Below, piece after piece: positions 1 through 54,216 of a stretch of DNA of 54,216 bases. The position numbers and the translations under genes are program-made. Origin of the DNA: an uncultured Atopobiaceae bacterium (GTDB taxonomy: Bacteria > Actinomycetota > Coriobacteriia > Coriobacteriales > Atopobiaceae); assembly GCA_947631545.1 (NCBI GenBank), contig CANRLS010000006.1, positions 1 through 54,216 on the forward strand, read 5' to 3'. Under the pieces are notes generated by a model that made no database searches, was not told the DNA's origin, and worked only from the letters and a program-made list of their open reading frames with translations. Positions within the stretch are counted from its first letter, which is position 1. Each line of letters opens with the position of its first letter.

Positions 1-80
1 GCGGGAAGCGGGGGTCGCAGGGGATCGCGCGGCGGCAGCGGGCCTCCCAAGGGATCGCGCGGCGGCTGCGGGGGAGCCAT
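1..80 (-). CDS. N-terminus of a proline-rich protein, cut by the window edge
   Basis: An ATG at 80-78 opens a minus-strand frame that runs off the window after 26 codons. The visible N-terminus is rich in Pro, Arg and Leu and contains a ten-residue unit twice (PPRDPLGGPL, then PPRDPLRPPL), encoded by a 30-bp direct repeat. It follows trmD by 25 bp, so it is probably the next gene of the rpsP-rimM-trmD operon. A signal peptidase I gene often sits there in related bacteria, and such proteins can have proline-rich cytoplasmic tails, but no diagnostic domain is visible. I see no convincing ribosome binding site, so the start is uncertain. Confidence 0.4.
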   Translation of the reverse strand, partial: MAPPQPPRDPLGGPLPPRDPLRPPLP

Positions 81-105
81 GTGCCGAGGCGTGTACTCGC
101 CCATG

Positions 106-810
106 TCAGCGCACCTCCTCGCCCTCGGCGCCCGCAGCCTCGGCCAGAAGGTCCGGCCTCATGCGCCTCGTGCGCTCCAGCGCGCTCTGACGTCGCCAGG
201 CGTCCACCTTGCCGTGGTCGCCCGAGAGGAGCACCTCCGGCACGTCCATGCCCTCGAAGGACGCGGGCCTCGTGTATTGGGCGAATTCGAGGAGGCCGTC
301 CTCGAAGGACTCGTCCGCCGCGGACCGTTCGTTGCCGAGGGCCCCCGGAAGGAGCCTCACGCAGGCATCGGCGACGCAGAGGGCGGCGAGCTCGCCGCCC
401 GTGAGGACGAAGTCGCCGACGGAGACGACCTCGTCCGCGAGCGTGTAGACCCGTTCGTCCATGCCCTCGTAGCGCCCGCATACGAGGAGCAGCGCCTCCT
501 CCTTCGAGAGCCTGCGGGCGTCCCGCTGGGTGAAGGGCCTTCCCGCCGGCGAGAGGATGATCACCCGCGGCCTCGGCTCTTCGCTCGAGAGGTCGCGTAT
601 GGCTTCGAAGAGCGGCTCCGGCTTCATGAGCATGCCCTGCCCGCCGCCGAAGGGGGCGTCGTCGACGGTCCTATGGCGGTCGTGGGTCCAGCGCCTCAGA
701 TCATGCGCCGCGAACGACACGATGCCCGCCTCCTGCGCCCTCCCCATGATCGAGGCGTCGAGATAGGGCCCGAAGACCTCGGGGATCACGCTGAGGAACG
801 AGATGTTCAC
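106..810 (-). CDS. trmD: tRNA (guanine-N1)-methyltransferase TrmD
   Basis: TrmD methylates G37 of tRNAs next to the anticodon using S-adenosylmethionine and so limits +1 frameshifting. The 234-residue product has the SPOUT-family signatures FGGGQGM, CGRYEGMDER and SVGDFVLTGGE, plus a QYTRP motif near the C-terminus, at the usual length. I chose the GTG at 810 because the protein then begins with the typical NISFLSVIPE and because this start overlaps the rimM stop codon as GTGA, which indicates translational coupling. A longer upstream reading frame exists but only overlaps rimM. It is the fourth gene of the operon rpsP-khpA-rimM-trmD. Confidence 0.96.
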   Translation of the reverse strand: MNISFLSVIPEVFGPYLDASIMGRAQEAGIVSFAAHDLRRWTHDRHRTVDDAPFGGGQGMLMKPEPLFEAIRDLSSEEPRPRVIILSPAGRPFTQRDARRLSKEEALLLVCGRYEGMDERVYTLADEVVSVGDFVLTGGELAALCVADACVRLLPGALGNERSAADESFEDGLLEFAQYTRPASFEGMDVPEVLLSGDHGKVDAWRRQSALERTRRMRPDLLAEAAGAEGEEVR

Positions 811-1355
811 GTCGGATCGCCCCCGCCCTTGGAGAGCTCCGTCAAGCCCGGAGGGCAATCGACGAAGATCGTGCCGGCGTCCGCATCCCTGACGATCGGC
901 TCCACGGCGGGGATGAGCACCTCGCCGAAGGTGCCCTCGACCACGATGAGATCCTGCACGGCGCCCTCCTCGAGCCGTGCGACGCATCCGAGATGCCCGA
1001 GCTTCGCATCCTCGACTGCCCATCCGCGGACGTCCTCGCGCTCGAGGGGGCCGCTGTGGAACCGGGCACCCGCAAGGCCCTCCGCATCGGCCTCCGAGAG
1101 GAGCACGGAGCGGCCGACGCAGCGCTCGGCAGCTCCCATGTCCCCCACTCCCCGGAAGCGCACGTACGAGCCGCCTGCCGCGGGCGTGGTGGACGCGACC
1201 GTCTGGAAGCGGTCGTCCTCAAGGGTGGGAGGCACGAGCGCCACGCGGAGCCCTTCGCGAAGCTCCGCGCCATGACGAAGCGGCACGAAGAGCATCTCGC
1301 CCTTCGTGCCGTGCGTACGCTCGATCGTTCCCATGAGGCGATAGCGCTGCGCCAT
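807..1355 (-). CDS. rimM: 16S rRNA processing protein RimM
   Basis: RimM binds ribosomal protein S19 and assists maturation of the 30S head. The 182-residue protein starts with a typical RimM barrel opening (GTIERTHGTKGEM) and has the C-terminal PRC-barrel region with VLIPAVEPIV and a late IFVDCPPGL segment. The gene starts 5 bp after khpA and its stop codon overlaps the trmD start, so it sits in the middle of a tight operon. The Shine-Dalgarno sequence before the ATG is weak, so translation may depend on termination of khpA just upstream. Confidence 0.94.
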   Translation of the reverse strand: MAQRYRLMGTIERTHGTKGEMLFVPLRHGAELREGLRVALVPPTLEDDRFQTVASTTPAAGGSYVRFRGVGDMGAAERCVGRSVLLSEADAEGLAGARFHSGPLEREDVRGWAVEDAKLGHLGCVARLEEGAVQDLIVVEGTFGEVLIPAVEPIVRDADAGTIFVDCPPGLTELSKGGGDPT

Positions 1356-1360
1356 GGGGG

Positions 1361-1669
1361 CTAGTCCAGAACCTCTACCTCGACTGCGGTGCCGACCCGC
1401 TGCCCGAGGGCCCGTGCGAGCGTGCGGATGGATTTGATCGAGCGCCCGCGGCGCCCGATGACCTTCCCGGCGTCGTCGGCGGCGCAGGAGATCTCGATGA
1501 GGGTGCCGTCCTGGGAATCGGTCACGTCGAGCGCCACCGCGTCGACGTCGTCCACCAGATCGCAGACGATGAACTCCACGAGGTCGGCGACCTTGTCAGA
1601 GGGGAGCTCCAGGGCTTCGCCCTCGAGCCCCTCCGGCTCCCCCGCTACGAGCCGATCCTCCTCGCTCAC
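1361..1669 (-). CDS. khpA: KhpA-type single-KH-domain RNA-binding protein
   Basis: This 102-residue protein carries one KH domain in its C-terminal half, with the nucleic-acid-binding loop GKVIGRRGRSI at about residues 68-78. Proteins of this family (KhpA/YlqC) bind RNA and are almost always encoded between rpsP and rimM, as here. The N-terminal 25 residues are acidic and differ from the compact versions in many Firmicutes. The ATG overlaps the rpsP stop codon as ATGA. The partner KhpB is not in this window. Confidence 0.93.
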   Translation of the reverse strand: MSEEDRLVAGEPEGLEGEALELPSDKVADLVEFIVCDLVDDVDAVALDVTDSQDGTLIEISCAADDAGKVIGRRGRSIKSIRTLARALGQRVGTAVEVEVLD

Positions 1670-2028
1670 TCGGCTTCACCGGCCGTGTCGTCGGCGGCCT
1701 CCGCATCCGCGGCGGCCTTGGCCTCGGCTTCCTTGCGAGCGACCTCGGCGGCCTTGCGCTTGGCCTTCTTGTCCTCGGGAGCAGGGGCCTTCGTGCGGGC
1801 GACCTCGATGAGGTGGCTCACGGCGTTCGTCGGCTCCGCCCCCTTCGACACCCACTCGTCGACCCGCTCCAGATCGACCTCGATCACATGGGGATCGGGG
1901 ATGGGATCGTAGCGGCCCACCTGCTCGATGAAGCGACCGTCGCGCGGCATGCGGCTATCGGCGACGACGATACGGTAGTACGGGCGCTTCTTGGCGCCGT
2001 GACGCGCGAGACGGATCTTTACAGCCAA
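1666..2028 (-). CDS. rpsP: 30S ribosomal protein S16
   Basis: S16 is a primary binding protein of the small ribosomal subunit. The 120-residue product begins LAVKIRLARHGAKKRPYYRI, which is the S16 signature, and includes GRFIEQVGRYDP. The start is a TTG at 2028, preceded by GAAGGAG at good spacing. An upstream ATG would add 36 residues unlike any S16. About 35 C-terminal residues form a Lys/Ala/Glu-rich tail beyond the conserved core, as in many actinobacteria. This is the first gene of the operon with khpA, rimM and trmD. Confidence 0.97.
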   Translation of the reverse strand: MAVKIRLARHGAKKRPYYRIVVADSRMPRDGRFIEQVGRYDPIPDPHVIEVDLERVDEWVSKGAEPTNAVSHLIEVARTKAPAPEDKKAKRKAAEVARKEAEAKAAADAEAADDTAGEAE

Positions 2029-2107
2029 CGAATGCTCCTTCTCTTGGGATTGCCATGGTGTGTCATGCGAGTGCCGGGAACACGCCCATGTCCTTTGCCA
2101 ACCGCCC

Positions 2108-2136
2108 ATGGTACGACATCGCGCGCCGTCCCACAA
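2108..2136 (-). promoter_or_regulatory. Possible promoter of the rpsP operon
   Basis: On the minus strand TTGTGG (2131-2136) and TACCAT (2108-2113) are separated by 17 bp and lie about 80 bp before the rpsP start. Both hexamers resemble sigma-70-type elements. The dinB stop codon abuts the -35 element. The match is moderate, so this is a candidate only. Confidence 0.35.
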
Positions 2137-3423
2137 TCAATCGCGATCCTTGTTCATGGGCTGCGTATCGGAGGTGCGGTCCTCGAATCTGAGGTCGTGG
2201 CCGAAGGCGACGGCGTCGTCGCCGAACCTGTCCCGTATAGAATCGGTGAGCCGCCCGAGGGAGGCCCGTCCCCCATCTTCCACGGCGTCGCCTCCGTCCC
2301 CCTCCAGCCCGTCGAAGAGCGAGGGCTGCTCCTTCGCGCCCCCATCCTCGAAGTGCGAGAGACCCACGCCCACGAGCCGCACGGGCATCCCCTCGCGCCA
2401 GATCTCGTCGAGGAGCGCGAGCGCCAGGGGCGCGAACACATCCTCCTCGTCGGTGGGCTCGGGGAGCTGCCTCTGGGCCGTATGGCCGTGCTCGAAGTCG
2501 TATCGGAGCTTGAGCGTCACCACCCGTCCCTTGAGGCCCTTCCGACGAAGCCGCCTCCCGCAGACGCCGGCCACATGGCGAACGGCGGCGCGCACGTCCT
2601 CCCTCGACGTCAGGTCCCTCGAGAACGTCCGCTCGTTGGAGACGGACTTCACCTCCCTGGCGACCGCTCGCTCGCGCACGGGCGAGCGCTCATCGCCCCG
2701 CGCGCGCTCCACCATGCGCGGGCCCATGACACCGAAGGACCTCTCCATCGCCGACGGGTCCTGTCGGGCGAGCTCCCCGAGCGTCCGGATGCCCATGGCC
2801 ATGAGCCGCCGCTCCGTCGACCCCCCGATGCCAGAGAGCGCCCGGATGGGCAGGGGGGCGAGGAAGCTCGCCTCGGTTCCGGGAAAGACGACCGTGAGCC
2901 CGCGCGGCTTGTCCACATCGCTCGCGATCTTGGCCACGGTCTTCGAGGTGGCGAGTCCGATGGAGCAGCTTATCCCGAGCTCGGCGACCCTTTCCTGTAT
3001 GCGGCGGCAGATGGCGACCGGGTCTTCGTTCGAGAATCGCCCGGGCGTCACGTCGAAGAACGCCTCGTCGATGGAGACCTGCTCCACGAGCGGCGTCTCG
3101 TCTCCGATGAGGTCCATCACCCGATCCGAGAGCTCCCGGTAGCGATCGAAATGGCCCCGGGTCCAGATGGCCTGGGGGCAGAGGCGCCGGGCCTCGGCGG
3201 CGGGCATCGCCGAATGGACGCCATAGGGGCGCGCCTCGTAGGAGGCTGTGGAGACCACGCCCCGCCGCTCCGCCGAACCGCCGACGATGACCGGCTTCCC
3301 CCGCCATTCGGGATGGTCGAGCTGCTCCACGGAGGCGAAGAAGGCATCCAGGTCGAGGAGGGCGATCGCGGGCCCCTCCCAGCGGGACGGGGCGCCCGTG
3401 CCGCCGTGGCCGGGCTCAGCCAC
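2137..3423 (-). CDS. dinB: DNA polymerase IV (Y-family translesion polymerase)
   Basis: DinB copies past damaged bases and lacks proofreading. The 428-residue protein has the N-terminal catalytic motif LLDLDAFFASVEQ (metal-binding Asp at about 24), the second catalytic motif SIDEAF, the helix-hairpin-helix stretch ALSGIGGSTERRL and the little-finger domain. Near the C-terminus KEQPSLFDG contains a clamp-binding motif of the QxSLF type, which would tether it to the beta sliding clamp. It overlaps the 3' end of the sensor kinase gene by 8 bp, so it is probably co-transcribed with the two-component system; this could tie mutagenic repair to an envelope signal. Confidence 0.95.
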   Translation of the reverse strand: MAEPGHGGTGAPSRWEGPAIALLDLDAFFASVEQLDHPEWRGKPVIVGGSAERRGVVSTASYEARPYGVHSAMPAAEARRLCPQAIWTRGHFDRYRELSDRVMDLIGDETPLVEQVSIDEAFFDVTPGRFSNEDPVAICRRIQERVAELGISCSIGLATSKTVAKIASDVDKPRGLTVVFPGTEASFLAPLPIRALSGIGGSTERRLMAMGIRTLGELARQDPSAMERSFGVMGPRMVERARGDERSPVRERAVAREVKSVSNERTFSRDLTSREDVRAAVRHVAGVCGRRLRRKGLKGRVVTLKLRYDFEHGHTAQRQLPEPTDEEDVFAPLALALLDEIWREGMPVRLVGVGLSHFEDGGAKEQPSLFDGLEGDGGDAVEDGGRASLGRLTDSIRDRFGDDAVAFGHDLRFEDRTSDTQPMNKDRD

Positions 3424-4684
3424 GCGGGCCCCGCTTCCTCAGCGGCAGGCTCATCGTGAAGGTCGTTCCCGCCTCGTCCGAACTCGCGCAGGTTATGTCG
3501 CCCCCGTTGGCGATGACGGTCGCCTGGGCGATGGCGAGGCCGAGGCCGAAGCCGCCGGTCTCGCGGCTGCGGGAGCTGTCGGAGCGGTAGAAGCGGTCGA
3601 AGATGTGGGCCACGTCCGACTTCGAGAGGGTCTCCCCCTGGTTGTTCACGGCGAGGGCGACGGTTCCCCCGCGATCCTCCGCGAGCCTCACCTTCACCTC
3701 CGTGCCCCGCTTCGCGTACTTCACGGCGTTGTCGAGGAGGATCCTCACCACGCGATCGATGGCCGCCTCGTCCCCCACCACATGGAGGCCCCCCTCCAGC
3801 GACTCGTCCATGGCGCAGCCGCTTTCGAAGGCCATGACCTCGAACTCCAGGCAGGCGGCCTCCACGAGGGCCGAGAGGTCGATGTCGTCCGAGCGGTAGA
3901 CGTTCTCGGTGGTGATGGTGGCCGCATCGGCCTTCGAGAGCTCGAGGAGGCTCGTCACGAGCACCTGCATGCGCTCGGCCTCCTCGGCGGTGGACTCCAC
4001 CCAGCGCCTCTGCTCCGGCGGGAACCGCTCGATGCCGTCCGTCATGATCTTGGTGTCGGCCATGATCACCGCGAGCGGCGTCTTGAGCTCGTGGGAGGCA
4101 TCCGCCGTGAAGCGCTGCTGGGCCTCCCAGGCGAGCCTCACCGGCTCGAGCATGCGCACGGAGAGCCGCCACACCACGAGGAGTATGAGCAGCAGGAAGA
4201 CGACGCCCTCGCCGATGCTCAGATAGAGCTGGTTCAGAAGGGTCGCCTGGGTGGCGGCTGAGTTCGCGATCGCGATCCGCTCGCCGCCGGGAATCGGCCC
4301 GCGCTTCCAGATGACGTTGTACTCCGGGATCGTGCCCATCTCCACGCTGGGGTCCTCGGCGGCCGCGAGCACGGCGTCGAGGGCGCGGGGGCCGATGATC
4401 GCGGCGGACTCGTTGACGTCCACCTGCCCCGTCTCGTCGTCGATGTCCACCCAGACGACGGCGCTCTGGCCGTAGACGGTCTCATCGGCGTCGGGCGCCT
4501 CGAGGACGCCTATGTAGGGGCGGGTGGGCGTCTGCGTGTTGAGCACGCGATCGAGGGAGTTCTCGACGAGCCTGTCGAGGTTCCTGTTCGTCGTGACGAA
4601 CGTGGCGGCGAGGGTCGAGAAGAGGACGAGGACCATGAAGCCCATGGCCACGATGATGAACCGTGTCTGAAGCCGCTTGAGCAA
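3416..4684 (-). CDS. Two-component sensor histidine kinase
   Basis: This is a membrane histidine kinase of 422 residues. A first membrane segment lies at about 8-30, followed by an extracytoplasmic sensor region of about 120 residues, a second membrane segment at about 157-175, the dimerisation/phosphoacceptor box FTADASHELKTP with His198, an N box with NAVKYA, and the ATP lid GFGLGLAIA. The sensor region matches nothing I recognise. The cognate regulator gene lies 45 bp upstream and dinB overlaps the 3' end. The signal cannot be named from the sequence. Confidence 0.92.
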   Translation of the reverse strand: MLKRLQTRFIIVAMGFMVLVLFSTLAATFVTTNRNLDRLVENSLDRVLNTQTPTRPYIGVLEAPDADETVYGQSAVVWVDIDDETGQVDVNESAAIIGPRALDAVLAAAEDPSVEMGTIPEYNVIWKRGPIPGGERIAIANSAATQATLLNQLYLSIGEGVVFLLLILLVVWRLSVRMLEPVRLAWEAQQRFTADASHELKTPLAVIMADTKIMTDGIERFPPEQRRWVESTAEEAERMQVLVTSLLELSKADAATITTENVYRSDDIDLSALVEAACLEFEVMAFESGCAMDESLEGGLHVVGDEAAIDRVVRILLDNAVKYAKRGTEVKVRLAEDRGGTVALAVNNQGETLSKSDVAHIFDRFYRSDSSRSRETGGFGLGLAIAQATVIANGGDITCASSDEAGTTFTMSLPLRKRGPRG

Positions 4685-4729
4685 AGGGCGCCTCCCTCTT
4701 CGGCCCTTAGCCTAGCGCCCTCGCGCTCC

Positions 4730-5419
4730 CTAGCGCATGCTCACCCTGCCGTCGGAGGGCTCCAAGCGGTAACCCAGCATGCGCAGGGTGGTGATCTGGC
4801 TCGTCGATTCGATGTGGGCGAGCTTCTTGCGGAGGAACGAGATGTAGGCCTCGGCCGAGTTCTCCGAGACGTCTTCGCCCGTGCCCCAGACCTTCTCTAT
4901 GAGGTCGCCCTTCGAGACCACGCCCGACGATTGCATGAGGAGCCGCATGACCTCGTATTCCTTCTGGGAGAGGTGCACGGTCTTGCTCCCGCAGGTGAGG
5001 TCGTGGGTCACCTGGTCGAGCGAGAGGTCCGCGAATACGATCGTCTGCGCATCGGCCTCGCCCTTGCGACGGGTATGGGCCCTGATGCGCGCGAGCAGCT
5101 CGTCGGTGTCGATGGGCTTGGTCATGTAGTCGTCGGCGCCGTGGTCGAGCCCCTCGATCTTGTCGGCCGTGGCCGATTTGGCGGTGACGATGATCACCGG
5201 CACCTCGTCCTTCGCCTCGCGGATCTTGCGCACCACCTCGAAGCCGTCCATGCCGGGGAGCATCACGTCGAGCATGATCGCGTCGTAGCCGCCGCCGAGC
5301 GCGAGCTCGAGCCCCCTCTCCCCGTCGAAGGCCGATTCGGTGTCGTAGCCGGCCTCCTCCAAGATATGGCACACGGCATCGTTGAGATTGCGTTCATCCT
5401 CGACGACCAAGATCTTCAT
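4730..5419 (-). CDS. OmpR/PhoB-family response regulator
   Basis: The 229-residue protein has an N-terminal receiver domain with the acidic pair at the start (VVEDE), phosphoacceptor Asp51 in IMLDVMLPGMDGF, and the conserved Lys in TKPID. A C-terminal winged-helix DNA-binding domain follows, with the typical ending TTLRMLGYRLEP. It is transcribed just upstream of the kinase gene, so the two form a pair. The targets are not evident; autoregulation through the 140-bp upstream region is plausible. Confidence 0.94.
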   Translation of the reverse strand: MKILVVEDERNLNDAVCHILEEAGYDTESAFDGERGLELALGGGYDAIMLDVMLPGMDGFEVVRKIREAKDEVPVIIVTAKSATADKIEGLDHGADDYMTKPIDTDELLARIRAHTRRKGEADAQTIVFADLSLDQVTHDLTCGSKTVHLSQKEYEVMRLLMQSSGVVSKGDLIEKVWGTGEDVSENSAEAYISFLRKKLAHIESTSQITTLRMLGYRLEPSDGRVSMR

Positions 5420-5559
5420 GGGGCTTCAGGCTTCCTCTCAAGGGCCGCAACGCCCTGCGCACCGCGTTGCGGGAAGTTCGCACATAAGCTCAATACCCAA
5501 CCTTGGCGACGGGCGACGCGACGATTCCCCGAAAGGGCTCCCGCGGCCAGGCGGCGCCG

Positions 5560-5925
5560 CTACCCCTCTTCGTAGACGTTCACGCCCAGAGGGGCGCCTC
5601 CCGCCCCATCCATCACGATCTGCAGCCTGTAGGCGCCGGCTCCGAAGCTCGCGGTGGGAAGTCCCTGCTCCTTTGCCCCCCTCACCTCGGCGTCGAACTC
5701 ATCCGGATCCACCCCCATGGCCTCGAGGAAGTCGTCGAACCCCTCGGTGTCGAACTCGTCGGCGAGGATGGAGATGCTCCCTCCCATGTTCTGGGAGCAC
5801 GGCACGCCGTAGCGGTCGGCGAGCCCCTTGGGGGAGTCGGCGGTCATCGCGTTCGCGATGATGATGACGACCGCGAGCGCGATGCAGAGGATGCCGACCG
5901 TGACCTTGCCTTTGGTGAGCTCCAC
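5560..5925 (-). CDS. Small membrane-anchored protein of unknown function
   Basis: The 121-residue product has one hydrophobic segment at about residues 9-27 and then a mostly acidic extracytoplasmic domain with one Cys (CSQNMGG). No family is recognised. It lies between the hydrogenase genes and the two-component system on the same strand. A strong hairpin separates it from hydA. The 140 bp between it and the response regulator show no further gene. Confidence 0.7.
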   Translation of the reverse strand: MELTKGKVTVGILCIALAVVIIIANAMTADSPKGLADRYGVPCSQNMGGSISILADEFDTEGFDDFLEAMGVDPDEFDAEVRGAKEQGLPTASFGAGAYRLQIVMDGAGGAPLGVNVYEEG

Positions 5926-6012
5926 GATGCTCCCTTCCGCCTGCGTTGCCGCCGATTATCCCCTATGGCGCCCGCCGAGTGGGATCGGCGGGACGCGTCG
6001 GCCCGAACGACG

Positions 6013-6044
6013 GGAACCGGCTGGCAGTGCCGCCAGCCGGTTCC
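6013..6044 (-). terminator. Strong hairpin after the hydrogenase operon
   Basis: A perfect 13-bp inverted repeat (6013-6025 with 6032-6044) encloses a 6-nt loop, 38 bp after the hydA stop codon. There is no U-run, so it may act as an atypical terminator or as a 3' end stabiliser. Confidence 0.5.
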
Positions 6045-6082
6045 GAATCGATGCGATAGGCGCTCGCGCGGGGGCGATGGCG

Positions 6083-7873
6083 CTAGTAGACGGCCGGCTC
6101 CTCGCGGAAGTCCCCCGGCGCCTCCGCGTAGGCGGGAAGCGGCTCCTCGTTGGGCATCGTCCACGTGCGATGGTCCGTGTGGAGGAGCCTCTCCGCGATC
6201 TCGGAGTTGGGCTCGCCCAGGAACTCGTCGTAGCACTGGATGACCTGGGGGTTCTCGTGCGAGAAGCGCAGCGTCGCGGCCTCGTCGATCGCGTAGAGGG
6301 TGCCGGCGCGATCGGCGGCCAGCTCCTCGTTGTCGTGGATCGGGTTGCCGCCGCCGCCCGTGCAGCCGCCCGGGCAGGCCATGACCTCGACGAAGTCGAG
6401 CTCCTCCTTGCCATCCCTGATGGCCTGGAGGAGCCTCTCGGCGTTCACGAGGCCGTGGGCCACGCCGACGCGGACCTTCGTGCCGCCCATGTCGAAGGTG
6501 CCCACGCGCCAGCCGTCGCGCTCGCGAAGCGCCGCCAGCGCCTCGGGATCGGGGTTCTCGCCCGTGACCACCGAGTAGGCGGTGCGGAGCGCCGCCTCCA
6601 TGACGCCGCCCGTGACGCCGAAGATATGGCCGGCGCCCGACGCCACGCCCATGGGATCGTCGAAGTCGGCCTCGTCCAGGTGCGCCACGTCGAGGTGATG
6701 GGCGCGGATCATGCGGTCGAACTCGCGCACGGTGAGGACGGCGTCCACGTCCGGTCCGCCCTCCTCGCCCCGCATGGACTCGTAGTGGGCCTCCGCCTTC
6801 TTGGCCACGCAGGGCATGATGGAGACGAGGTAGAGCCTCTTGGGATCCACGCCCGCCTTCTGGGCGAAGAAGGTCTTGGCGAGGGCGCCGAAGATCTGCT
6901 GCGGGCTCTTGGTGGTCGAGATCCTATCCACGAAGTCCTGGGCCTTGCCCTTGGCGTAGCGCACCCAGCCGGGGCAGCAGCTCGTGAACATGGGCCACTC
7001 GTAGTCGTCTCGGTGCTGGAGCTTGTGGAGGAGCTCGTAGCCCTCCTCCATGATCGTCACGTCGGCCGAGAAGTCGGTGTCGAAGACGTAATCGAACCCG
7101 AGCGCCTTGGCCGTGGCCACCATGCGGCCGGTCGTGGCGAGCTCGCGGTCGAGCCCGATGCCCTCATGCCAGCTCGTACGCACGGCGGGCGCGATCTGCG
7201 CGAGGACGATGGTGTCGGGGTCGGCGATGGCGGCCTCCACCTCGCCCGTGTCGTCGCGAGCGGTGAGGCAGCCCACCGGGCAGTGGGTGATGCACTGGCC
7301 GCAGAGCGTGCAGTCGCTCTCGGCGACGGAGCGATGCTCGGCCACGTCGACCCGGGCCTCCGGGCCGGTGTTGATGAGGTCCCACACGTGGACGCCCTGC
7401 ATCTTGTCGCAGACGTTCACGCACCGCAGGCAGTTGATGCACTTGTCGTAGGCGCGCTGCAGCGGGAAGGTCGGGTCGTCGGTGATGGGCGAGAGCTCCT
7501 TCTCGTACATCTCCGAGATGAGGCCGAGGTCGTTCGCCGTCCGCTGGAGCTCGCAGTTGCCCGAGCGCACGCAGGTGGGGCAGTTGCAGTTGTGGCGGGC
7601 GAGCATGAGCTCGACGTTGGTCACGCGAGCCCTGTGCGCCTTGGGGCTGTCGGTCCATACCACCATGCCGTCCCAGGCGGTGGTGTTGCAGGCGGCGACC
7701 AGACGGTCCTCGCCCTCGACCTCCACGCAGCACACGCGGCAGGCGCCCACGTCGTTCAGCGGCGGCATGTAGCAGAGCGAGGGGATTCGCACGCCGGCGA
7801 CGCCGGCGGCCTGGAGGACGGTGAGGCCATCCTCCACCTGGACGTTCCGTCCGTCGATCGTGACGTTTACCAT
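6083..7873 (-). CDS. hydA: [FeFe] hydrogenase catalytic subunit, M3 architecture
   Basis: The protein catalyses H2 production or oxidation at an H-cluster. In its 596 residues a [2Fe-2S] domain (Cys34, 45, 48, 62) is followed by a His-Cys3 cluster domain (His94, Cys98, 101, 107), two [4Fe-4S] clusters (Cys145-155 and Cys188-198) and the hydrogenase domain. The three H-cluster signatures are complete: TSCCPGW at 297-303, MPCVAKKAE at 353-361 and VMACPGGCTGGG at 497-508. I chose the ATG at 7873, preceded by GGGAGGG; it overlaps the upstream gene by 7 bp. That gene encodes a flavoprotein partner, so electrons probably come from NAD(P)H, perhaps with ferredoxin. The maturation genes hydE, hydF and hydG are not in the window. 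Confidence 0.95.
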   Translation of the reverse strand: MVNVTIDGRNVQVEDGLTVLQAAGVAGVRIPSLCYMPPLNDVGACRVCCVEVEGEDRLVAACNTTAWDGMVVWTDSPKAHRARVTNVELMLARHNCNCPTCVRSGNCELQRTANDLGLISEMYEKELSPITDDPTFPLQRAYDKCINCLRCVNVCDKMQGVHVWDLINTGPEARVDVAEHRSVAESDCTLCGQCITHCPVGCLTARDDTGEVEAAIADPDTIVLAQIAPAVRTSWHEGIGLDRELATTGRMVATAKALGFDYVFDTDFSADVTIMEEGYELLHKLQHRDDYEWPMFTSCCPGWVRYAKGKAQDFVDRISTTKSPQQIFGALAKTFFAQKAGVDPKRLYLVSIMPCVAKKAEAHYESMRGEEGGPDVDAVLTVREFDRMIRAHHLDVAHLDEADFDDPMGVASGAGHIFGVTGGVMEAALRTAYSVVTGENPDPEALAALRERDGWRVGTFDMGGTKVRVGVAHGLVNAERLLQAIRDGKEELDFVEVMACPGGCTGGGGNPIHDNEELAADRAGTLYAIDEAATLRFSHENPQVIQCYDEFLGEPNSEIAERLLHTDHRTWTMPNEEPLPAYAEAPGDFREEPAVY

Positions 7874-9696
7874 TCTTCGACCCTCCCGCGCCTGAAGATG
7901 CCGTAGCCATAGTGGTCGCAGCGAAGGCAGCGCCCGCATTCCTGCGCCGCCTCCTCGTCCGACATGCAGAGCTCCATGAGCTCGAAATCCCTCTTGCGCT
8001 CCTCCGCGGGCCGCTCCTTGGGCTCCACGCGCCCGCACTGGGCCATGTTCGTGGGCTTGGGGTCGGGGATGCGCACGTCGGTGCCGATGGGGTGGCGGTA
8101 GCCCAGGAACTCGTCGATGTTGGCGGCCGCCACCTTTCCGCCGGCGATGGCCCTGATCACGGTCGCGGGACCGGTCACGCAGTCGCCGCCGGCGAAGACG
8201 TTGCCCGCCACCTCGATGTAGGTGGCCTCGTCGGCCACGATGCGATCGCGGTTGGTGGGATAGCCCGCCCGGGCGAAGGGATCGCTCTCGATGGCCTGGC
8301 CGATCGCGATGAGGGCGATGTCGCAGGGCACGACCTCCTGCGGCGCGTCGGCGTTGCGAGGCGCCGGGCGCCCCCACTTGAAGGGACCGATGACCTGCGG
8401 CTGCACCAGCACGCCGGTGAGCTTCCCATCCTCGCCGACGAAGCCCACGGGGGCCATGAGCTCCATGACCTCGCAGCCCTCCGCCTGGGCACCGGCGATC
8501 TCCTCGGGGAGCGCCGTCATGTCGTCGATGCGGCGGCGATAGACGATGTTCACCTCGCGAGCGCCCAAGCGCACCGCGGTGCGGGCGCAGTCCATGGCGA
8601 CGTTGCCGCCGCCGATGACCGCGACGCTCTTGCCGGTGAAGTCGGGCCGCTTGAGCTCGCCGCAGTCGCGGAGCAGCTCCACGGCGCTGATGACGCCGTC
8701 CAAGTCCTCGCCCTCGGCGCCGAGCGAGCGGTCGAGGTGGGCGCCGATGGAGATGAACACGGCGTCGTAGTCGCTCTGCAGGTCCTCGATCCGCACGTCC
8801 TTGCCCACAGCGACGTCGCATTCGACCTCTACGCCGAGCGACTCGATGACGGCCATCTCGTCATCCAGCACCTTCTGGGGCAGGCGGTAGTCGGGGATGC
8901 CGTAGCGGAGCATGCCGCCGAGCCTCTCGCGCTGCTCGAAGACCTTCACGGTATGGCCCATGAGGGCGAGGTAGTAGGCGCAGGTCATGCCGCCGGGGCC
9001 GCCGCCCACGATGGCGATGCGCTTTCCCGTCGCCTCCGCCTTCTCTGGCGGCGGCACGTGGCCCGCATGGTCGACGGCATAGCGCTTGAGGGTGCGGATG
9101 CCGATGGGCGCGTCGATCGAGCCCCTGCGGCAGCGATCCTCGCAGGGATGCTCGCAGATGTAGGCGCAGACGCTCGGGAACGGGTTGTCCTTGCGAATCT
9201 GCCGCACGGCGTCGTCGGGCCTGCCGTCCTCGATGCAGGCGATGTAGCCGGGGATGTCCACGTGCGCCGGGCAGAGCGCGACGCAGGGGACTGGCAGCTC
9301 CAGATGGGCCAGGCAGCGGTTCTCGTGGACGTGCGAGAGGTAGTCGTCCTTGAAGCCGCGGAGCCCCTCCAAGACCATGCGGGCGGCTTCGGCGCCGATG
9401 GCGCAGTCGCTCGTGATCCGGATGTCCTCCGCGGTCCTCTCGATGAGGTCCACCGTCGCCTCTGTGGCGCGCCCCTCGACGACGTCGTCCAGAAGGCCCT
9501 CGAGCACGTCGAGACCCACATGGCAGGGCACGCACTTTCCGCAGCTCTGCGCCTTGCAGAGCGCGAGGAATGCCCGGGCCATGGAGACGGGGCAAAGCCC
9601 CGGCTGGCTCACGGACACCCTCCGTTCCAAGTCCTCGTAGAGGCTTTGGACGGTTTCGAGCGCCTGATCCTTGGCAGGCAGCACGAGTCTCGCCAT
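7867..9696 (-). CDS. Hydrogenase partner: NuoF-type Fe-S domain fused to a GltD/NfnB-like NAD(P)H oxidoreductase
   Basis: This 609-residue protein is a domain fusion. Residues 1-125 resemble only the C-terminal iron-sulfur part of NuoF/HydB (SCGKCVPCHVG, Cys52, 55, 58 and a later Cys98). The FMN/NADH-binding part of NuoF is absent. Residues about 128-600 are a glutamate-synthase-small-subunit-like flavoprotein: a Cys-rich N-terminal cluster region, an FAD motif at 226-236 (IAIVGGGPGGM), a second dinucleotide motif VIGGGNVAMD at about 360 followed by VYRRR, and an ending with CGRCLRCDHY. The Arg pair after the second fold suggests NADPH. The gene overlaps hydA and likely supplies its electrons. 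The start has GGGGAG upstream. Confidence 0.88.
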   Translation of the reverse strand: MARLVLPAKDQALETVQSLYEDLERRVSVSQPGLCPVSMARAFLALCKAQSCGKCVPCHVGLDVLEGLLDDVVEGRATEATVDLIERTAEDIRITSDCAIGAEAARMVLEGLRGFKDDYLSHVHENRCLAHLELPVPCVALCPAHVDIPGYIACIEDGRPDDAVRQIRKDNPFPSVCAYICEHPCEDRCRRGSIDAPIGIRTLKRYAVDHAGHVPPPEKAEATGKRIAIVGGGPGGMTCAYYLALMGHTVKVFEQRERLGGMLRYGIPDYRLPQKVLDDEMAVIESLGVEVECDVAVGKDVRIEDLQSDYDAVFISIGAHLDRSLGAEGEDLDGVISAVELLRDCGELKRPDFTGKSVAVIGGGNVAMDCARTAVRLGAREVNIVYRRRIDDMTALPEEIAGAQAEGCEVMELMAPVGFVGEDGKLTGVLVQPQVIGPFKWGRPAPRNADAPQEVVPCDIALIAIGQAIESDPFARAGYPTNRDRIVADEATYIEVAGNVFAGGDCVTGPATVIRAIAGGKVAAANIDEFLGYRHPIGTDVRIPDPKPTNMAQCGRVEPKERPAEERKRDFELMELCMSDEEAAQECGRCLRCDHYGYGIFRRGRVEEW

Positions 9697-9761
9697 CTCT
9701 CCCCTTTCGTTGAAGCCGGATCCACCTCCGGCCCTCTCTCCTGCTGCGAGGATATACGAGG

Positions 9762-9793
9762 AAGGCCCGCCGCTGGACTGCGACGGGCCCTTT
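9762..9793 (-). terminator. Terminator after rsfS
   Basis: On the minus strand an A-flanked hairpin with a stem of about 10-12 bp (9780-9791 with 9762-9773), a 6-nt loop and a trailing TT lies 31 bp beyond the rsfS stop codon and before the hydrogenase operon. A/T-flanked arms make it look active on both strands. Confidence 0.6.
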
Positions 9794-9823
9794 CACGAAT
9801 TCTCGCTCTTGGAACCGAGCGCG

Positions 9824-10201
9824 CTATGCGCCCTCCGCCCCTCCTTCGCCCTCGAGGCCGAAGGCGATCCTCGGGGCGTCGCCCCAGAGCCGCTCGAGGC
9901 GGTAGTAGTCGCGGATCTCCTCCTGGAAGATGTGCACGACCACCGTCCCGTAGTCGAGGAGCACCCACTTCAGGCCCTCGCGGCCCTCCACCGAGATCGG
10001 GCGCTCGCCCAGCTCCTCGCGCGCCCGCTCGATGACGCGGTCGATGACGGCATCGGCCTGGCGCGGGTTCGCCGCCGTCGCGATGACGAAGAAGTCCGCG
10101 ACGTCCGAGAGGGACCTCAGGTCGAGCGTGACGATCTCCCGAGCCTTGCGGTCGTCGATGGCCGTCGCGATCGAGCGGGCCAGATCGAGGGGCTCTGCCA
10201 T
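9824..10201 (-). CDS. rsfS: Ribosomal silencing factor RsfS
   Basis: RsfS binds ribosomal protein L14 and blocks subunit joining when nutrients are short. The 125-residue protein has the family core: VTLDLRSLSDVADFFVIATA, GLKWVLLDYG and VVHIF, then DYYRLERLWGDA. I prefer the ATG at 10201, because AAGGA sits 7 nt before it; a GTG two codons upstream is too close to that site. It is the last gene of the obgE-proB-proA-nadD-yqeK series, the common neighbourhood of rsfS. Confidence 0.94.
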   Translation of the reverse strand: MAEPLDLARSIATAIDDRKAREIVTLDLRSLSDVADFFVIATAANPRQADAVIDRVIERAREELGERPISVEGREGLKWVLLDYGTVVVHIFQEEIRDYYRLERLWGDAPRIAFGLEGEGGAEGA

Positions 10202-10228
10202 ATCCACGTCCTTCCGGGCCCTAGGGGC

Positions 10229-10834
10229 CTACTCGGAGTTCGTCACGTAGCCGAAGTCCGCCACGATGGCCTTCACCGTGGCCAGGGAGGTGGCATCGGC
10301 CTTGTCGGTCGTGCTCGCCGATATCGAGTAGATGTAGTCGCCGATGAGGATGTACTTGGTCTCGGACGTGATGGTGCCGCTGTCGTTGGGATAGCTGAAC
10401 TCGTACTCGACGATGGTCGCGTCGCCATCGTGCGTGATCGACTTCCCCTTGACGTCGGCGTTCTCGAACGTCTGCGAGAGCGAATCGTCGAAGTACTGGT
10501 AGATCCGCTCATCGGAGGAATCGGGATTGATGGGGAGCGTCGACGTCGTGCTGCTGGCGGCCACCTGGGCCGTCGGATCGGCGTTCACGTCGTCCGGGCT
10601 CACGAGCGCCGCCCGGTAGGTCGCGCCCTCGGAGGCCTTGTCCACGGTCTGATCGTCCTCCACGCCCTGGAACTGCCAGCTCGCCGGGAAGTCGAGCTTC
10701 GCGTAGCCCGACTCGCCCTCGATGCCGATGCGCACGCTCTGGTCGAGCGTGAGACCCACCGTCGAGGAGCATCCGGCGAGTGCGACGGCGGCGCAGGCGA
10801 TGCCGGCGCAGAGGATCTTCTTGAAACGTCCCAT
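10229..10834 (-). CDS. Secreted lipoprotein of unknown function
   Basis: A signal peptide ends in the lipobox LAGC (lipidated Cys22), followed by about 180 extracytoplasmic residues with no recognised domain. The mature part contains a Ser/Thr-rich stretch and a C-terminal half reminiscent of small lipoproteins that take up a beta-rich fold (DSGTITSETKYILIGDYIYSIS). It stands between yqeK and rsfS, where related bacteria often have a LytR-CpsA-Psr cell wall gene; I see no such domain here. AGGGAA precedes the ATG. Function unknown. Confidence 0.82.
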   Translation of the reverse strand: MGRFKKILCAGIACAAVALAGCSSTVGLTLDQSVRIGIEGESGYAKLDFPASWQFQGVEDDQTVDKASEGATYRAALVSPDDVNADPTAQVAASSTTSTLPINPDSSDERIYQYFDDSLSQTFENADVKGKSITHDGDATIVEYEFSYPNDSGTITSETKYILIGDYIYSISASTTDKADATSLATVKAIVADFGYVTNSE

Positions 10835-10916
10835 CAGTTTCCCTTCTCAAGAGACGTCTTGCAGAGAACCAGTCATCTCCTACCCATATGGGGCGCTTCG
10901 CCGCAGCGGGGCCGCC

Positions 10917-11585
10917 CTACGGTCGGGCGTCGGCGCCCGAGAGCCCCGCGACCACCTCGTTGTAGATCTCCACCGTCTTCGGATAGAGGTGGCGGGAGGT
11001 GTCGATGACGTAGGCGATGCCGTCGCGGAAGGCCCGCCACCAGAGCTCGAAGAGCGACGCCTTCCCCACCATGGCCCGCTGCGCCTCCAGCGCCTCGACG
11101 CGACCGCGCGTGGGCTCGATGCCGTCCGCGACGAAGAGGACCATGTCGAGAGGGCTCATGTCAGAGGCGCCGAGGGTGTGGCGCGAGATGGCCTGGAGGA
11201 CCTCGTCCGTGAGCCATGGATAGCGCTCGGGGAGCGTCACTTTGGCCATGGGCCCGTGGAGAAGGGGGGCGACGAGCGAAAGGTCCTCCGAGAAGCCGTC
11301 TTGGAGGCCCGCTTCGCGCGCGATGGCCACCAGATCGGCATCGTCGGTCGCCTTCTCCCAGTCGTGGAGGATGCCCGCGATGCGCGCCGGATACGGGTCG
11401 AGCCCGTAGACGCGCGCCAAGCGCTCGGCCTCCCGGCCCACCGAGAGCGAATGGGCGAGGCGCCTCGGCTTATGGGCGAGATGGCGCGAGAGGTCGGCTT
11501 CGAGGGCGCGGATCCGCTCCCGCTCGCCCTCCGTGAAGGCCTCGTCGCCCGGATCCGAGCGCGCGATGTCGACGCGGGGGCTCAC
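10917..11585 (-). CDS. yqeK: YqeK-like HD-domain nucleotide hydrolase
   Basis: Members of this family hydrolyse diadenosine tetraphosphate symmetrically to ADP. The 222-residue product has the HD-superfamily His in RRLAHSLSVG, the metal-binding pair in GILHDWEKA, the LLHGPMAK segment, and the characteristic AISRHTLG and MVLFVADGIEPTR motifs. The start is the GTG at 11585, which overlaps the nadD stop codon as GTGA. nadD-yqeK is the usual order, and the two are often fused in other bacteria. Confidence 0.9.
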   Translation of the reverse strand: MSPRVDIARSDPGDEAFTEGERERIRALEADLSRHLAHKPRRLAHSLSVGREAERLARVYGLDPYPARIAGILHDWEKATDDADLVAIAREAGLQDGFSEDLSLVAPLLHGPMAKVTLPERYPWLTDEVLQAISRHTLGASDMSPLDMVLFVADGIEPTRGRVEALEAQRAMVGKASLFELWWRAFRDGIAYVIDTSRHLYPKTVEIYNEVVAGLSGADARP

Positions 11586-12301
11586 GAGGCCCCCTCGCCC
11601 CAGGGAGCCGCCTCTTCGCCCGCCTGTGCGTAGAGCCCGTGCTTCTCGATGTAGCCGATGACGGAATCCTTGGTGAGGTAGCGGATGGACTGGCCGCTCG
11701 AGGCGCGCTCCCTCAGATAGGAGGACGAGATGGCGAGCGCCGGCACCTCCAGGTAGCGCACATCGAACCCGATGCCGGACCCGTCGATGGCGGCCTTGGC
11801 CCATTCGAGGTCGTAGCCGGGGCGCGTGGCGCCCACGAGCGTCGCCATCGTGGCGATGGTCCCGGCATCGTGCCAGCTCACGATGTCGATGATGGCATCG
11901 GCGCCGGTGATGAAGTAGAGCTCGACGCCCTCGGGCAGACGGCGACGGAGCTCTTTCAGCGTATCGGCGGTGTAGGTGATGCCCTCGCGCTCGATCTCGA
12001 GCCGGCTCGCCACGAACCCGGGGTTGTCGGCCGTGGCGAGGAGCGTCATGGCGAAGCGGTCCTCGGCCGACGACACGTGCCGCCCCTGCTTGAACGCCGG
12101 GGAGCCCGCGGGCATGAAGAGGACGAGGTCGAGTCCCAGATCGTCCATGGCCTGCTGGGCGGTGACGAGGTGGCCGTTGTGGATCGGGTCGAAGGTGCCG
12201 CCCATGATGCCCAGACGCGCGGGCCTTCCCGAGGCGGCGCGAACGCCGAGGAGCCCTTCCCAGCTCTCGCGAACCGGCACCTCGGACGCTCCCCCGCTCA
12301 T
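11582..12301 (-). CDS. nadD: Nicotinate-nucleotide adenylyltransferase
   Basis: NadD converts nicotinate mononucleotide and ATP to deamido-NAD, the step before NAD synthetase. The 239-residue protein shows the nucleotidyltransferase motif GGTFDPIHNGH at about residues 34-44, a central FITGADA, and the C-terminal ISSSYLRER. About 27 residues precede the conserved core, so the true start could be slightly downstream. It lies 24 bp after proA and is coupled to yqeK by overlapping codons. Confidence 0.94.
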   Translation of the reverse strand: MSGGASEVPVRESWEGLLGVRAASGRPARLGIMGGTFDPIHNGHLVTAQQAMDDLGLDLVLFMPAGSPAFKQGRHVSSAEDRFAMTLLATADNPGFVASRLEIEREGITYTADTLKELRRRLPEGVELYFITGADAIIDIVSWHDAGTIATMATLVGATRPGYDLEWAKAAIDGSGIGFDVRYLEVPALAISSSYLRERASSGQSIRYLTKDSVIGYIEKHGLYAQAGEEAAPWGEGAS

Positions 12302-12325
12302 GCCCTCAGCCGCCCCTTCGCCTCG

Positions 12326-13582
12326 TCAGCGCGTCTGGCCGTCGCCGCGCACCAGGTACTTCGAGGTCGTGAGCTCCGCGGCCCCCATCGGCCCTCTGGC
12401 ATGGAGCTTCTGCGTGGAGATGCCGATCTCGGCCCCGAGGCCGAAGACGCCCCCGTCGGTGAAGCGGGTGGACGCGTTCACGTAGACCGCCGCCGCGTCC
12501 ACGTCCGCGAGGAAGCGCTCCGCGAGGGCGTACTCCGAGGTGACGATGGCCTCCGAGTGGTGCGTCCCGTAGCGGTTGATGTGGGCGATGGCCTCGTCGG
12601 CCCCCGAGACGCACTTGACGCTCATCTTGAGGTCCAGATACTCGGTGGCCCAATCCTCATCCGTCGCCTCCCCCATCGCGATGCCCAGATCCCTGGCGAC
12701 GCGACGCGCCAGGTCATCGCCGACGAGCTCGACGCCCCTGCCCGAAAGGGCCGGGAGCACGGCTCCCAGGAGGCCCTCCGCCGCCGAGGCGTCCACGAGC
12801 AGGCTCTCGGCCGCGTTGCAGACGCCCGGCCTCTGGCACTTGGCGTTCACGACGATGTCCCTCGCCATCGCGGGGTCTGCGCTTTCGGTGAGGTAGATGT
12901 GGCAGTTGCCCGTTCCGGTCTCGATGACGGGAACCGTGGACTCCCGCACGCAGGTGGCGATGAGCCCTGCCCCGCCCCTGGGCACGAGCGCGTCGACGAT
13001 GCCCGTGGCGTGCATGAGCTCCACGGCATCGGCGCGATCCTCGGAGGCGATGAGCTGGATGAGCTCCGGATCCATGCCCGCCTTGGCCACGCCGGAGCGG
13101 CAGGCGGCCGCGATCGCCGCGCAGCTCTCCCTCGCCGCCGACCCGCCTCTCAGCACGCAGGCGTTCCCCGACCTGAGGCAGAGGGCGATGGAATCGGCGG
13201 TGACGTTGGGCCGGGCCTCGTAGACGATGGCGACGACGCCCAGGGGCACGCTCACCTTCTCGAGCCGAAGGCCGTTCGGAAGGGTCGAGCCGCCCAGGAC
13301 GACGCCGACGGGATCGGGCTGGTCGGCCACGGCGAGCATGGCATCGACGATGCCCTTCACGCGGCTCTCGTCGAGGAGCAGCCGATCGAGGAGCGGGGCG
13401 GGAAGGCCGTCCTCGCGGCCGCGGGCCATGTCGCGGTAATTGGCCTCGACGATGGCCCCCATCGCCTGGGAGACGGCCTCGGCGGCCGACCTGATGGCCT
13501 GGGAGCGATCGCCTGCCCCCGCCCTCGCGAGCGATGGGGCGGCGTTTTTGGCGAGCTTCGCCCTCTCGATGGCTTCGCCCAT
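12326..13582 (-). CDS. proA: Gamma-glutamyl phosphate reductase
   Basis: ProA reduces gamma-glutamyl phosphate to glutamate semialdehyde in proline synthesis. The 418-residue protein belongs to the aldehyde dehydrogenase superfamily. YEARPNVTADS, LRGGSAA and the active-site region AKCQRPGVCNAAE with the catalytic Cys are all present. The ATG at 13582 has GGGAGGGG upstream at ideal spacing and gives the usual family length; an ATG 14 codons upstream has no such site. proB precedes it by 91 bp. Confidence 0.96.
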   Translation of the reverse strand: MGEAIERAKLAKNAAPSLARAGAGDRSQAIRSAAEAVSQAMGAIVEANYRDMARGREDGLPAPLLDRLLLDESRVKGIVDAMLAVADQPDPVGVVLGGSTLPNGLRLEKVSVPLGVVAIVYEARPNVTADSIALCLRSGNACVLRGGSAARESCAAIAAACRSGVAKAGMDPELIQLIASEDRADAVELMHATGIVDALVPRGGAGLIATCVRESTVPVIETGTGNCHIYLTESADPAMARDIVVNAKCQRPGVCNAAESLLVDASAAEGLLGAVLPALSGRGVELVGDDLARRVARDLGIAMGEATDEDWATEYLDLKMSVKCVSGADEAIAHINRYGTHHSEAIVTSEYALAERFLADVDAAAVYVNASTRFTDGGVFGLGAEIGISTQKLHARGPMGAAELTTSKYLVRGDGQTR

Positions 13583-13673
13583 GGCAGATCCCCTCCCATT
13601 CGATGCGGACCGCGCCTTAGCCACAGTCTACGCCCGCGTGCCGAGGAGAATCGGCGCAGCGCGGCGGGGCCGC

Positions 13674-16574
<2,901 letters not shown>

Positions 16575-16627
16575 GTCCTACCTGCCTCTCGAGGGGGGCT
16601 TGAGCCCCGATGCCCTTCTTGTACGGC

Positions 16628-16939
16628 CTACGCAGCCGGAAGCTTCACGATCTCCACCGCGCAGAGGTTCTGGCGATGGCCCTTGAGCCGGTGATAGCGC
16701 TTGCGCTTGTGGAACTTGAAGACGATCTTCTTCTTGTCCTTGTGGTGGTCGAGCACCTTGGCGGTCGCGGTCTTGCCCTCGAGCGCGTCGGGCGATGCCA
16801 CGGTGGTCGAGCCGTCGCTTATGAGCAGGACGGGGAACTCGACCTCGTCCCCGGGCTCGGCCGCGAGCTTCTCGACGTCGATGACGTCGCCCTCGCTCAC
16901 GCGGTACTGCTTGCCGCCGGTCTTAACGATTGCGTACAT
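16628..16939 (-). CDS. rplU: 50S ribosomal protein L21
   Basis: L21 binds 23S rRNA in the large subunit. The 103-residue product starts MYAIVKTGGKQYRVSEGD and ends with the RNA-binding stretch FKFHKRKRYHRLKGHRQ. GGAGG lies 8 nt before the ATG. It is the first gene of the rplU-rpmA transcript. Confidence 0.97.
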   Translation of the reverse strand: MYAIVKTGGKQYRVSEGDVIDVEKLAAEPGDEVEFPVLLISDGSTTVASPDALEGKTATAKVLDHHKDKKKIVFKFHKRKRYHRLKGHRQNLCAVEIVKLPAA

Positions 16940-16978
16940 GACTGTGTCCTCCGATGCCGTCTATTCACGCAAACGCCA

Positions 16979-17007
16979 ATGATAGGGATGGCGTTCCCGC
17001 ACGTCAA
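16979..17007 (-). promoter_or_regulatory. Promoter of rplU-rpmA
   Basis: TTGACG (17002-17007) and TATCAT (16979-16984) are separated by exactly 17 bp on the minus strand, 39 bp before the rplU ATG. This is the best sigma-70-type promoter in the window and predicts a short leader of about 30 nt. Confidence 0.72.
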
Positions 17008-17061
17008 CGCGCAGATCCGACCGATCGTCGGGGGCAGGGCCGCGCGAGCCGCCCTCCCGGC

Positions 17062-18141
17062 CTAGGCGCCCGCCTCCAGGGCCCCGTCCGCGCCGAACTC
17101 CACGTAGCCCGGATCCGGGGCCGGCTCGGTCTCGGTGAGGCCGGACCGCTCCCTTAGGGCGCTCAGGCGCTCCTGGATCGAACGCTTCGGCTGCGAATAC
17201 GTGGCGTCGGGGCCCACCTTGACCACATCGCCCGTGAGCGCGCCCACGCGCTCGGAGATCTGGTCCGCGGCGCCCTTGGCCGCATCGACGATGCCGCCCA
17301 GGCCCTCGCCCCAGATCCCCTTGCCCTCGAAGTGCGCCACGAGGGCGTTTCCGGTCGCAAGGGCGCCCGCATAGCCCGCGCCGCCGTTGACGAGCCACTT
17401 GAGCCTCGGCACGAAGCGCTCGATGAGCGCTGCCGCGCCGCGGACGCCGAGGCCGAAGAGCAGCACGCCCGCAACCTCGGGGAGCCGCTCGATGGTCATC
17501 TTCTGGTCGTAGACCGACGCGATGTCGAGCGCGAGCTTGAGCTCGTTGGCCGTGACCATGGTGAAGTCGACGATCCCCGGAAGGAATCCGAACGCGCAGA
17601 CGGCCGCGTTGGAGAGCGCCACGGCGCGGATCAGCCCGTCCGCGACGGCGCGCCGGCAGAACGGGAAGTTCGCGGCGAAGGCCACATCGTGCTCCGTGCT
17701 GTCGATGATCCAGTGGCCCACGCGGTCGAGCAGGTCGTCCGCATCGCAGGAGCAGACCCGCTGCGCGACGAGGCCGCCGAAGGTGCAGGCCGGCGCCTCG
17801 GCGGCGGACCGGCCGATCATGAGCGTCGGGACGCCCACCTTGAGCCACGCGGTGCCCGCATCGTGGCAGAGCGTCATCGATCCGCCGCAGAGCACGAGCG
17901 AGATGTCGCAGCCGGGATCGGCCGAGGGGACGGATCCGGGCTCGAGCCGGTTCACCACCACGATCCCCGCCGGCGTTTCGGGGACGAGGGCCCCCTTGAT
18001 CGCTTCGACCACCTCCGGCGGCGTCTGGGGATCGACTCCCACGCTCACCCTGATGGGCTGGCTGCGCTCGCTGTTCGCGTCCTTGGCATCGCCGAAGGCC
18101 TTGAAGAGGTTCGCCACGTTGAAGGCATCAGTCAGCGCCAT
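17062..18141 (-). CDS. DUF697-like protein with two hydrophobic segments
   Basis: The 359-residue protein has a soluble N-terminal half with a nucleotide-fold look (DISLVLCGGS, LKVGVPTLMIG) and a conserved hydrophobic region (FGFLPGIVDFTMVTANELKLALDIA, paraphrased by its ends) of the kind seen in DUF697/YcjF-type proteins. A second hydrophobic segment follows at about 225-245. The last 60 residues are charged and probably disordered. It stands alone between rodA and rplU. Its role is unknown; proteins with this domain often associate with membranes and GTPase-like modules. Confidence 0.72.
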   Translation of the reverse strand: MALTDAFNVANLFKAFGDAKDANSERSQPIRVSVGVDPQTPPEVVEAIKGALVPETPAGIVVVNRLEPGSVPSADPGCDISLVLCGGSMTLCHDAGTAWLKVGVPTLMIGRSAAEAPACTFGGLVAQRVCSCDADDLLDRVGHWIIDSTEHDVAFAANFPFCRRAVADGLIRAVALSNAAVCAFGFLPGIVDFTMVTANELKLALDIASVYDQKMTIERLPEVAGVLLFGLGVRGAAALIERFVPRLKWLVNGGAGYAGALATGNALVAHFEGKGIWGEGLGGIVDAAKGAADQISERVGALTGDVVKVGPDATYSQPKRSIQERLSALRERSGLTETEPAPDPGYVEFGADGALEAGA

Positions 18142-18170
18142 GAGTCCCCCATGCCCTTGTCGTCTTCGCC

Positions 18171-18199
18171 CGGCTCCCCCGCGGGAAGGGTCGGAGCCG
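18171..18199 (-). terminator. Inverted repeat after rodA
   Basis: Arms CGGCTCC (18171-18177) and GGAGCCG (18193-18199) with a 15-nt loop lie 22 bp after the rodA stop codon. There is no T-run. It may end the rod-shape operon transcript or be a regulatory site for the gene at 17062-18141. Confidence 0.33.
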
Positions 18200-18220
18200 C
18201 CGAACCACTAGGATAGCGGC

Positions 18221-19441
18221 TCACCCCGACTTGGTGCGGTGGTACCACACCGACTGGACCATCCCCACCGACGCGATCTGCACCACCATCGACGAGGCCC
18301 CGTAGCTGATGAAGGGGAGCGGGATGCCCGTGATGGGCATGATGCCGAGGCACATGCCGATGTTCTCGAGCACCTGGAACGACCACATGGCCACCACGCC
18401 CACGAGGACGAGCTTCGCGAAGGCGTAGTCGACGCCCTGGGCGAGCCGGATGGTGCCGAAGATGAGCCATCCGTAGAGGAAGAGGAGCACGCAGGTGCCG
18501 AGGAAGCCGAACTCCTCGGCGAGGAGCGCGAACGCGAAGTCGGTCTGGGCCTCGGGCAGGAACCCCTGGAGGGCCTGGGTGGCGTTGCCCACCCCCTTGC
18601 CGAGGAAGCCGCCGCTCCCCACGGCGATCATCGACTGCTGGAGGTTGTAGCCGTCGCCCGTGGGATCCACCGAGGGATCGACGAAGACGATGAGGCGGTT
18701 CAGCTGGTAGTCGTGGAGCAGATGCGGCATGCCCTCGGTGAGCGAGCTCCACACCACGAGCGCGATGAAGGCGACCATGAGGCCGATCGTCGTCCATACC
18801 CAGCTCGGCTTGGCGCCCGAGCAGATGATGATCGCGGCGCCGGAGACGAGCACGATGAGGGACGACCCGAGGTCCTGGGTGACCAGGAGCAGGAACGGGA
18901 TCGCCAGGTAGACGCAGAGCTTGAGGTAGTCGTTCAGCTCCTTGATCTTGCCGTGGTAGGAGGCCCCGAGCGCCGCGATGAGGTAGATCGTCACGAGCTT
19001 CATGATCTCGGACGGCTGGATCCTGAGCCCTATGAGCGGTATCTGGATCCAGCCCGTCATGCCGTTCGCGGTGTAGCCGAGCCCGGGGATCATGGGCAGG
19101 AGGAAGAGCGCGATGTCGACGATGAGGAACGCCGTCGTGAAGTTCTGGAAGTCGCGGTAGTCGTAGCGCCAGATGAAGCCGCCGATGGCGAAGCCGAGCG
19201 CGACGCCGATGAGCTGGCGCGGGAGCGACGCCTCGGGGATCGTGAGCGAAGCCGACCACACCACGACGAGCCCGAAGGCGATGAGCGCGATCGCGGGCAG
19301 GAGCGTGGGCAGGTAGAGCTCCTGGACGATCCTCGGCCTTGCGATCGCGCGCGCCTTGGGCGAGAGCGGCGGCGCGCTGGGGCCGATGGGGCGCGCGAGG
19401 TCGCCGAGGGTGCGGGGGCGGGGCGTGTACTTGGACCTCAT
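18221..19441 (-). CDS. rodA: Peptidoglycan glycosyltransferase RodA
   Basis: RodA polymerises lipid II into glycan strands during elongation of rod-shaped cells and works with PBP2. The 406-residue SEDS protein has about ten membrane segments. Family motifs include LRIQPSEIMK, QDLGSSL, the long extracytoplasmic loop with GYNLQQSMIAVGSGG, QTDFAFALLAEEFGF, and PLPFISYG near the end. The ATG at 19441 has GGGAGGG at ideal spacing; the longer frame upstream overlaps mrdA. It lies 14 bp after mrdA. Confidence 0.95.
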   Translation of the reverse strand: MRSKYTPRPRTLGDLARPIGPSAPPLSPKARAIARPRIVQELYLPTLLPAIALIAFGLVVVWSASLTIPEASLPRQLIGVALGFAIGGFIWRYDYRDFQNFTTAFLIVDIALFLLPMIPGLGYTANGMTGWIQIPLIGLRIQPSEIMKLVTIYLIAALGASYHGKIKELNDYLKLCVYLAIPFLLLVTQDLGSSLIVLVSGAAIIICSGAKPSWVWTTIGLMVAFIALVVWSSLTEGMPHLLHDYQLNRLIVFVDPSVDPTGDGYNLQQSMIAVGSGGFLGKGVGNATQALQGFLPEAQTDFAFALLAEEFGFLGTCVLLFLYGWLIFGTIRLAQGVDYAFAKLVLVGVVAMWSFQVLENIGMCLGIMPITGIPLPFISYGASSMVVQIASVGMVQSVWYHRTKSG

Positions 19442-19455
19442 GCTGCCGCCCTCCC

Positions 19456-21483
19456 CTAGCGGATCCCGCTCGTGACGGCCGCGGAGGTGTCGTCGGGGCT
19501 GTCGTAGATGGCGCCCAGCACATCGCGCACGCCGTAGAGGGCGCACTGCGAACCGAAGCCGCCCTCCTCGACGAGGCAGAGGACCACGTACTGGGGGTCG
19601 TCGACGGGAGCGTAGGCCACGAACCACCCCGTCGGGTTGGCGGCGCCCTGTCTCTCGGCCGTGCCGGTCTTCCCGGCCACCTGCACAGGAAGGTTCGTGA
19701 AGTGGGCGGCCATGCTCGCGTCCTCCTCGTAGATGACCCCTTTGAGCGCATCCCTGGTGAAGTCGATGCTCTCCTTCGACTCTCCCGCCTCCTCCGAGAC
19801 CGGCTCGTAGGCGAAGACCGAGCCCTCCCCGTCGGCGCCGAGCACCTCCTTCAGAACATGGGGCCTCCAGAGCGTGCCGCCGTTCGCGATGCCGCCGTAG
19901 ACCCGGGCCATCTGGATGGGCGTCACCAGGAGGTCGCCCTGGCCTATGACGAGGTTCGTGTTGTCGCCCCCGTACCACACCCGCTCGTCGTCGGTGAGGT
20001 TCGAGAAGTAGTTCCACTTCCATTCCGCGTCGGGAACCCTGCCGGCCTCCTCGCTCGGCAGGTCGACGCCGGTCTTCGAGCCGAGCCCCCACTGGCGGTA
20101 CTTCTGCTGGAGGGCCTCCTTGTTGTCCGAGAGGAAGATCGCCTTGCCGATCTCGTAGAACACGGAGTCGCAGGAATAGACGATCCCGCCCCTAAGGTCG
20201 ATCGAGCCGTGGCCGGCGTGATCCCAGCAATACTGGCCCGAGCCCTCGCCGAAGCCCGTCCAGAAGCCCGGGCAGTAGAACCAGCTGTCGGGGGAGGCGA
20301 TGCCGTTGTCGAGCGCCGCGTAGGTGGAGAGGGGCTTGATCGTGGAGGCCGACGGGTAGGTGCCCGAGACGCATCGGTCGAGCAGCGGATAGCCCGACTT
20401 CTCGTCGTTCAGCGCCTCCCAGTCGGCCATGCCGATGCCCCCGACGAAGAGGGAGGGCTCGTAGGTGGGGTAGCTCGCGAGGGCGAGGAGCTCGCCGTTC
20501 CTCGGATCCATGACCAAAAGGCAGCCGCGCTCCACCGTCGCCCCCTGGCCGATGCCATGGTCGATGGCGTTTCTGAGGCCCTCCTCCGCGGCTTTCTGGA
20601 TCTTTGCGTCGATGGTGAGGACGATGTCCGAGCCCGCCGACGGCGGCACCTCCCCGGCCAGCCCGGTGAGGTTGCCGTCGGCGTCGACGTAGACGTTGCG
20701 CTCGCCATGGATCCCCTGGAGGATCTCCTCGTACTGAAGCTCGACGCCGGCCTGGCCCACGACGTCGCCGCTCTCGTAGGCGATCTTGGTCTCGTCGCTG
20801 TCCGCCTGGGCCTCGAGCTGCTCCGCCGTGACCGGCCCCGTGTAGCCGAGCACATGGGCGGCGAGGCTCCCCTTGGGGTAGCTGCGCTGGCTCCGCTCCT
20901 CTACCGTGATGTTCGGGAACAGGTCGGGGTGCTCCTTGAGGTAGGCGACCGCGGTCCTCGACACGTCGACCGCCACCGTGCGGGGGCTCTGGGGCCCCTC
21001 CGTGGCGTCCTGGATGTTCCTCCGCACCGCTACCTCGGGCATGCCCAGGAGGTTCGCGAGGAGCCGAACCTCCCTCTCGTCATCGGCCACCTCCGCCGTG
21101 GCCACCACGGTGAGCGAGGCGCGGTTGGTGACCAGCTCCTCCCCGTTCCTGTCGAGGATGCGGCCTCGGGGCGCCTGGCTCGTCACCGTCCTCGTGCGGT
21201 TGAGCTCGGCCTGCTCGCTGTACTCGTCGGTCGATACGAGCTGCATCGACCAGAGCCTGGCGAGGAGCACGCCGAGGATCGTTCCGGAGAAGACCGAGAG
21301 CCCCATGAGCCGGTTCTTGAAGCCGGTCTCGCGGGAGGCGTCCTCGCCCCCTTGGGCCCTCGGGGTCTGGCCTCCGATATCGACCTTGAGGGGGCCTCGC
21401 CTCATGCGAGTCGCGTACCAGGCCACCCCGAAGGCGATGCCCACGATGACCACGCACAGGAATATGACCGTCGAGAGGTCCAT
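19456..21483 (-). CDS. mrdA: Penicillin-binding protein 2 (class B transpeptidase)
   Basis: This transpeptidase crosslinks peptidoglycan in the elongasome together with RodA. The 675-residue protein contains the pedestal region (APRGRILDRNGE), the catalytic SxxK box SASTIKP with Ser380 and Lys383, the second motif SCD at 437-439, and KTGTAE near the C-terminus. Two hydrophobic stretches precede the pedestal (about 5-24 and 60-80). One anchor is usual for this family, so the first may be an added membrane segment or signal-like extension. It lies between mreD and rodA. Confidence 0.95.
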   Translation of the reverse strand: MDLSTVIFLCVVIVGIAFGVAWYATRMRRGPLKVDIGGQTPRAQGGEDASRETGFKNRLMGLSVFSGTILGVLLARLWSMQLVSTDEYSEQAELNRTRTVTSQAPRGRILDRNGEELVTNRASLTVVATAEVADDEREVRLLANLLGMPEVAVRRNIQDATEGPQSPRTVAVDVSRTAVAYLKEHPDLFPNITVEERSQRSYPKGSLAAHVLGYTGPVTAEQLEAQADSDETKIAYESGDVVGQAGVELQYEEILQGIHGERNVYVDADGNLTGLAGEVPPSAGSDIVLTIDAKIQKAAEEGLRNAIDHGIGQGATVERGCLLVMDPRNGELLALASYPTYEPSLFVGGIGMADWEALNDEKSGYPLLDRCVSGTYPSASTIKPLSTYAALDNGIASPDSWFYCPGFWTGFGEGSGQYCWDHAGHGSIDLRGGIVYSCDSVFYEIGKAIFLSDNKEALQQKYRQWGLGSKTGVDLPSEEAGRVPDAEWKWNYFSNLTDDERVWYGGDNTNLVIGQGDLLVTPIQMARVYGGIANGGTLWRPHVLKEVLGADGEGSVFAYEPVSEEAGESKESIDFTRDALKGVIYEEDASMAAHFTNLPVQVAGKTGTAERQGAANPTGWFVAYAPVDDPQYVVLCLVEEGGFGSQCALYGVRDVLGAIYDSPDDTSAAVTSGIR

Positions 21484-21510
21484 GGTCCGCTGATCCCCGA
21501 GCGGCGCCGG

Positions 21511-22065
21511 CTAGAGCTTCAGGCGCCGTCCCTTGTTCGATGTCCTTCCGGTGACGCCCAGGCTGAGGCCGTCGGCCTTTGGCCTCGAAAGCGCGAAGAC
21601 AAAGGGTACCAGCGCCAAACAATCGAGGAACGCGGCCGGAAGCCATCGCAAAAACACCACGTCCGCGAATGGGCCGCCCTGCCCCACCATCGCCAGGGCG
21701 AGCTGGAAGACGGCCTCTGCGGCGATGGCGGCGATGCATCCGTCGCGATAGGCGATGACGGGCTCCTCGAGGATGCGGTCGCGCTCCTCGAATCCCAGGA
21801 CGAAGGCCACGACCGTGAGCTCGAAGGCCATGAGCCCCACGGGGGTCGTCGCCGTGAGGTCGAAGAAGATCCCCGCGAAGAACGCCATGACGAGGGCGGC
21901 CGACCCCTTGCCCGTGAGCGAGACGACGATGGCGAAGATGAGGCAGAAGTTCGGGTGGCCGCCGAAGATGGCGAGGTAGGGCGCCACCAGGAGCTGCGCC
22001 AGGGCGCAGATGACGGCGAGGGCGGCGCACTGGCGCTGCCACTGGTTCTGATCGTTGACGATCAT
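21511..22065 (-). CDS. mreD: Rod shape-determining protein MreD
   Basis: MreD is the small membrane component of the MreBCD elongasome. The 184-residue protein has about five membrane segments and the conserved FFAGIFFDLTATTPVG and LEEPVIAYRDG regions, then a basic cytoplasmic tail. The family is poorly conserved, so the identification rests on length, topology and position between mreC and mrdA. Its start overlaps the mreC stop codon. Confidence 0.9.
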   Translation of the reverse strand: MIVNDQNQWQRQCAALAVICALAQLLVAPYLAIFGGHPNFCLIFAIVVSLTGKGSAALVMAFFAGIFFDLTATTPVGLMAFELTVVAFVLGFEERDRILEEPVIAYRDGCIAAIAAEAVFQLALAMVGQGGPFADVVFLRWLPAAFLDCLALVPFVFALSRPKADGLSLGVTGRTSNKGRRLKL

Positions 22066-23042
22066 GACTCGGAAGGCCCTTCCGGGGCGCTCTCTCCCTC
22101 ATCATCCCCGGGCCCGTCCGCATCCGTCGCCTGGGCGAGGTCGCCGATCTCCTGTCCCTGGGCCTCCTCGGCCTCCTCCGCCGTGGCCCTCTGCTCCTGG
22201 GAGACCTCGGTCACCACCAGCACTTCCTCGAATGCGCCGGTGAGCGCCACGGGGCGGAGCCGGATGGTCTGGTAGAGGTCGCCCTCCGCCCTCGAGATGC
22301 TCGTCACCACGCCGATCGGCAGGCCCTTGGGGTAGACGCCGCCGAGCCCGCTCGTGATCACGAGGTCGCCCTCGTTCACCGTGAGCTCGGGCGTCACCAT
22401 CGCGAGCGAGAGGGTTCCCGCGGCCGACCCCACGACTTCGCCGTGGGCCCGGCTCTCCTGGACCATGGCCGACACGCCCGAGCGCTCGTCGGTGACGAGG
22501 AGCACCGTCGCCGTGGTCGGCGTGACCGAGCGCACCTGGCCCACGAGGCCCATGGAATCGGTCACGGGCATGCCCACCTCGATGCCGGCGAGGGACCCCT
22601 TGTCGATCACGATCGACGAGGTGGCGGAATCGGTTGGTCCCGAGATGACCCTGGCGCCGGTGGAGACGAGGTCGTAGCTGCTCTGGATGCCCAGGAGCGC
22701 CTCGAGCCGCTCGGATGCGGCATCCGCCTCCTTGAGCGCGGCGTTCTCGGCGATGAGCCGCTCGTTCTCGGCCTTCAGCTCCGAGAGCGTCGCCTCGCCC
22801 GCCGTGAGGTTGGAGAAGAGGTTGCCCACGGCCTGGAAGGGGACGGTGACGAGGGCGCCTGCGCCCCTCACCGGCGAGACGATGACCGATGCGGCCCCCT
22901 GCACCGACGAGATGATGCCCGATCCGGCCTCGCGGCACGAGATGGTGAAGAGCACGACGGAGATGACGACCAGGATGGCGAACACCCTGAAGCGGTCGTC
23001 GGAGTTTCGATTGAGCCCCCCGAGGGAGTTGCGGGCAGCCAT
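22062..23042 (-). CDS. mreC: Rod shape-determining protein MreC
   Basis: MreC is an extracytoplasmic scaffold that links MreB filaments to the cell wall synthases. After a membrane anchor at about 19-37, the 326-residue protein has a Glu/Leu-rich coiled coil at about 75-115, then the beta-barrel core (RVISGPTDSATSSIVIDKGS, GLGGVYPKGLPIGVV). The last 45 residues are strongly acidic and low in complexity. It lies 13 bp after mreB and overlaps mreD. Confidence 0.94.
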   Translation of the reverse strand: MAARNSLGGLNRNSDDRFRVFAILVVISVVLFTISCREAGSGIISSVQGAASVIVSPVRGAGALVTVPFQAVGNLFSNLTAGEATLSELKAENERLIAENAALKEADAASERLEALLGIQSSYDLVSTGARVISGPTDSATSSIVIDKGSLAGIEVGMPVTDSMGLVGQVRSVTPTTATVLLVTDERSGVSAMVQESRAHGEVVGSAAGTLSLAMVTPELTVNEGDLVITSGLGGVYPKGLPIGVVTSISRAEGDLYQTIRLRPVALTGAFEEVLVVTEVSQEQRATAEEAEEAQGQEIGDLAQATDADGPGDDEGESAPEGPSES

Positions 23043-23055
23043 GCGGATCCGTCCG

Positions 23056-24099
23056 CTATTGGGCGGTGCTCTGCACGAAGCCGCCGGAGAGGGCGTTGGC
23101 CTCGAGCACCCTCAGGCACCCGTTCACCACGTTCTCGAGGGCCGTGGGGCTCACGTTCACGGGAACCCCGGTCTCCTCGCGAAGGCGCTGGTCGAGCCCT
23201 CGGAGGAGCCCGCCGCCTCCGGTGAGCATGATGCCGTAGTACATGAGGTCGCTCGCCAGGTCGGGCGGCGTGCGGTCGAGGGCCGCCTTCACGGCCTTGG
23301 TGACCTCGTCCAGGGGGTGGTTCAGCGCCCGGCGTATCTCCTCCGAGGTGATGTGGGCCGTCTTCGGCAGGCCGCTCGAGGCGTCGAGGCCGTTCACCTC
23401 GACGTCGAGCTCCTCCCGTTGGGGCGCGGCCGAGCCGACCTTGATCTTGATGTCCTCGGCCGTGCGCTCGCCGATGAGAAGGTTATGGGCGGTCTTCACG
23501 TGCTCGAGGATCGTCTCGTCGAACTCGTCGCCGGCGGTGCGGATCGATTGGGAGACGACGATGCCGCCCATGGCGATGACGGCCACCTCGCTCGTGCCGC
23601 CGCCGATGTCCACCACCATGGAGCCCGTGGGCTCCTCGATGGGAAGGTCGGCGCCGATGGCGGCGGCCATCGGCTCCTCGATGAGGTAGGCCCTCCTCGC
23701 GCCGGCCTGGATGGTGGCTTCGAAGACGGCGCGCTTCTCGACGCTCGTCACGCCCGAGGGAACGCAGACGACCACGCGGGGCCTCGGCGACCAGGGGTAG
23801 CGACGGGTCGCCTGGGCCTTCTCGATGAAGTAGCGGAGCATGACCTCCGTGACGTCGAAATCGGCGATCACGCCGTCCCGGAGGGGCCTGAAGGCCGTGA
23901 TCGATCCGGGGGTGCGTCCCACCATGCGCTTCGCATCGATGCCCACGGCGAGCACCCGCTCCTCGTTCTGGTCGATGGCGACCACCGAGGGCTCGTTGAG
24001 GACGATGCCCTCGTCTCGAACGGCCACGAGCGTGTTCGCGGTTCCCAGATCGATGGCGAGGTCGCCGCCGTCGCCGAGGAATGTGTCGATGATGCTCAT
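23056..24099 (-). CDS. mreB: Rod shape-determining protein MreB
   Basis: MreB is the bacterial actin homologue that orients lateral wall synthesis. The 347-residue protein shows the phosphate-1 motif LAIDLGTANTLV, the second phosphate loop VVDIGGGTSEVAVI, and the adenosine-binding LTGGGGLL. Its length is standard. It is transcribed after a TPR membrane protein and before mreC, mreD, mrdA and rodA. The organism is therefore expected to elongate as a rod. Confidence 0.97.
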   Translation of the reverse strand: MSIIDTFLGDGGDLAIDLGTANTLVAVRDEGIVLNEPSVVAIDQNEERVLAVGIDAKRMVGRTPGSITAFRPLRDGVIADFDVTEVMLRYFIEKAQATRRYPWSPRPRVVVCVPSGVTSVEKRAVFEATIQAGARRAYLIEEPMAAAIGADLPIEEPTGSMVVDIGGGTSEVAVIAMGGIVVSQSIRTAGDEFDETILEHVKTAHNLLIGERTAEDIKIKVGSAAPQREELDVEVNGLDASSGLPKTAHITSEEIRRALNHPLDEVTKAVKAALDRTPPDLASDLMYYGIMLTGGGGLLRGLDQRLREETGVPVNVSPTALENVVNGCLRVLEANALSGGFVQSTAQ

Positions 24100-24120
24100 A
24101 TCGCCTGACCTACCGCGCCC

Positions 24121-25647
24121 TCACTGGGCCGCTTCCTCCTCCTGGGGCTGGGCTGCGGCGTCGCTTCCCTGGTCGGTCGTCTCGCCCGCCTCCAGGATCG
24201 ATTGATCGGTGCCGAGCACCTCATCGGTCGCCTCATCCGCAGAGACGATGTCGCCCTCGTCCTGGGCCGCCTCGGCGGAATCGGTGGCGGGAGACGTGTC
24301 CGACGTGATGGTGGCGTCGACGGTCCCGGCGTCGGCGAGTGAATCGAAGGAGAGCTCCACGGACGAGATCTTCCAACCGATGCCCTCGCGCACGAGTTCG
24401 ATGAGGTAGCTCTGGGTGCCGCCTTCGGCGAGCGTGGCCGTCAGGGAGACGGTCGACTCGTTCATCGAGCGGTCGACGCCATCGATGGAGATCGTCGCCC
24501 CGGCCGGGATGAGCGAGGCGATCTGGGCCGCCTCCTCCTCTGAGAGCCCGCTCGCCAGATACGGGGAGAGGTCCTCGCCCGACGTCTGGCTCTGGAAGAC
24601 CCCCTCGACGACGGCCTCCTGGGTGGGCCAGCCGTAGCCGGTGAAGTAGAGGCCGGCGCCGGCCGCGGCCACGAGGATGACCACGACGAGCAGCGCGATG
24701 AAGACCTTGAGGCCCGTGTGCTTGTTCTTGCGCTCAACGCTCGCCCGCTGGCGGGCGTTCTCCATGATGTCGCGCTCGGAGACCTCGAAGAATCCCGTGT
24801 CCTCGGGGCTCGGGATGAACTCCCCCGAGGAGCCGAGCGGATCGAGCGGGTCGATGGCGCCGGAACCTCCCTGGGCGGCGTAGGGCGACGGCGTGCCGTA
24901 GCCGGCCGCCTGGAGCATCGCGTCGGTGTCGCTCTGCGGGCGGGCGCTGATGGCCGCCAGGGCATTGGCGCTCGCCGTGCTCGCCGCCTGCTGGGTCGCC
25001 GTGAGGCGGTAGGTGCCGTCCGCGAGGGCGCGGCTGAAGGCGTCCTGCGCCTCCGGCATGCGGTTCGCGGCCACGTAGGCCTCGCCCAGATCGGCGTAGA
25101 CGGCGTTCTGGGAAGCGGCCGGCGTGGAGAAGTCGAGCGCCGTGCGGTAGGCCTCGATGGCATCCATCGGCCGCCCGAGCTGCATGAAGGAGCGCCCCAG
25201 CCGAGCGAGCGCCGCGGAGGGATCGGGATTCGACTCGTCGATGGCGGCGTTTCGCCAGGCGGCGCCGGCCTCGCGCGTCTGCCCGAGCGCCTCGTAGGCC
25301 TCCCCGAGCGCCATCTGCGCCTTGTAGGGGGTCGCGTAGGTGCGGTCGTTCAGCGCCTGGTTGAGGGAGGTCACCGCCGCTTCGGGCTTGCCCGCCGCCA
25401 GGTAGGCGCGGCCGAGGTTCGTCGCGAGGGCGCCGGCCTTGCCGTAGGTGGGGTCCTGGAGCGCGTCGGCATAGGCCCTGGCGGCCTCGTCGTAGCGACC
25501 GATCCTCATGAGGGCGTTGCCCCTCAGATGGTCGATCTCGCCATTCACCTCTCCGGGTCCCTTTGCCGCGGAGAGCAGCGCTTGGGCGGTTGCGAAATCG
25601 CCTTCCCTATAGGCGCTTCGCCCTGCATTCAACGCTTGTGAATCCAC
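24121..25647 (-). CDS. TPR-containing membrane protein heading the rod-shape operon
   Basis: With the GTG at 25647 the protein has 508 residues. GGGGAG stands before this start and the first TPR helix begins directly after it. Residues about 1-215 are five or six tetratricopeptide repeats. A Pro/Gly-rich linker follows, then a single membrane segment at about 313-335 and an extracytoplasmic domain of about 110 residues, and finally an acidic Ser/Thr/Glu tail. It lies 21 bp before mreB. I infer a role in assembling elongation proteins, but this is from position only. No named family is recognised. An upstream ATG at 25785 is less likely. Confidence 0.8.
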   Translation of the reverse strand: MDSQALNAGRSAYREGDFATAQALLSAAKGPGEVNGEIDHLRGNALMRIGRYDEAARAYADALQDPTYGKAGALATNLGRAYLAAGKPEAAVTSLNQALNDRTYATPYKAQMALGEAYEALGQTREAGAAWRNAAIDESNPDPSAALARLGRSFMQLGRPMDAIEAYRTALDFSTPAASQNAVYADLGEAYVAANRMPEAQDAFSRALADGTYRLTATQQAASTASANALAAISARPQSDTDAMLQAAGYGTPSPYAAQGGSGAIDPLDPLGSSGEFIPSPEDTGFFEVSERDIMENARQRASVERKNKHTGLKVFIALLVVVILVAAAGAGLYFTGYGWPTQEAVVEGVFQSQTSGEDLSPYLASGLSEEEAAQIASLIPAGATISIDGVDRSMNESTVSLTATLAEGGTQSYLIELVREGIGWKISSVELSFDSLADAGTVDATITSDTSPATDSAEAAQDEGDIVSADEATDEVLGTDQSILEAGETTDQGSDAAAQPQEEEAAQ

Positions 25648-25798
25648 GATCTCCCCTTTTCGTCGCCCCGGGCCAACGCCACGCAACCCCACAGCGGATC
25701 CTGCCTTCCCAACATCCGCATCATGGCAATGGCCGCATACGAGCGGCATCATACCAGCCTTGTTGCTCGTGCACAGGATGCGCACGTCGGCGCGTCGG

Positions 25799-26680
25799 TC
25801 AGCTCACCGGTTCCGGGAGCGCGAAGGAGCCGCGAGCCTCCTGGAAGAGACGCGCGTACTCGGCGCCCTCGCGCTCCGCCTCGTCGAGCGCGCGCAGCTT
25901 GTCGGCGCTCGGGTCGTCCGAGGAGAGCGACGAATCCCAGGCTCTCGTGAGCGCGTCGGCGCGATTCCTCAGGTAATTGCCCATCCGCACGAGCTCGGAC
26001 TGGGCGGAGAGGTACGTGCCCGAGCTCATGTCCTCCTGCTGCACCCCGCTGATGAGGTTCGAGAGCTCGATCGAGGTGGACCGGGCCGCCTGCGCATCGG
26101 CCTCGCGCGTCTCGTAGGGCGCATCGAAGTCGCTCTCGAGCGTCTGGAATTCCAGGTCCAGCTCGTCGGCGATGGCGTCGTAGCCCTCGAGCGCCTCGGT
26201 GAGGGCGCGATGGGTGGCCTCGTCGCTCGTGAGGCTCTCGGAAACCGTCGCGCCATCGCTGTCCTGGCCCTGCAGGCGATCGACGGTGCCCGGGAACCCC
26301 TCCATCGAGGTGTCGGCCGGCGTCTGGGCGCGGGTGTCGAAGAAGTCGGGGTCCCACGGATGCCAGAGGTAGAGGAGGAAGCCGCCGATGAGGGCGACGG
26401 CGCCCAGGGCCGCCACCACGAGGGCGAGCGTGGCCCTCGGCCGCACTCGCTCCTCCTCGGAGCGATCCTCCTCCGAGGGGATCGCGCTCATGAGCTTGGG
26501 CAGGAACCTCGTGGGCTGGTCGGCGATGTCGTCGTCCTCGATCTTCGGGATGCGCGGCTCGATCCCCAGCCTCTCCATGGGCATGCCGCAATGGGGACAG
26601 GCGCTCGCCCCTGGGGGCACCAGGGTACCGCAGGTAGGGCACCATCTGTCCTCTGGCGCGCTCTTCAGCCGGTCGTCCAT
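25799..26680 (-). CDS. Zinc-ribbon membrane protein of unknown function
   Basis: The 293-residue protein has an N-terminal zinc ribbon with two CxxC pairs (CPTC at 14-17, CPHC at 28-31), a charged linker, one membrane segment at about 84-105, and an extracytoplasmic domain of about 190 residues rich in acidic and helical sequence. This arrangement occurs in actinobacterial envelope proteins of unclear function. It stands 7 bp after acnA, so the two may be co-transcribed. No catalytic motif is seen. Confidence 0.78.
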   Translation of the reverse strand: MDDRLKSAPEDRWCPTCGTLVPPGASACPHCGMPMERLGIEPRIPKIEDDDIADQPTRFLPKLMSAIPSEEDRSEEERVRPRATLALVVAALGAVALIGGFLLYLWHPWDPDFFDTRAQTPADTSMEGFPGTVDRLQGQDSDGATVSESLTSDEATHRALTEALEGYDAIADELDLEFQTLESDFDAPYETREADAQAARSTSIELSNLISGVQQEDMSSGTYLSAQSELVRMGNYLRNRADALTRAWDSSLSSDDPSADKLRALDEAEREGAEYARLFQEARGSFALPEPVS

Positions 26681-26687
26681 GACCCCC

Positions 26688-29450
26688 TCAGAGGGTTTCG
26701 ATCATCGTATCGAGCACGTAGGGCAAGATCCCGCCCTTCGCCATGTAGAGCGCCTCCGTCGGCGTGTCGATGCGCACGCGGCAGGGAATCTCGTCCCTGG
26801 ATCCATCCGAGCGCGTGACCGCGAGCGTCGTCATGGGGGCGGGCCTTCCGCCATCCACCCGCACGCCCTCGACGTCGAAGGTCTCGTCGCCCTTCAGATG
26901 GAGCGCTGCGAGCCTTGCGGCATCGGCCTCCAGGGGCAGGATGCCCATGCCCACGAGGTTCGACCGATGGATGCGCTCGAAGCTCTCGGCCACGACGCAG
27001 CGCACGCCCTGGAGGAGCGGTCCCTTGGCGGCCCAGTCGCGGCTCGAGCCCGAGCCGTACATCTTGCCGGCGATCACCAGGAGGTCGATCCCGGCCTTGC
27101 GCGCGCTCTCGGCCGCATCCCAAATGGTGGCGATCTCGCCGGTGATCGGATCGGTCGTGTAGCCGCCCTGCCTGCCGTCGGCCATGGCGTTCACAAGGCG
27201 CACGTTCGCGAAGGTTCCGCGCTCCATCACCTCGTGGTTCCCCCTTCGGGCGCCATAGGTGTTGAAGTCGGCGACCTGGACGCCGTGCGCCTCGAGGTAT
27301 CGCGCGGCGGGCGAATCTGGCGCGATGCTCCCCGCCGGGGAGATGTGATCGGTCGTCACGAAGTCGCCGAGCAGCGCGAGGCATCGCCCGCCCGAGATGG
27401 AGACTTCGCTCTGCCGCCTCGCGTCCTCGAAATAGGGCGGTCGGCGGATGTAGGTGGAGTCCGGATCCCACGGGTAGGTGTCGCCCTCGGGCGTCTCGAT
27501 CAGCTCCCAGGTGGCGTCGCCCCTGAAGATGTCCCGCGTGCCCTCGTAGAGGTCGGCCGTGAGGACGGCGCCGAGCACCTCGTCCACGTCCCGGGTGGAT
27601 GGCATGAGGTCGCAGAGCATGACCTCCGTGCCGTCCTCGGCCACGCCGACGGGCTCCTTCGAGAGGTCGGCGTCGACGGTCCCCTTGAGCGCGTAGGCCA
27701 CGACCATGGCGGGCGCGCTGAGGTAGTTCTGGGCGACGTCGGGGGAGATGCGGCCCTCGAAGTTGCGGTTGCCCGACAGGATGCTCGAGATCTCGAGGTC
27801 CTTCGCGATGGCGCTCATCGAGGGCAGGATCGGCCCGGAGTTGCCGATGCAGGAGAGGCAGCCCCACCCGCACGTGGCGAATCCGAGTTCGGCGAGGGGC
27901 TCCGAGAGCCCCGCCCTGTCGAGGAGCTCCGTCGTGGCGCGCGATCCCGGGGCGAGGATGCGCTTGACCCAGGGCGCCGCCGTGAGGCCGAGCTCGCGGG
28001 CGCGCTTGGCCACGAGCCCCGCCGCGATGACCATCGCGGCGTCCGTCGCCGTCGTGCAGCTCGTGATGGCGGCGATGCCCAGGGCGCCGTGGCCCACCTC
28101 GAAGGCGCCCTCGTCGGTCTCGACGCTGAAGCGGGCATCGAAGTCACCATGGCCATGGGCCTCGGCGGCTTCGCGGAAGCGCTCCCTCAGGCCGGCCGGC
28201 GTCACGCGATCGTGGGGCCTCGACGGTCCGGCCAGGGAGGGCACGACCGAGGAGAGGTCGAGCGACAGGGTCTTGGCGTAGGTGCGATGGATGTGGCGCG
28301 CCTCCACGCCGAAGACGCCCTGCGCCCTCGCGTACTCGCCCACGAGCGCCACCTCGGCCTCTGGCCGTCCGGTGAGCTCGAGGTAGGCGAGCAGCTCGTC
28401 ATCGATCGGGAAGACCGTGGCGGTGGCGCCGTACTCGGGCGTCATGTTCGCCACGCAGGCGCGCTGCGTCACCGAGAGCGACGCCACGCCGTCGCCCGTG
28501 ATCTCGACGATCTTTCCCACCACGTTCTCCTCGCGGAGCAGCTCGCAGACGGTGAGCGCGAGATCCATGGCCTGCACGCCGTCGCCGAGCGAGCCCGTGA
28601 GCTCCAGGGCCACGACCTCGGGCACGTTCATGGGGAGCGAGAGCCCGAGGGCCGCCGCCTCGCACTCGATGCCGCCGAGGCCCCAGCCGAGCACGCCGAG
28701 GCCGTTCACGGTGGTGGTGTGGGAGTCGGAGCCCACGACGGTGTCGAAGCAGGCCATGGGGGGCTCGCCGGCCTCCCCTATCCACAGGGCGTCCGTCGCG
28801 ACGACGCTCGCGAAGCGCTCGACGTTCAGCTGATGGCAGATGCCCTGGCCGGGCGGCACGATGGCCACGTTCGAGAACGACTCGCTCGCCCATTTGAGGA
28901 AGCTGAACCGCTCGGCGTTGCGCTCGGCCTCGATCTGGAGGTTCCTCTCGGCGGCCCCGGCGCAGCCGGCGACGTCGGCCTGCACCGAGTGGTCGACCAC
29001 GAGCACGCAGGGGATGCGCGGGTTCACGGCCCTGGGGTCTCCCCCGCGCTCCACCATCGCATCGCGCATGGCCGCGAAGTCCACGAAGATGGGGACGCCG
29101 GTGAAGTCCTGGAAGAGCACCCTCGCCGGCGAGAACTCCACCTCGCGACCGGCCCTGCCCTCGAGCCCGGCGTCCACGACACGGCGCGCCGCCTCGACGG
29201 CCGCCTCGTCGGAGGGGGCGCGGCGGACGACGTTCTCGAGGAGCCGAACAAGGGAGCGCGGTAGCCTCAGCGCCCCGGGGATCCTCGCCACGTCGATCAT
29301 CAGGCGCTCCTCGCCCTTGGCCGAGATGCGCTTGGGGATCCTCGCGGCTCTCACCTCGCGTTCGAACTCCTCGTCGAACAGCGCCGAATCGTCGACGCGG
29401 CGCTCGCTGCCGAAGGCGCTCTCAGAGGCTTCGCTGGCTCGCTCGTTCAT
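26688..29450 (-). CDS. acnA: Aconitate hydratase (AcnA/IRP type)
   Basis: Aconitase interconverts citrate and isocitrate. In an anaerobe this is likely to serve glutamate synthesis. The 920-residue protein contains the [4Fe-4S] ligand regions SCTTATD and GCLSCIGNSG, the early DHSVQ, GSDSHTT, and YGSGSSRDWAAKG near the C-terminus; the swivelling domain comes last. The ATG at 29450 has GGAGAGGG upstream and overlaps the ATPase gene by 29 bp. About 50 charged residues precede the conserved start. The first Cys motif reads TSCTTATD, where aconitases usually have TSCTNTS. Confidence 0.94.
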   Translation of the reverse strand: MNERASEASESAFGSERRVDDSALFDEEFEREVRAARIPKRISAKGEERLMIDVARIPGALRLPRSLVRLLENVVRRAPSDEAAVEAARRVVDAGLEGRAGREVEFSPARVLFQDFTGVPIFVDFAAMRDAMVERGGDPRAVNPRIPCVLVVDHSVQADVAGCAGAAERNLQIEAERNAERFSFLKWASESFSNVAIVPPGQGICHQLNVERFASVVATDALWIGEAGEPPMACFDTVVGSDSHTTTVNGLGVLGWGLGGIECEAAALGLSLPMNVPEVVALELTGSLGDGVQAMDLALTVCELLREENVVGKIVEITGDGVASLSVTQRACVANMTPEYGATATVFPIDDELLAYLELTGRPEAEVALVGEYARAQGVFGVEARHIHRTYAKTLSLDLSSVVPSLAGPSRPHDRVTPAGLRERFREAAEAHGHGDFDARFSVETDEGAFEVGHGALGIAAITSCTTATDAAMVIAAGLVAKRARELGLTAAPWVKRILAPGSRATTELLDRAGLSEPLAELGFATCGWGCLSCIGNSGPILPSMSAIAKDLEISSILSGNRNFEGRISPDVAQNYLSAPAMVVAYALKGTVDADLSKEPVGVAEDGTEVMLCDLMPSTRDVDEVLGAVLTADLYEGTRDIFRGDATWELIETPEGDTYPWDPDSTYIRRPPYFEDARRQSEVSISGGRCLALLGDFVTTDHISPAGSIAPDSPAARYLEAHGVQVADFNTYGARRGNHEVMERGTFANVRLVNAMADGRQGGYTTDPITGEIATIWDAAESARKAGIDLLVIAGKMYGSGSSRDWAAKGPLLQGVRCVVAESFERIHRSNLVGMGILPLEADAARLAALHLKGDETFDVEGVRVDGGRPAPMTTLAVTRSDGSRDEIPCRVRIDTPTEALYMAKGGILPYVLDTMIETL

Positions 29451-31863
29451 GGGCCCTCTCCTCAACTTTCGTGGCGATGCGGTGGTAGAAGCCGCCCTCG
29501 TCCTCATTTACCCGTGCGTGGCGCCAGAGCGCCTCGAAGATGATCACCGCGATGACGCTCACGACGGCGAGGAATATCGCCATGCCGCCGTTCAGGGGCG
29601 CCACCTCGAAGAACCAGCCGAACGCCGTGACGCCGAGCGCGATGACGCTGATGGTGAAGATGAGGAGCGCGATGCGCAGCGGGTTAAGGGGCTGGGAGAT
29701 GCGCCAGATGAGCCAGATGCCCACCACCGAGGTGACGCAGGTGGCGATGGTTGAGACCTGGTCGGTGTCGAAGCCGAGCGCGTAGCGCAGCAGCACGATG
29801 CAGGCGAGCCCGAACGACACCGCCACCGAGGCGGGCATGGACCGGCTGAGCACGTGGGCGAGGAAATCGCCCCGCACCCGCTCGTGGTTGGGCTCGAGCG
29901 CCAGCACGAACGACGGGATCCCGATGAGCACCCCCGAGATGAGGGAGAGCTGGATGGGGAGCATCGGGTAGGGCGGCACCAGGATGCAGAGGATCCCGAT
30001 GGCCATGGAGAAGACGGTCTTCTCGAGGAAGAGCGCCGCCGAGCGCTGGAGGTTGTTGATGGAGCGGCGCCCCTCGTCCACGACGTCGGGCATGTGGGCG
30101 AAATCGTTGTCGACCAGCACGATCTCGGCGACGGTGCGGGCGGCATCGGAGCCGGAGGCCATGGCGACCGAGCAATCGGCCTCCCTGAGCGCCAGCACGT
30201 CGTTCACGCCGTCGCCCGTCATGGCGACGGTATGGCCCTCGGCCTTGAGCGCCAGGAGGAGCCCCTTCTTCTGCTGGGGCGTCACCCGGCCGAAGACCGT
30301 GTAGGCGCGCGCGGCCCTCGCCAGGGCCTCGTCGTCTGCGATGGTGGAGGCGTCCACGTAGGCATCGGCGCCCTCGACGCCCGCCTCCTTGGCGATCGCC
30401 GCCACGGTTGCGGGGTCGTCCCCCGAGATGATCTTGCAGACGACCCCCTGCTGGCGGAAGAACTCGAGCGTCTTGGGGGCCGACGACCGGATATGGTCCG
30501 AGATGGCGACGATGCCGAGGACCTTCGGATCTCCGATGATGCGGTCCCGGTCGTCGAAGCCGTCGCAGGTGGCCACCACGAGCACGCGCGAGGTCGCGGG
30601 GAAGCTCCGGATGGCCTCCTCCACCTCGCCGAAGCGCTCGCCGAGCACGAATTGGCCCGCTCCGAAGACGAGGGCCCTGCCGGCCTCGGTGACGCAGCCC
30701 GAGTACTTCCGCTCGCTCGAGAAGGGCACGGCCCGACGGACCGGCTCCATCGCCACGCCCTCGCGCTCGGCGTAGGCGAGCACGGCCTCCGCCGTCTCGT
30801 TGGCGTCGGCCTCGTTGGCCTTGGCGACGCTCGCCATCGCGCCGATGACCGCCTCCTCGGTGGCGTCCCCGAGCGGCCTGATGTCGCGGACCTCCATGAC
30901 GCCCGCGGTGATGGTGCCCGTCTTGTCGAGGCAGAGCACGTCCACCCTCGCCAGCGTCTCGATGCAGTAGAGCTGCTGCACGAGCACCTGCTCCGTGGCG
31001 AGGCGGATGGTGGCGATGGCGAGCACCGTGGAGGTGAGCAGCACGAGCCCCTGGGGGATCATGCCGATGACCGCGGCCACCATGGAGAGGATCGACTCGT
31101 CGAAGCCGAGGCCCGAGAGCCATGAGCGCAGGAAGAGCAGAAGGCCCACGGGCAGGAGCACGTAGGTCCCCAGCCGGATGATCATCTCGAGCGTCGTCAT
31201 GATCTCGGAGTTCACGGGCTTGGCCTGCTTGGCCTCGTCGTTGATGCGCGCCGCGTACGAGGCGGCCCCCACGCGCACGGCCTGGGCCTTGGTGGACCCG
31301 GAGGCCACGAAGGAGCCGGAGAGGAGCACATCGCCCACCGTCTTCTCGACGGGCCGGCTCTCCCCGGTGAGGAGCGATTCGTTCATGTAGACCGAGCCCT
31401 CGCGGACCTCCAGGTCCGCGGGCACCTGGTCGCCATGGGAGAGGAGGACGATGTCGCCCTGGACGATGCTCTCCGTGGGCACCTCCCGCTCCTCGCCGTC
31501 CCGGATGACCCTGGCGGGCCTCGCGGCGAGGATCGTCAGCTGATCCACGGCCATCTTCGAGCGGATCTCCTGGAAGATGCCGATGGCCATGTTGGCGAGC
31601 ACGATGAGCATGAAGAGCATGTTGCGGTAGCTGCCCGTGATGAACACGAGCACGGCGAGGAGCACGTTCACCCCGTTGAAGAGGGTGAGGGTGTGGTCGG
31701 CGACGATCTGGCCGATGCTCTTGGTCTTCGGCGAGCTATCGACGTTGGCGAGACCTTGGGACGTCCGCTCCTCCACCTGGGCGCTCGTGAGCCCGGTGAG
31801 CGGGGTCGCTTCCGTGGCCTTGGGCATCCTTGGGTCTGCCATGGGTTCCTTCCGGGGCGCCAT
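29422..31863 (-). CDS. P-type cation-transporting ATPase, CtpE-like
   Basis: This 813-residue membrane ATPase has the actuator motif LLTGES, the phosphorylation site CLDKTGTIT, and the hinge TGDGVNDVLALREADCSVAMASGSDAA. Ten membrane segments are predicted, with the last six after the hinge. The overall pattern resembles the CtpE-type calcium pumps of actinobacteria and Firmicutes. The fourth membrane segment has IPQGLVLLTS, with Gln where calcium pumps normally have a Glu that binds the ion, so the substrate is uncertain. Two starts have good ribosome binding sites, 31863 and 31842; I give the longer. The 3' end overlaps acnA. Confidence 0.9.
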   Translation of the reverse strand: MAPRKEPMADPRMPKATEATPLTGLTSAQVEERTSQGLANVDSSPKTKSIGQIVADHTLTLFNGVNVLLAVLVFITGSYRNMLFMLIVLANMAIGIFQEIRSKMAVDQLTILAARPARVIRDGEEREVPTESIVQGDIVLLSHGDQVPADLEVREGSVYMNESLLTGESRPVEKTVGDVLLSGSFVASGSTKAQAVRVGAASYAARINDEAKQAKPVNSEIMTTLEMIIRLGTYVLLPVGLLLFLRSWLSGLGFDESILSMVAAVIGMIPQGLVLLTSTVLAIATIRLATEQVLVQQLYCIETLARVDVLCLDKTGTITAGVMEVRDIRPLGDATEEAVIGAMASVAKANEADANETAEAVLAYAEREGVAMEPVRRAVPFSSERKYSGCVTEAGRALVFGAGQFVLGERFGEVEEAIRSFPATSRVLVVATCDGFDDRDRIIGDPKVLGIVAISDHIRSSAPKTLEFFRQQGVVCKIISGDDPATVAAIAKEAGVEGADAYVDASTIADDEALARAARAYTVFGRVTPQQKKGLLLALKAEGHTVAMTGDGVNDVLALREADCSVAMASGSDAARTVAEIVLVDNDFAHMPDVVDEGRRSINNLQRSAALFLEKTVFSMAIGILCILVPPYPMLPIQLSLISGVLIGIPSFVLALEPNHERVRGDFLAHVLSRSMPASVAVSFGLACIVLLRYALGFDTDQVSTIATCVTSVVGIWLIWRISQPLNPLRIALLIFTISVIALGVTAFGWFFEVAPLNGGMAIFLAVVSVIAVIIFEALWRHARVNEDEGGFYHRIATKVEERAHERASQRSL

Positions 31864-31929
31864 GCGGTGCTCTCCTCGCGGACGATGCCGCTTGCCGCAG
31901 CTAGAGGGCTTTGGTTTGGCCCAAAGCCG

Positions 31930-32006
31930 TGGTACCCTCGGCGGGATTCGAACCCGCGACCTCTCGCTCCGGAGGCGAGCGCTCTGATCCACTGAGCTAC
32001 GAGGGC
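31930..32006 (-). tRNA. tRNA-Arg with anticodon CCG
   Basis: The 77-nt gene folds as a standard cloverleaf. The acceptor stem pairs GCCCTCG with CGAGGGT (a G-U at the first pair). The D arm includes GCTC and GAGC. The anticodon stem CTCGC/GCGAG encloses the loop CTCCGGA, which gives anticodon CCG, and the T arm is GCGGGTTCGAATCCCGC. A73 and the CCA end are encoded. It decodes CGG, a common codon in such GC-rich genes. A consensus-like promoter lies just upstream. Confidence 0.97.
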
Positions 32007-32023
32007 TCATCTACGGCGACGTG

Positions 32024-32052
32024 ATTATAGACCACGCCCCGTATCGCCCCAA
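32024..32052 (-). promoter_or_regulatory. Promoter of tRNA-Arg
   Basis: On the minus strand TTGGGG (32047-32052), a 17-bp spacer and a perfect TATAAT (32024-32029) precede the mature 5' end of the tRNA by 17 bp. It may also transcribe the P-type ATPase and acnA behind the tRNA. aroF is transcribed in the other direction from the same 155-bp region. Confidence 0.7.
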
Positions 32053-32161
32053 AGCGCCGTTCATGGCCTCGAGGTGGGGGGGTGGGCGCGTCGAGCGGGA
32101 AGAAGGCCCAGCGGGCGCCATCGCGGCGGCTCGCGCACCGCATAGCGAGGAAGGCACGGAC

Positions 32162-33184
32162 ATGATCGCCATCGTCAAACCCCAAGCCACCCAAGAGCAG
32201 CTCAGACACCTCATCGCCTGGATCGAATCGAGGGGTCTGCAGACCTACGTCTCGAAGGGGGACAACGAGACCATCGTCGGCCTCGTGGGGGACACCACCG
32301 CCGTGGATCCCTTCCTTCTGGAGTCGATGGACATCATCGACCGCGTGACGCGCGTCTCCGAGCCCTTCAAGCTGGCGAACCGCAAGTTCCATCCCGAGGA
32401 CACCGTCATCGACTGCGGCTTCGGCGTGAAGATCGGCGGGGGCCACTTCCAGGTGATCGCCGGGCCCTGCTCCGTCGAGGGCGAGCAGCTCATCGACGTG
32501 GCGCGCCAGGTCAAGGACGCCGGCGCGACGATGCTTAGGGGCGGCGCCTTCAAGCCGCGCACCTCGCCCTACGCCAACCAGGGCATGGGCAAGGACGGGC
32601 TCAAGATCCTCTGCGAGGCCAAGGACGAGCTCCACATGCCCATCGTCTCGGAGGTCATGGATCCGAGGGACGTGCAGCTCTTCGAGGACCTCGGCATCGA
32701 CGTCATGCAGATCGGCGCCCGCAACATGCAGAACTTCAACCTCCTGAAGGAGGTCGGCAAGACCAAGACGCCGGTGCTCCTGAAGCGCGGCCTCTCCGCC
32801 ACCATCGACGAGTTCCTCATGGCCGCCGAGTACGTGATGAGCGAGGGCAACGAGAACGTCATCCTCTGCGAACGGGGCATCCGCACCTTCGAGACCAGGA
32901 CCCGCAACACCTTCGACACCAACGCCATCGCGGTCTGCCACCACCTCTCCCATCTGCCCATCGTGGGCGACCCGAGCCATGCCACCGGCTACACCCGCTA
33001 CGTGGTGGCGGCGGCCCTCGCCGCCACCGCGGCCGGGGCCGACGGCCTCGAGATCGAGGTGCATCCCGAGCCCTCCCATGCCTGGTCGGATGGCGCCCAG
33101 GCGCTCACGCCCGTCCAGTTCAGGAACGCCATGCGCAGGATCGAGCTCGTCCGGAGCGCCGTCGTCATGGAGGACGAGTCGTGA
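32162..33184 (+). CDS. aroF: 3-deoxy-7-phosphoheptulonate synthase with N-terminal ferredoxin-like domain
   Basis: DAHP synthase joins phosphoenolpyruvate and erythrose 4-phosphate in the first step of the shikimate pathway. The 340-residue protein belongs to the type I-beta group. Residues 1-75 form a regulatory ferredoxin-like domain (IAIVKPQATQEQL, FHPEDTVI at the junction), followed by the barrel with VIAGPCSVEG, LRGGAFKPRTSPY, LLKRGL, CERGIRTFE and DPSHATG. In the Thermotoga enzyme of this type the N-terminal domain gives feedback inhibition by tyrosine; the same is inferred here. The ATG at 32162 has AGGAAGG upstream. It heads the operon with tyrA, aroB, aroA and aroC. Confidence 0.96.
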   Translation: MIAIVKPQATQEQLRHLIAWIESRGLQTYVSKGDNETIVGLVGDTTAVDPFLLESMDIIDRVTRVSEPFKLANRKFHPEDTVIDCGFGVKIGGGHFQVIAGPCSVEGEQLIDVARQVKDAGATMLRGGAFKPRTSPYANQGMGKDGLKILCEAKDELHMPIVSEVMDPRDVQLFEDLGIDVMQIGARNMQNFNLLKEVGKTKTPVLLKRGLSATIDEFLMAAEYVMSEGNENVILCERGIRTFETRTRNTFDTNAIAVCHHLSHLPIVGDPSHATGYTRYVVAAALAATAAGADGLEIEVHPEPSHAWSDGAQALTPVQFRNAMRRIELVRSAVVMEDES

Positions 33185-34065
33185 GCCGCGACGGATCGAC
33201 GGGGGCTCCGGCCCTCGTGCCGGGCCGTGTCGGCATCGTCGGCCTCGGACTCATCGGGGGCTCGTTCGCCAAGGCGCTCCACGCAGCGGGGACCGAGACC
33301 TACGTATGGAACCGCAGCAGGGACACGCTCGAATTCGCGCTCATCGAATCGGCGACGGGCGAGCTCACGGACGATCTGGTGGGCACGTGCGAGCTCATCG
33401 TCCTCACCACCTACCCGGGCCACCTCGTCTCGTGGCTGAAGGAGAGGGCGAAGCTCGTGAACCCCAGGGCCGTGGTCATCGACGCCGCGGGCACCAAGCG
33501 GGGCGTCTGCAGGGACCTCTGGCCCGTCGCCCGAGAGCACGGGTTCGCCTTCGTCGGCGCCCACCCCATGGCCGGCACCCAGTACTCGGGGTTCTCCCAT
33601 GCCAGGGCGAACCTCTTCCGGCACGCGCCGCTCGTGCTCTGCCCCGATCCGGAGCTCGAGGACTTCAGCCGCATGGAGGCGCTCGAGCGGATCACGAAGC
33701 TCCTCGCGCCCTGCGGGTTCGGCTGCTTCACCATCGCCGATCCCGATGAGCACGATCGCCTGATCGCCTACACGTCCCAGCTCGCCCACGTCGTGTCGAA
33801 CGCCTACGTGAAGAGCCCGCAGGCCAAGGAGCACAAGGGCTTCTCCGCGGGCTCCTACAAGGACCTCACGCGCGTGGCCCGGCTGAACCCCGCCATGTGG
33901 ACCGAGCTCTTCCTGGACGATGCCGATTACCTCGCCTCCGAGATCGACGGCCTGGTCGAGCGCCTCACGGCCTATGCCGATGCCCTCAGGGCGGGCGATG
34001 CCGACGCGCTGGAGGCGCTCCTCGCCGAAGGCGTCCGGGCCAAGCGGGAGGCGGAGGGCCGATGA
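33181..34065 (+). CDS. tyrA: Prephenate dehydrogenase
   Basis: TyrA oxidises and decarboxylates prephenate to 4-hydroxyphenylpyruvate on the way to tyrosine. The 294-residue protein starts with a Rossmann fold (VGIVGLGLIGGSFA) and contains HPMAGTQYSG with the catalytic His and the substrate-binding SQLAHVVSNA region. No C-terminal ACT domain is present, so feedback control probably rests on AroF. The GTG start overlaps the aroF stop codon as GTGA, and the stop overlaps aroB as ATGA. An arogenate-specific enzyme cannot be excluded. Confidence 0.93.
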   Translation: MSRDGSTGAPALVPGRVGIVGLGLIGGSFAKALHAAGTETYVWNRSRDTLEFALIESATGELTDDLVGTCELIVLTTYPGHLVSWLKERAKLVNPRAVVIDAAGTKRGVCRDLWPVAREHGFAFVGAHPMAGTQYSGFSHARANLFRHAPLVLCPDPELEDFSRMEALERITKLLAPCGFGCFTIADPDEHDRLIAYTSQLAHVVSNAYVKSPQAKEHKGFSAGSYKDLTRVARLNPAMWTELFLDDADYLASEIDGLVERLTAYADALRAGDADALEALLAEGVRAKREAEGR

Positions 34066-35213
34066 GCGGGACCTGGGAGAGCACCTTCGGGGACGTCCGT
34101 CCCCCGGACGGCGCGGAGGTCATCGATGTTCCCACCGCGTCCCGTTCCTACCAGGTCCTCTGCGGACGCGGCCTCATCGACCGCGTGGGCCCGCTCGCCA
34201 GGCCCTTCCTCCCGGGAGAGAAGGTGCTCATCGTCTCGGATGCGAACGTCTGGAACCTCTACGGCGATCGGGTGGCCGATTCGCTCCGGAGCACCGGGCT
34301 CGAGATCTGCATCTTCGTCTTCCCGGCGGGCGAGGCCCAGAAGAACCTCCGGACCTTCGGAACCTGCCTCGAGGTCATGGCCGATGCCGGCCTCACGCGA
34401 GACGATGGCGTCGTCGCCCTCGGGGGCGGCGTCACCGGCGACCTTGGCGCCTTCGCGGCGGCCACGTACATGCGCGGCACCCGCGTCATCCAGGTGCCCA
34501 CGAGCCTCCTCGCCATGGTGGACTCCTCGGTGGGCGGCAAGACGGCCGTCGACCTCGCGGGCGGCAAGAACCTCGCGGGCGCCTTCTTCCAGCCGTCCCT
34601 CGTCGTCGTCGATGTCGACGTGCTCGCCTCGCTCACGCCCTCGCTCCTGATCGACTCCTTCGGGGAGGTCATCAAGCACGGCGTCCTCTCGGGGCCAGAC
34701 CTCTTCTACGCCATCGCCAACGATCCGGTGACGGCGTCGCTCGGGCCGGACGGCTGCGAGGGCCTCGACTTCGACCGCATGGTCTCCCTCGTCGCCGCCA
34801 ACATCCGCGTGAAGCGCGATGTGGTCGTCGCCGACGAGAGGGAGAGCGGGCTCCGCCAGACGCTCAACCTCGGCCACACCATCGGGCACGCCATCGAGGC
34901 GGCGTCGGGCTACGGCTTCGGCCATGGCTCCTGCGTCGCGGCCGGGCTCGCCATCCTCTGCCGGGGCGCCACGGCCCTCGGACTCACGCCGGCGCCCGTG
35001 ACCAGGGCCATCCAGACGTGCATCGTCGACTACGGGCTCCCCACGGCCACGGACGTCCCCGTCGAGGCGATCCTCGAGAGGGCCCGCTCCGACAAGAAGC
35101 GCCATGGCGACACCGTGAACGCCGTCATCGTCAGGTACCTGGGCTCGGTGGACGTGGTCCCCATGCCCTTCGGCGAGTTCTCGGAACTCGTGCGCCTCGG
35201 CATGGCGCTCTGA
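34062..35213 (+). CDS. aroB: 3-dehydroquinate synthase
   Basis: AroB cyclises DAHP to 3-dehydroquinate with NAD and a metal ion. The 383-residue protein has the nucleotide-binding GGGVTGDLGAFAA and PTSLLAMVDSSVGGKTAVD, the metal-binding Glu in GEVIKHG, and two His sites in LNLGHTIGHAIE and GHGSCVAAG. The ATG at 34062 overlaps the tyrA stop codon; the same frame is open further upstream inside tyrA but is only a shadow there. The N-terminus is about 20 residues longer than usual. Confidence 0.96.
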   Translation: MSGTWESTFGDVRPPDGAEVIDVPTASRSYQVLCGRGLIDRVGPLARPFLPGEKVLIVSDANVWNLYGDRVADSLRSTGLEICIFVFPAGEAQKNLRTFGTCLEVMADAGLTRDDGVVALGGGVTGDLGAFAAATYMRGTRVIQVPTSLLAMVDSSVGGKTAVDLAGGKNLAGAFFQPSLVVVDVDVLASLTPSLLIDSFGEVIKHGVLSGPDLFYAIANDPVTASLGPDGCEGLDFDRMVSLVAANIRVKRDVVVADERESGLRQTLNLGHTIGHAIEAASGYGFGHGSCVAAGLAILCRGATALGLTPAPVTRAIQTCIVDYGLPTATDVPVEAILERARSDKKRHGDTVNAVIVRYLGSVDVVPMPFGEFSELVRLGMAL

Positions 35214-35226
35214 CGGAGGGCCCCCG

Positions 35227-36606
35227 GTGGACGCGACCATCATCCCAGCGCACCTCGAAGGCAGCGTCAGGGCTCCGGCCTCGAAGTCCATCGCGCAGCG
35301 GCTCCTCATCCTGGCCGCCCTCGCCGACGCTCCGACGTTCATCGCCATCGAAGGCGAGAGCGCCGACATCGCCGCGACCGTCCGCTGCCTCGCGGCGCTC
35401 GGCGCCCGCATCGTGCTCGCCGAGCGGCGAGAGGGCGACGGCGCCTCCTCCCCTGCCGAGCGCGGGCTTCTGGTCGAGCCCCTTCCCAGAGACCCGTCCG
35501 GCCGCCCCGTCACGCTCTCGCCGGTCACGCTCGATTGCGGGGAATCGGGGGCGACCCTGCGCTTCCTTTTGCCCGTCGTGGGCGCCCTGGGGGCTGAGGC
35601 CACGTTCACGGGCGATGGGCGCCTCCCCCGGCGCCCGCTCTCACCCCTCGACCGAGAGCTCGCGTCCCATGGGATGCGCCTCTCGCGCGATGGGGGCGAT
35701 GAGCTCCCGCTCACGGTCTTCGGCGCTCTGGAGGGCGGGCGGTTCGAGCTCCCGGGGGATGTGTCGTCGCAATTCGTCTCGGGGCTGCTCCTGGCGGCGC
35801 CGCTTCTCGACGACGACGTCGAGGTGCGCGTCCTCGATCCCTTCGAGAGCCGCCCGTATGTGGGGCTCACCTGCTCGGCGCTCGCCTCATTCGGCGTGGA
35901 CGCCGAGAGCGCGAGGCCCGATGCGCCGGGTGGCGATGAAGGGCCCTTGGAGGGCCCGCGCGCGGCCCCCGCGACGTCCTACCGCGTCTTCGGCGGGGCG
36001 TCCCTCCGCTCCCCCGGCGCCGTCTCGGTCGAGGGCGATTGGTCGCAGGCCGCCTTCTGGCTCGCGGCGGATGCCCTCGGAGCCAGCGTGACCGTGCGCG
36101 GACTCGACCTCAGGAGCGCGCAGGGCGACAGGGCCGTGCTGGCCGCCCTCGCCCTGCTCGGGGTGCGGGTCGTGCGGGAGACCGGGGCCTGCAGGGCCTT
36201 TGCCGAGCGTCCCCGCGCCGCCTCGTTCGACGTGGCCGACACGCCCGACCTCGTGCCGCCGCTCGCGGCCGTCTGCGCCGTCGCCGACGGCGTCTCGCGC
36301 ATCCGCGGCGCCGGCAGGCTCCGCCTGAAGGAGTCCGACCGCCTGGAATCCATCCGACGCGCGCTCGAGGCCTTCGGGGCCAGGGCCGCCGTGGAGGGCG
36401 ACGACCTCGTCATCGAGGGGGTTCCGGAGCTCCATGGCTGCGCCATCGACGCGGCGGGCGACCATCGCATCGCCATGATGGCGGCCGTCTGCGCCCTCAG
36501 GGCCCATGGGAGCGTCATCATCGAAGGCGCCGACTGCGTGGAGAAGAGCTACCCGACCTTCTTCGAAGACTATCGGGCGCTCGGTGGCACGGTGAGGGAG
36601 AACTGA
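35227..36606 (+). CDS. aroA: 3-phosphoshikimate 1-carboxyvinyltransferase (EPSP synthase)
   Basis: AroA transfers the enolpyruvyl group from PEP to shikimate 3-phosphate. The 459-residue protein has the N-terminal PASKSIAQR, the PEP-loop segment LDCGESGATLRF, DVSSQFVSG, and near the C-terminus RLKESDR and AGDHRIAMM. The PEP-loop form CGESGATLR differs from the NAGTAMR of enterobacterial enzymes, which is common among clostridia-like and other anaerobic lineages. The start is a GTG with GGAGG upstream. It lies 13 bp after aroB and is followed by aroC. Confidence 0.95.
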   Translation: MDATIIPAHLEGSVRAPASKSIAQRLLILAALADAPTFIAIEGESADIAATVRCLAALGARIVLAERREGDGASSPAERGLLVEPLPRDPSGRPVTLSPVTLDCGESGATLRFLLPVVGALGAEATFTGDGRLPRRPLSPLDRELASHGMRLSRDGGDELPLTVFGALEGGRFELPGDVSSQFVSGLLLAAPLLDDDVEVRVLDPFESRPYVGLTCSALASFGVDAESARPDAPGGDEGPLEGPRAAPATSYRVFGGASLRSPGAVSVEGDWSQAAFWLAADALGASVTVRGLDLRSAQGDRAVLAALALLGVRVVRETGACRAFAERPRAASFDVADTPDLVPPLAAVCAVADGVSRIRGAGRLRLKESDRLESIRRALEAFGARAAVEGDDLVIEGVPELHGCAIDAAGDHRIAMMAAVCALRAHGSVIIEGADCVEKSYPTFFEDYRALGGTVREN

Positions 36607-36608
36607 CC

Positions 36609-37733
36609 ATGAACACGTTCGGAGAGGCCCTGAAGGTCACCGTCTTCGGCCAGTCCCACGCCCCTGCCGTGGGCTGCGTGCTCGAGGGCCTCCCGGCGGG
36701 CATGGCCATCGACAGGGAGGCCCTCGCCGCCTTCATGGCGAGGCGGGCCCCCGGGAGCTCCCCCACCTCGACCAGGCGCAAAGAGGCCGATGAGGTGACG
36801 ATCATCGCCGGGCTGAACCCCAAGGGCGAGACCTCCGGCGCTCCCATCGCGCTCACGATCCCCAACGGCGACACGCGCTCCGGCGACTACGCGGCGATGG
36901 GCAAGGTGCCCCGTCCGGGCCACGCCGACCTCGTGGCCTGGCGGCGCTGGGGCGATGCCTGGGATCGCGCCGGCGGGGGACAGTTCTCCGGCCGCCTGAC
37001 GGCTCCCCTCTGCGCCGCGGGCGCCCTCTGCCTGCAGTGGCTCGAGCGCCAGGGCATCGCCATCGCCGCCCACGCGCTCGCGATCGGGGCGATCGGCGAT
37101 GAGCCGTTTCGCGCCCGAACCCTCGACGAGAGGTCCCGCCGGCGCCTGTCGGCCCAGATCGAGAGCCTGCGAGACGGGCGCTCCTTCCCCACCATCGACG
37201 AGGCCCGGGGCTGGGTCATGGAGAAGGCCATCCAGGAGGCGGCCTCGGAGGGCGATTCCCTGGGCGGCGTCATCGAGATCGTCGCCACTGGCGTCCCTCG
37301 GGACCTCGGAGACCCCATGTTCGACGGCGTGGAGAACGTCCTCGCCCGGGCGCTCTTCGCCATTCCCGCGGTGAAGGGCGTCGATTTCGGAGCGGGATTC
37401 GGCGCGGCCTCCCTCAAGGGCTCGGAGGACAACGACCCCTACGCCATCGATGATGATGGCGAGGTCTCCATCGCCAAGAACGATGCCGGCGGGATTCTGG
37501 GCGGCATCACCACCGGAGCGCCGCTCCTCGCGAGGATCGCCCTGAAGCCCACCTCCTCCATCGCCAAGCGCCAGCGCTCGGTCGACCTCGAGACGATGCG
37601 GGCGATCGAGCTCCGCGTGAAGGGCCGCCACGACCCCTGCGTGGTGCCGAGGGCCGTCCCCGTCGCCGAGGCTCTCTTCGCCCTGGCCATCGGCGACCTC
37701 ATGCTCTCGAAGCGGGCCTTCGAGAGGCTCTAG
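36609..37733 (+). CDS. aroC: Chorismate synthase
   Basis: AroC eliminates phosphate from EPSP to form chorismate and needs reduced FMN. The 374-residue protein contains RPGHADL with the second catalytic His, AGGGQFSGR, GGILGGITTG, KPTSSIAK and the C-terminal GRHDPCVVPRAVPV. The first conserved motif reads FGQSHAPAVG, where most enzymes have FGESHG; the His is kept. It is the last gene of the plus-strand unit and converges with the nucleoside hydrolase gene. Confidence 0.95.
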   Translation: MNTFGEALKVTVFGQSHAPAVGCVLEGLPAGMAIDREALAAFMARRAPGSSPTSTRRKEADEVTIIAGLNPKGETSGAPIALTIPNGDTRSGDYAAMGKVPRPGHADLVAWRRWGDAWDRAGGGQFSGRLTAPLCAAGALCLQWLERQGIAIAAHALAIGAIGDEPFRARTLDERSRRRLSAQIESLRDGRSFPTIDEARGWVMEKAIQEAASEGDSLGGVIEIVATGVPRDLGDPMFDGVENVLARALFAIPAVKGVDFGAGFGAASLKGSEDNDPYAIDDDGEVSIAKNDAGGILGGITTGAPLLARIALKPTSSIAKRQRSVDLETMRAIELRVKGRHDPCVVPRAVPVAEALFALAIGDLMLSKRAFERL

Positions 37734-37775
37734 GCGTCTGGCGAAGAGCCGTCCCTCGGTGCCCGCAACCGGCCC

Positions 37776-37795
37776 AGCCGGAGGCGAGACCGGCT
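37776..37795. terminator. Weak hairpin between convergent operons
   Basis: A 6-bp perfect inverted repeat (AGCCGG/CCGGCT) with an 8-nt loop lies in the 61 bp between the convergent aroC and nucleoside hydrolase genes. It is the only stem I find there; it is short and lacks a T-run. Confidence 0.25.
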
Positions 37796-38751
37796 CAGCG
37801 CCCCCGGAGCGCTCGCTCGAGGCGTTCCTCGAAGTCGCGGAGGAAGCGATCGACGTCGACGTCCATGGCCACGGCGTGGGGCTTCCGCGCTCGGGGAAGA
37901 TCGGCCAGCCGCTGGAAGAGGCGGCCGTTGAGCGGCCCCTCCGTCTCGCAGCTGAGCGCCATGGGCACGCAGTCGACGACCAGCGGATCTCGGGCGACGG
38001 CCACGGCGAGCGGGTCGTGGAGGGGGCAGCCGTCCCTTCCCGGGTAGCGTCCCTCGTAGGAGTCCATGTAGAAGTCGACGATGGCGGCGAGGGCCTCGCC
38101 GGCAGGGCCCGCGTCGCGCCATCGCTCGAGCGCCCCTCGGGGCAGGAACGCCCGCATCGTCACGTCGAGGCCGACGAGGGTGAGCGGGAGGCCGCTTTCG
38201 AGCACGCGCCTCGCCGATGCGGGATCGGCCGCGATGTTGGCCTCGGCGACGGCGCTCACGTTGCCCTCGCAGCTGACGGCGCCGCCCATCACCGTGACGG
38301 ATCCGGCCGCGAAGAGCGCATCCGGGTCCTCGTCGAGCGCCGCGGCGAGGTTCGTGAGCGGACCGGTGGCCACGACGGCGAGCTCGCTCCCCCATTCGCG
38401 GCAGAGCCGGTTGATGGCGCTGGGAGCGGTCGGCGCCTCGGCCCGCCTCGAGGGCGCCGGAGGTCGCCAACGACCGAGGCCCCGTGGCCCATGGATCCTC
38501 CTCACGGAGGGATCGGGCTCCCATGGGAGCTCGGCGCCGCGGGCTCCGACGGCCCCGGGATGGACTGGGACGAGACGGGCCCCGAGCGCATCGAGCACGC
38601 TCATCGCGTTCTCCTGCGCTTCCCGCTGGGAGACGTTCCCGAAGACGGCGGTCACCGCCAGGAGCTCCAGATCGGGACCGCCGAGGGCGTAGGCGATGGC
38701 CAGCGCGTCATCGGCGCCCACGTCCAGGTCGAGGAGCAGCTTCCGAGCCAC
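37795..38751 (-). CDS. Inosine-uridine-preferring nucleoside hydrolase family protein
   Basis: This family cleaves ribonucleosides to base and ribose. The 318-residue protein has the N-terminal calcium-binding Asp cluster LDLDVGADDA, ATGPLTNLA, VMGGAV, and the active-site region PLHDPLAV. The last 25 residues include a DVDVDRFLRDF ending typical of the family. The start is a GTG at 38751, 15 bp after the aroQ fusion gene, so the two are probably one transcript. Its substrate is unknown; the tie with a shikimate gene is unexplained. Confidence 0.9.
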   Translation of the reverse strand: MARKLLLDLDVGADDALAIAYALGGPDLELLAVTAVFGNVSQREAQENAMSVLDALGARLVPVHPGAVGARGAELPWEPDPSVRRIHGPRGLGRWRPPAPSRRAEAPTAPSAINRLCREWGSELAVVATGPLTNLAAALDEDPDALFAAGSVTVMGGAVSCEGNVSAVAEANIAADPASARRVLESGLPLTLVGLDVTMRAFLPRGALERWRDAGPAGEALAAIVDFYMDSYEGRYPGRDGCPLHDPLAVAVARDPLVVDCVPMALSCETEGPLNGRLFQRLADLPRARKPHAVAMDVDVDRFLRDFEERLERALRGR

Positions 38752-38766
38752 GGCGCTCGCCCCGTG

Positions 38767-39687
38767 CTAGCGCTTCGCCCTGAGGTGCTCGGCCAGGATC
38801 TGGAGGGCGTGGACGTAGCCCTCGAGCCCCTCTCCGATCACGCAGGCGATGCAGGCGTTTCGCACGTAGGAGACCTGCCGGAAGTCCTCTCGCTCGGGGA
38901 CGTCGGAGACATGCACCTCGACGCAGGGGATCGCCACCGCCTTGAGCGCATCCAGAATGGCGACCGAGGTATGGGTGTAGGCGGCGGGGTTCATGACGAT
39001 GCCGTCGAAGAGGCCCCGCGCATCCTGGATGGCATCCACGATGTCGCCCTCGTGGTTCGACTGGATGCAGCGCACCTCGTCGAAGCCTAGGTCCAACCCG
39101 GCCTCCCGGCAGAGGTCGATGAGGTCCTCGTAGGACCTGCGCCCGTAGATGCCGGGCTCGCGGAGGCCGAGCAGGTTCATGTTCGGCCCGTTGATGACGA
39201 GCGCCTTCAGGCTGCCCGCCCCTTCGGCATCGGAGCGCTCCCCGCCCTTGGGCTCGTCGACCATGGAGAGGAGCTCCCTCAGATGGTCCAGGTCCTGGCG
39301 GTCGAGCTGGCGCGGCTCGGCGGGCGAGAGGTAGTCCTTGCCGAGGATCCTCACGCCCCTCCTGTTCTGGGTCTTCCTGCGCGATGCGACCGGCGAGATG
39401 CCGTTCACCGCCTTGGCGTTCCTCGACGAGAGGGGCCTGCCCGTGAGGGACGCCACGGCGCGTCCGATGGCCTCGACCACCGCTGGGCCGAAGACCACCT
39501 CCACGCCCGAGGCGCCTCGCGGTCGCACCGAAAGGACTCGATGGATCGAGGCGATGTCTTGGTAGTTCGCAAGTTCAGGGTGCGCAAGCTCCAGGCGAAG
39601 CCGGGTCATGCACATGGAGACGGAGCTGACGTTGTCGCTTCCGCCTAGCGCATCGAGGAGCCTGCGCGCCGTCATGGTCGAGTCCAT
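38767..39687 (-). CDS. aroQ: PTS EIIB-like domain fused to type II 3-dehydroquinate dehydratase
   Basis: The C-terminal part (residues about 160-306) is a complete type II dehydroquinate dehydratase, which forms 3-dehydroshikimate. It has NGPNMNLLGLREPGIYG with Arg176 and Tyr181, QSNHEGDIVDAI, NPAAYTHTSVAILDAL, the catalytic His259 in EVHVSD, and the final FRQVSY. In front of it residues about 6-83 resemble the glucose-family PTS EIIB domain: LGGSDNV, then VSMCMTRLRL with a Cys at position 26 where EIIB is phosphorylated, and VEVVFGP at the end. A 75-residue basic linker joins the two. The domain may report sugar or PTS status to the pathway; this is inference. It precedes the nucleoside hydrolase gene. 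Confidence 0.88.
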   Translation of the reverse strand: MDSTMTARRLLDALGGSDNVSSVSMCMTRLRLELAHPELANYQDIASIHRVLSVRPRGASGVEVVFGPAVVEAIGRAVASLTGRPLSSRNAKAVNGISPVASRRKTQNRRGVRILGKDYLSPAEPRQLDRQDLDHLRELLSMVDEPKGGERSDAEGAGSLKALVINGPNMNLLGLREPGIYGRRSYEDLIDLCREAGLDLGFDEVRCIQSNHEGDIVDAIQDARGLFDGIVMNPAAYTHTSVAILDALKAVAIPCVEVHVSDVPEREDFRQVSYVRNACIACVIGEGLEGYVHALQILAEHLRAKR

Positions 39688-39976
39688 GAGGACCGCCGAT
39701 CTACTACGGCAAGTCCCACGACAAGGGAAGGCTCTCGCCTGATCCTTATGACGTCGGGGGGACGTGCGTTCTGGTACCGACTACACACTGCCACGGAAGG
39801 GCGACGTTTCGGCATTCAGGTATGTGAGCGGCGGGACCGTCCGCCAAAAGGTCGCTCCAACCGTTCGAGCGTCGCGATTCATGGACGAGCGATGGAGCGT
39901 CCATGGAGATTCCATGCGCACGTCCCATTCGCGCAGACGGCGGTGCGATGCGTCGGGCACTCCGTCGGAGGCGCGC
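39688..39976 (-). promoter_or_regulatory. 289-bp upstream region of the aroQ fusion with an inverted repeat
   Basis: This stretch between the aroE-aroK fusion and the aroQ fusion encodes no convincing protein. An inverted repeat CATGGACG (39880-39887) and CGTCCATG (39898-39905) with a 10-nt gap sits among further CATGGA-like units up to about 39917. A GC hairpin (about 39830-39846) lies nearby. It should carry the promoter of the aroQ transcript. I find no T-box or known riboswitch signature. Confidence 0.35.
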
Positions 39977-41392
39977 TCAGAGACCGAGGAGCTCCTTCAC
40001 GAGGAGCGCGTCGCCCTCGGCCGTGCCCGTACAGGCGATCTCCAGATCGGCCCACTCCCTGTACCAACCCATCCGGCGCGCCGCCAGGGCCTCGACCCCG
40101 TGGGCGGCCGTGATGGGGCGCCCGTCCCTCGCGAGCTCCTCCAGCGGCCGTTCGAGGAAGACGACGTAGCCGTTCTCGCGCAGGAGGTCGAGGTTCTCGG
40201 GGCGCTCGACGACGCCGCCGCCGCAGGCCACGACGAGGCCCGTTCCCTTCGCCGTCTCGGCGAGCCTCTCGGTCTCGACCTTCCGGAAGGCCGCCTCGCC
40301 GTGCTCGACGATGTAGTCGGCCGGCGAGATGCCGCACTCGACGGTGAAGGCGTCGTCGAGATCCACGAAGGGGCGCCCGACGAGGTGCGCGAGCCTGCGC
40401 GCGCAGCCGGTCTTCCCACAGCCGGGCATGCCGATGAAGAAGATGTCGCGGGTCTCGCGCTCGAGCGTGCCCAGGGTGAGTTCGAGGAGATCCTCTGAAA
40501 GACCCTTGCCCTGGAAGAGCTCGCTCGAGGCGAAGGCCTGGCCCACGAGCATGGCGAGGCCCCCGGCGACGGGGAGGCCCAGGCGCTCGGCCCGGAGGAT
40601 GAGCCCCGTGCGCGCGGGGTTGTAGATGATGTCGATGACGCCCCGGAGCCCCGAGAGGCCCGCGAGCACGGTCTCGGCCAAGGGCGATGCCGGGCATGCC
40701 GGATACATCCCCACGGGCGTCGCGTTCACCACGAGCGCCGCATCCCCGTGGCGCTCGAGGAGCGTGTCATAGCCCTCCGGCCCCCTCCTCGAGATGATGG
40801 CCACGCTCATGCCGGCGGCCTCGAGGACGGCCCGGAGCGCGACGGACGCGCCGCCCGATCCGAGCACCAGCGCCTCCCGTCCCGCGAGGACGGCTTCGGG
40901 CTCGGCGTCGAAGGCCCGCGCGCAGAACCGCTCCAGGAGCCAGCGAAAGCCCCGAACGTCCGTGTTGTCCGCATAGATGGAGCCGTCGTCTCGACGGATG
41001 AGCGTATTCGCGGCGCCGACCCTGCGGCAGGTATCGCTCGCCTCGTCGGCGAGCGCGAGCGCCTCCCTCTTGTAGGGGATGGTCACATTGATGCCGCGCC
41101 AGGGCCCTTCGCGCAAGAACCCCTCCACCTCATCCGGCTCGCGCTCGAAGAGCCCGTAGGGGGAGCTTCCCAGAAGGGAGTGGATGCGAGGCGACCAGGA
41201 GTGGCCGAGGCGCCGGCCCAGAAGGCCGAACACCGGCTCATCGGCACCGTCGGCCTCCCTGGCGGCCGAGGCGGCGTCCAACTTGCCCGCGATGGCGTCG
41301 GCCGCGGGCGCGATCGTCTCGTCGGCCGGCGTGAGCCCGAGCGGCGGCTCCTCGAAGATCTCCTCCCTGAGCGCCCCGCCTGTCCGCCGCAT
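39977..41392 (-). CDS. Bifunctional shikimate dehydrogenase/shikimate kinase
   Basis: This 471-residue fusion performs two consecutive steps: reduction of 3-dehydroshikimate and phosphorylation of shikimate. Residues about 53-310 are an AroE domain with SWSPRIHS, NVTIPYK (catalytic Lys108), DNTD (Asp145) and the NADP fold LGSGGASVA. Residues about 316-471 are an AroK domain with P-loop GMPGCGKT at 321-328, LDDAF, and CGGGVV. The first 52 residues are an Ala/Glu-rich extension without a known fold. The ATG overlaps the pheA stop codon as TGATG. Confidence 0.94.
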   Translation of the reverse strand: MRRTGGALREEIFEEPPLGLTPADETIAPAADAIAGKLDAASAAREADGADEPVFGLLGRRLGHSWSPRIHSLLGSSPYGLFEREPDEVEGFLREGPWRGINVTIPYKREALALADEASDTCRRVGAANTLIRRDDGSIYADNTDVRGFRWLLERFCARAFDAEPEAVLAGREALVLGSGGASVALRAVLEAAGMSVAIISRRGPEGYDTLLERHGDAALVVNATPVGMYPACPASPLAETVLAGLSGLRGVIDIIYNPARTGLILRAERLGLPVAGGLAMLVGQAFASSELFQGKGLSEDLLELTLGTLERETRDIFFIGMPGCGKTGCARRLAHLVGRPFVDLDDAFTVECGISPADYIVEHGEAAFRKVETERLAETAKGTGLVVACGGGVVERPENLDLLRENGYVVFLERPLEELARDGRPITAAHGVEALAARRMGWYREWADLEIACTGTAEGDALLVKELLGL

Positions 41393-42537
41393 CAGACGAC
41401 CTCGGAGTAGGAGCCGAGATAGCGGAACTCCTCGCAGACGTCTCCCAGGGAGCCAAGCAGGCGATGGAACTCGGGGGCCGTCACCGGGCAATCCATGTCG
41501 AAGTAGAACGCGTAGTCGAACTCGCGATCGGGCAGCGGCCGGCTCTCGAGCTTGGAGAGGTTGATGTCGAAGCTGTAGAAGCGCGCGAGCACCTTGTAGA
41601 GGGCGCCGGGCTCGTCGGAGGTGACCACCCAGAGCGAGGTGCGATCGGCCCCGGGATAGATCTCGAGGTCCTTCGAGATGCAGGCGAAGCGCGTGTAGTT
41701 GTTGCCCATGTCCTGCACGCCGCGCTTCAGCACTTGGAGGTCGTAGAGGCTGGCGCAGCTGTGGCTTCCGAGGGCCGCGGCCGAGAGGTCGTTCGACTCG
41801 GCCACCATCTTGGCCGCGACGGCCGTGTTCTCCACGATGTGGATGGTCACCTCGGGAAGCGCCGCGAGGAAGTTCGCGCACTGCTCGATGGCCTGCTGGT
41901 GCGAGTAGATGTGGCGGATGCCCTCGAGCGTGGCGCCGGGCTTGGCGAGGAGGTTGTGATCGACCTTCACCCGCACGGTGCGGCAGATGTGGAAGTCGTA
42001 GGCGCCCATGAGGTCGTAGACCTGGTTCACGCTTCCCGCCGTGCTGTTCTCGAGCGGGAGCATGCCATAGGAGCAGAAGCCCTGCTCGACGGCCTTGAAG
42101 ACGCCCTCGAAGGTGTCGAAGTACGAGATGGTCGGGTGCTTGAAGAGCTTGTCGGCCGCGAGTTGGGAGTAGGCCCCCTCGACGCCCTGGCACGCGATGA
42201 AGGGGCTCTGGGGGAAGAGGTCCGGCGTGGAGACGATCGCCTCCTTCACCTCGCGGACGAGCGCGCTCTCGTCGGTGGAGAGGGCGTTCTGGTTCGCGCT
42301 CGAGACCTCCATGATGAGGTTGAAGAGCACGATGGCGTAATCGCGCAGGTCCTCGGGCACCTTGCCGGCGACGTCGGCGAGCTTCGCGCGCTCCCGCGCC
42401 CTGTCGAGCACGGGCAGCCCCCGCTCGCTCTTGTAGGCGCCGATTTCGTCGGTCGTGGCCATGCGCTGGCAGAAGAGGTCGATGAGCTGGTCGTCGATGG
42501 CATCCACGCGTTCGCGGAGCCGGCTGATATCTTCCAT
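41392..42537 (-). CDS. pheA: Bifunctional chorismate mutase/prephenate dehydratase (P-protein)
   Basis: PheA turns chorismate into prephenate and then phenylpyruvate for phenylalanine synthesis. The 381-residue protein has an AroQ-class mutase domain at about 1-90 (LRERVDAIDDQLIDLF), a dehydratase domain at about 110-285 (QGVEGAYS, PLENSTAGSV, IYSHQQAIEQC, NYTRF), and a C-terminal ACT domain (TSLWVVTSDEPGAL, LESRPLP) for feedback by phenylalanine. I chose the ATG at 42537 over that at 42543 because GAGGA is then at proper distance. aroE-aroK follows directly. Confidence 0.95.
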   Translation of the reverse strand: MEDISRLRERVDAIDDQLIDLFCQRMATTDEIGAYKSERGLPVLDRARERAKLADVAGKVPEDLRDYAIVLFNLIMEVSSANQNALSTDESALVREVKEAIVSTPDLFPQSPFIACQGVEGAYSQLAADKLFKHPTISYFDTFEGVFKAVEQGFCSYGMLPLENSTAGSVNQVYDLMGAYDFHICRTVRVKVDHNLLAKPGATLEGIRHIYSHQQAIEQCANFLAALPEVTIHIVENTAVAAKMVAESNDLSAAALGSHSCASLYDLQVLKRGVQDMGNNYTRFACISKDLEIYPGADRTSLWVVTSDEPGALYKVLARFYSFDINLSKLESRPLPDREFDYAFYFDMDCPVTAPEFHRLLGSLGDVCEEFRYLGSYSEVV

Positions 42538-42612
42538 GTGCATCCTCGATCGGGGGTCGCGGTGAGGCTCGTGCAGCCCCTAAGGATAGTCTGAACGACG
42601 CTCTCGCTCGAC

Positions 42613-42957
42613 CTAGAGGGAGACGGGCCTCGAGGGGTCGCTCGTCCAATCGACCCAGGAACCGCGGTAGTCGAAGATGGACCCGTAGCCGGCCTCCTCG
42701 AGAATCTTGGCCGCCGCGGCCGAACGGACGCCCGTTCGGCAATAGACGACGATCGGCTGGGCCCTCTCGGGCACGAGCCCCTCGACGGCGGCGATGAAGC
42801 GGGCATGGCCCGGATCTTGCGCATGGGGCGTCACCGTGGCGTTGAGGGCGCTCGGGATGTGCCCTGCGAGGAACTCGTCCGGTCGGCGCACGTCGATGAT
42901 GGGCACTTCCCCGATGCGGTCGGCCACGAAGGCCGCGTCGACGATCCGGATGGCCAT
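42613..42957 (-). CDS. Single-domain rhodanese-like protein
   Basis: Small rhodaneses transfer sulfane sulfur. The 114-residue protein has the family starts IIDVRRPDEFLAGHIPSALN and the active loop YCRTGVRSA with the catalytic Cys. It lies 21 bp after ureD on the same strand, so it is probably the last gene of the urease operon, and 75 bp before pheA. Why a rhodanese is placed there is unclear. Confidence 0.88.
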   Translation of the reverse strand: MAIRIVDAAFVADRIGEVPIIDVRRPDEFLAGHIPSALNATVTPHAQDPGHARFIAAVEGLVPERAQPIVVYCRTGVRSAAAAKILEEAGYGSIFDYRGSWVDWTSDPSRPVSL

Positions 42958-42978
42958 GGTCCCTGCCCTTCCCGGCCC

Positions 42979-43965
42979 CTAGCGGCGCCGCGTGTCGTTT
43001 CTTCTCAGCGCGAGCGGATGGAAGCCCCGCGCCTCGCGCCAATGCTCCGAGAACGCCAGCGCGACCTCGCGGTTCGCCGCAGCGCTCCTCCCGAGGATGC
43101 GGAGCACGCACCCTCCCCCGTCGATGGCGCTGATGCCCCATCGAAGGACGTCGTCGTCGATCCCGCGGGCCTCGCAGAAGCTCTCCACGGCCCTCCGGCT
43201 GCCCTCCACGAACCCCTGCCCCAAGCCCTCGTCGGCGAGCATCGCCGAATCGAGGTTCGTGTAGCCCTCGAAGTAGCCGAGCCCTTCGAGCCCCACCTCG
43301 CCCGGCTCCAGAAGGAGCCGGTCCAGAAGGAGCAGCTTCCCCTCGCGGCGGATCTCGGTGGAGAGCAGGAGGTCGCCGTAACGGAAGGGCTCGCCGGCCT
43401 CGGACCAGCCGCCCGTGACCCCGTCGAAGACGAGGCAGCTCGCGCCTGCCGAGAGGTCGATCCGCATCGTCTGGCGAAGCCGGCAGCGCTCGTAGGGGAT
43501 CATCGGATCCTGGTAGAGCTCGAATACGGCGCCCTCGCCGAGCCCGATGGAGGTGTCCTGCACCGTCACCCGGCCGTGCTCGCATTTGAAGACGCACGTG
43601 GGCGCCTGCGTGGCCACGACGGCGTGGGCACCGGGCGGAAGCGAGAACGAATTCAGGTAGCGCTCGCCCTCGACGAGGCCGCCTCCCGTCTGCACGATCA
43701 TGTTGTAGGCCACGTCGGGACCGGCCGACGAGAGCGATTGCGAGAAGCGCGTCGACCCTTCGCGATAGACGCGCCTTGCGTAGGTCCTCTCGCCTCGGGT
43801 TCCGTAGGCGACTTCGAGGATCCCCTCGGCGTGGCCCCGGGTGAGGGAGTCGTCCCAGAGCGGCCCCGCCTCTGCGGGCGCGACGGCCCGCTCCACCCGT
43901 CCCCAGCGCCCGGCCGGCGACGGGAGGCTGTCCCTGGGCTCTTGGCCCTTCGGCGACTCAGCCAT
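42979..43965 (-). CDS. ureD: Urease accessory protein UreD (UreH)
   Basis: UreD is the scaffold that binds apo-urease and recruits UreF and UreG for nickel insertion. The 328-residue protein has the family segments [44 protein letters not shown] and [17 protein letters not shown]. The length and spacing are in the normal range. It overlaps ureG by 8 bp. Here ureD is at the end of the accessory set, after ureE, ureF and ureG, as in many Gram-positive operons. Confidence 0.92.
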
Positions 43966-44584
43966 CGTCCTCTTCCAGGTCCTCGAGGAGGACGTCTCGC
44001 TTGATCCAGTCGATCACGTCCTGGAGGCCCTCGTCCCTCTTGAGGTTCGTGAAGAAGAAGGAGCCGGCCGGCCTGAACATCTCGGAGTCCGTGCGCATGC
44101 GCTCCAGATCCGCTCCCACGTAGGGGGCGAGGTCGGTCTTGTTGATGATGAAGAGATCGCTCTTGATCATGCCCTGACCGGCCTTGCGCGGGATCTTCTC
44201 CCCCGCCGCCACATCGATGATGTAGATGGAGAAGTCCACGAGGTCGGGGCTGAAGGTGGCCGCGAGGTTGTCGCCGCCGCTCTCGATGAAGATGAGGTCG
44301 AGGCCCGGGTAGCGCTCCTCCAGATCCTCCACGGCGGCGATGTTCATGGAGGCGTCCTCCCGAATGGCCGTGTGGGGGCAGCCGCCCGTCTCGACGCCGA
44401 TGATGCGGTCGTCGTCGAGGACCGAGTTCCTCTGCATGAACTCGGCGTCCTCCTTGGTGTAGATGTCGTTGGTGATGACGCCCATGTCGAGCTCGTCGGC
44501 AAGGGCGCGGGTGAGCCGCTCGATGAGCATGGTCTTTCCCGAACCCACGGGACCGCCGACGCCGATGCGCACCGCCCTGTCCAT
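43958..44584 (-). CDS. ureG: Urease accessory GTPase UreG
   Basis: UreG couples GTP hydrolysis to delivery of nickel to urease. The 208-residue protein has the P-loop [26 protein letters not shown] with the Cys-Pro-His metal site, [11 protein letters not shown], and the [13 protein letters not shown] specificity motif. GGGAGG lies before the ATG. It sits between ureF and ureD. Confidence 0.97.
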
Positions 44585-44641
44585 TGAAGCCTCCCTCTAT
44601 CGTTCGTTGCCTGCAGCCGCTGCCGCAGCGGTGTCTCGTGC

Positions 44642-45343
44642 TTAGGACATGAAGAGCCTCGGCCCCTGGGTCTCATGGGCGATCTGGGCGAGCTCGAGCC
44701 CCGGCACGTTGGCGCCGAGGAGCGCGGACGGGAGCACCGACGCCCTCGGCCAGAGCCCCTCGATGAGCCCGAGCGTGCGATGGAGCGCCTCCTGGCCCGC
44801 CGCCTGGCCGAGGGGCACCGCCCTGACCGCGTTCTGGGTCATCGTGGAGGCGATGGAGTAGCCGTAGGTGACGAAGGTCTCCTCGGCGAAGAGCCCTCGG
44901 CTCCACGCGAAGGCCGCGAACACGATGGCCGGATTCCCCTTGCAGATCCCCTCCCGGATGCGGTCCCGGTAGCGATCGAGCACCCCCACATCGCCGTAGA
45001 CCCGGCGCACGAGCGCGAGCATCTGGCGCGCCACGCGTCGGGTTCCCTCCCGGGTCTCCCTGGCCACGGTGGCCTCGGTGATCTGGGCGTCGAGATCCCA
45101 GAGCGCCTCCTCGTCGCCCGCGTCCATCGCCTCCATGGCGAGCCGCGTGAGCAGGCCCTCGCCGAAGAGGTACTGGGTGCGGAAGTAGGCGGCGAGCCAT
45201 GCCTCGAAGCCCTCGACATCGGCTATCGGGCCCCGCCAGATGTAGTTCTCCATGCCATAGGAGTGGTTGAAGGTCCCGATGGGGAAGGTCGAATCGGCGA
45301 TCTGGAAGACCTCGAGGCGGCGGGAGAGCTCGGCTCGTGCCAC
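44642..45343 (-). CDS. ureF: Urease accessory protein UreF
   Basis: UreF acts with UreD as an activator complex and gates UreG. The 233-residue protein shows IADSTFPIGTFNHSYGMENY at its start and the conserved TQNAVRAVPLGQ in its C-terminal third. I use the GTG at 45343, which stands 4 bp after the ureE stop codon; the frame upstream of it runs under ureE and is a shadow. The remaining helical sequence fits the all-alpha fold. Confidence 0.93.
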   Translation of the reverse strand: MARAELSRRLEVFQIADSTFPIGTFNHSYGMENYIWRGPIADVEGFEAWLAAYFRTQYLFGEGLLTRLAMEAMDAGDEEALWDLDAQITEATVARETREGTRRVARQMLALVRRVYGDVGVLDRYRDRIREGICKGNPAIVFAAFAWSRGLFAEETFVTYGYSIASTMTQNAVRAVPLGQAAGQEALHRTLGLIEGLWPRASVLPSALLGANVPGLELAQIAHETQGPRLFMS

Positions 45344-45347
45344 GGGC

Positions 45348-46280
45348 CTACCTGCCGTCCTCGCGCTTGTGGGCGTGATGGTGGTGCGGATGCTCCGCCT
45401 CATCGAGCGCCCAGCGCTCCTCGCGCTCCATCTCCCTGAGCTCTCTGTGATCCTCGTGGCGCTCCCTAAGCTCCTCGACATCCTCCTCGAGGTGCCGCAC
45501 CGGATGATGGTAGGGGCGCTCGCCGATGCGCTCGGCATCCTCGCGGACGATGCGCTCCCGGTGCTCGTGGTGCTCCCGCTCATGGAGGGCGCGCCATTCG
45601 TCGCGCTGGAGCTCGCGGAGGTCCTCGTTCTCCCGATGGTGCTCGCGGGCCTCCGCCGCATCCTCCTCGAGATGGCGCACGGGGTGATGGTGCCCCTCCG
45701 GACCGTGCTCGTGGGGATGGGTATGCGCGTAGGTGTGCGTATGCGCGTGCTCATGGGTATAGGACCCGTCGTGGCGATGCGCGTCCGCGTGCCCATGGTG
45801 ATGGCCGTCGTGGTGCGCGCCGGAGAGCTTCGCGAGGTCGATGTGGCGAAGCGGATGGTCGAGCTCCATCTCGTGCACTTCCACGATGACGCCGCCGGCG
45901 ACGAGGTCCCTGTCGACCACCGGGTCGTAGAGGAGCGTGATGGCGCCGTCGGCCACCTCCACGGGCTTATGGAGGTTGCCCAGGTAATGGGCGATGCGCC
46001 CCATCTCGTCCATGGAGCGGGGCCTCACGACGAGCATCCGGTCGGGGATGGTCTCGATGGCGAGGAGCCTTCCGTCGCCCACCTCGAAGAGCATGCCGCG
46101 CTCGAGCGCCGGCGCGTCGTCGTCGAGCCTGATGCCGTACTCGTTGCCATGGTCGGTCTTCACGCGGATGATCCTCTTCGAAAGATCGTCCGAGGCCACG
46201 TAGGCGCTCTCCACGTGGTAGCCGTCGATATCGATGTCGTCGATCTCTTCCCTGGTGGCGAAGGGCCTTCTCAAGATCAT
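45348..46280 (-). CDS. ureE: Urease nickel metallochaperone UreE with a duplicated His-rich tail
   Basis: UreE delivers nickel to UreG and the apoenzyme. Residues 1-150 form the usual two domains, with GNLHKPVEV and YDPVVD as family features. A very long tail of about 155 residues follows, making the protein 310 residues long, about twice normal size. Residues 156-200 form a His-rich stretch (HHDGHHHGH, HEHAHTHTYAHTH, EGHHH). Then a unit of about 43 residues occurs twice (198-240 and 258-302), each beginning HHPVRHLEED. The tail may store several nickel ions. The gene lies between ureC and ureF. Confidence 0.93.
   Translation of the reverse strand: MILRRPFATREEIDDIDIDGYHVESAYVASDDLSKRIIRVKTDHGNEYGIRLDDDAPALERGMLFEVGDGRLLAIETIPDRMLVVRPRSMDEMGRIAHYLGNLHKPVEVADGAITLLYDPVVDRDLVAGGVIVEVHEMELDHPLRHIDLAKLSGAHHDGHHHGHADAHRHDGSYTHEHAHTHTYAHTHPHEHGPEGHHHPVRHLEEDAAEAREHHRENEDLRELQRDEWRALHEREHHEHRERIVREDAERIGERPYHHPVRHLEEDVEELRERHEDHRELREMEREERWALDEAEHPHHHHAHKREDGR
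45375..45689 (-). repeat. Internal duplication in the ureE tail
   Basis: Two related coding units (45561-45689 and 45375-45509) lie in the same frame. Both begin with HHPVRHLEED and both run through an Arg/Glu-rich segment with LRE and RWAL or EWRAL to a His cluster. The copies have drifted, so the duplication is not recent. Each contains charged heptad-like helices and could form a coiled coil. Confidence 0.85.
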
Positions 46281-46340
46281 GGACGCTCCTCTGGTCGGAT
46301 GATCCCCTATCGCGGGCGCATGGGGGCGCGCCCGGGGAGA

Positions 46341-46369
46341 GGGAGGGGCCGGGCGTTCCAGCCCCTCCC
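46341..46369 (-). promoter_or_regulatory. Hairpin between ureC and ureE
   Basis: Perfect 9-bp arms (46361-46369 with 46341-46349) enclose an 11-nt loop within the 126 bp between ureC and ureE, 37 bp after the ureC stop codon. No T-run follows. It could partly end transcription, or protect the 3' end of the structural-gene mRNA, so that accessory proteins are made in smaller amounts than urease. Confidence 0.42.
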
Positions 46370-46406
46370 CGGTCGTGACGCTTGCCGGGTCCGAACCCCT
46401 TCGGGC

Positions 46407-48128
46407 CTAGAAGAGGTAGTAGCGCTGCGCCATGGGCACCACGTCGACGGTGTCGCAGGTCACGAGCTCGTCATCGACGAAGACGTCGAAGGTCTGCGGA
46501 TCGATGCGGATGTCGGTGGGCAGGTAGTCGTTCAGGAGCATGTTCCGCTTGGTGAGGTTGCGGGTGTTGTGGACCGGCAGCACGATCTTGTTCAGGCCCA
46601 GCTCCTCCTTGATCCCGTGCTCGTAGGCCCAGGTGGAGACGAAGGCGAAGTTGCACTCGTGGACGGCATGCCCCGTGGCGCCGTAGAGCCGGCGCATGAT
46701 GCGGGGCTCGGGGATGGGGAGCGAGGCCGAGGCGTCGCCCATGATGCCGTAGGCGATGTAGCCGGCCTTGAGCACCATCTCGGGCTTGGTGCCGAACATC
46801 TGCGGCTTCCAGAGCACGAGGTCGGCGTACTTGCCCACCTCGACGGAGCCGATGTAGTCGGAGATGCCCGAGGCGATGGCCGGGTTGATGGTGTACTTGG
46901 CCACGTAGCGCTTGATGCGGTTGTTGTCGTTGTACTGGGTATCGCCCTCGAGCGGTCCGCGCTGCTTCTTCATCTTGTCGGCCACCTGCCAGCAGCGCAT
47001 GGCGATCTCGCCCACGCGGCCCATGGCCATGGCGTCGGCGCTCATCATCGAGATGGCGCCCATGTCGAGCAGCACATCCTCGGCCGCGATGGTGGCCTTG
47101 CGCACGCGGCTCTCGGCGAAGGCCACGTCCTCGGGAACCTTCGGGTTCAGCGAGTGGCAGACCATCGTCATGTCGAAGAGCTCGTCCATCTCGTTCGCGG
47201 TGTAGGGGTTCGTGGGCGTCGTGGACGCCGGAAGCACGTTGTCCTGACCGCAGACGATCATGTAGTCGGGCGCGTGGCCGCCACCGGCGCCCTCGGTGTG
47301 GAAGGAGTGGATGGTGCGGCCGCCGTAGGCGTTGATGGTGTGGCCCACGTAGCCGCCCTCGTTCAGCGAGTCGGAGTGGACGCAGTAGACGACGTCGTAG
47401 AGGTCGCACGCCTTGATGGCGTTGTCGATGCCCGCGTAGGTGGCGCCCCAGTCCTCGTGGGTCTTGATGCCCGCGGCGCCGGCGCGGATCTGCTCGCCCA
47501 CGGTCTCCACCACGGTGCCGCCGCCCTTGCCGAGGACGCCGACGTTGACGGGGTCGTCATCCATGCCCTGGAGCGTGCGGGCGATGTTGAACTTGCCAGG
47601 GGATGTGGTGGCGGAGGTGGAGCCGTTGGCCGGGCCGGTTCCGCCGCCGAAGAGCGTGGTGATGCCGTTGTCGAGCGCGGCGTTGGCGAGCCCAGGCGTG
47701 AGGTAGTGCACGTGGGTGTCGATGCCGCCGGCCGTGCAGATGAGCCCGTCGCCGTTGATGGCCTCGGTGGAGAGGCCCACCACGAAGTCCACCTTGTCCA
47801 TGTTGTCGGGGTTGCCGCCCTTGCCGATGGCGAGGATCTTGCCGTCGCGGATGCCGATGTCGGCCTTGTAGACGCCGGTCCAGTCGATGATGATCACGTT
47901 CGAGATGATCGTGTCCACGACGAGGGGGTTGGTCTCGCGGGTCTCGGTGGCGTTCTGGCCCATGCCGTCGCGCAGCACCTTGCCGCCGGCGAAGATGGCC
48001 TCCTGGCCGTAGACTGTGAGGTCGTCGTCGATATGCGCCCAGAGGTCGGAGTCGCCCAATCGCACCGAGTCGCCCTTGGTGGGACCGAAGAGCTCCGCGT
48101 ACTCTTGGCGGGTCGCTTCAAAAGACAT
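46407..48128 (-). CDS. ureC: Urease alpha subunit
   Basis: UreC holds the two-nickel active site that hydrolyses urea to ammonia and carbamate. In 573 residues all catalytic residues are found at +5 against Klebsiella numbering: His139 and His141 in DTHVHY, carbamylated Lys222 and His224 in IKTHEDWG, His251, His277 in [10 protein letters not shown], Asp365, and the mobile flap with Cys324 and His325. The flap reads MVCHSL, where MVCHHL is usual. The remaining nickel accessory genes are present, which supports a nickel enzyme. It lies 12 bp after ureB. Confidence 0.97.
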
Positions 48129-48140
48129 GTATGTACTCCC

Positions 48141-48470
48141 TTACTCCAGCGAGGTGTCGTCGTCGAGGAACCCGTTGACCTTGTTGTTGAAGCCGAAGAT
48201 GCGGCGCTTCCCGCCGTAGTCGATGAGCGAGACGGTGCGGGTCTCGCCGGGCTCGAAGCGGATGGCGGTGCCGGCCTCGATGTCGAGGCGCTTGCCCCAG
48301 GCCTTCTCGCGGTCGAACTCAAGGCCCTGCTCGTTGGCCTCGTAGAAGTGGAAGTGGGAGCCCACCTGCACCGGACGGTCGCCCACGTTCTTGACCTCGA
48401 TCTCGACGGCGTCGTAGCCCTCGTTGATGGTGAGCTTGTCGGGAGCGAATCTGATCTCGCCGGGAATCAT
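48141..48470 (-). CDS. ureB: Urease beta subunit
   Basis: This small structural subunit packs against UreC. The 109-residue protein has IPGEIRF at its start, [21 protein letters not shown], and [19 protein letters not shown]. The ATG at 48470 has GGAGG 8 nt upstream; an ATG two codons earlier is too close to that site. It is a separate gene here, not fused to ureA as in Helicobacter. Confidence 0.96.
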
Positions 48471-48484
48471 GCCCATGGCCTCCT

Positions 48485-48787
48485 CTACTGGATGGGGTTG
48501 TGGACGGTGACGAGCTTGGTGCCGTCGGGGAAGGTGGCCTCCACCTGGATCATGGTGATCATCTCGGGAACGCCTTCCATGACGTCGTCCGCCGTGAGCA
48601 CCTCACGGCTGTCCTGCATGAGAGTGGCCACGGTCTTGCCCTCGCGGGCGCCCTCGAGGATGTGGTCGGTGATGATGGCCACCGACTCGGGGTGGTTGAG
48701 CTTCAGCCCCTTGTCCTTGCGCCTCTGGGCGATCATGGCCGCGAGGCTGATCATCATCTTCTCGCGCTCGCGCTCAGTCAGTTGCAT
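48485..48787 (-). CDS. ureA: Urease gamma subunit
   Basis: The 100-residue gamma subunit begins [20 protein letters not shown] and contains the family core [21 protein letters not shown] and [18 protein letters not shown]. Its length is standard. AAAGGAG stands before the ATG. It is the first of the three structural genes and follows ureI by 55 bp. Confidence 0.97.
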
Positions 48788-48842
48788 GCCCTAACGCTCC
48801 TTTCTTCGGCCCCATGCCGATGATCCGCTAGCCGCAAATCCG

Positions 48843-49373
48843 CTACACCGCGAAGTTGCCGGGCCAGTTGTTGGTGAGCATCAAGAATCCGGGGATCCAG
48901 GCGGTGAAGATGCCCTCGAGGAGGCTCAGCCAGCCCACGAACTTGCCGAGGCTCCTCTTGAGGGAGCACTCGATCCAGCCGGTCAACCAGAGGACGCCCC
49001 AGCACCACCATATGATCCCGTACCAGAAGTTCCCGCCGTAGCCCTCGAAGCAGAGGATGCCACAGGGGATGGTGTTGATGGCCACGAAGAGGCTGTACCA
49101 CCCGTAAAGGTTCTGATCGAGGTCCCAAATGGTGTTGATGGCGATGTAAAGGTAGGTGAAAGCGAAGAGGAGCCCTGTCGCGCTCGCGTAGTACCACGAC
49201 GCGTCGGCGTTCTGGGCGATGCCGATGCCGATGCTGATGATGTTCAAGACGAGGCCGAGGCCGCCGGTGAAGAGGTTCATCACCACGTTGGACTTGTCCT
49301 TGATGCCCAGCAGCCTGAAGAGACCGTTGCTCATGAGCACCATGCCCACGTAGAGCAAGATCAAGCCGAGCAT
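48843..49373 (-). CDS. ureI: UreI/AmiS-type urea channel
   Basis: This family forms urea or amide channels; in Helicobacter the channel opens at acid pH. The 176-residue protein has six membrane segments, with the family-like starts MLGLILLYVGMVLMSNG and a C-terminal IPGFLMLTNNWP. Trp- and Tyr-rich pore segments (WYYASATGLLFAFTYLYIA by its ends, FWYGIIWWCWG) are typical. The ATG at 49373 has GGAGG upstream and is preferred over an ATG 14 codons earlier. It stands between amt and ureA. Confidence 0.92.
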   Translation of the reverse strand: MLGLILLYVGMVLMSNGLFRLLGIKDKSNVVMNLFTGGLGLVLNIISIGIGIAQNADASWYYASATGLLFAFTYLYIAINTIWDLDQNLYGWYSLFVAINTIPCGILCFEGYGGNFWYGIIWWCWGVLWLTGWIECSLKRSLGKFVGWLSLLEGIFTAWIPGFLMLTNNWPGNFAV

Positions 49374-49498
49374 ACCCACCTCCCTCTCCCGTGCGCGCGA
49401 GCGCACGCTCTTCACGCCCTCGTGCGAGAGCCGACGTCCCTATGAACGTCGATGGATCGATGCCCGCAAGAACGTAGACGCACCGATCGGACCTGTCG

Positions 49499-49543
49499 GT
49501 TGCCGCCCCGTTTCGAACGCGTCACGAAGCCCCGGGCGGCAAC
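49499..49543 (-). promoter_or_regulatory. Long-loop inverted repeat between amt and ureI
   Basis: Perfect 10-bp arms GTTGCCGCCC (49499-49508) and GGGCGGCAAC (49534-49543) are separated by 25 nt, just after the amt stop codon. It may be a terminator lacking a T-run, an attenuator between amt and the urease genes, or a protein-binding site. Confidence 0.4.
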
Positions 49544-49561
49544 GATCGAAGGCCCTGACGG

Positions 49562-50905
49562 TCACGTGCGATGGTGCCTATGGCCCTTGCGGCCGGGACG
49601 CGCGTCCGAGCGCTCGAGGTACTCCGCATCGGGCTCGGGATCGAAGACGAGGGCCGCCTCGGACGCCTCCGCCTCCGGCTGGGCCCCGATCGCGCTCGGA
49701 TCCACGACGTCGTAGGCCGTCTCGTCGAGGAGCACCTTGTCGAGGCCCCGCCGTATGACCTCTTCGCTCGGGCGGATGTCGGTGATGGCGCCCACGACCT
49801 TGAGGATCAGCCACGCGACGACGAAGGACCAGACGGCCGCGACGACCACGCCGAGGACCTGCACGCCGAACTGGTGGGGGCTCGCCGCCACGCCGTTGAT
49901 GCTCTCGTCGGCGAGGATGCCGATGAGGATGGTGCCGGTGAAGCCGCCGATGCCGTGGACGCCCCAGACGTCGAGCGCGTCATCCCATTGCATGTGCTTG
50001 CGGAAGGCGACGGCCAGGTTGCAGACGATGCCCGCGACGATGCCCACGATGATCGCCGAGACGGGCGAGATGTAGCCCGCACAGGGCGTGATGGTGGCAA
50101 GGCCCGCCACGGAGCCAGTCATGACGTCCACGAAATCGGTCTTGCCATGGGTGATCTTGGCGACGATGAGCCAGGTGACCATGCCGCTCGCCAGGCCCAC
50201 GATAGTGTTGGTGAAGGCGTGGGTGGCGAGCTCGCCCGCCGAGAGGGCGCCGCCGGAGTTGAAGCCGAACCATCCGAACCAGAGGAGCCCCGTGCCGATG
50301 GCGGCGGCCATGAGGTTCGACGGCTGCATGCCGGGCTTCTCGAGCTTGCGGTTGCCGAGCACGAAGATGCCGGCCAGCGCCGCGAACCCGGCCGTCGTGT
50401 GGATGACCGTGCCGCCGGCGAAGTCGACGAATCCCATGTCGTAGAGCCAGCCGCCGCCCCAGACCCAGTGGCAGACCGGATAGTAGATGAGGATCGTCCC
50501 CAAGATGAGGAACCACAGATAGCCCTTGAGGTTCAGCCGCTCGGCGTAGGCGCCGCTCGAGAGCGGGATGGTGATCACGCAGAACATGAGCTGGAAGAGG
50601 AAGAAGAGCGCGAAGGGGATCGTGGTGGCGTGCACCGTATCGGGCGAGAAGCCCACGCCCGCGAGCCCGAAGTAGTCGCCGGGATTGCCGATGATGCCCC
50701 CGAAGTCCCGGCCGAACGAGAGGCCGAAGCCGCCGTACATCCACATGATCGTGACGATGCCCATGGCGATCATGGACTCCATCATGATGAAGAGGACGCT
50801 CCTGCGCCTGGCCAGCCCGCCATAGAAGAATGCGAGGCCCGGCGTCATCAGGCAGACCATCGCCGTGCAGAGCATCATGAAGGCGGTATCGCCGTTGTTG
50901 ATCAC
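49562..50905 (-). CDS. amt: Ammonium transporter Amt
   Basis: Amt channels conduct ammonia or ammonium across the membrane. The 447-residue protein has eleven membrane segments, PGLAFFYGGL at the start, the pore pair of His in VIHTTAGFAAL and VWGVHGIGGFTG, and the Asp in GFVDFAGGTV. The C-terminal tail is longer than usual and ends with a His/Arg cluster (GRKGHRHHRT). The start is a GTG. No PII (glnK) gene is adjacent. It is the first gene of the amt-ureI-ureABC series and faces an MFS gene. Confidence 0.95.
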   Translation of the reverse strand: MINNGDTAFMMLCTAMVCLMTPGLAFFYGGLARRRSVLFIMMESMIAMGIVTIMWMYGGFGLSFGRDFGGIIGNPGDYFGLAGVGFSPDTVHATTIPFALFFLFQLMFCVITIPLSSGAYAERLNLKGYLWFLILGTILIYYPVCHWVWGGGWLYDMGFVDFAGGTVIHTTAGFAALAGIFVLGNRKLEKPGMQPSNLMAAAIGTGLLWFGWFGFNSGGALSAGELATHAFTNTIVGLASGMVTWLIVAKITHGKTDFVDVMTGSVAGLATITPCAGYISPVSAIIVGIVAGIVCNLAVAFRKHMQWDDALDVWGVHGIGGFTGTILIGILADESINGVAASPHQFGVQVLGVVVAAVWSFVVAWLILKVVGAITDIRPSEEVIRRGLDKVLLDETAYDVVDPSAIGAQPEAEASEAALVFDPEPDAEYLERSDARPGRKGHRHHRT

Positions 50906-50973
50906 GGTATTTCACGCCCCTCTCGTCTCCCGGCGCCCCGTCCTCCTTGGTTGGCGCCTCGCTCGTGCGCGAC

Positions 50974-51039
50974 CTTTCAGCGGCGAACGGCGGAACCTGA
51001 AAGCCCACGCTTTCAGCTTTCTACCCAAGTGCTTTCAGG
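50974..51039. promoter_or_regulatory. CTTTCAG repeat cluster in the amt/MFS divergent region
   Basis: Between the divergent amt and MFS genes the heptamer CTTTCAG occurs three times on the plus strand (50974, 51010, 51032) and once inverted. The inverted copy CTGAAAGC (50997-51004) and GCTTTCAG (51009-51016) make a perfect 8-bp palindrome with a 4-nt spacer. This looks like a set of operator half-sites for a regulator of nitrogen genes. The regulator is not identified. Confidence 0.5.
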
Positions 51040-51148
51040 AAAAACAAGCTCTTGCGGGATGTTCGGGAGGCGGCCCGCCGCACGGCTCCTCAGCTATCTG
51101 AATGCGATTGTGGGATACTCGTCAGCCGGAAGCGACGAGGGGGTGGCG

Positions 51149-52399
51149 ATGGCGGACGGATCCGAGAGCAAGGTGGGATCCTCGACGGCGACGCTCGTCG
51201 TGCTCGTCATCGTCACGTTCTTCACGTCGCTCTACATGAAGGGCCTGAACAGCGGCATCCCCTATTACTACGACCGGATCGGGTACTCGGCCACGGTCGG
51301 GGGGACCTTCGTCGCCGTCTTCACGCTCTCCGCCACCGTCATGCGCCTCATCGGCGGCCAGATAACCGACCACGTGCGCCATATGCGCGTGCTCCTGGCG
51401 AGCCTTTCGGTCATGTTCTTTGGGGTGGCGCTGCCCGCCGTCTGGGACGGATTCGCCGTCGCCATGGCCTCGCGCGTGCTCCAGGGTTCCGGCTTCGCCG
51501 TGGCCACGAACGTCATGACCGTCGCCGTCGCCGGATCCTCCTCGAAACGGCACATCGGCAAGCGGCTCGGCATCAAGGGCGCCGGCACCTCGCTCGGCAC
51601 GATGCTCGGGGCGCTCGTGTCGGTCTGGCTCCTGGACGATGCGGGCTATCGCTGGTTCTACGTCTTCTACGCCGCCCTCATGCTGGCAGCGCTGGTCGCC
51701 GTCCTCTGGCTTCGCCGGAGCCGAAGGCGCCATGCGGCCGAGGCCGACATCGCACCCGACGCTCCTTCGCGGCCGAAGGCGAAGGGCACGGGCTGGATCC
51801 ATGACTTCATCGCGCCCTTCCTCATCCCCGAGGCGGCGCCCTTCATGATCATCTCCTTCGCCAAGCGCATCCCCACGGGCTTCTGCGTGGCGTTCATCCT
51901 CGTCTTCGCCCGCCACGCCTCCATCCCCATGGGCGCCAGCTTCTTCGTGGTGGCAGGGGCGACGACGCTCGTCCTTCGGCTCGCGGGCGGCAAGGTCTTC
52001 GACAGCGATAGGAGCTTCCTTCTTCTGCCGCTCCAGTCGGTCCAGATCTTAGGGTTCATCGTCTTCGCCCTCTTCCCGAGCTACGCGACGCTCCTCGTCG
52101 CGGCGCTCGGCTACGGCATCTCCGTGGGCACCACCTCGCCCCTCATCAAGGCGCTCCTCGCCAAGGCCACGCCCAAGGAGCACTGGGGCGCGGTGAACGG
52201 CGAGCTCTTCTTCTTTTCCGACATCGGCAAGGCGACGTCGGCCTTCGTCGGAGGGCTCGTCATCGACGCCCTCACCAAGACCCTCATCCCCCAGATCGCC
52301 CTCGGGGCCACGATCCTCTCGAGCCTCCTCACGGCCGTGGGGCTCTTGGTGGGCAGGTTCGTATGGAAGGGCGCGGAGCGCAGCCAGTGCGCAAGATGA
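51149..52399 (+). CDS. Major facilitator superfamily transporter
   Basis: The 416-residue protein has twelve membrane segments in two halves with a charged central loop (about 195-225). The loop between segments 2 and 3 carries GGQITDHVRHMR, which is the MFS signature position, and segment 4 has RVLQGSGFA. The substrate cannot be told. I chose the ATG at 51149, which has GAGGGGG upstream. The frame stays open for more than 500 codons upstream under amt, but that part is shadow. The stop codon overlaps the next gene as ATGA. Confidence 0.88.
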   Translation: MADGSESKVGSSTATLVVLVIVTFFTSLYMKGLNSGIPYYYDRIGYSATVGGTFVAVFTLSATVMRLIGGQITDHVRHMRVLLASLSVMFFGVALPAVWDGFAVAMASRVLQGSGFAVATNVMTVAVAGSSSKRHIGKRLGIKGAGTSLGTMLGALVSVWLLDDAGYRWFYVFYAALMLAALVAVLWLRRSRRRHAAEADIAPDAPSRPKAKGTGWIHDFIAPFLIPEAAPFMIISFAKRIPTGFCVAFILVFARHASIPMGASFFVVAGATTLVLRLAGGKVFDSDRSFLLLPLQSVQILGFIVFALFPSYATLLVAALGYGISVGTTSPLIKALLAKATPKEHWGAVNGELFFFSDIGKATSAFVGGLVIDALTKTLIPQIALGATILSSLLTAVGLLVGRFVWKGAERSQCAR

Positions 52400-52893
52400 A
52401 CATCGAGGCCGTCGAGCTGGAGGAGAACTGCGAGCCAACGAGGTTCTGCGGCCCGAACCTGCTCTCCCCCTACTCGAAGGGCAACGCGAAGCTCGCCCGC
52501 GGGAGGTACGTGGAGCGCTTCCCGCACATGTTCGCCCCCATGGAGCCAAAGGAGCGGGTCCAGCACTTCGAGGAGCACTGCGCCCAGATCGAGACCGACA
52601 GGGTCGTCTGCTACCGCAAGTACCGCACGGACGGCATCAACATGGGCGGCAAGCGGGGGATCCACCTGCTGGAGCTGCTGTTCCCCGCCTCCGGGGGTAG
52701 CCGCAGCAAGACGCCGACGCCGTGGTCATCGACGTCGGTGACGGCAAGCACCAGCACCCGACCACCTGTGCGGTTGTGGATGACGATGGGATCGAGAAGG
52801 GTCCCACTACCGTCAAGACAGGTGTCATGCGATCTCAGGACAGGGCGGCGAGCTCCCGGTCGACCGCCCTCCTATAGAACTCGGACTTCGTGA
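52396..52893 (+). CDS. Cys-containing small protein with an apparently replaced C-terminus
   Basis: The ATG overlaps the MFS stop codon, so the gene is translationally coupled to the transporter. Residues 1-97 look like a real protein: Cys at 12, 18, 62 and 72, with CGPNLLSPYSKGNAK and GGKRGIHLLELLF as memorable segments. From about residue 98 the sequence turns into Ser/Thr/Arg/Pro-rich low-complexity sequence in a frame that fits no protein. The native end was probably lost by recombination with the transposase-like remnant that starts there. Function unknown; metal binding by the Cys is possible. Confidence 0.55.
   Translation: MNIEAVELEENCEPTRFCGPNLLSPYSKGNAKLARGRYVERFPHMFAPMEPKERVQHFEEHCAQIETDRVVCYRKYRTDGINMGGKRGIHLLELLFPASGGSRSKTPTPWSSTSVTASTSTRPPVRLWMTMGSRRVPLPSRQVSCDLRTGRRAPGRPPSYRTRTS
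52710..52832 (+). pseudogene. Possible remnant of an IS110-type transposase N-terminus
   Basis: In another frame than the preceding gene this segment reads DADAVVIDVGDGKHQ, then CAVVDDDGIEKG and TTVKTG. The arrangement Ile-Asp-Val-Gly, a Lys-His pair and then Val-Asp-Asp-Asp-Gly resembles the DEDD nuclease start of IS110-family transposases. It has no start codon and ends within 20 codons. No other part of the element is seen. The match is by eye and weak. Confidence 0.28.
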
Positions 52894-53104
52894 TGCCCGC
52901 CCTCAGCACGGCGGCCTCGACCGCGGCGAGCCTCGACCTCGGCATCCGGAACGAGACGGTCGTCAGGGCGTCCTCCTCTGGGTCTGGCAGACCCACCACC
53001 ACGTTCTCCAGGTGGCCCTCCCATTCGCCTCTTCCCCACTCCGAGGCCATCTCCTCGAGCGCGTCGTCGCCGACGGTCCCACCGTCCCTCAGCCGGTACT
53101 CCAT
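52835..53104 (-). CDS. Ribbon-helix-helix (CopG-like) antitoxin
   Basis: The 89-residue protein begins with a segment of the kind found in actinobacterial antitoxins (MEYRLRDGGTV, then GHLENVVVGLP), and ends with a ribbon-helix-helix DNA-binding motif (VSFRMPRSRLAAVEAAV, then TKSEFYRRAVDREL). The ATG at 53104 has GGAGG at good spacing and is better than that at 53125. It follows a small putative toxin gene by 10 bp. Such antitoxins repress their own operon. The toxin partner is truncated, so it may be an orphan. Confidence 0.75.
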   Translation of the reverse strand: MEYRLRDGGTVGDDALEEMASEWGRGEWEGHLENVVVGLPDPEEDALTTVSFRMPRSRLAAVEAAVLRAGITKSEFYRRAVDRELAALS

Positions 53105-53114
53105 CGAAACCTCC

Positions 53115-53315
53115 CTATCGTCCATCCGCCAGTCCGGTCTCCCTCAAGGTCTTCTCCGACGGCGGCGTCATGCAGTGGAACACCAGCGGGGTCCCGTCCT
53201 CCAGCTCGACGGCCACCATCTCAAGGAGGCGCCCTCGGGCGTCGATGTCGGCCCGGATCTCTGCGATGTGCTCGTCGACGTGCTTCTCGCCCTCGATCGC
53301 CCGCAGCTGGTCCAT
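53115..53315 (-). pseudogene. Truncated partner (putative toxin) of the CopG-like antitoxin
   Basis: The 66 residues end with LLEMVAVELEDGTPLVFHCM and a basic/acidic helix (SEKTLRE), which resembles the C-terminal half of small toxins paired with CopG-type antitoxins. The frame is open for a further twelve codons upstream of the ATG and then meets the stop codon of the lipoprotein gene in the same frame. No ribosome binding site precedes the ATG. I infer that the N-terminal half was deleted and the remainder joined to the lipoprotein gene. Confidence 0.5.
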
Positions 53316-53351
53316 GTCGAAGACGATGAGGGCGTTGTCATCCGTGACGTG

Positions 53352-53924
53352 CTAGGCCTCCAGCGAGAAGGTGGCTGTGACGTCGCCGGTGCCGAGGATC
53401 TGGCGGAGCTCCTCCGGCGTGGCGTTCTCGACGTGGCCGAGCCTGGTGAAGTTCCAGCTGTTGACGTCGTAGTAGATGGTCACCTGGTCGCCCTGGTAGA
53501 GGATGACGTCGCCGGGCTCGGTGGTGATGGGCTCGTCGTTGGCGGGGAGGCGCCGGCCGAGGGGGCCGACCTTCTCGAAGCTGCCGTAGTCGCGCATGGA
53601 GACGGTGATGGGGCCTTGCTCGAGCAGGTCGCGCAGTGCCTCGGCGGAGCTGTTGCACGCGAGCGCCACCCTCAGCGCATGGCCATTGACCTCGATGTTC
53701 ATGGCGTCCTCCTCGTCTGGCTCGACGTCGGTCGAGCTGCTTGCGGTAGCGGGTTCCGGGCCTTCCCGCTGCGATGTCTCGTCGCCAGCCGCTTCGCTCG
53801 CGGCATCGGTCCGGGCATCCGCGCTTGCGGTCGCGTCCGCATCGCCCGATGCGTCCGATGGCGCCGGCGCGGCGCAGCCGCCCAGCGCGAGCATCGCCGC
53901 GACCGCGATGGCGGGCCACCTCAT
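53352..53924 (-). CDS. Lipoprotein with a cyclophilin-like domain
   Basis: After a signal peptide with lipobox LGGC (Cys17), the 190-residue protein has a disordered Ala/Asp/Ser/Glu segment to about residue 74 and then a cyclophilin-like domain (MNIEVNGHALRVALACNSS, SMRDYGSFEKVGPLG, DVILYQGDQVTIYYD, SWNFTRLGHV). Proteins with this small fold are found in many anaerobes; their role is unknown and I would not assume prolyl isomerase activity. The start overlaps the stop codon of a 47-codon gene that encodes part of a similar domain. Confidence 0.85.
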   Translation of the reverse strand: MRWPAIAVAAMLALGGCAAPAPSDASGDADATASADARTDAASEAAGDETSQREGPEPATASSSTDVEPDEEDAMNIEVNGHALRVALACNSSAEALRDLLEQGPITVSMRDYGSFEKVGPLGRRLPANDEPITTEPGDVILYQGDQVTIYYDVNSWNFTRLGHVENATPEELRQILGTGDVTATFSLEA

Positions 53925-54064
53925 AGCGAGCGCGCGAGCTCCCGCAGGCGCTCGGCCATGGCCCTGGCGGTCTCGGAATCGTTCAGATGCCCAGTGAGGA
54001 CGGTGCCCCCGAAGTCCAACGTGACCTTGGTCCCCTTGGCCGCCTCGCGAGTCGGTCTCGTCAT
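53921..54064 (-). CDS. 47-residue protein resembling the start of a cyclophilin-like domain
   Basis: The ATG at 54064 has AAAGGGG upstream, and the stop codon overlaps the start of the lipoprotein gene as ATGA. Residues 12-40 (VTLDFGGTVLTGHLNDSETA and a following helix) resemble the first strands and helix of the cyclophilin-like fold that is complete in the next gene, but the protein then ends. It could be a truncated relic, or a small coupled gene that ensures translation of the lipoprotein. Confidence 0.6.
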   Translation of the reverse strand: MTRPTREAAKGTKVTLDFGGTVLTGHLNDSETARAMAERLRELARSL

Positions 54065-54119
54065 CGATGCCCCTTTCCGAAGGTTGTGGTCGATTTCAAC
54101 TATCCGACTCGGCCAGCCG

Positions 54120-54175
54120 ATGGCAATTACCTATGACTTATATATTTATATGCATGATAGGCATCTACTGCATCG
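54120..54175 (-). promoter_or_regulatory. AT-rich upstream region of the cyclophilin-like genes
   Basis: A 20-bp A/T-only or nearly A/T-only stretch (54133-54152) stands out in a GC-rich window. It is flanked by an imperfect inverted repeat CCTATGA (54130-54136) and TGATAGG (54155-54161). It lies 66 bp or more before the ATG at 54064. A promoter with overlapping operator is the simplest reading; the rest of the 152 bp shows nothing else. Confidence 0.38.
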
Positions 54176-54216
54176 GAGCCGCGAGCGATTGCGCAACGGC
54201 AATGACGAACATAACG

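Follow-up and report, generated by a model that had tools for sequence, protein, structure and literature searches.

The gene pair studied here has a described counterpart in Clostridium thermocellum, where Cthe_3003 and the adjoining Cthe_3004 have been proposed to form an NADPH dimer and where the NADPH-dependent hydrogenase activity is 5-10 fold above that with ferredoxin or NADH (PMC3492117). Among the classes listed by Carere et al. are dimeric uptake hydrogenases that depend on NAD(P)H, and the paper uses the D(M3) type defined after Calusinska et al. 2010 (PMC3561251). In HydDB, the [FeFe] enzymes linked to a GltD-type protein make up group A2, whose role is listed as undetermined (PMC5037454). 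The A2 hydrogenases of Sharpea, Olsenella and Oribacterium, which are up in low-methane sheep, have been called functionally unresolved (PMC6776011), and the group A2 [FeFe] hydrogenases of the human gut are said still to need characterisation (PMC12578642). Two better-known families share parts with these enzymes. The members of the Bfu/HydABC family have in common an invariant BfuBC core, by which the family is defined and which consists of BfuC/HydC and of BfuB, the FMN subunit carrying extra clusters (PMC9304861). In the Stn transhydrogenases, the FAD of StnC is a non-bifurcating NADPH flavin, even though the arginine that is critical in NfnB is kept (PMC10482914).

Structure and distribution of the gene pair

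The window (the whole stretch of 54,216 nucleotides that was analysed) carries at 6083-9696, on the minus strand, a pair of genes in which a partner flavoprotein comes first in transcription order and HydA second, their reading frames overlapping in the sequence ATGGTAA (Table 1). The original prediction of a two-gene [FeFe] hydrogenase, consisting of an M3-type HydA and a partner, is borne out, with exact coordinates for both genes. Partner and HydA are adjacent in all of the 80 loci kept (the best 80 of 594 confirmed relatives in a scan of a genome collection), HydA also lies directly behind the partner in 20 of 20 further relatives with loci given, and the domain order is likewise kept in both sets, which argues that the pair is not a product of chance. 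The module occurs in Bacillota, Synergistota and Actinomycetota. No widely conserved neighbour was found among the neighbour families of the best 80 of 594 loci; a conserved third operon gene was considered and rejected, as the larger neighbour clusters appear to be shadows of the pair, antisense or out of frame. The pair is a known hydrogenase type and its two-gene arrangement is already on record, both as HydDB group A2 and as the dimeric class of Cthe_3003/Cthe_3004, so the novelty initially attached to it was overstated.

Table 1 Features of the gene pair, with positions in the window
Feature	Position	Strand	Remarks
Partner flavoprotein, NuoF C-terminal domain + GltD/NfnB-type module	7867..9696	-	609 aa, first gene of the pair
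PF10589 NuoF-type [4Fe-4S] domain, residues 39-122	9331..9582	-	C52, C55, C58, C98 invariant in 72 homologues
GltD/NfnB-type module: Fer4_20 + FAD and NAD(P)H Rossmann domains, residues 126-531	8104..9321	-	YRRR 386-389 invariant
C-terminal segment, residues 554-594, RCLRCD	7915..8037	-	aligns to NfnL N-terminus; C590, C593 invariant
HydA, group A M3-type [FeFe] hydrogenase catalytic subunit	6083..7873	-	596 aa
HydA N-terminal NuoG-like part, Fer2_4 + NADH-G_4Fe-4S_3	7520..7873	-	Pfam; expected docking surface for the NuoF-type domain
H-cluster domain PF02906	6350..7210	-	motifs L1, L2, L3 intact
Iron hydrogenase small-subunit domain PF02256, residues 517-569	6167..6325	-	Pfam

The partner contains the Pfam domains PF10589 (NADH_4Fe-4S, E = 1e-22), Fer4_20 and Pyr_redox_2, and the same scan found no match to PF01512, the NuoF FMN domain. 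This agrees with the earlier view that only the C-terminal Fe-S domain of NuoF has been retained and that the FMN domain has been lost. The GltD/NfnB-type FAD/NAD(P)H module proposed for the rest of the protein is confirmed by Fer4_20 and Pyr_redox_2, by a match to the PRK12771 subfamily (NCBIfam, 578.9 bits against a cut-off of 516) and by the similarity to NfnL (E about 1e-77). In 72 partners, the four ligands of the NuoF-type cluster and the Y386-R-R-R motif at the NAD(P) site are invariant, as are eight more cysteines that group into the two GltD cluster ligand sets, C138/C142/C590/C593 and C177/C181/C185/C189. The start of NfnL aligns with the C-terminal segment (residues 554-594), so that the cluster domain is a circular permutant in which, to judge from this alignment, the C-terminus of the partner provides the otherwise missing RCLxC ligands, as in StnC-type proteins. 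The best fold matches of the AlphaFold model (pLDDT 86) are StnC-type GltD chains over residues 134-605 (Z 45-46), while the NfnL match reaches residue 533 only (Z 36-37).

HydA is made up of Fer2_4, NADH-G_4Fe-4S_3, two 4Fe-4S sites, the H-cluster domain and the small-subunit domain. The H-cluster motifs TSCCPGW, MPCVAKKAE and ACPGGCTGGGGNP are present, and the protein matches TIGR02512 (NCBIfam, 446.8 bits against a cut-off of 405.95), which places it in group A. It has the L1-L3 motifs, the 2Fe-2S site, the His/Cys 4Fe-4S site and the two 4Fe-4S sites that characterize the [FeFe] group A (M3) enzymes. Across the pair carriers, all H-cluster cysteines and nearly all those of the electron chain are invariant where readable.

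The original prediction had called for a search for hydC/nuoE elsewhere in the genome. Whole-genome profile searches in this genome, which is 98% complete, recovered neither PF01512 nor PF01257 (NuoE/HydC), and PF10589 was found in the partner protein only. Nothing therefore points to a separate HydB or HydC, and the possibility that one of them is hidden elsewhere in the genome was rejected.

Proposed reaction

We consider it reasonably likely that the two proteins form a soluble, non-bifurcating [FeFe] hydrogenase of two subunits, GltD-linked (HydDB A2), that couples NADP(H) to H2/H+. Electrons from NADPH would enter at the FAD of the GltD module, pass through the pair of [4Fe-4S] clusters in the permuted Fer4_20 domain to the NuoF-type [4Fe-4S] cluster, and from there follow the NuoG-like [2Fe-2S]/[4Fe-4S] chain of HydA to the H-cluster, in either direction depending on H2 pressure. 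By analogy with complex I and HydABC, the NuoF-type domain would dock on the NuoG-like part of HydA. The C-terminal domain of NuoF may have been retained as an adaptor through which the partner docks on NuoG-like subunits, with an NADPH input presumably in place of the FMN/NADH input of HydB. This anatomy predicts a direct NADPH:H2 reaction without ferredoxin. The conserved YRRR motif is the sole sequence indicator of NADP(H) specificity; HydDB suggests NAD, not NADP, for group A2 (PMC5037454), and Carere et al. regard cofactor specificity as not settled from sequence (PMC3561251). Nowhere in the literature searched has an A2 pair been purified and its reaction measured.

Distribution of the H-cluster maturases

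The genome of the window has two intact HydA genes, the second being a group B HydA on contig 76 (TIGR04105 over the cut-off), yet HydE, HydF and HydG, the three maturases usually regarded as indispensable for making the iron active site, are absent. Profile searches of this genome gave no match for HydG (TIGR03955), no match for HydE (TIGR03956) at E 1e-40 and only weak GTPase matches, all below the cut-off, for HydF (TIGR03918); the genus siblings tested have none of the three genes either. This absence was missed in the original prediction. It lowers the claim of an active H-cluster, though not that of HydA homology, and the activity of HydA should not be taken for granted: the HydA of the pair might carry no [2Fe] subcluster in this host. 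In a separate study, one of 13 gut isolates encoding a group B enzyme, left nameless in the text, made no high H2 (PMC12578642); no conclusion about the present genome is based on it.

The same situation is common among the 72 pair-carrying genomes scored, which comprise 18 with all three maturases, seven with HydE and HydF but no HydG, 45 with none and two odd cases. The 45 include the isolates Oscillibacter ruminantium GH1, O. valericigenes An860 and Oscillibacter sp. ER4 and MSJ-31, as well as one genome in a single contig (G022), and several maturase-less genomes have three to five HydA genes. A failure of the search is unlikely, because the HydE, HydF and HydG matches are strongly bimodal and occur in members of the order to which the window belongs (G018, G039). 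That the maturase-less state arose only once was also rejected: the well-supported branches of a quick tree force at least 11 changes, so the state is scattered, and it varies between neighbouring genomes such as G107 and G078, some of these genomes being metagenome-assembled, with possible gaps.

Several scenarios may explain this distribution. One of them is that HydA is no longer a hydrogenase in this lineage and keeps its [4Fe-4S] part only, the pair then being an NADPH oxidoreductase of another substrate, for instance ferredoxin. The lack of HydE, HydF and HydG in the genome and in the genus siblings tested would fit this scenario, as would the sharing of the maturase-less state by 45 of the 72 pair carriers. 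Nevertheless, the [2Fe]-site motifs (APxVR, both TSCC cysteines, SP, MPC with its lysine, FG and L3) are kept in all 44 maturase-less HydAs that are readable across the H domain, a search for the loss of catalytic residues in these sequences found none, and the motifs are equally conserved across the maturase classes. They also survive a stem of 0.9 changes per site leading to the window's genus. As relaxed constraint would be expected after the loss of hydrogenase function, this conservation counts against the scenario, which we regard as unlikely.

If the pair is instead a working NADP(H)-linked hydrogenase, its H-cluster would have to be assembled in some other way. The usual job of HydG is to make the Fe-CO-CN unit, and HypF-C-D-E form the Fe-CN-CO machinery of [NiFe] hydrogenases. 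Nitrogenase-like genes lie beside HydE and HydF in six of the eight genomes that have these two maturases without HydG, the exceptions being G013 and G088. HypF-HypC-HypD-HypE are also present in five of them (Eubacterium pyruvativorans, G011, G016, G017 and G026), while G069 has only the Nif-like genes within the stretch read. In E. pyruvativorans the order is pair-HydE-HydF-TM1266-NifH-D-K-HypF-C-D-E, all on one strand; HydE, HydF, HypF, HypD and HypE pass the equivalog cut-offs and HypC its subfamily cut-off, and the Nif-like proteins fall below the NifH, NifD and NifE cut-offs. Inspection of the gene calls by eye revealed no HypA or HypB around the cassettes. Neither Hyp nor Nif genes were seen near the loci of 20 HydG-positive genomes in the stretches read, some of them short. 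The resulting opposition between cassette and HydG has a Fisher p of about 7e-5, a value that ignores the kinship among genomes and includes some short stretches. The cassette may replace HydG. The open-licence literature searched yielded no earlier report joining nitrogenase-like genes with HydE and HydF.

This cassette does not extend to the maturase-less genomes as sampled: 20 stretches around their HydAs held no convincing Hyp or Nif gene (one weak HypE-like match at 26%), and none of HypC/D/E/F, NifH/D/K or HydG was detected in the 1.14 of 1.74 Mb sampled from the window genome. An ABC importer as a strict replacement for the maturases was rejected, as it also lies beside the A2 hydA in two genomes with HydE and HydF. 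We tentatively propose, as a possibility rather than the expected outcome, that assembly of the A2 H-cluster can dispense with HydG and, in the lineage of the window, with HydE and HydF as well; in the relatives, HypF-C-D-E and the NifH/D/K-like proteins would do the job of HydG, and the maturase-less lineages would use a further route, possibly the import of a precursor. The interest of the pair lies mainly in the maturation puzzle that it exposes. If the intact HydA genes of complete genomes do work without HydE, HydF and HydG, there would be a second H-cluster pathway; otherwise, surveys that count hydrogenase genes would overstate hydrogen metabolism in the gut and the rumen. Either outcome would alter the reading of gut and rumen metagenomes.

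Electron bifurcation and a glutamate synthase role as unlikely alternatives

A different question is whether the enzyme could bifurcate or confurcate electrons, its GltD-type FAD acting like NfnB in NfnAB and dividing them between ferredoxin and H2/NADPH. R271, the counterpart of NfnB R201 by alignment, appears conserved, both GltD cluster ligand sets appear complete and HydA has ferredoxin-like clusters. Yet StnC, the closest solved relative, conserves the same arginine and its flavin does not bifurcate, the genome has neither the BfuB/HydB FMN module nor HydC, and an NfnA-like subunit is absent both from the pair and from its conserved neighbours. HydABC is moreover the proposed minimal bifurcating Hyd set, monomeric and dimeric enzymes being classed as non-bifurcating (PMC6085437). 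The absence of the BfuBC/HydBC core and the non-bifurcating flavin of StnC make bifurcation improbable here. From the original suggestion of a simpler, NADPH-linked and possibly bifurcating enzyme, the simplicity and, probably, the NADP(H) link therefore stand, whereas bifurcation does not. The idea of an H2 uptake enzyme supplying NAD(P)H to glutamate synthase, which is the role proposed for A2 in the HydDB table (PMC5037454) and recalls the GltD-type homology of the partner, is more doubtful still, as the 80 loci have no widely conserved neighbour of any kind and this homology reports only a flavoprotein fold that structure matches find in Nfn, Stn, DPD and others.

Comparison with known systems

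The non-bifurcating NADP(H)-linked reading can be set against the known systems that share parts with the pair. The partner has the NfnB-type GltD module in common with NfnAB, but the NfnA-type NAD(H) flavoprotein is absent and the gene beside the partner is HydA in 100 of 100 loci. Among the HydABC enzymes of group A3 (8A6T, 7Q4V, 7P5H), HydA1 of 8A6T is the closest by sequence to the HydA of the window, and the NuoF C-terminal domain is common to HydB and the partner. The pair nevertheless lacks the FMN/NADH domain, HydC and the extra HydB clusters, having the GltD module instead, and it falls outside the Bfu/HydABC family, with PF01512 missing from pair and genome and PF01257 from the genome. 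In StnABC and the Nfn-Bfu transhydrogenases (8OH5, 9BOV, 9N5U), StnC likewise has this permuted GltD-type FAD/NADPH module, connected to clusters of the NuoG type; unlike the pair, Stn retains a complete bifurcating StnAB of the HydB/HydC kind and lacks an H-cluster.

The pair corresponds, by HydDB's own description, to group A2, in which a group A catalytic subunit has an adjacent protein with a GltD/glutamate synthase small-subunit domain and without the NuoF FMN domain. The HydDB rule examines the protein downstream of HydA, whereas the partner lies upstream, and where the rule asks for no NuoF domain, the partner lacks the FMN domain but has the NuoF C-terminal Fe-S domain. Cthe_3003/Cthe_3004, both highly expressed in C. 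thermocellum (PMC3492117), likewise set HydA beside a GltD-like NADPH-binding protein, a likeness drawn from the published descriptions. Contrary to the window genome, C. thermocellum also has bifurcating trimeric sets, and its hydrogenase active-site assembly genes have been studied (PMC4355364).

In three relatives from the same order, finally, a homologous partner (about 51% identical) lies beside a molybdopterin protein. The molybdopterin subunits of two of them (G037 and G044), scanned whole, have the same NuoG-like N-terminus as HydA, and that of G037 passes the formate dehydrogenase alpha cut-off (TIGR01591). These formate dehydrogenase pairs resemble the window's pair in their partner, which has PF10589, Fer4_20 and Pyr_redox_2 (scanned in G037), and differ from it in having a molybdopterin FdhA, not HydA, as catalytic subunit. 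Since its homologues adjoin formate dehydrogenase as well, the partner seems to be an interchangeable NAD(P)H module, which would dock on different NuoG-like catalytic subunits.

Maturation genes

G000, the genome to which the window belongs, contains two HydA genes, but a profile search of this genome gave no match to the H-cluster maturases HydE and HydG and nothing above the cut-off for HydF. All three are likewise missing from those pair-carrying genus siblings that were tested and, overall, 45 of the 72 genomes in which partner and HydA are adjacent have HydA without HydE, HydF and HydG. Several HydG-less genomes, including Eubacterium pyruvativorans, contain cassettes of HydE, HydF, TM1266, one or two sets of NifH/D/K-like genes and HypF-C-D-E; no Nif-like/Hyp cassette was found beside HydE/F in 20 HydG-positive genomes.

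Features in the window, elsewhere in G000 and in other loci (L numbers)
Feature	Location	Strand	Remarks
Small membrane- or lipoprotein-like ORF	window 5560-5925	-	121 aa; by eye
RsfS-like ribosome silencing factor	window 9824-10207	-	by eye
Group B monomeric [FeFe] hydrogenase	L111:724-2418		G000 contig 76; TIGR04105, 599 bits
SsuA/NMT1-like importer of G000	L259:15247-17709		contig 1
SsuA/NMT1-like importer loci	L176, L181, L108, L178, L174, L030, L034, L042, L013, L049, L106
Partner homologue + formate dehydrogenase-type alpha subunit	L104:3733-8449
HydE-HydF-TM1266-Nif-like-Hyp cassette	L158:4813-18000 and L207		E. pyruvativorans
Cassettes, further HydG-less genomes	L157/L208, L159/L209, L160/L211, L161/L210
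Cassette with Nif-like but no Hyp genes in the stretch read	L164

Genomic context

The 121-aa ORF lies directly downstream of HydA, and the RsfS-like gene, upstream of the pair, adjoins an obg-proB-proA-nadD-yqeK-like housekeeping run. In 11 loci, the A2 HydA is adjoined by, or close to, an SsuA/NMT1-like ABC importer (lipoprotein, permease and ATPase); none was seen in 18 loci, of varying flank length, from genomes with HydE, HydF and HydG. G000 also encodes this importer, with permease and ATPase fused.

The group B hydrogenase of G000 carries the motifs TSCCPAW, GPCSAKK and MACPGGC. Three more GltD-module homologues, on G000 contigs 56, 83 and 87 (L112-L114), are 32-43% identical over parts and lack the PF10589 domain. 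Elsewhere, partner homologues neighbour a formate dehydrogenase-type alpha subunit in place of HydA (L104, L105 and L107).
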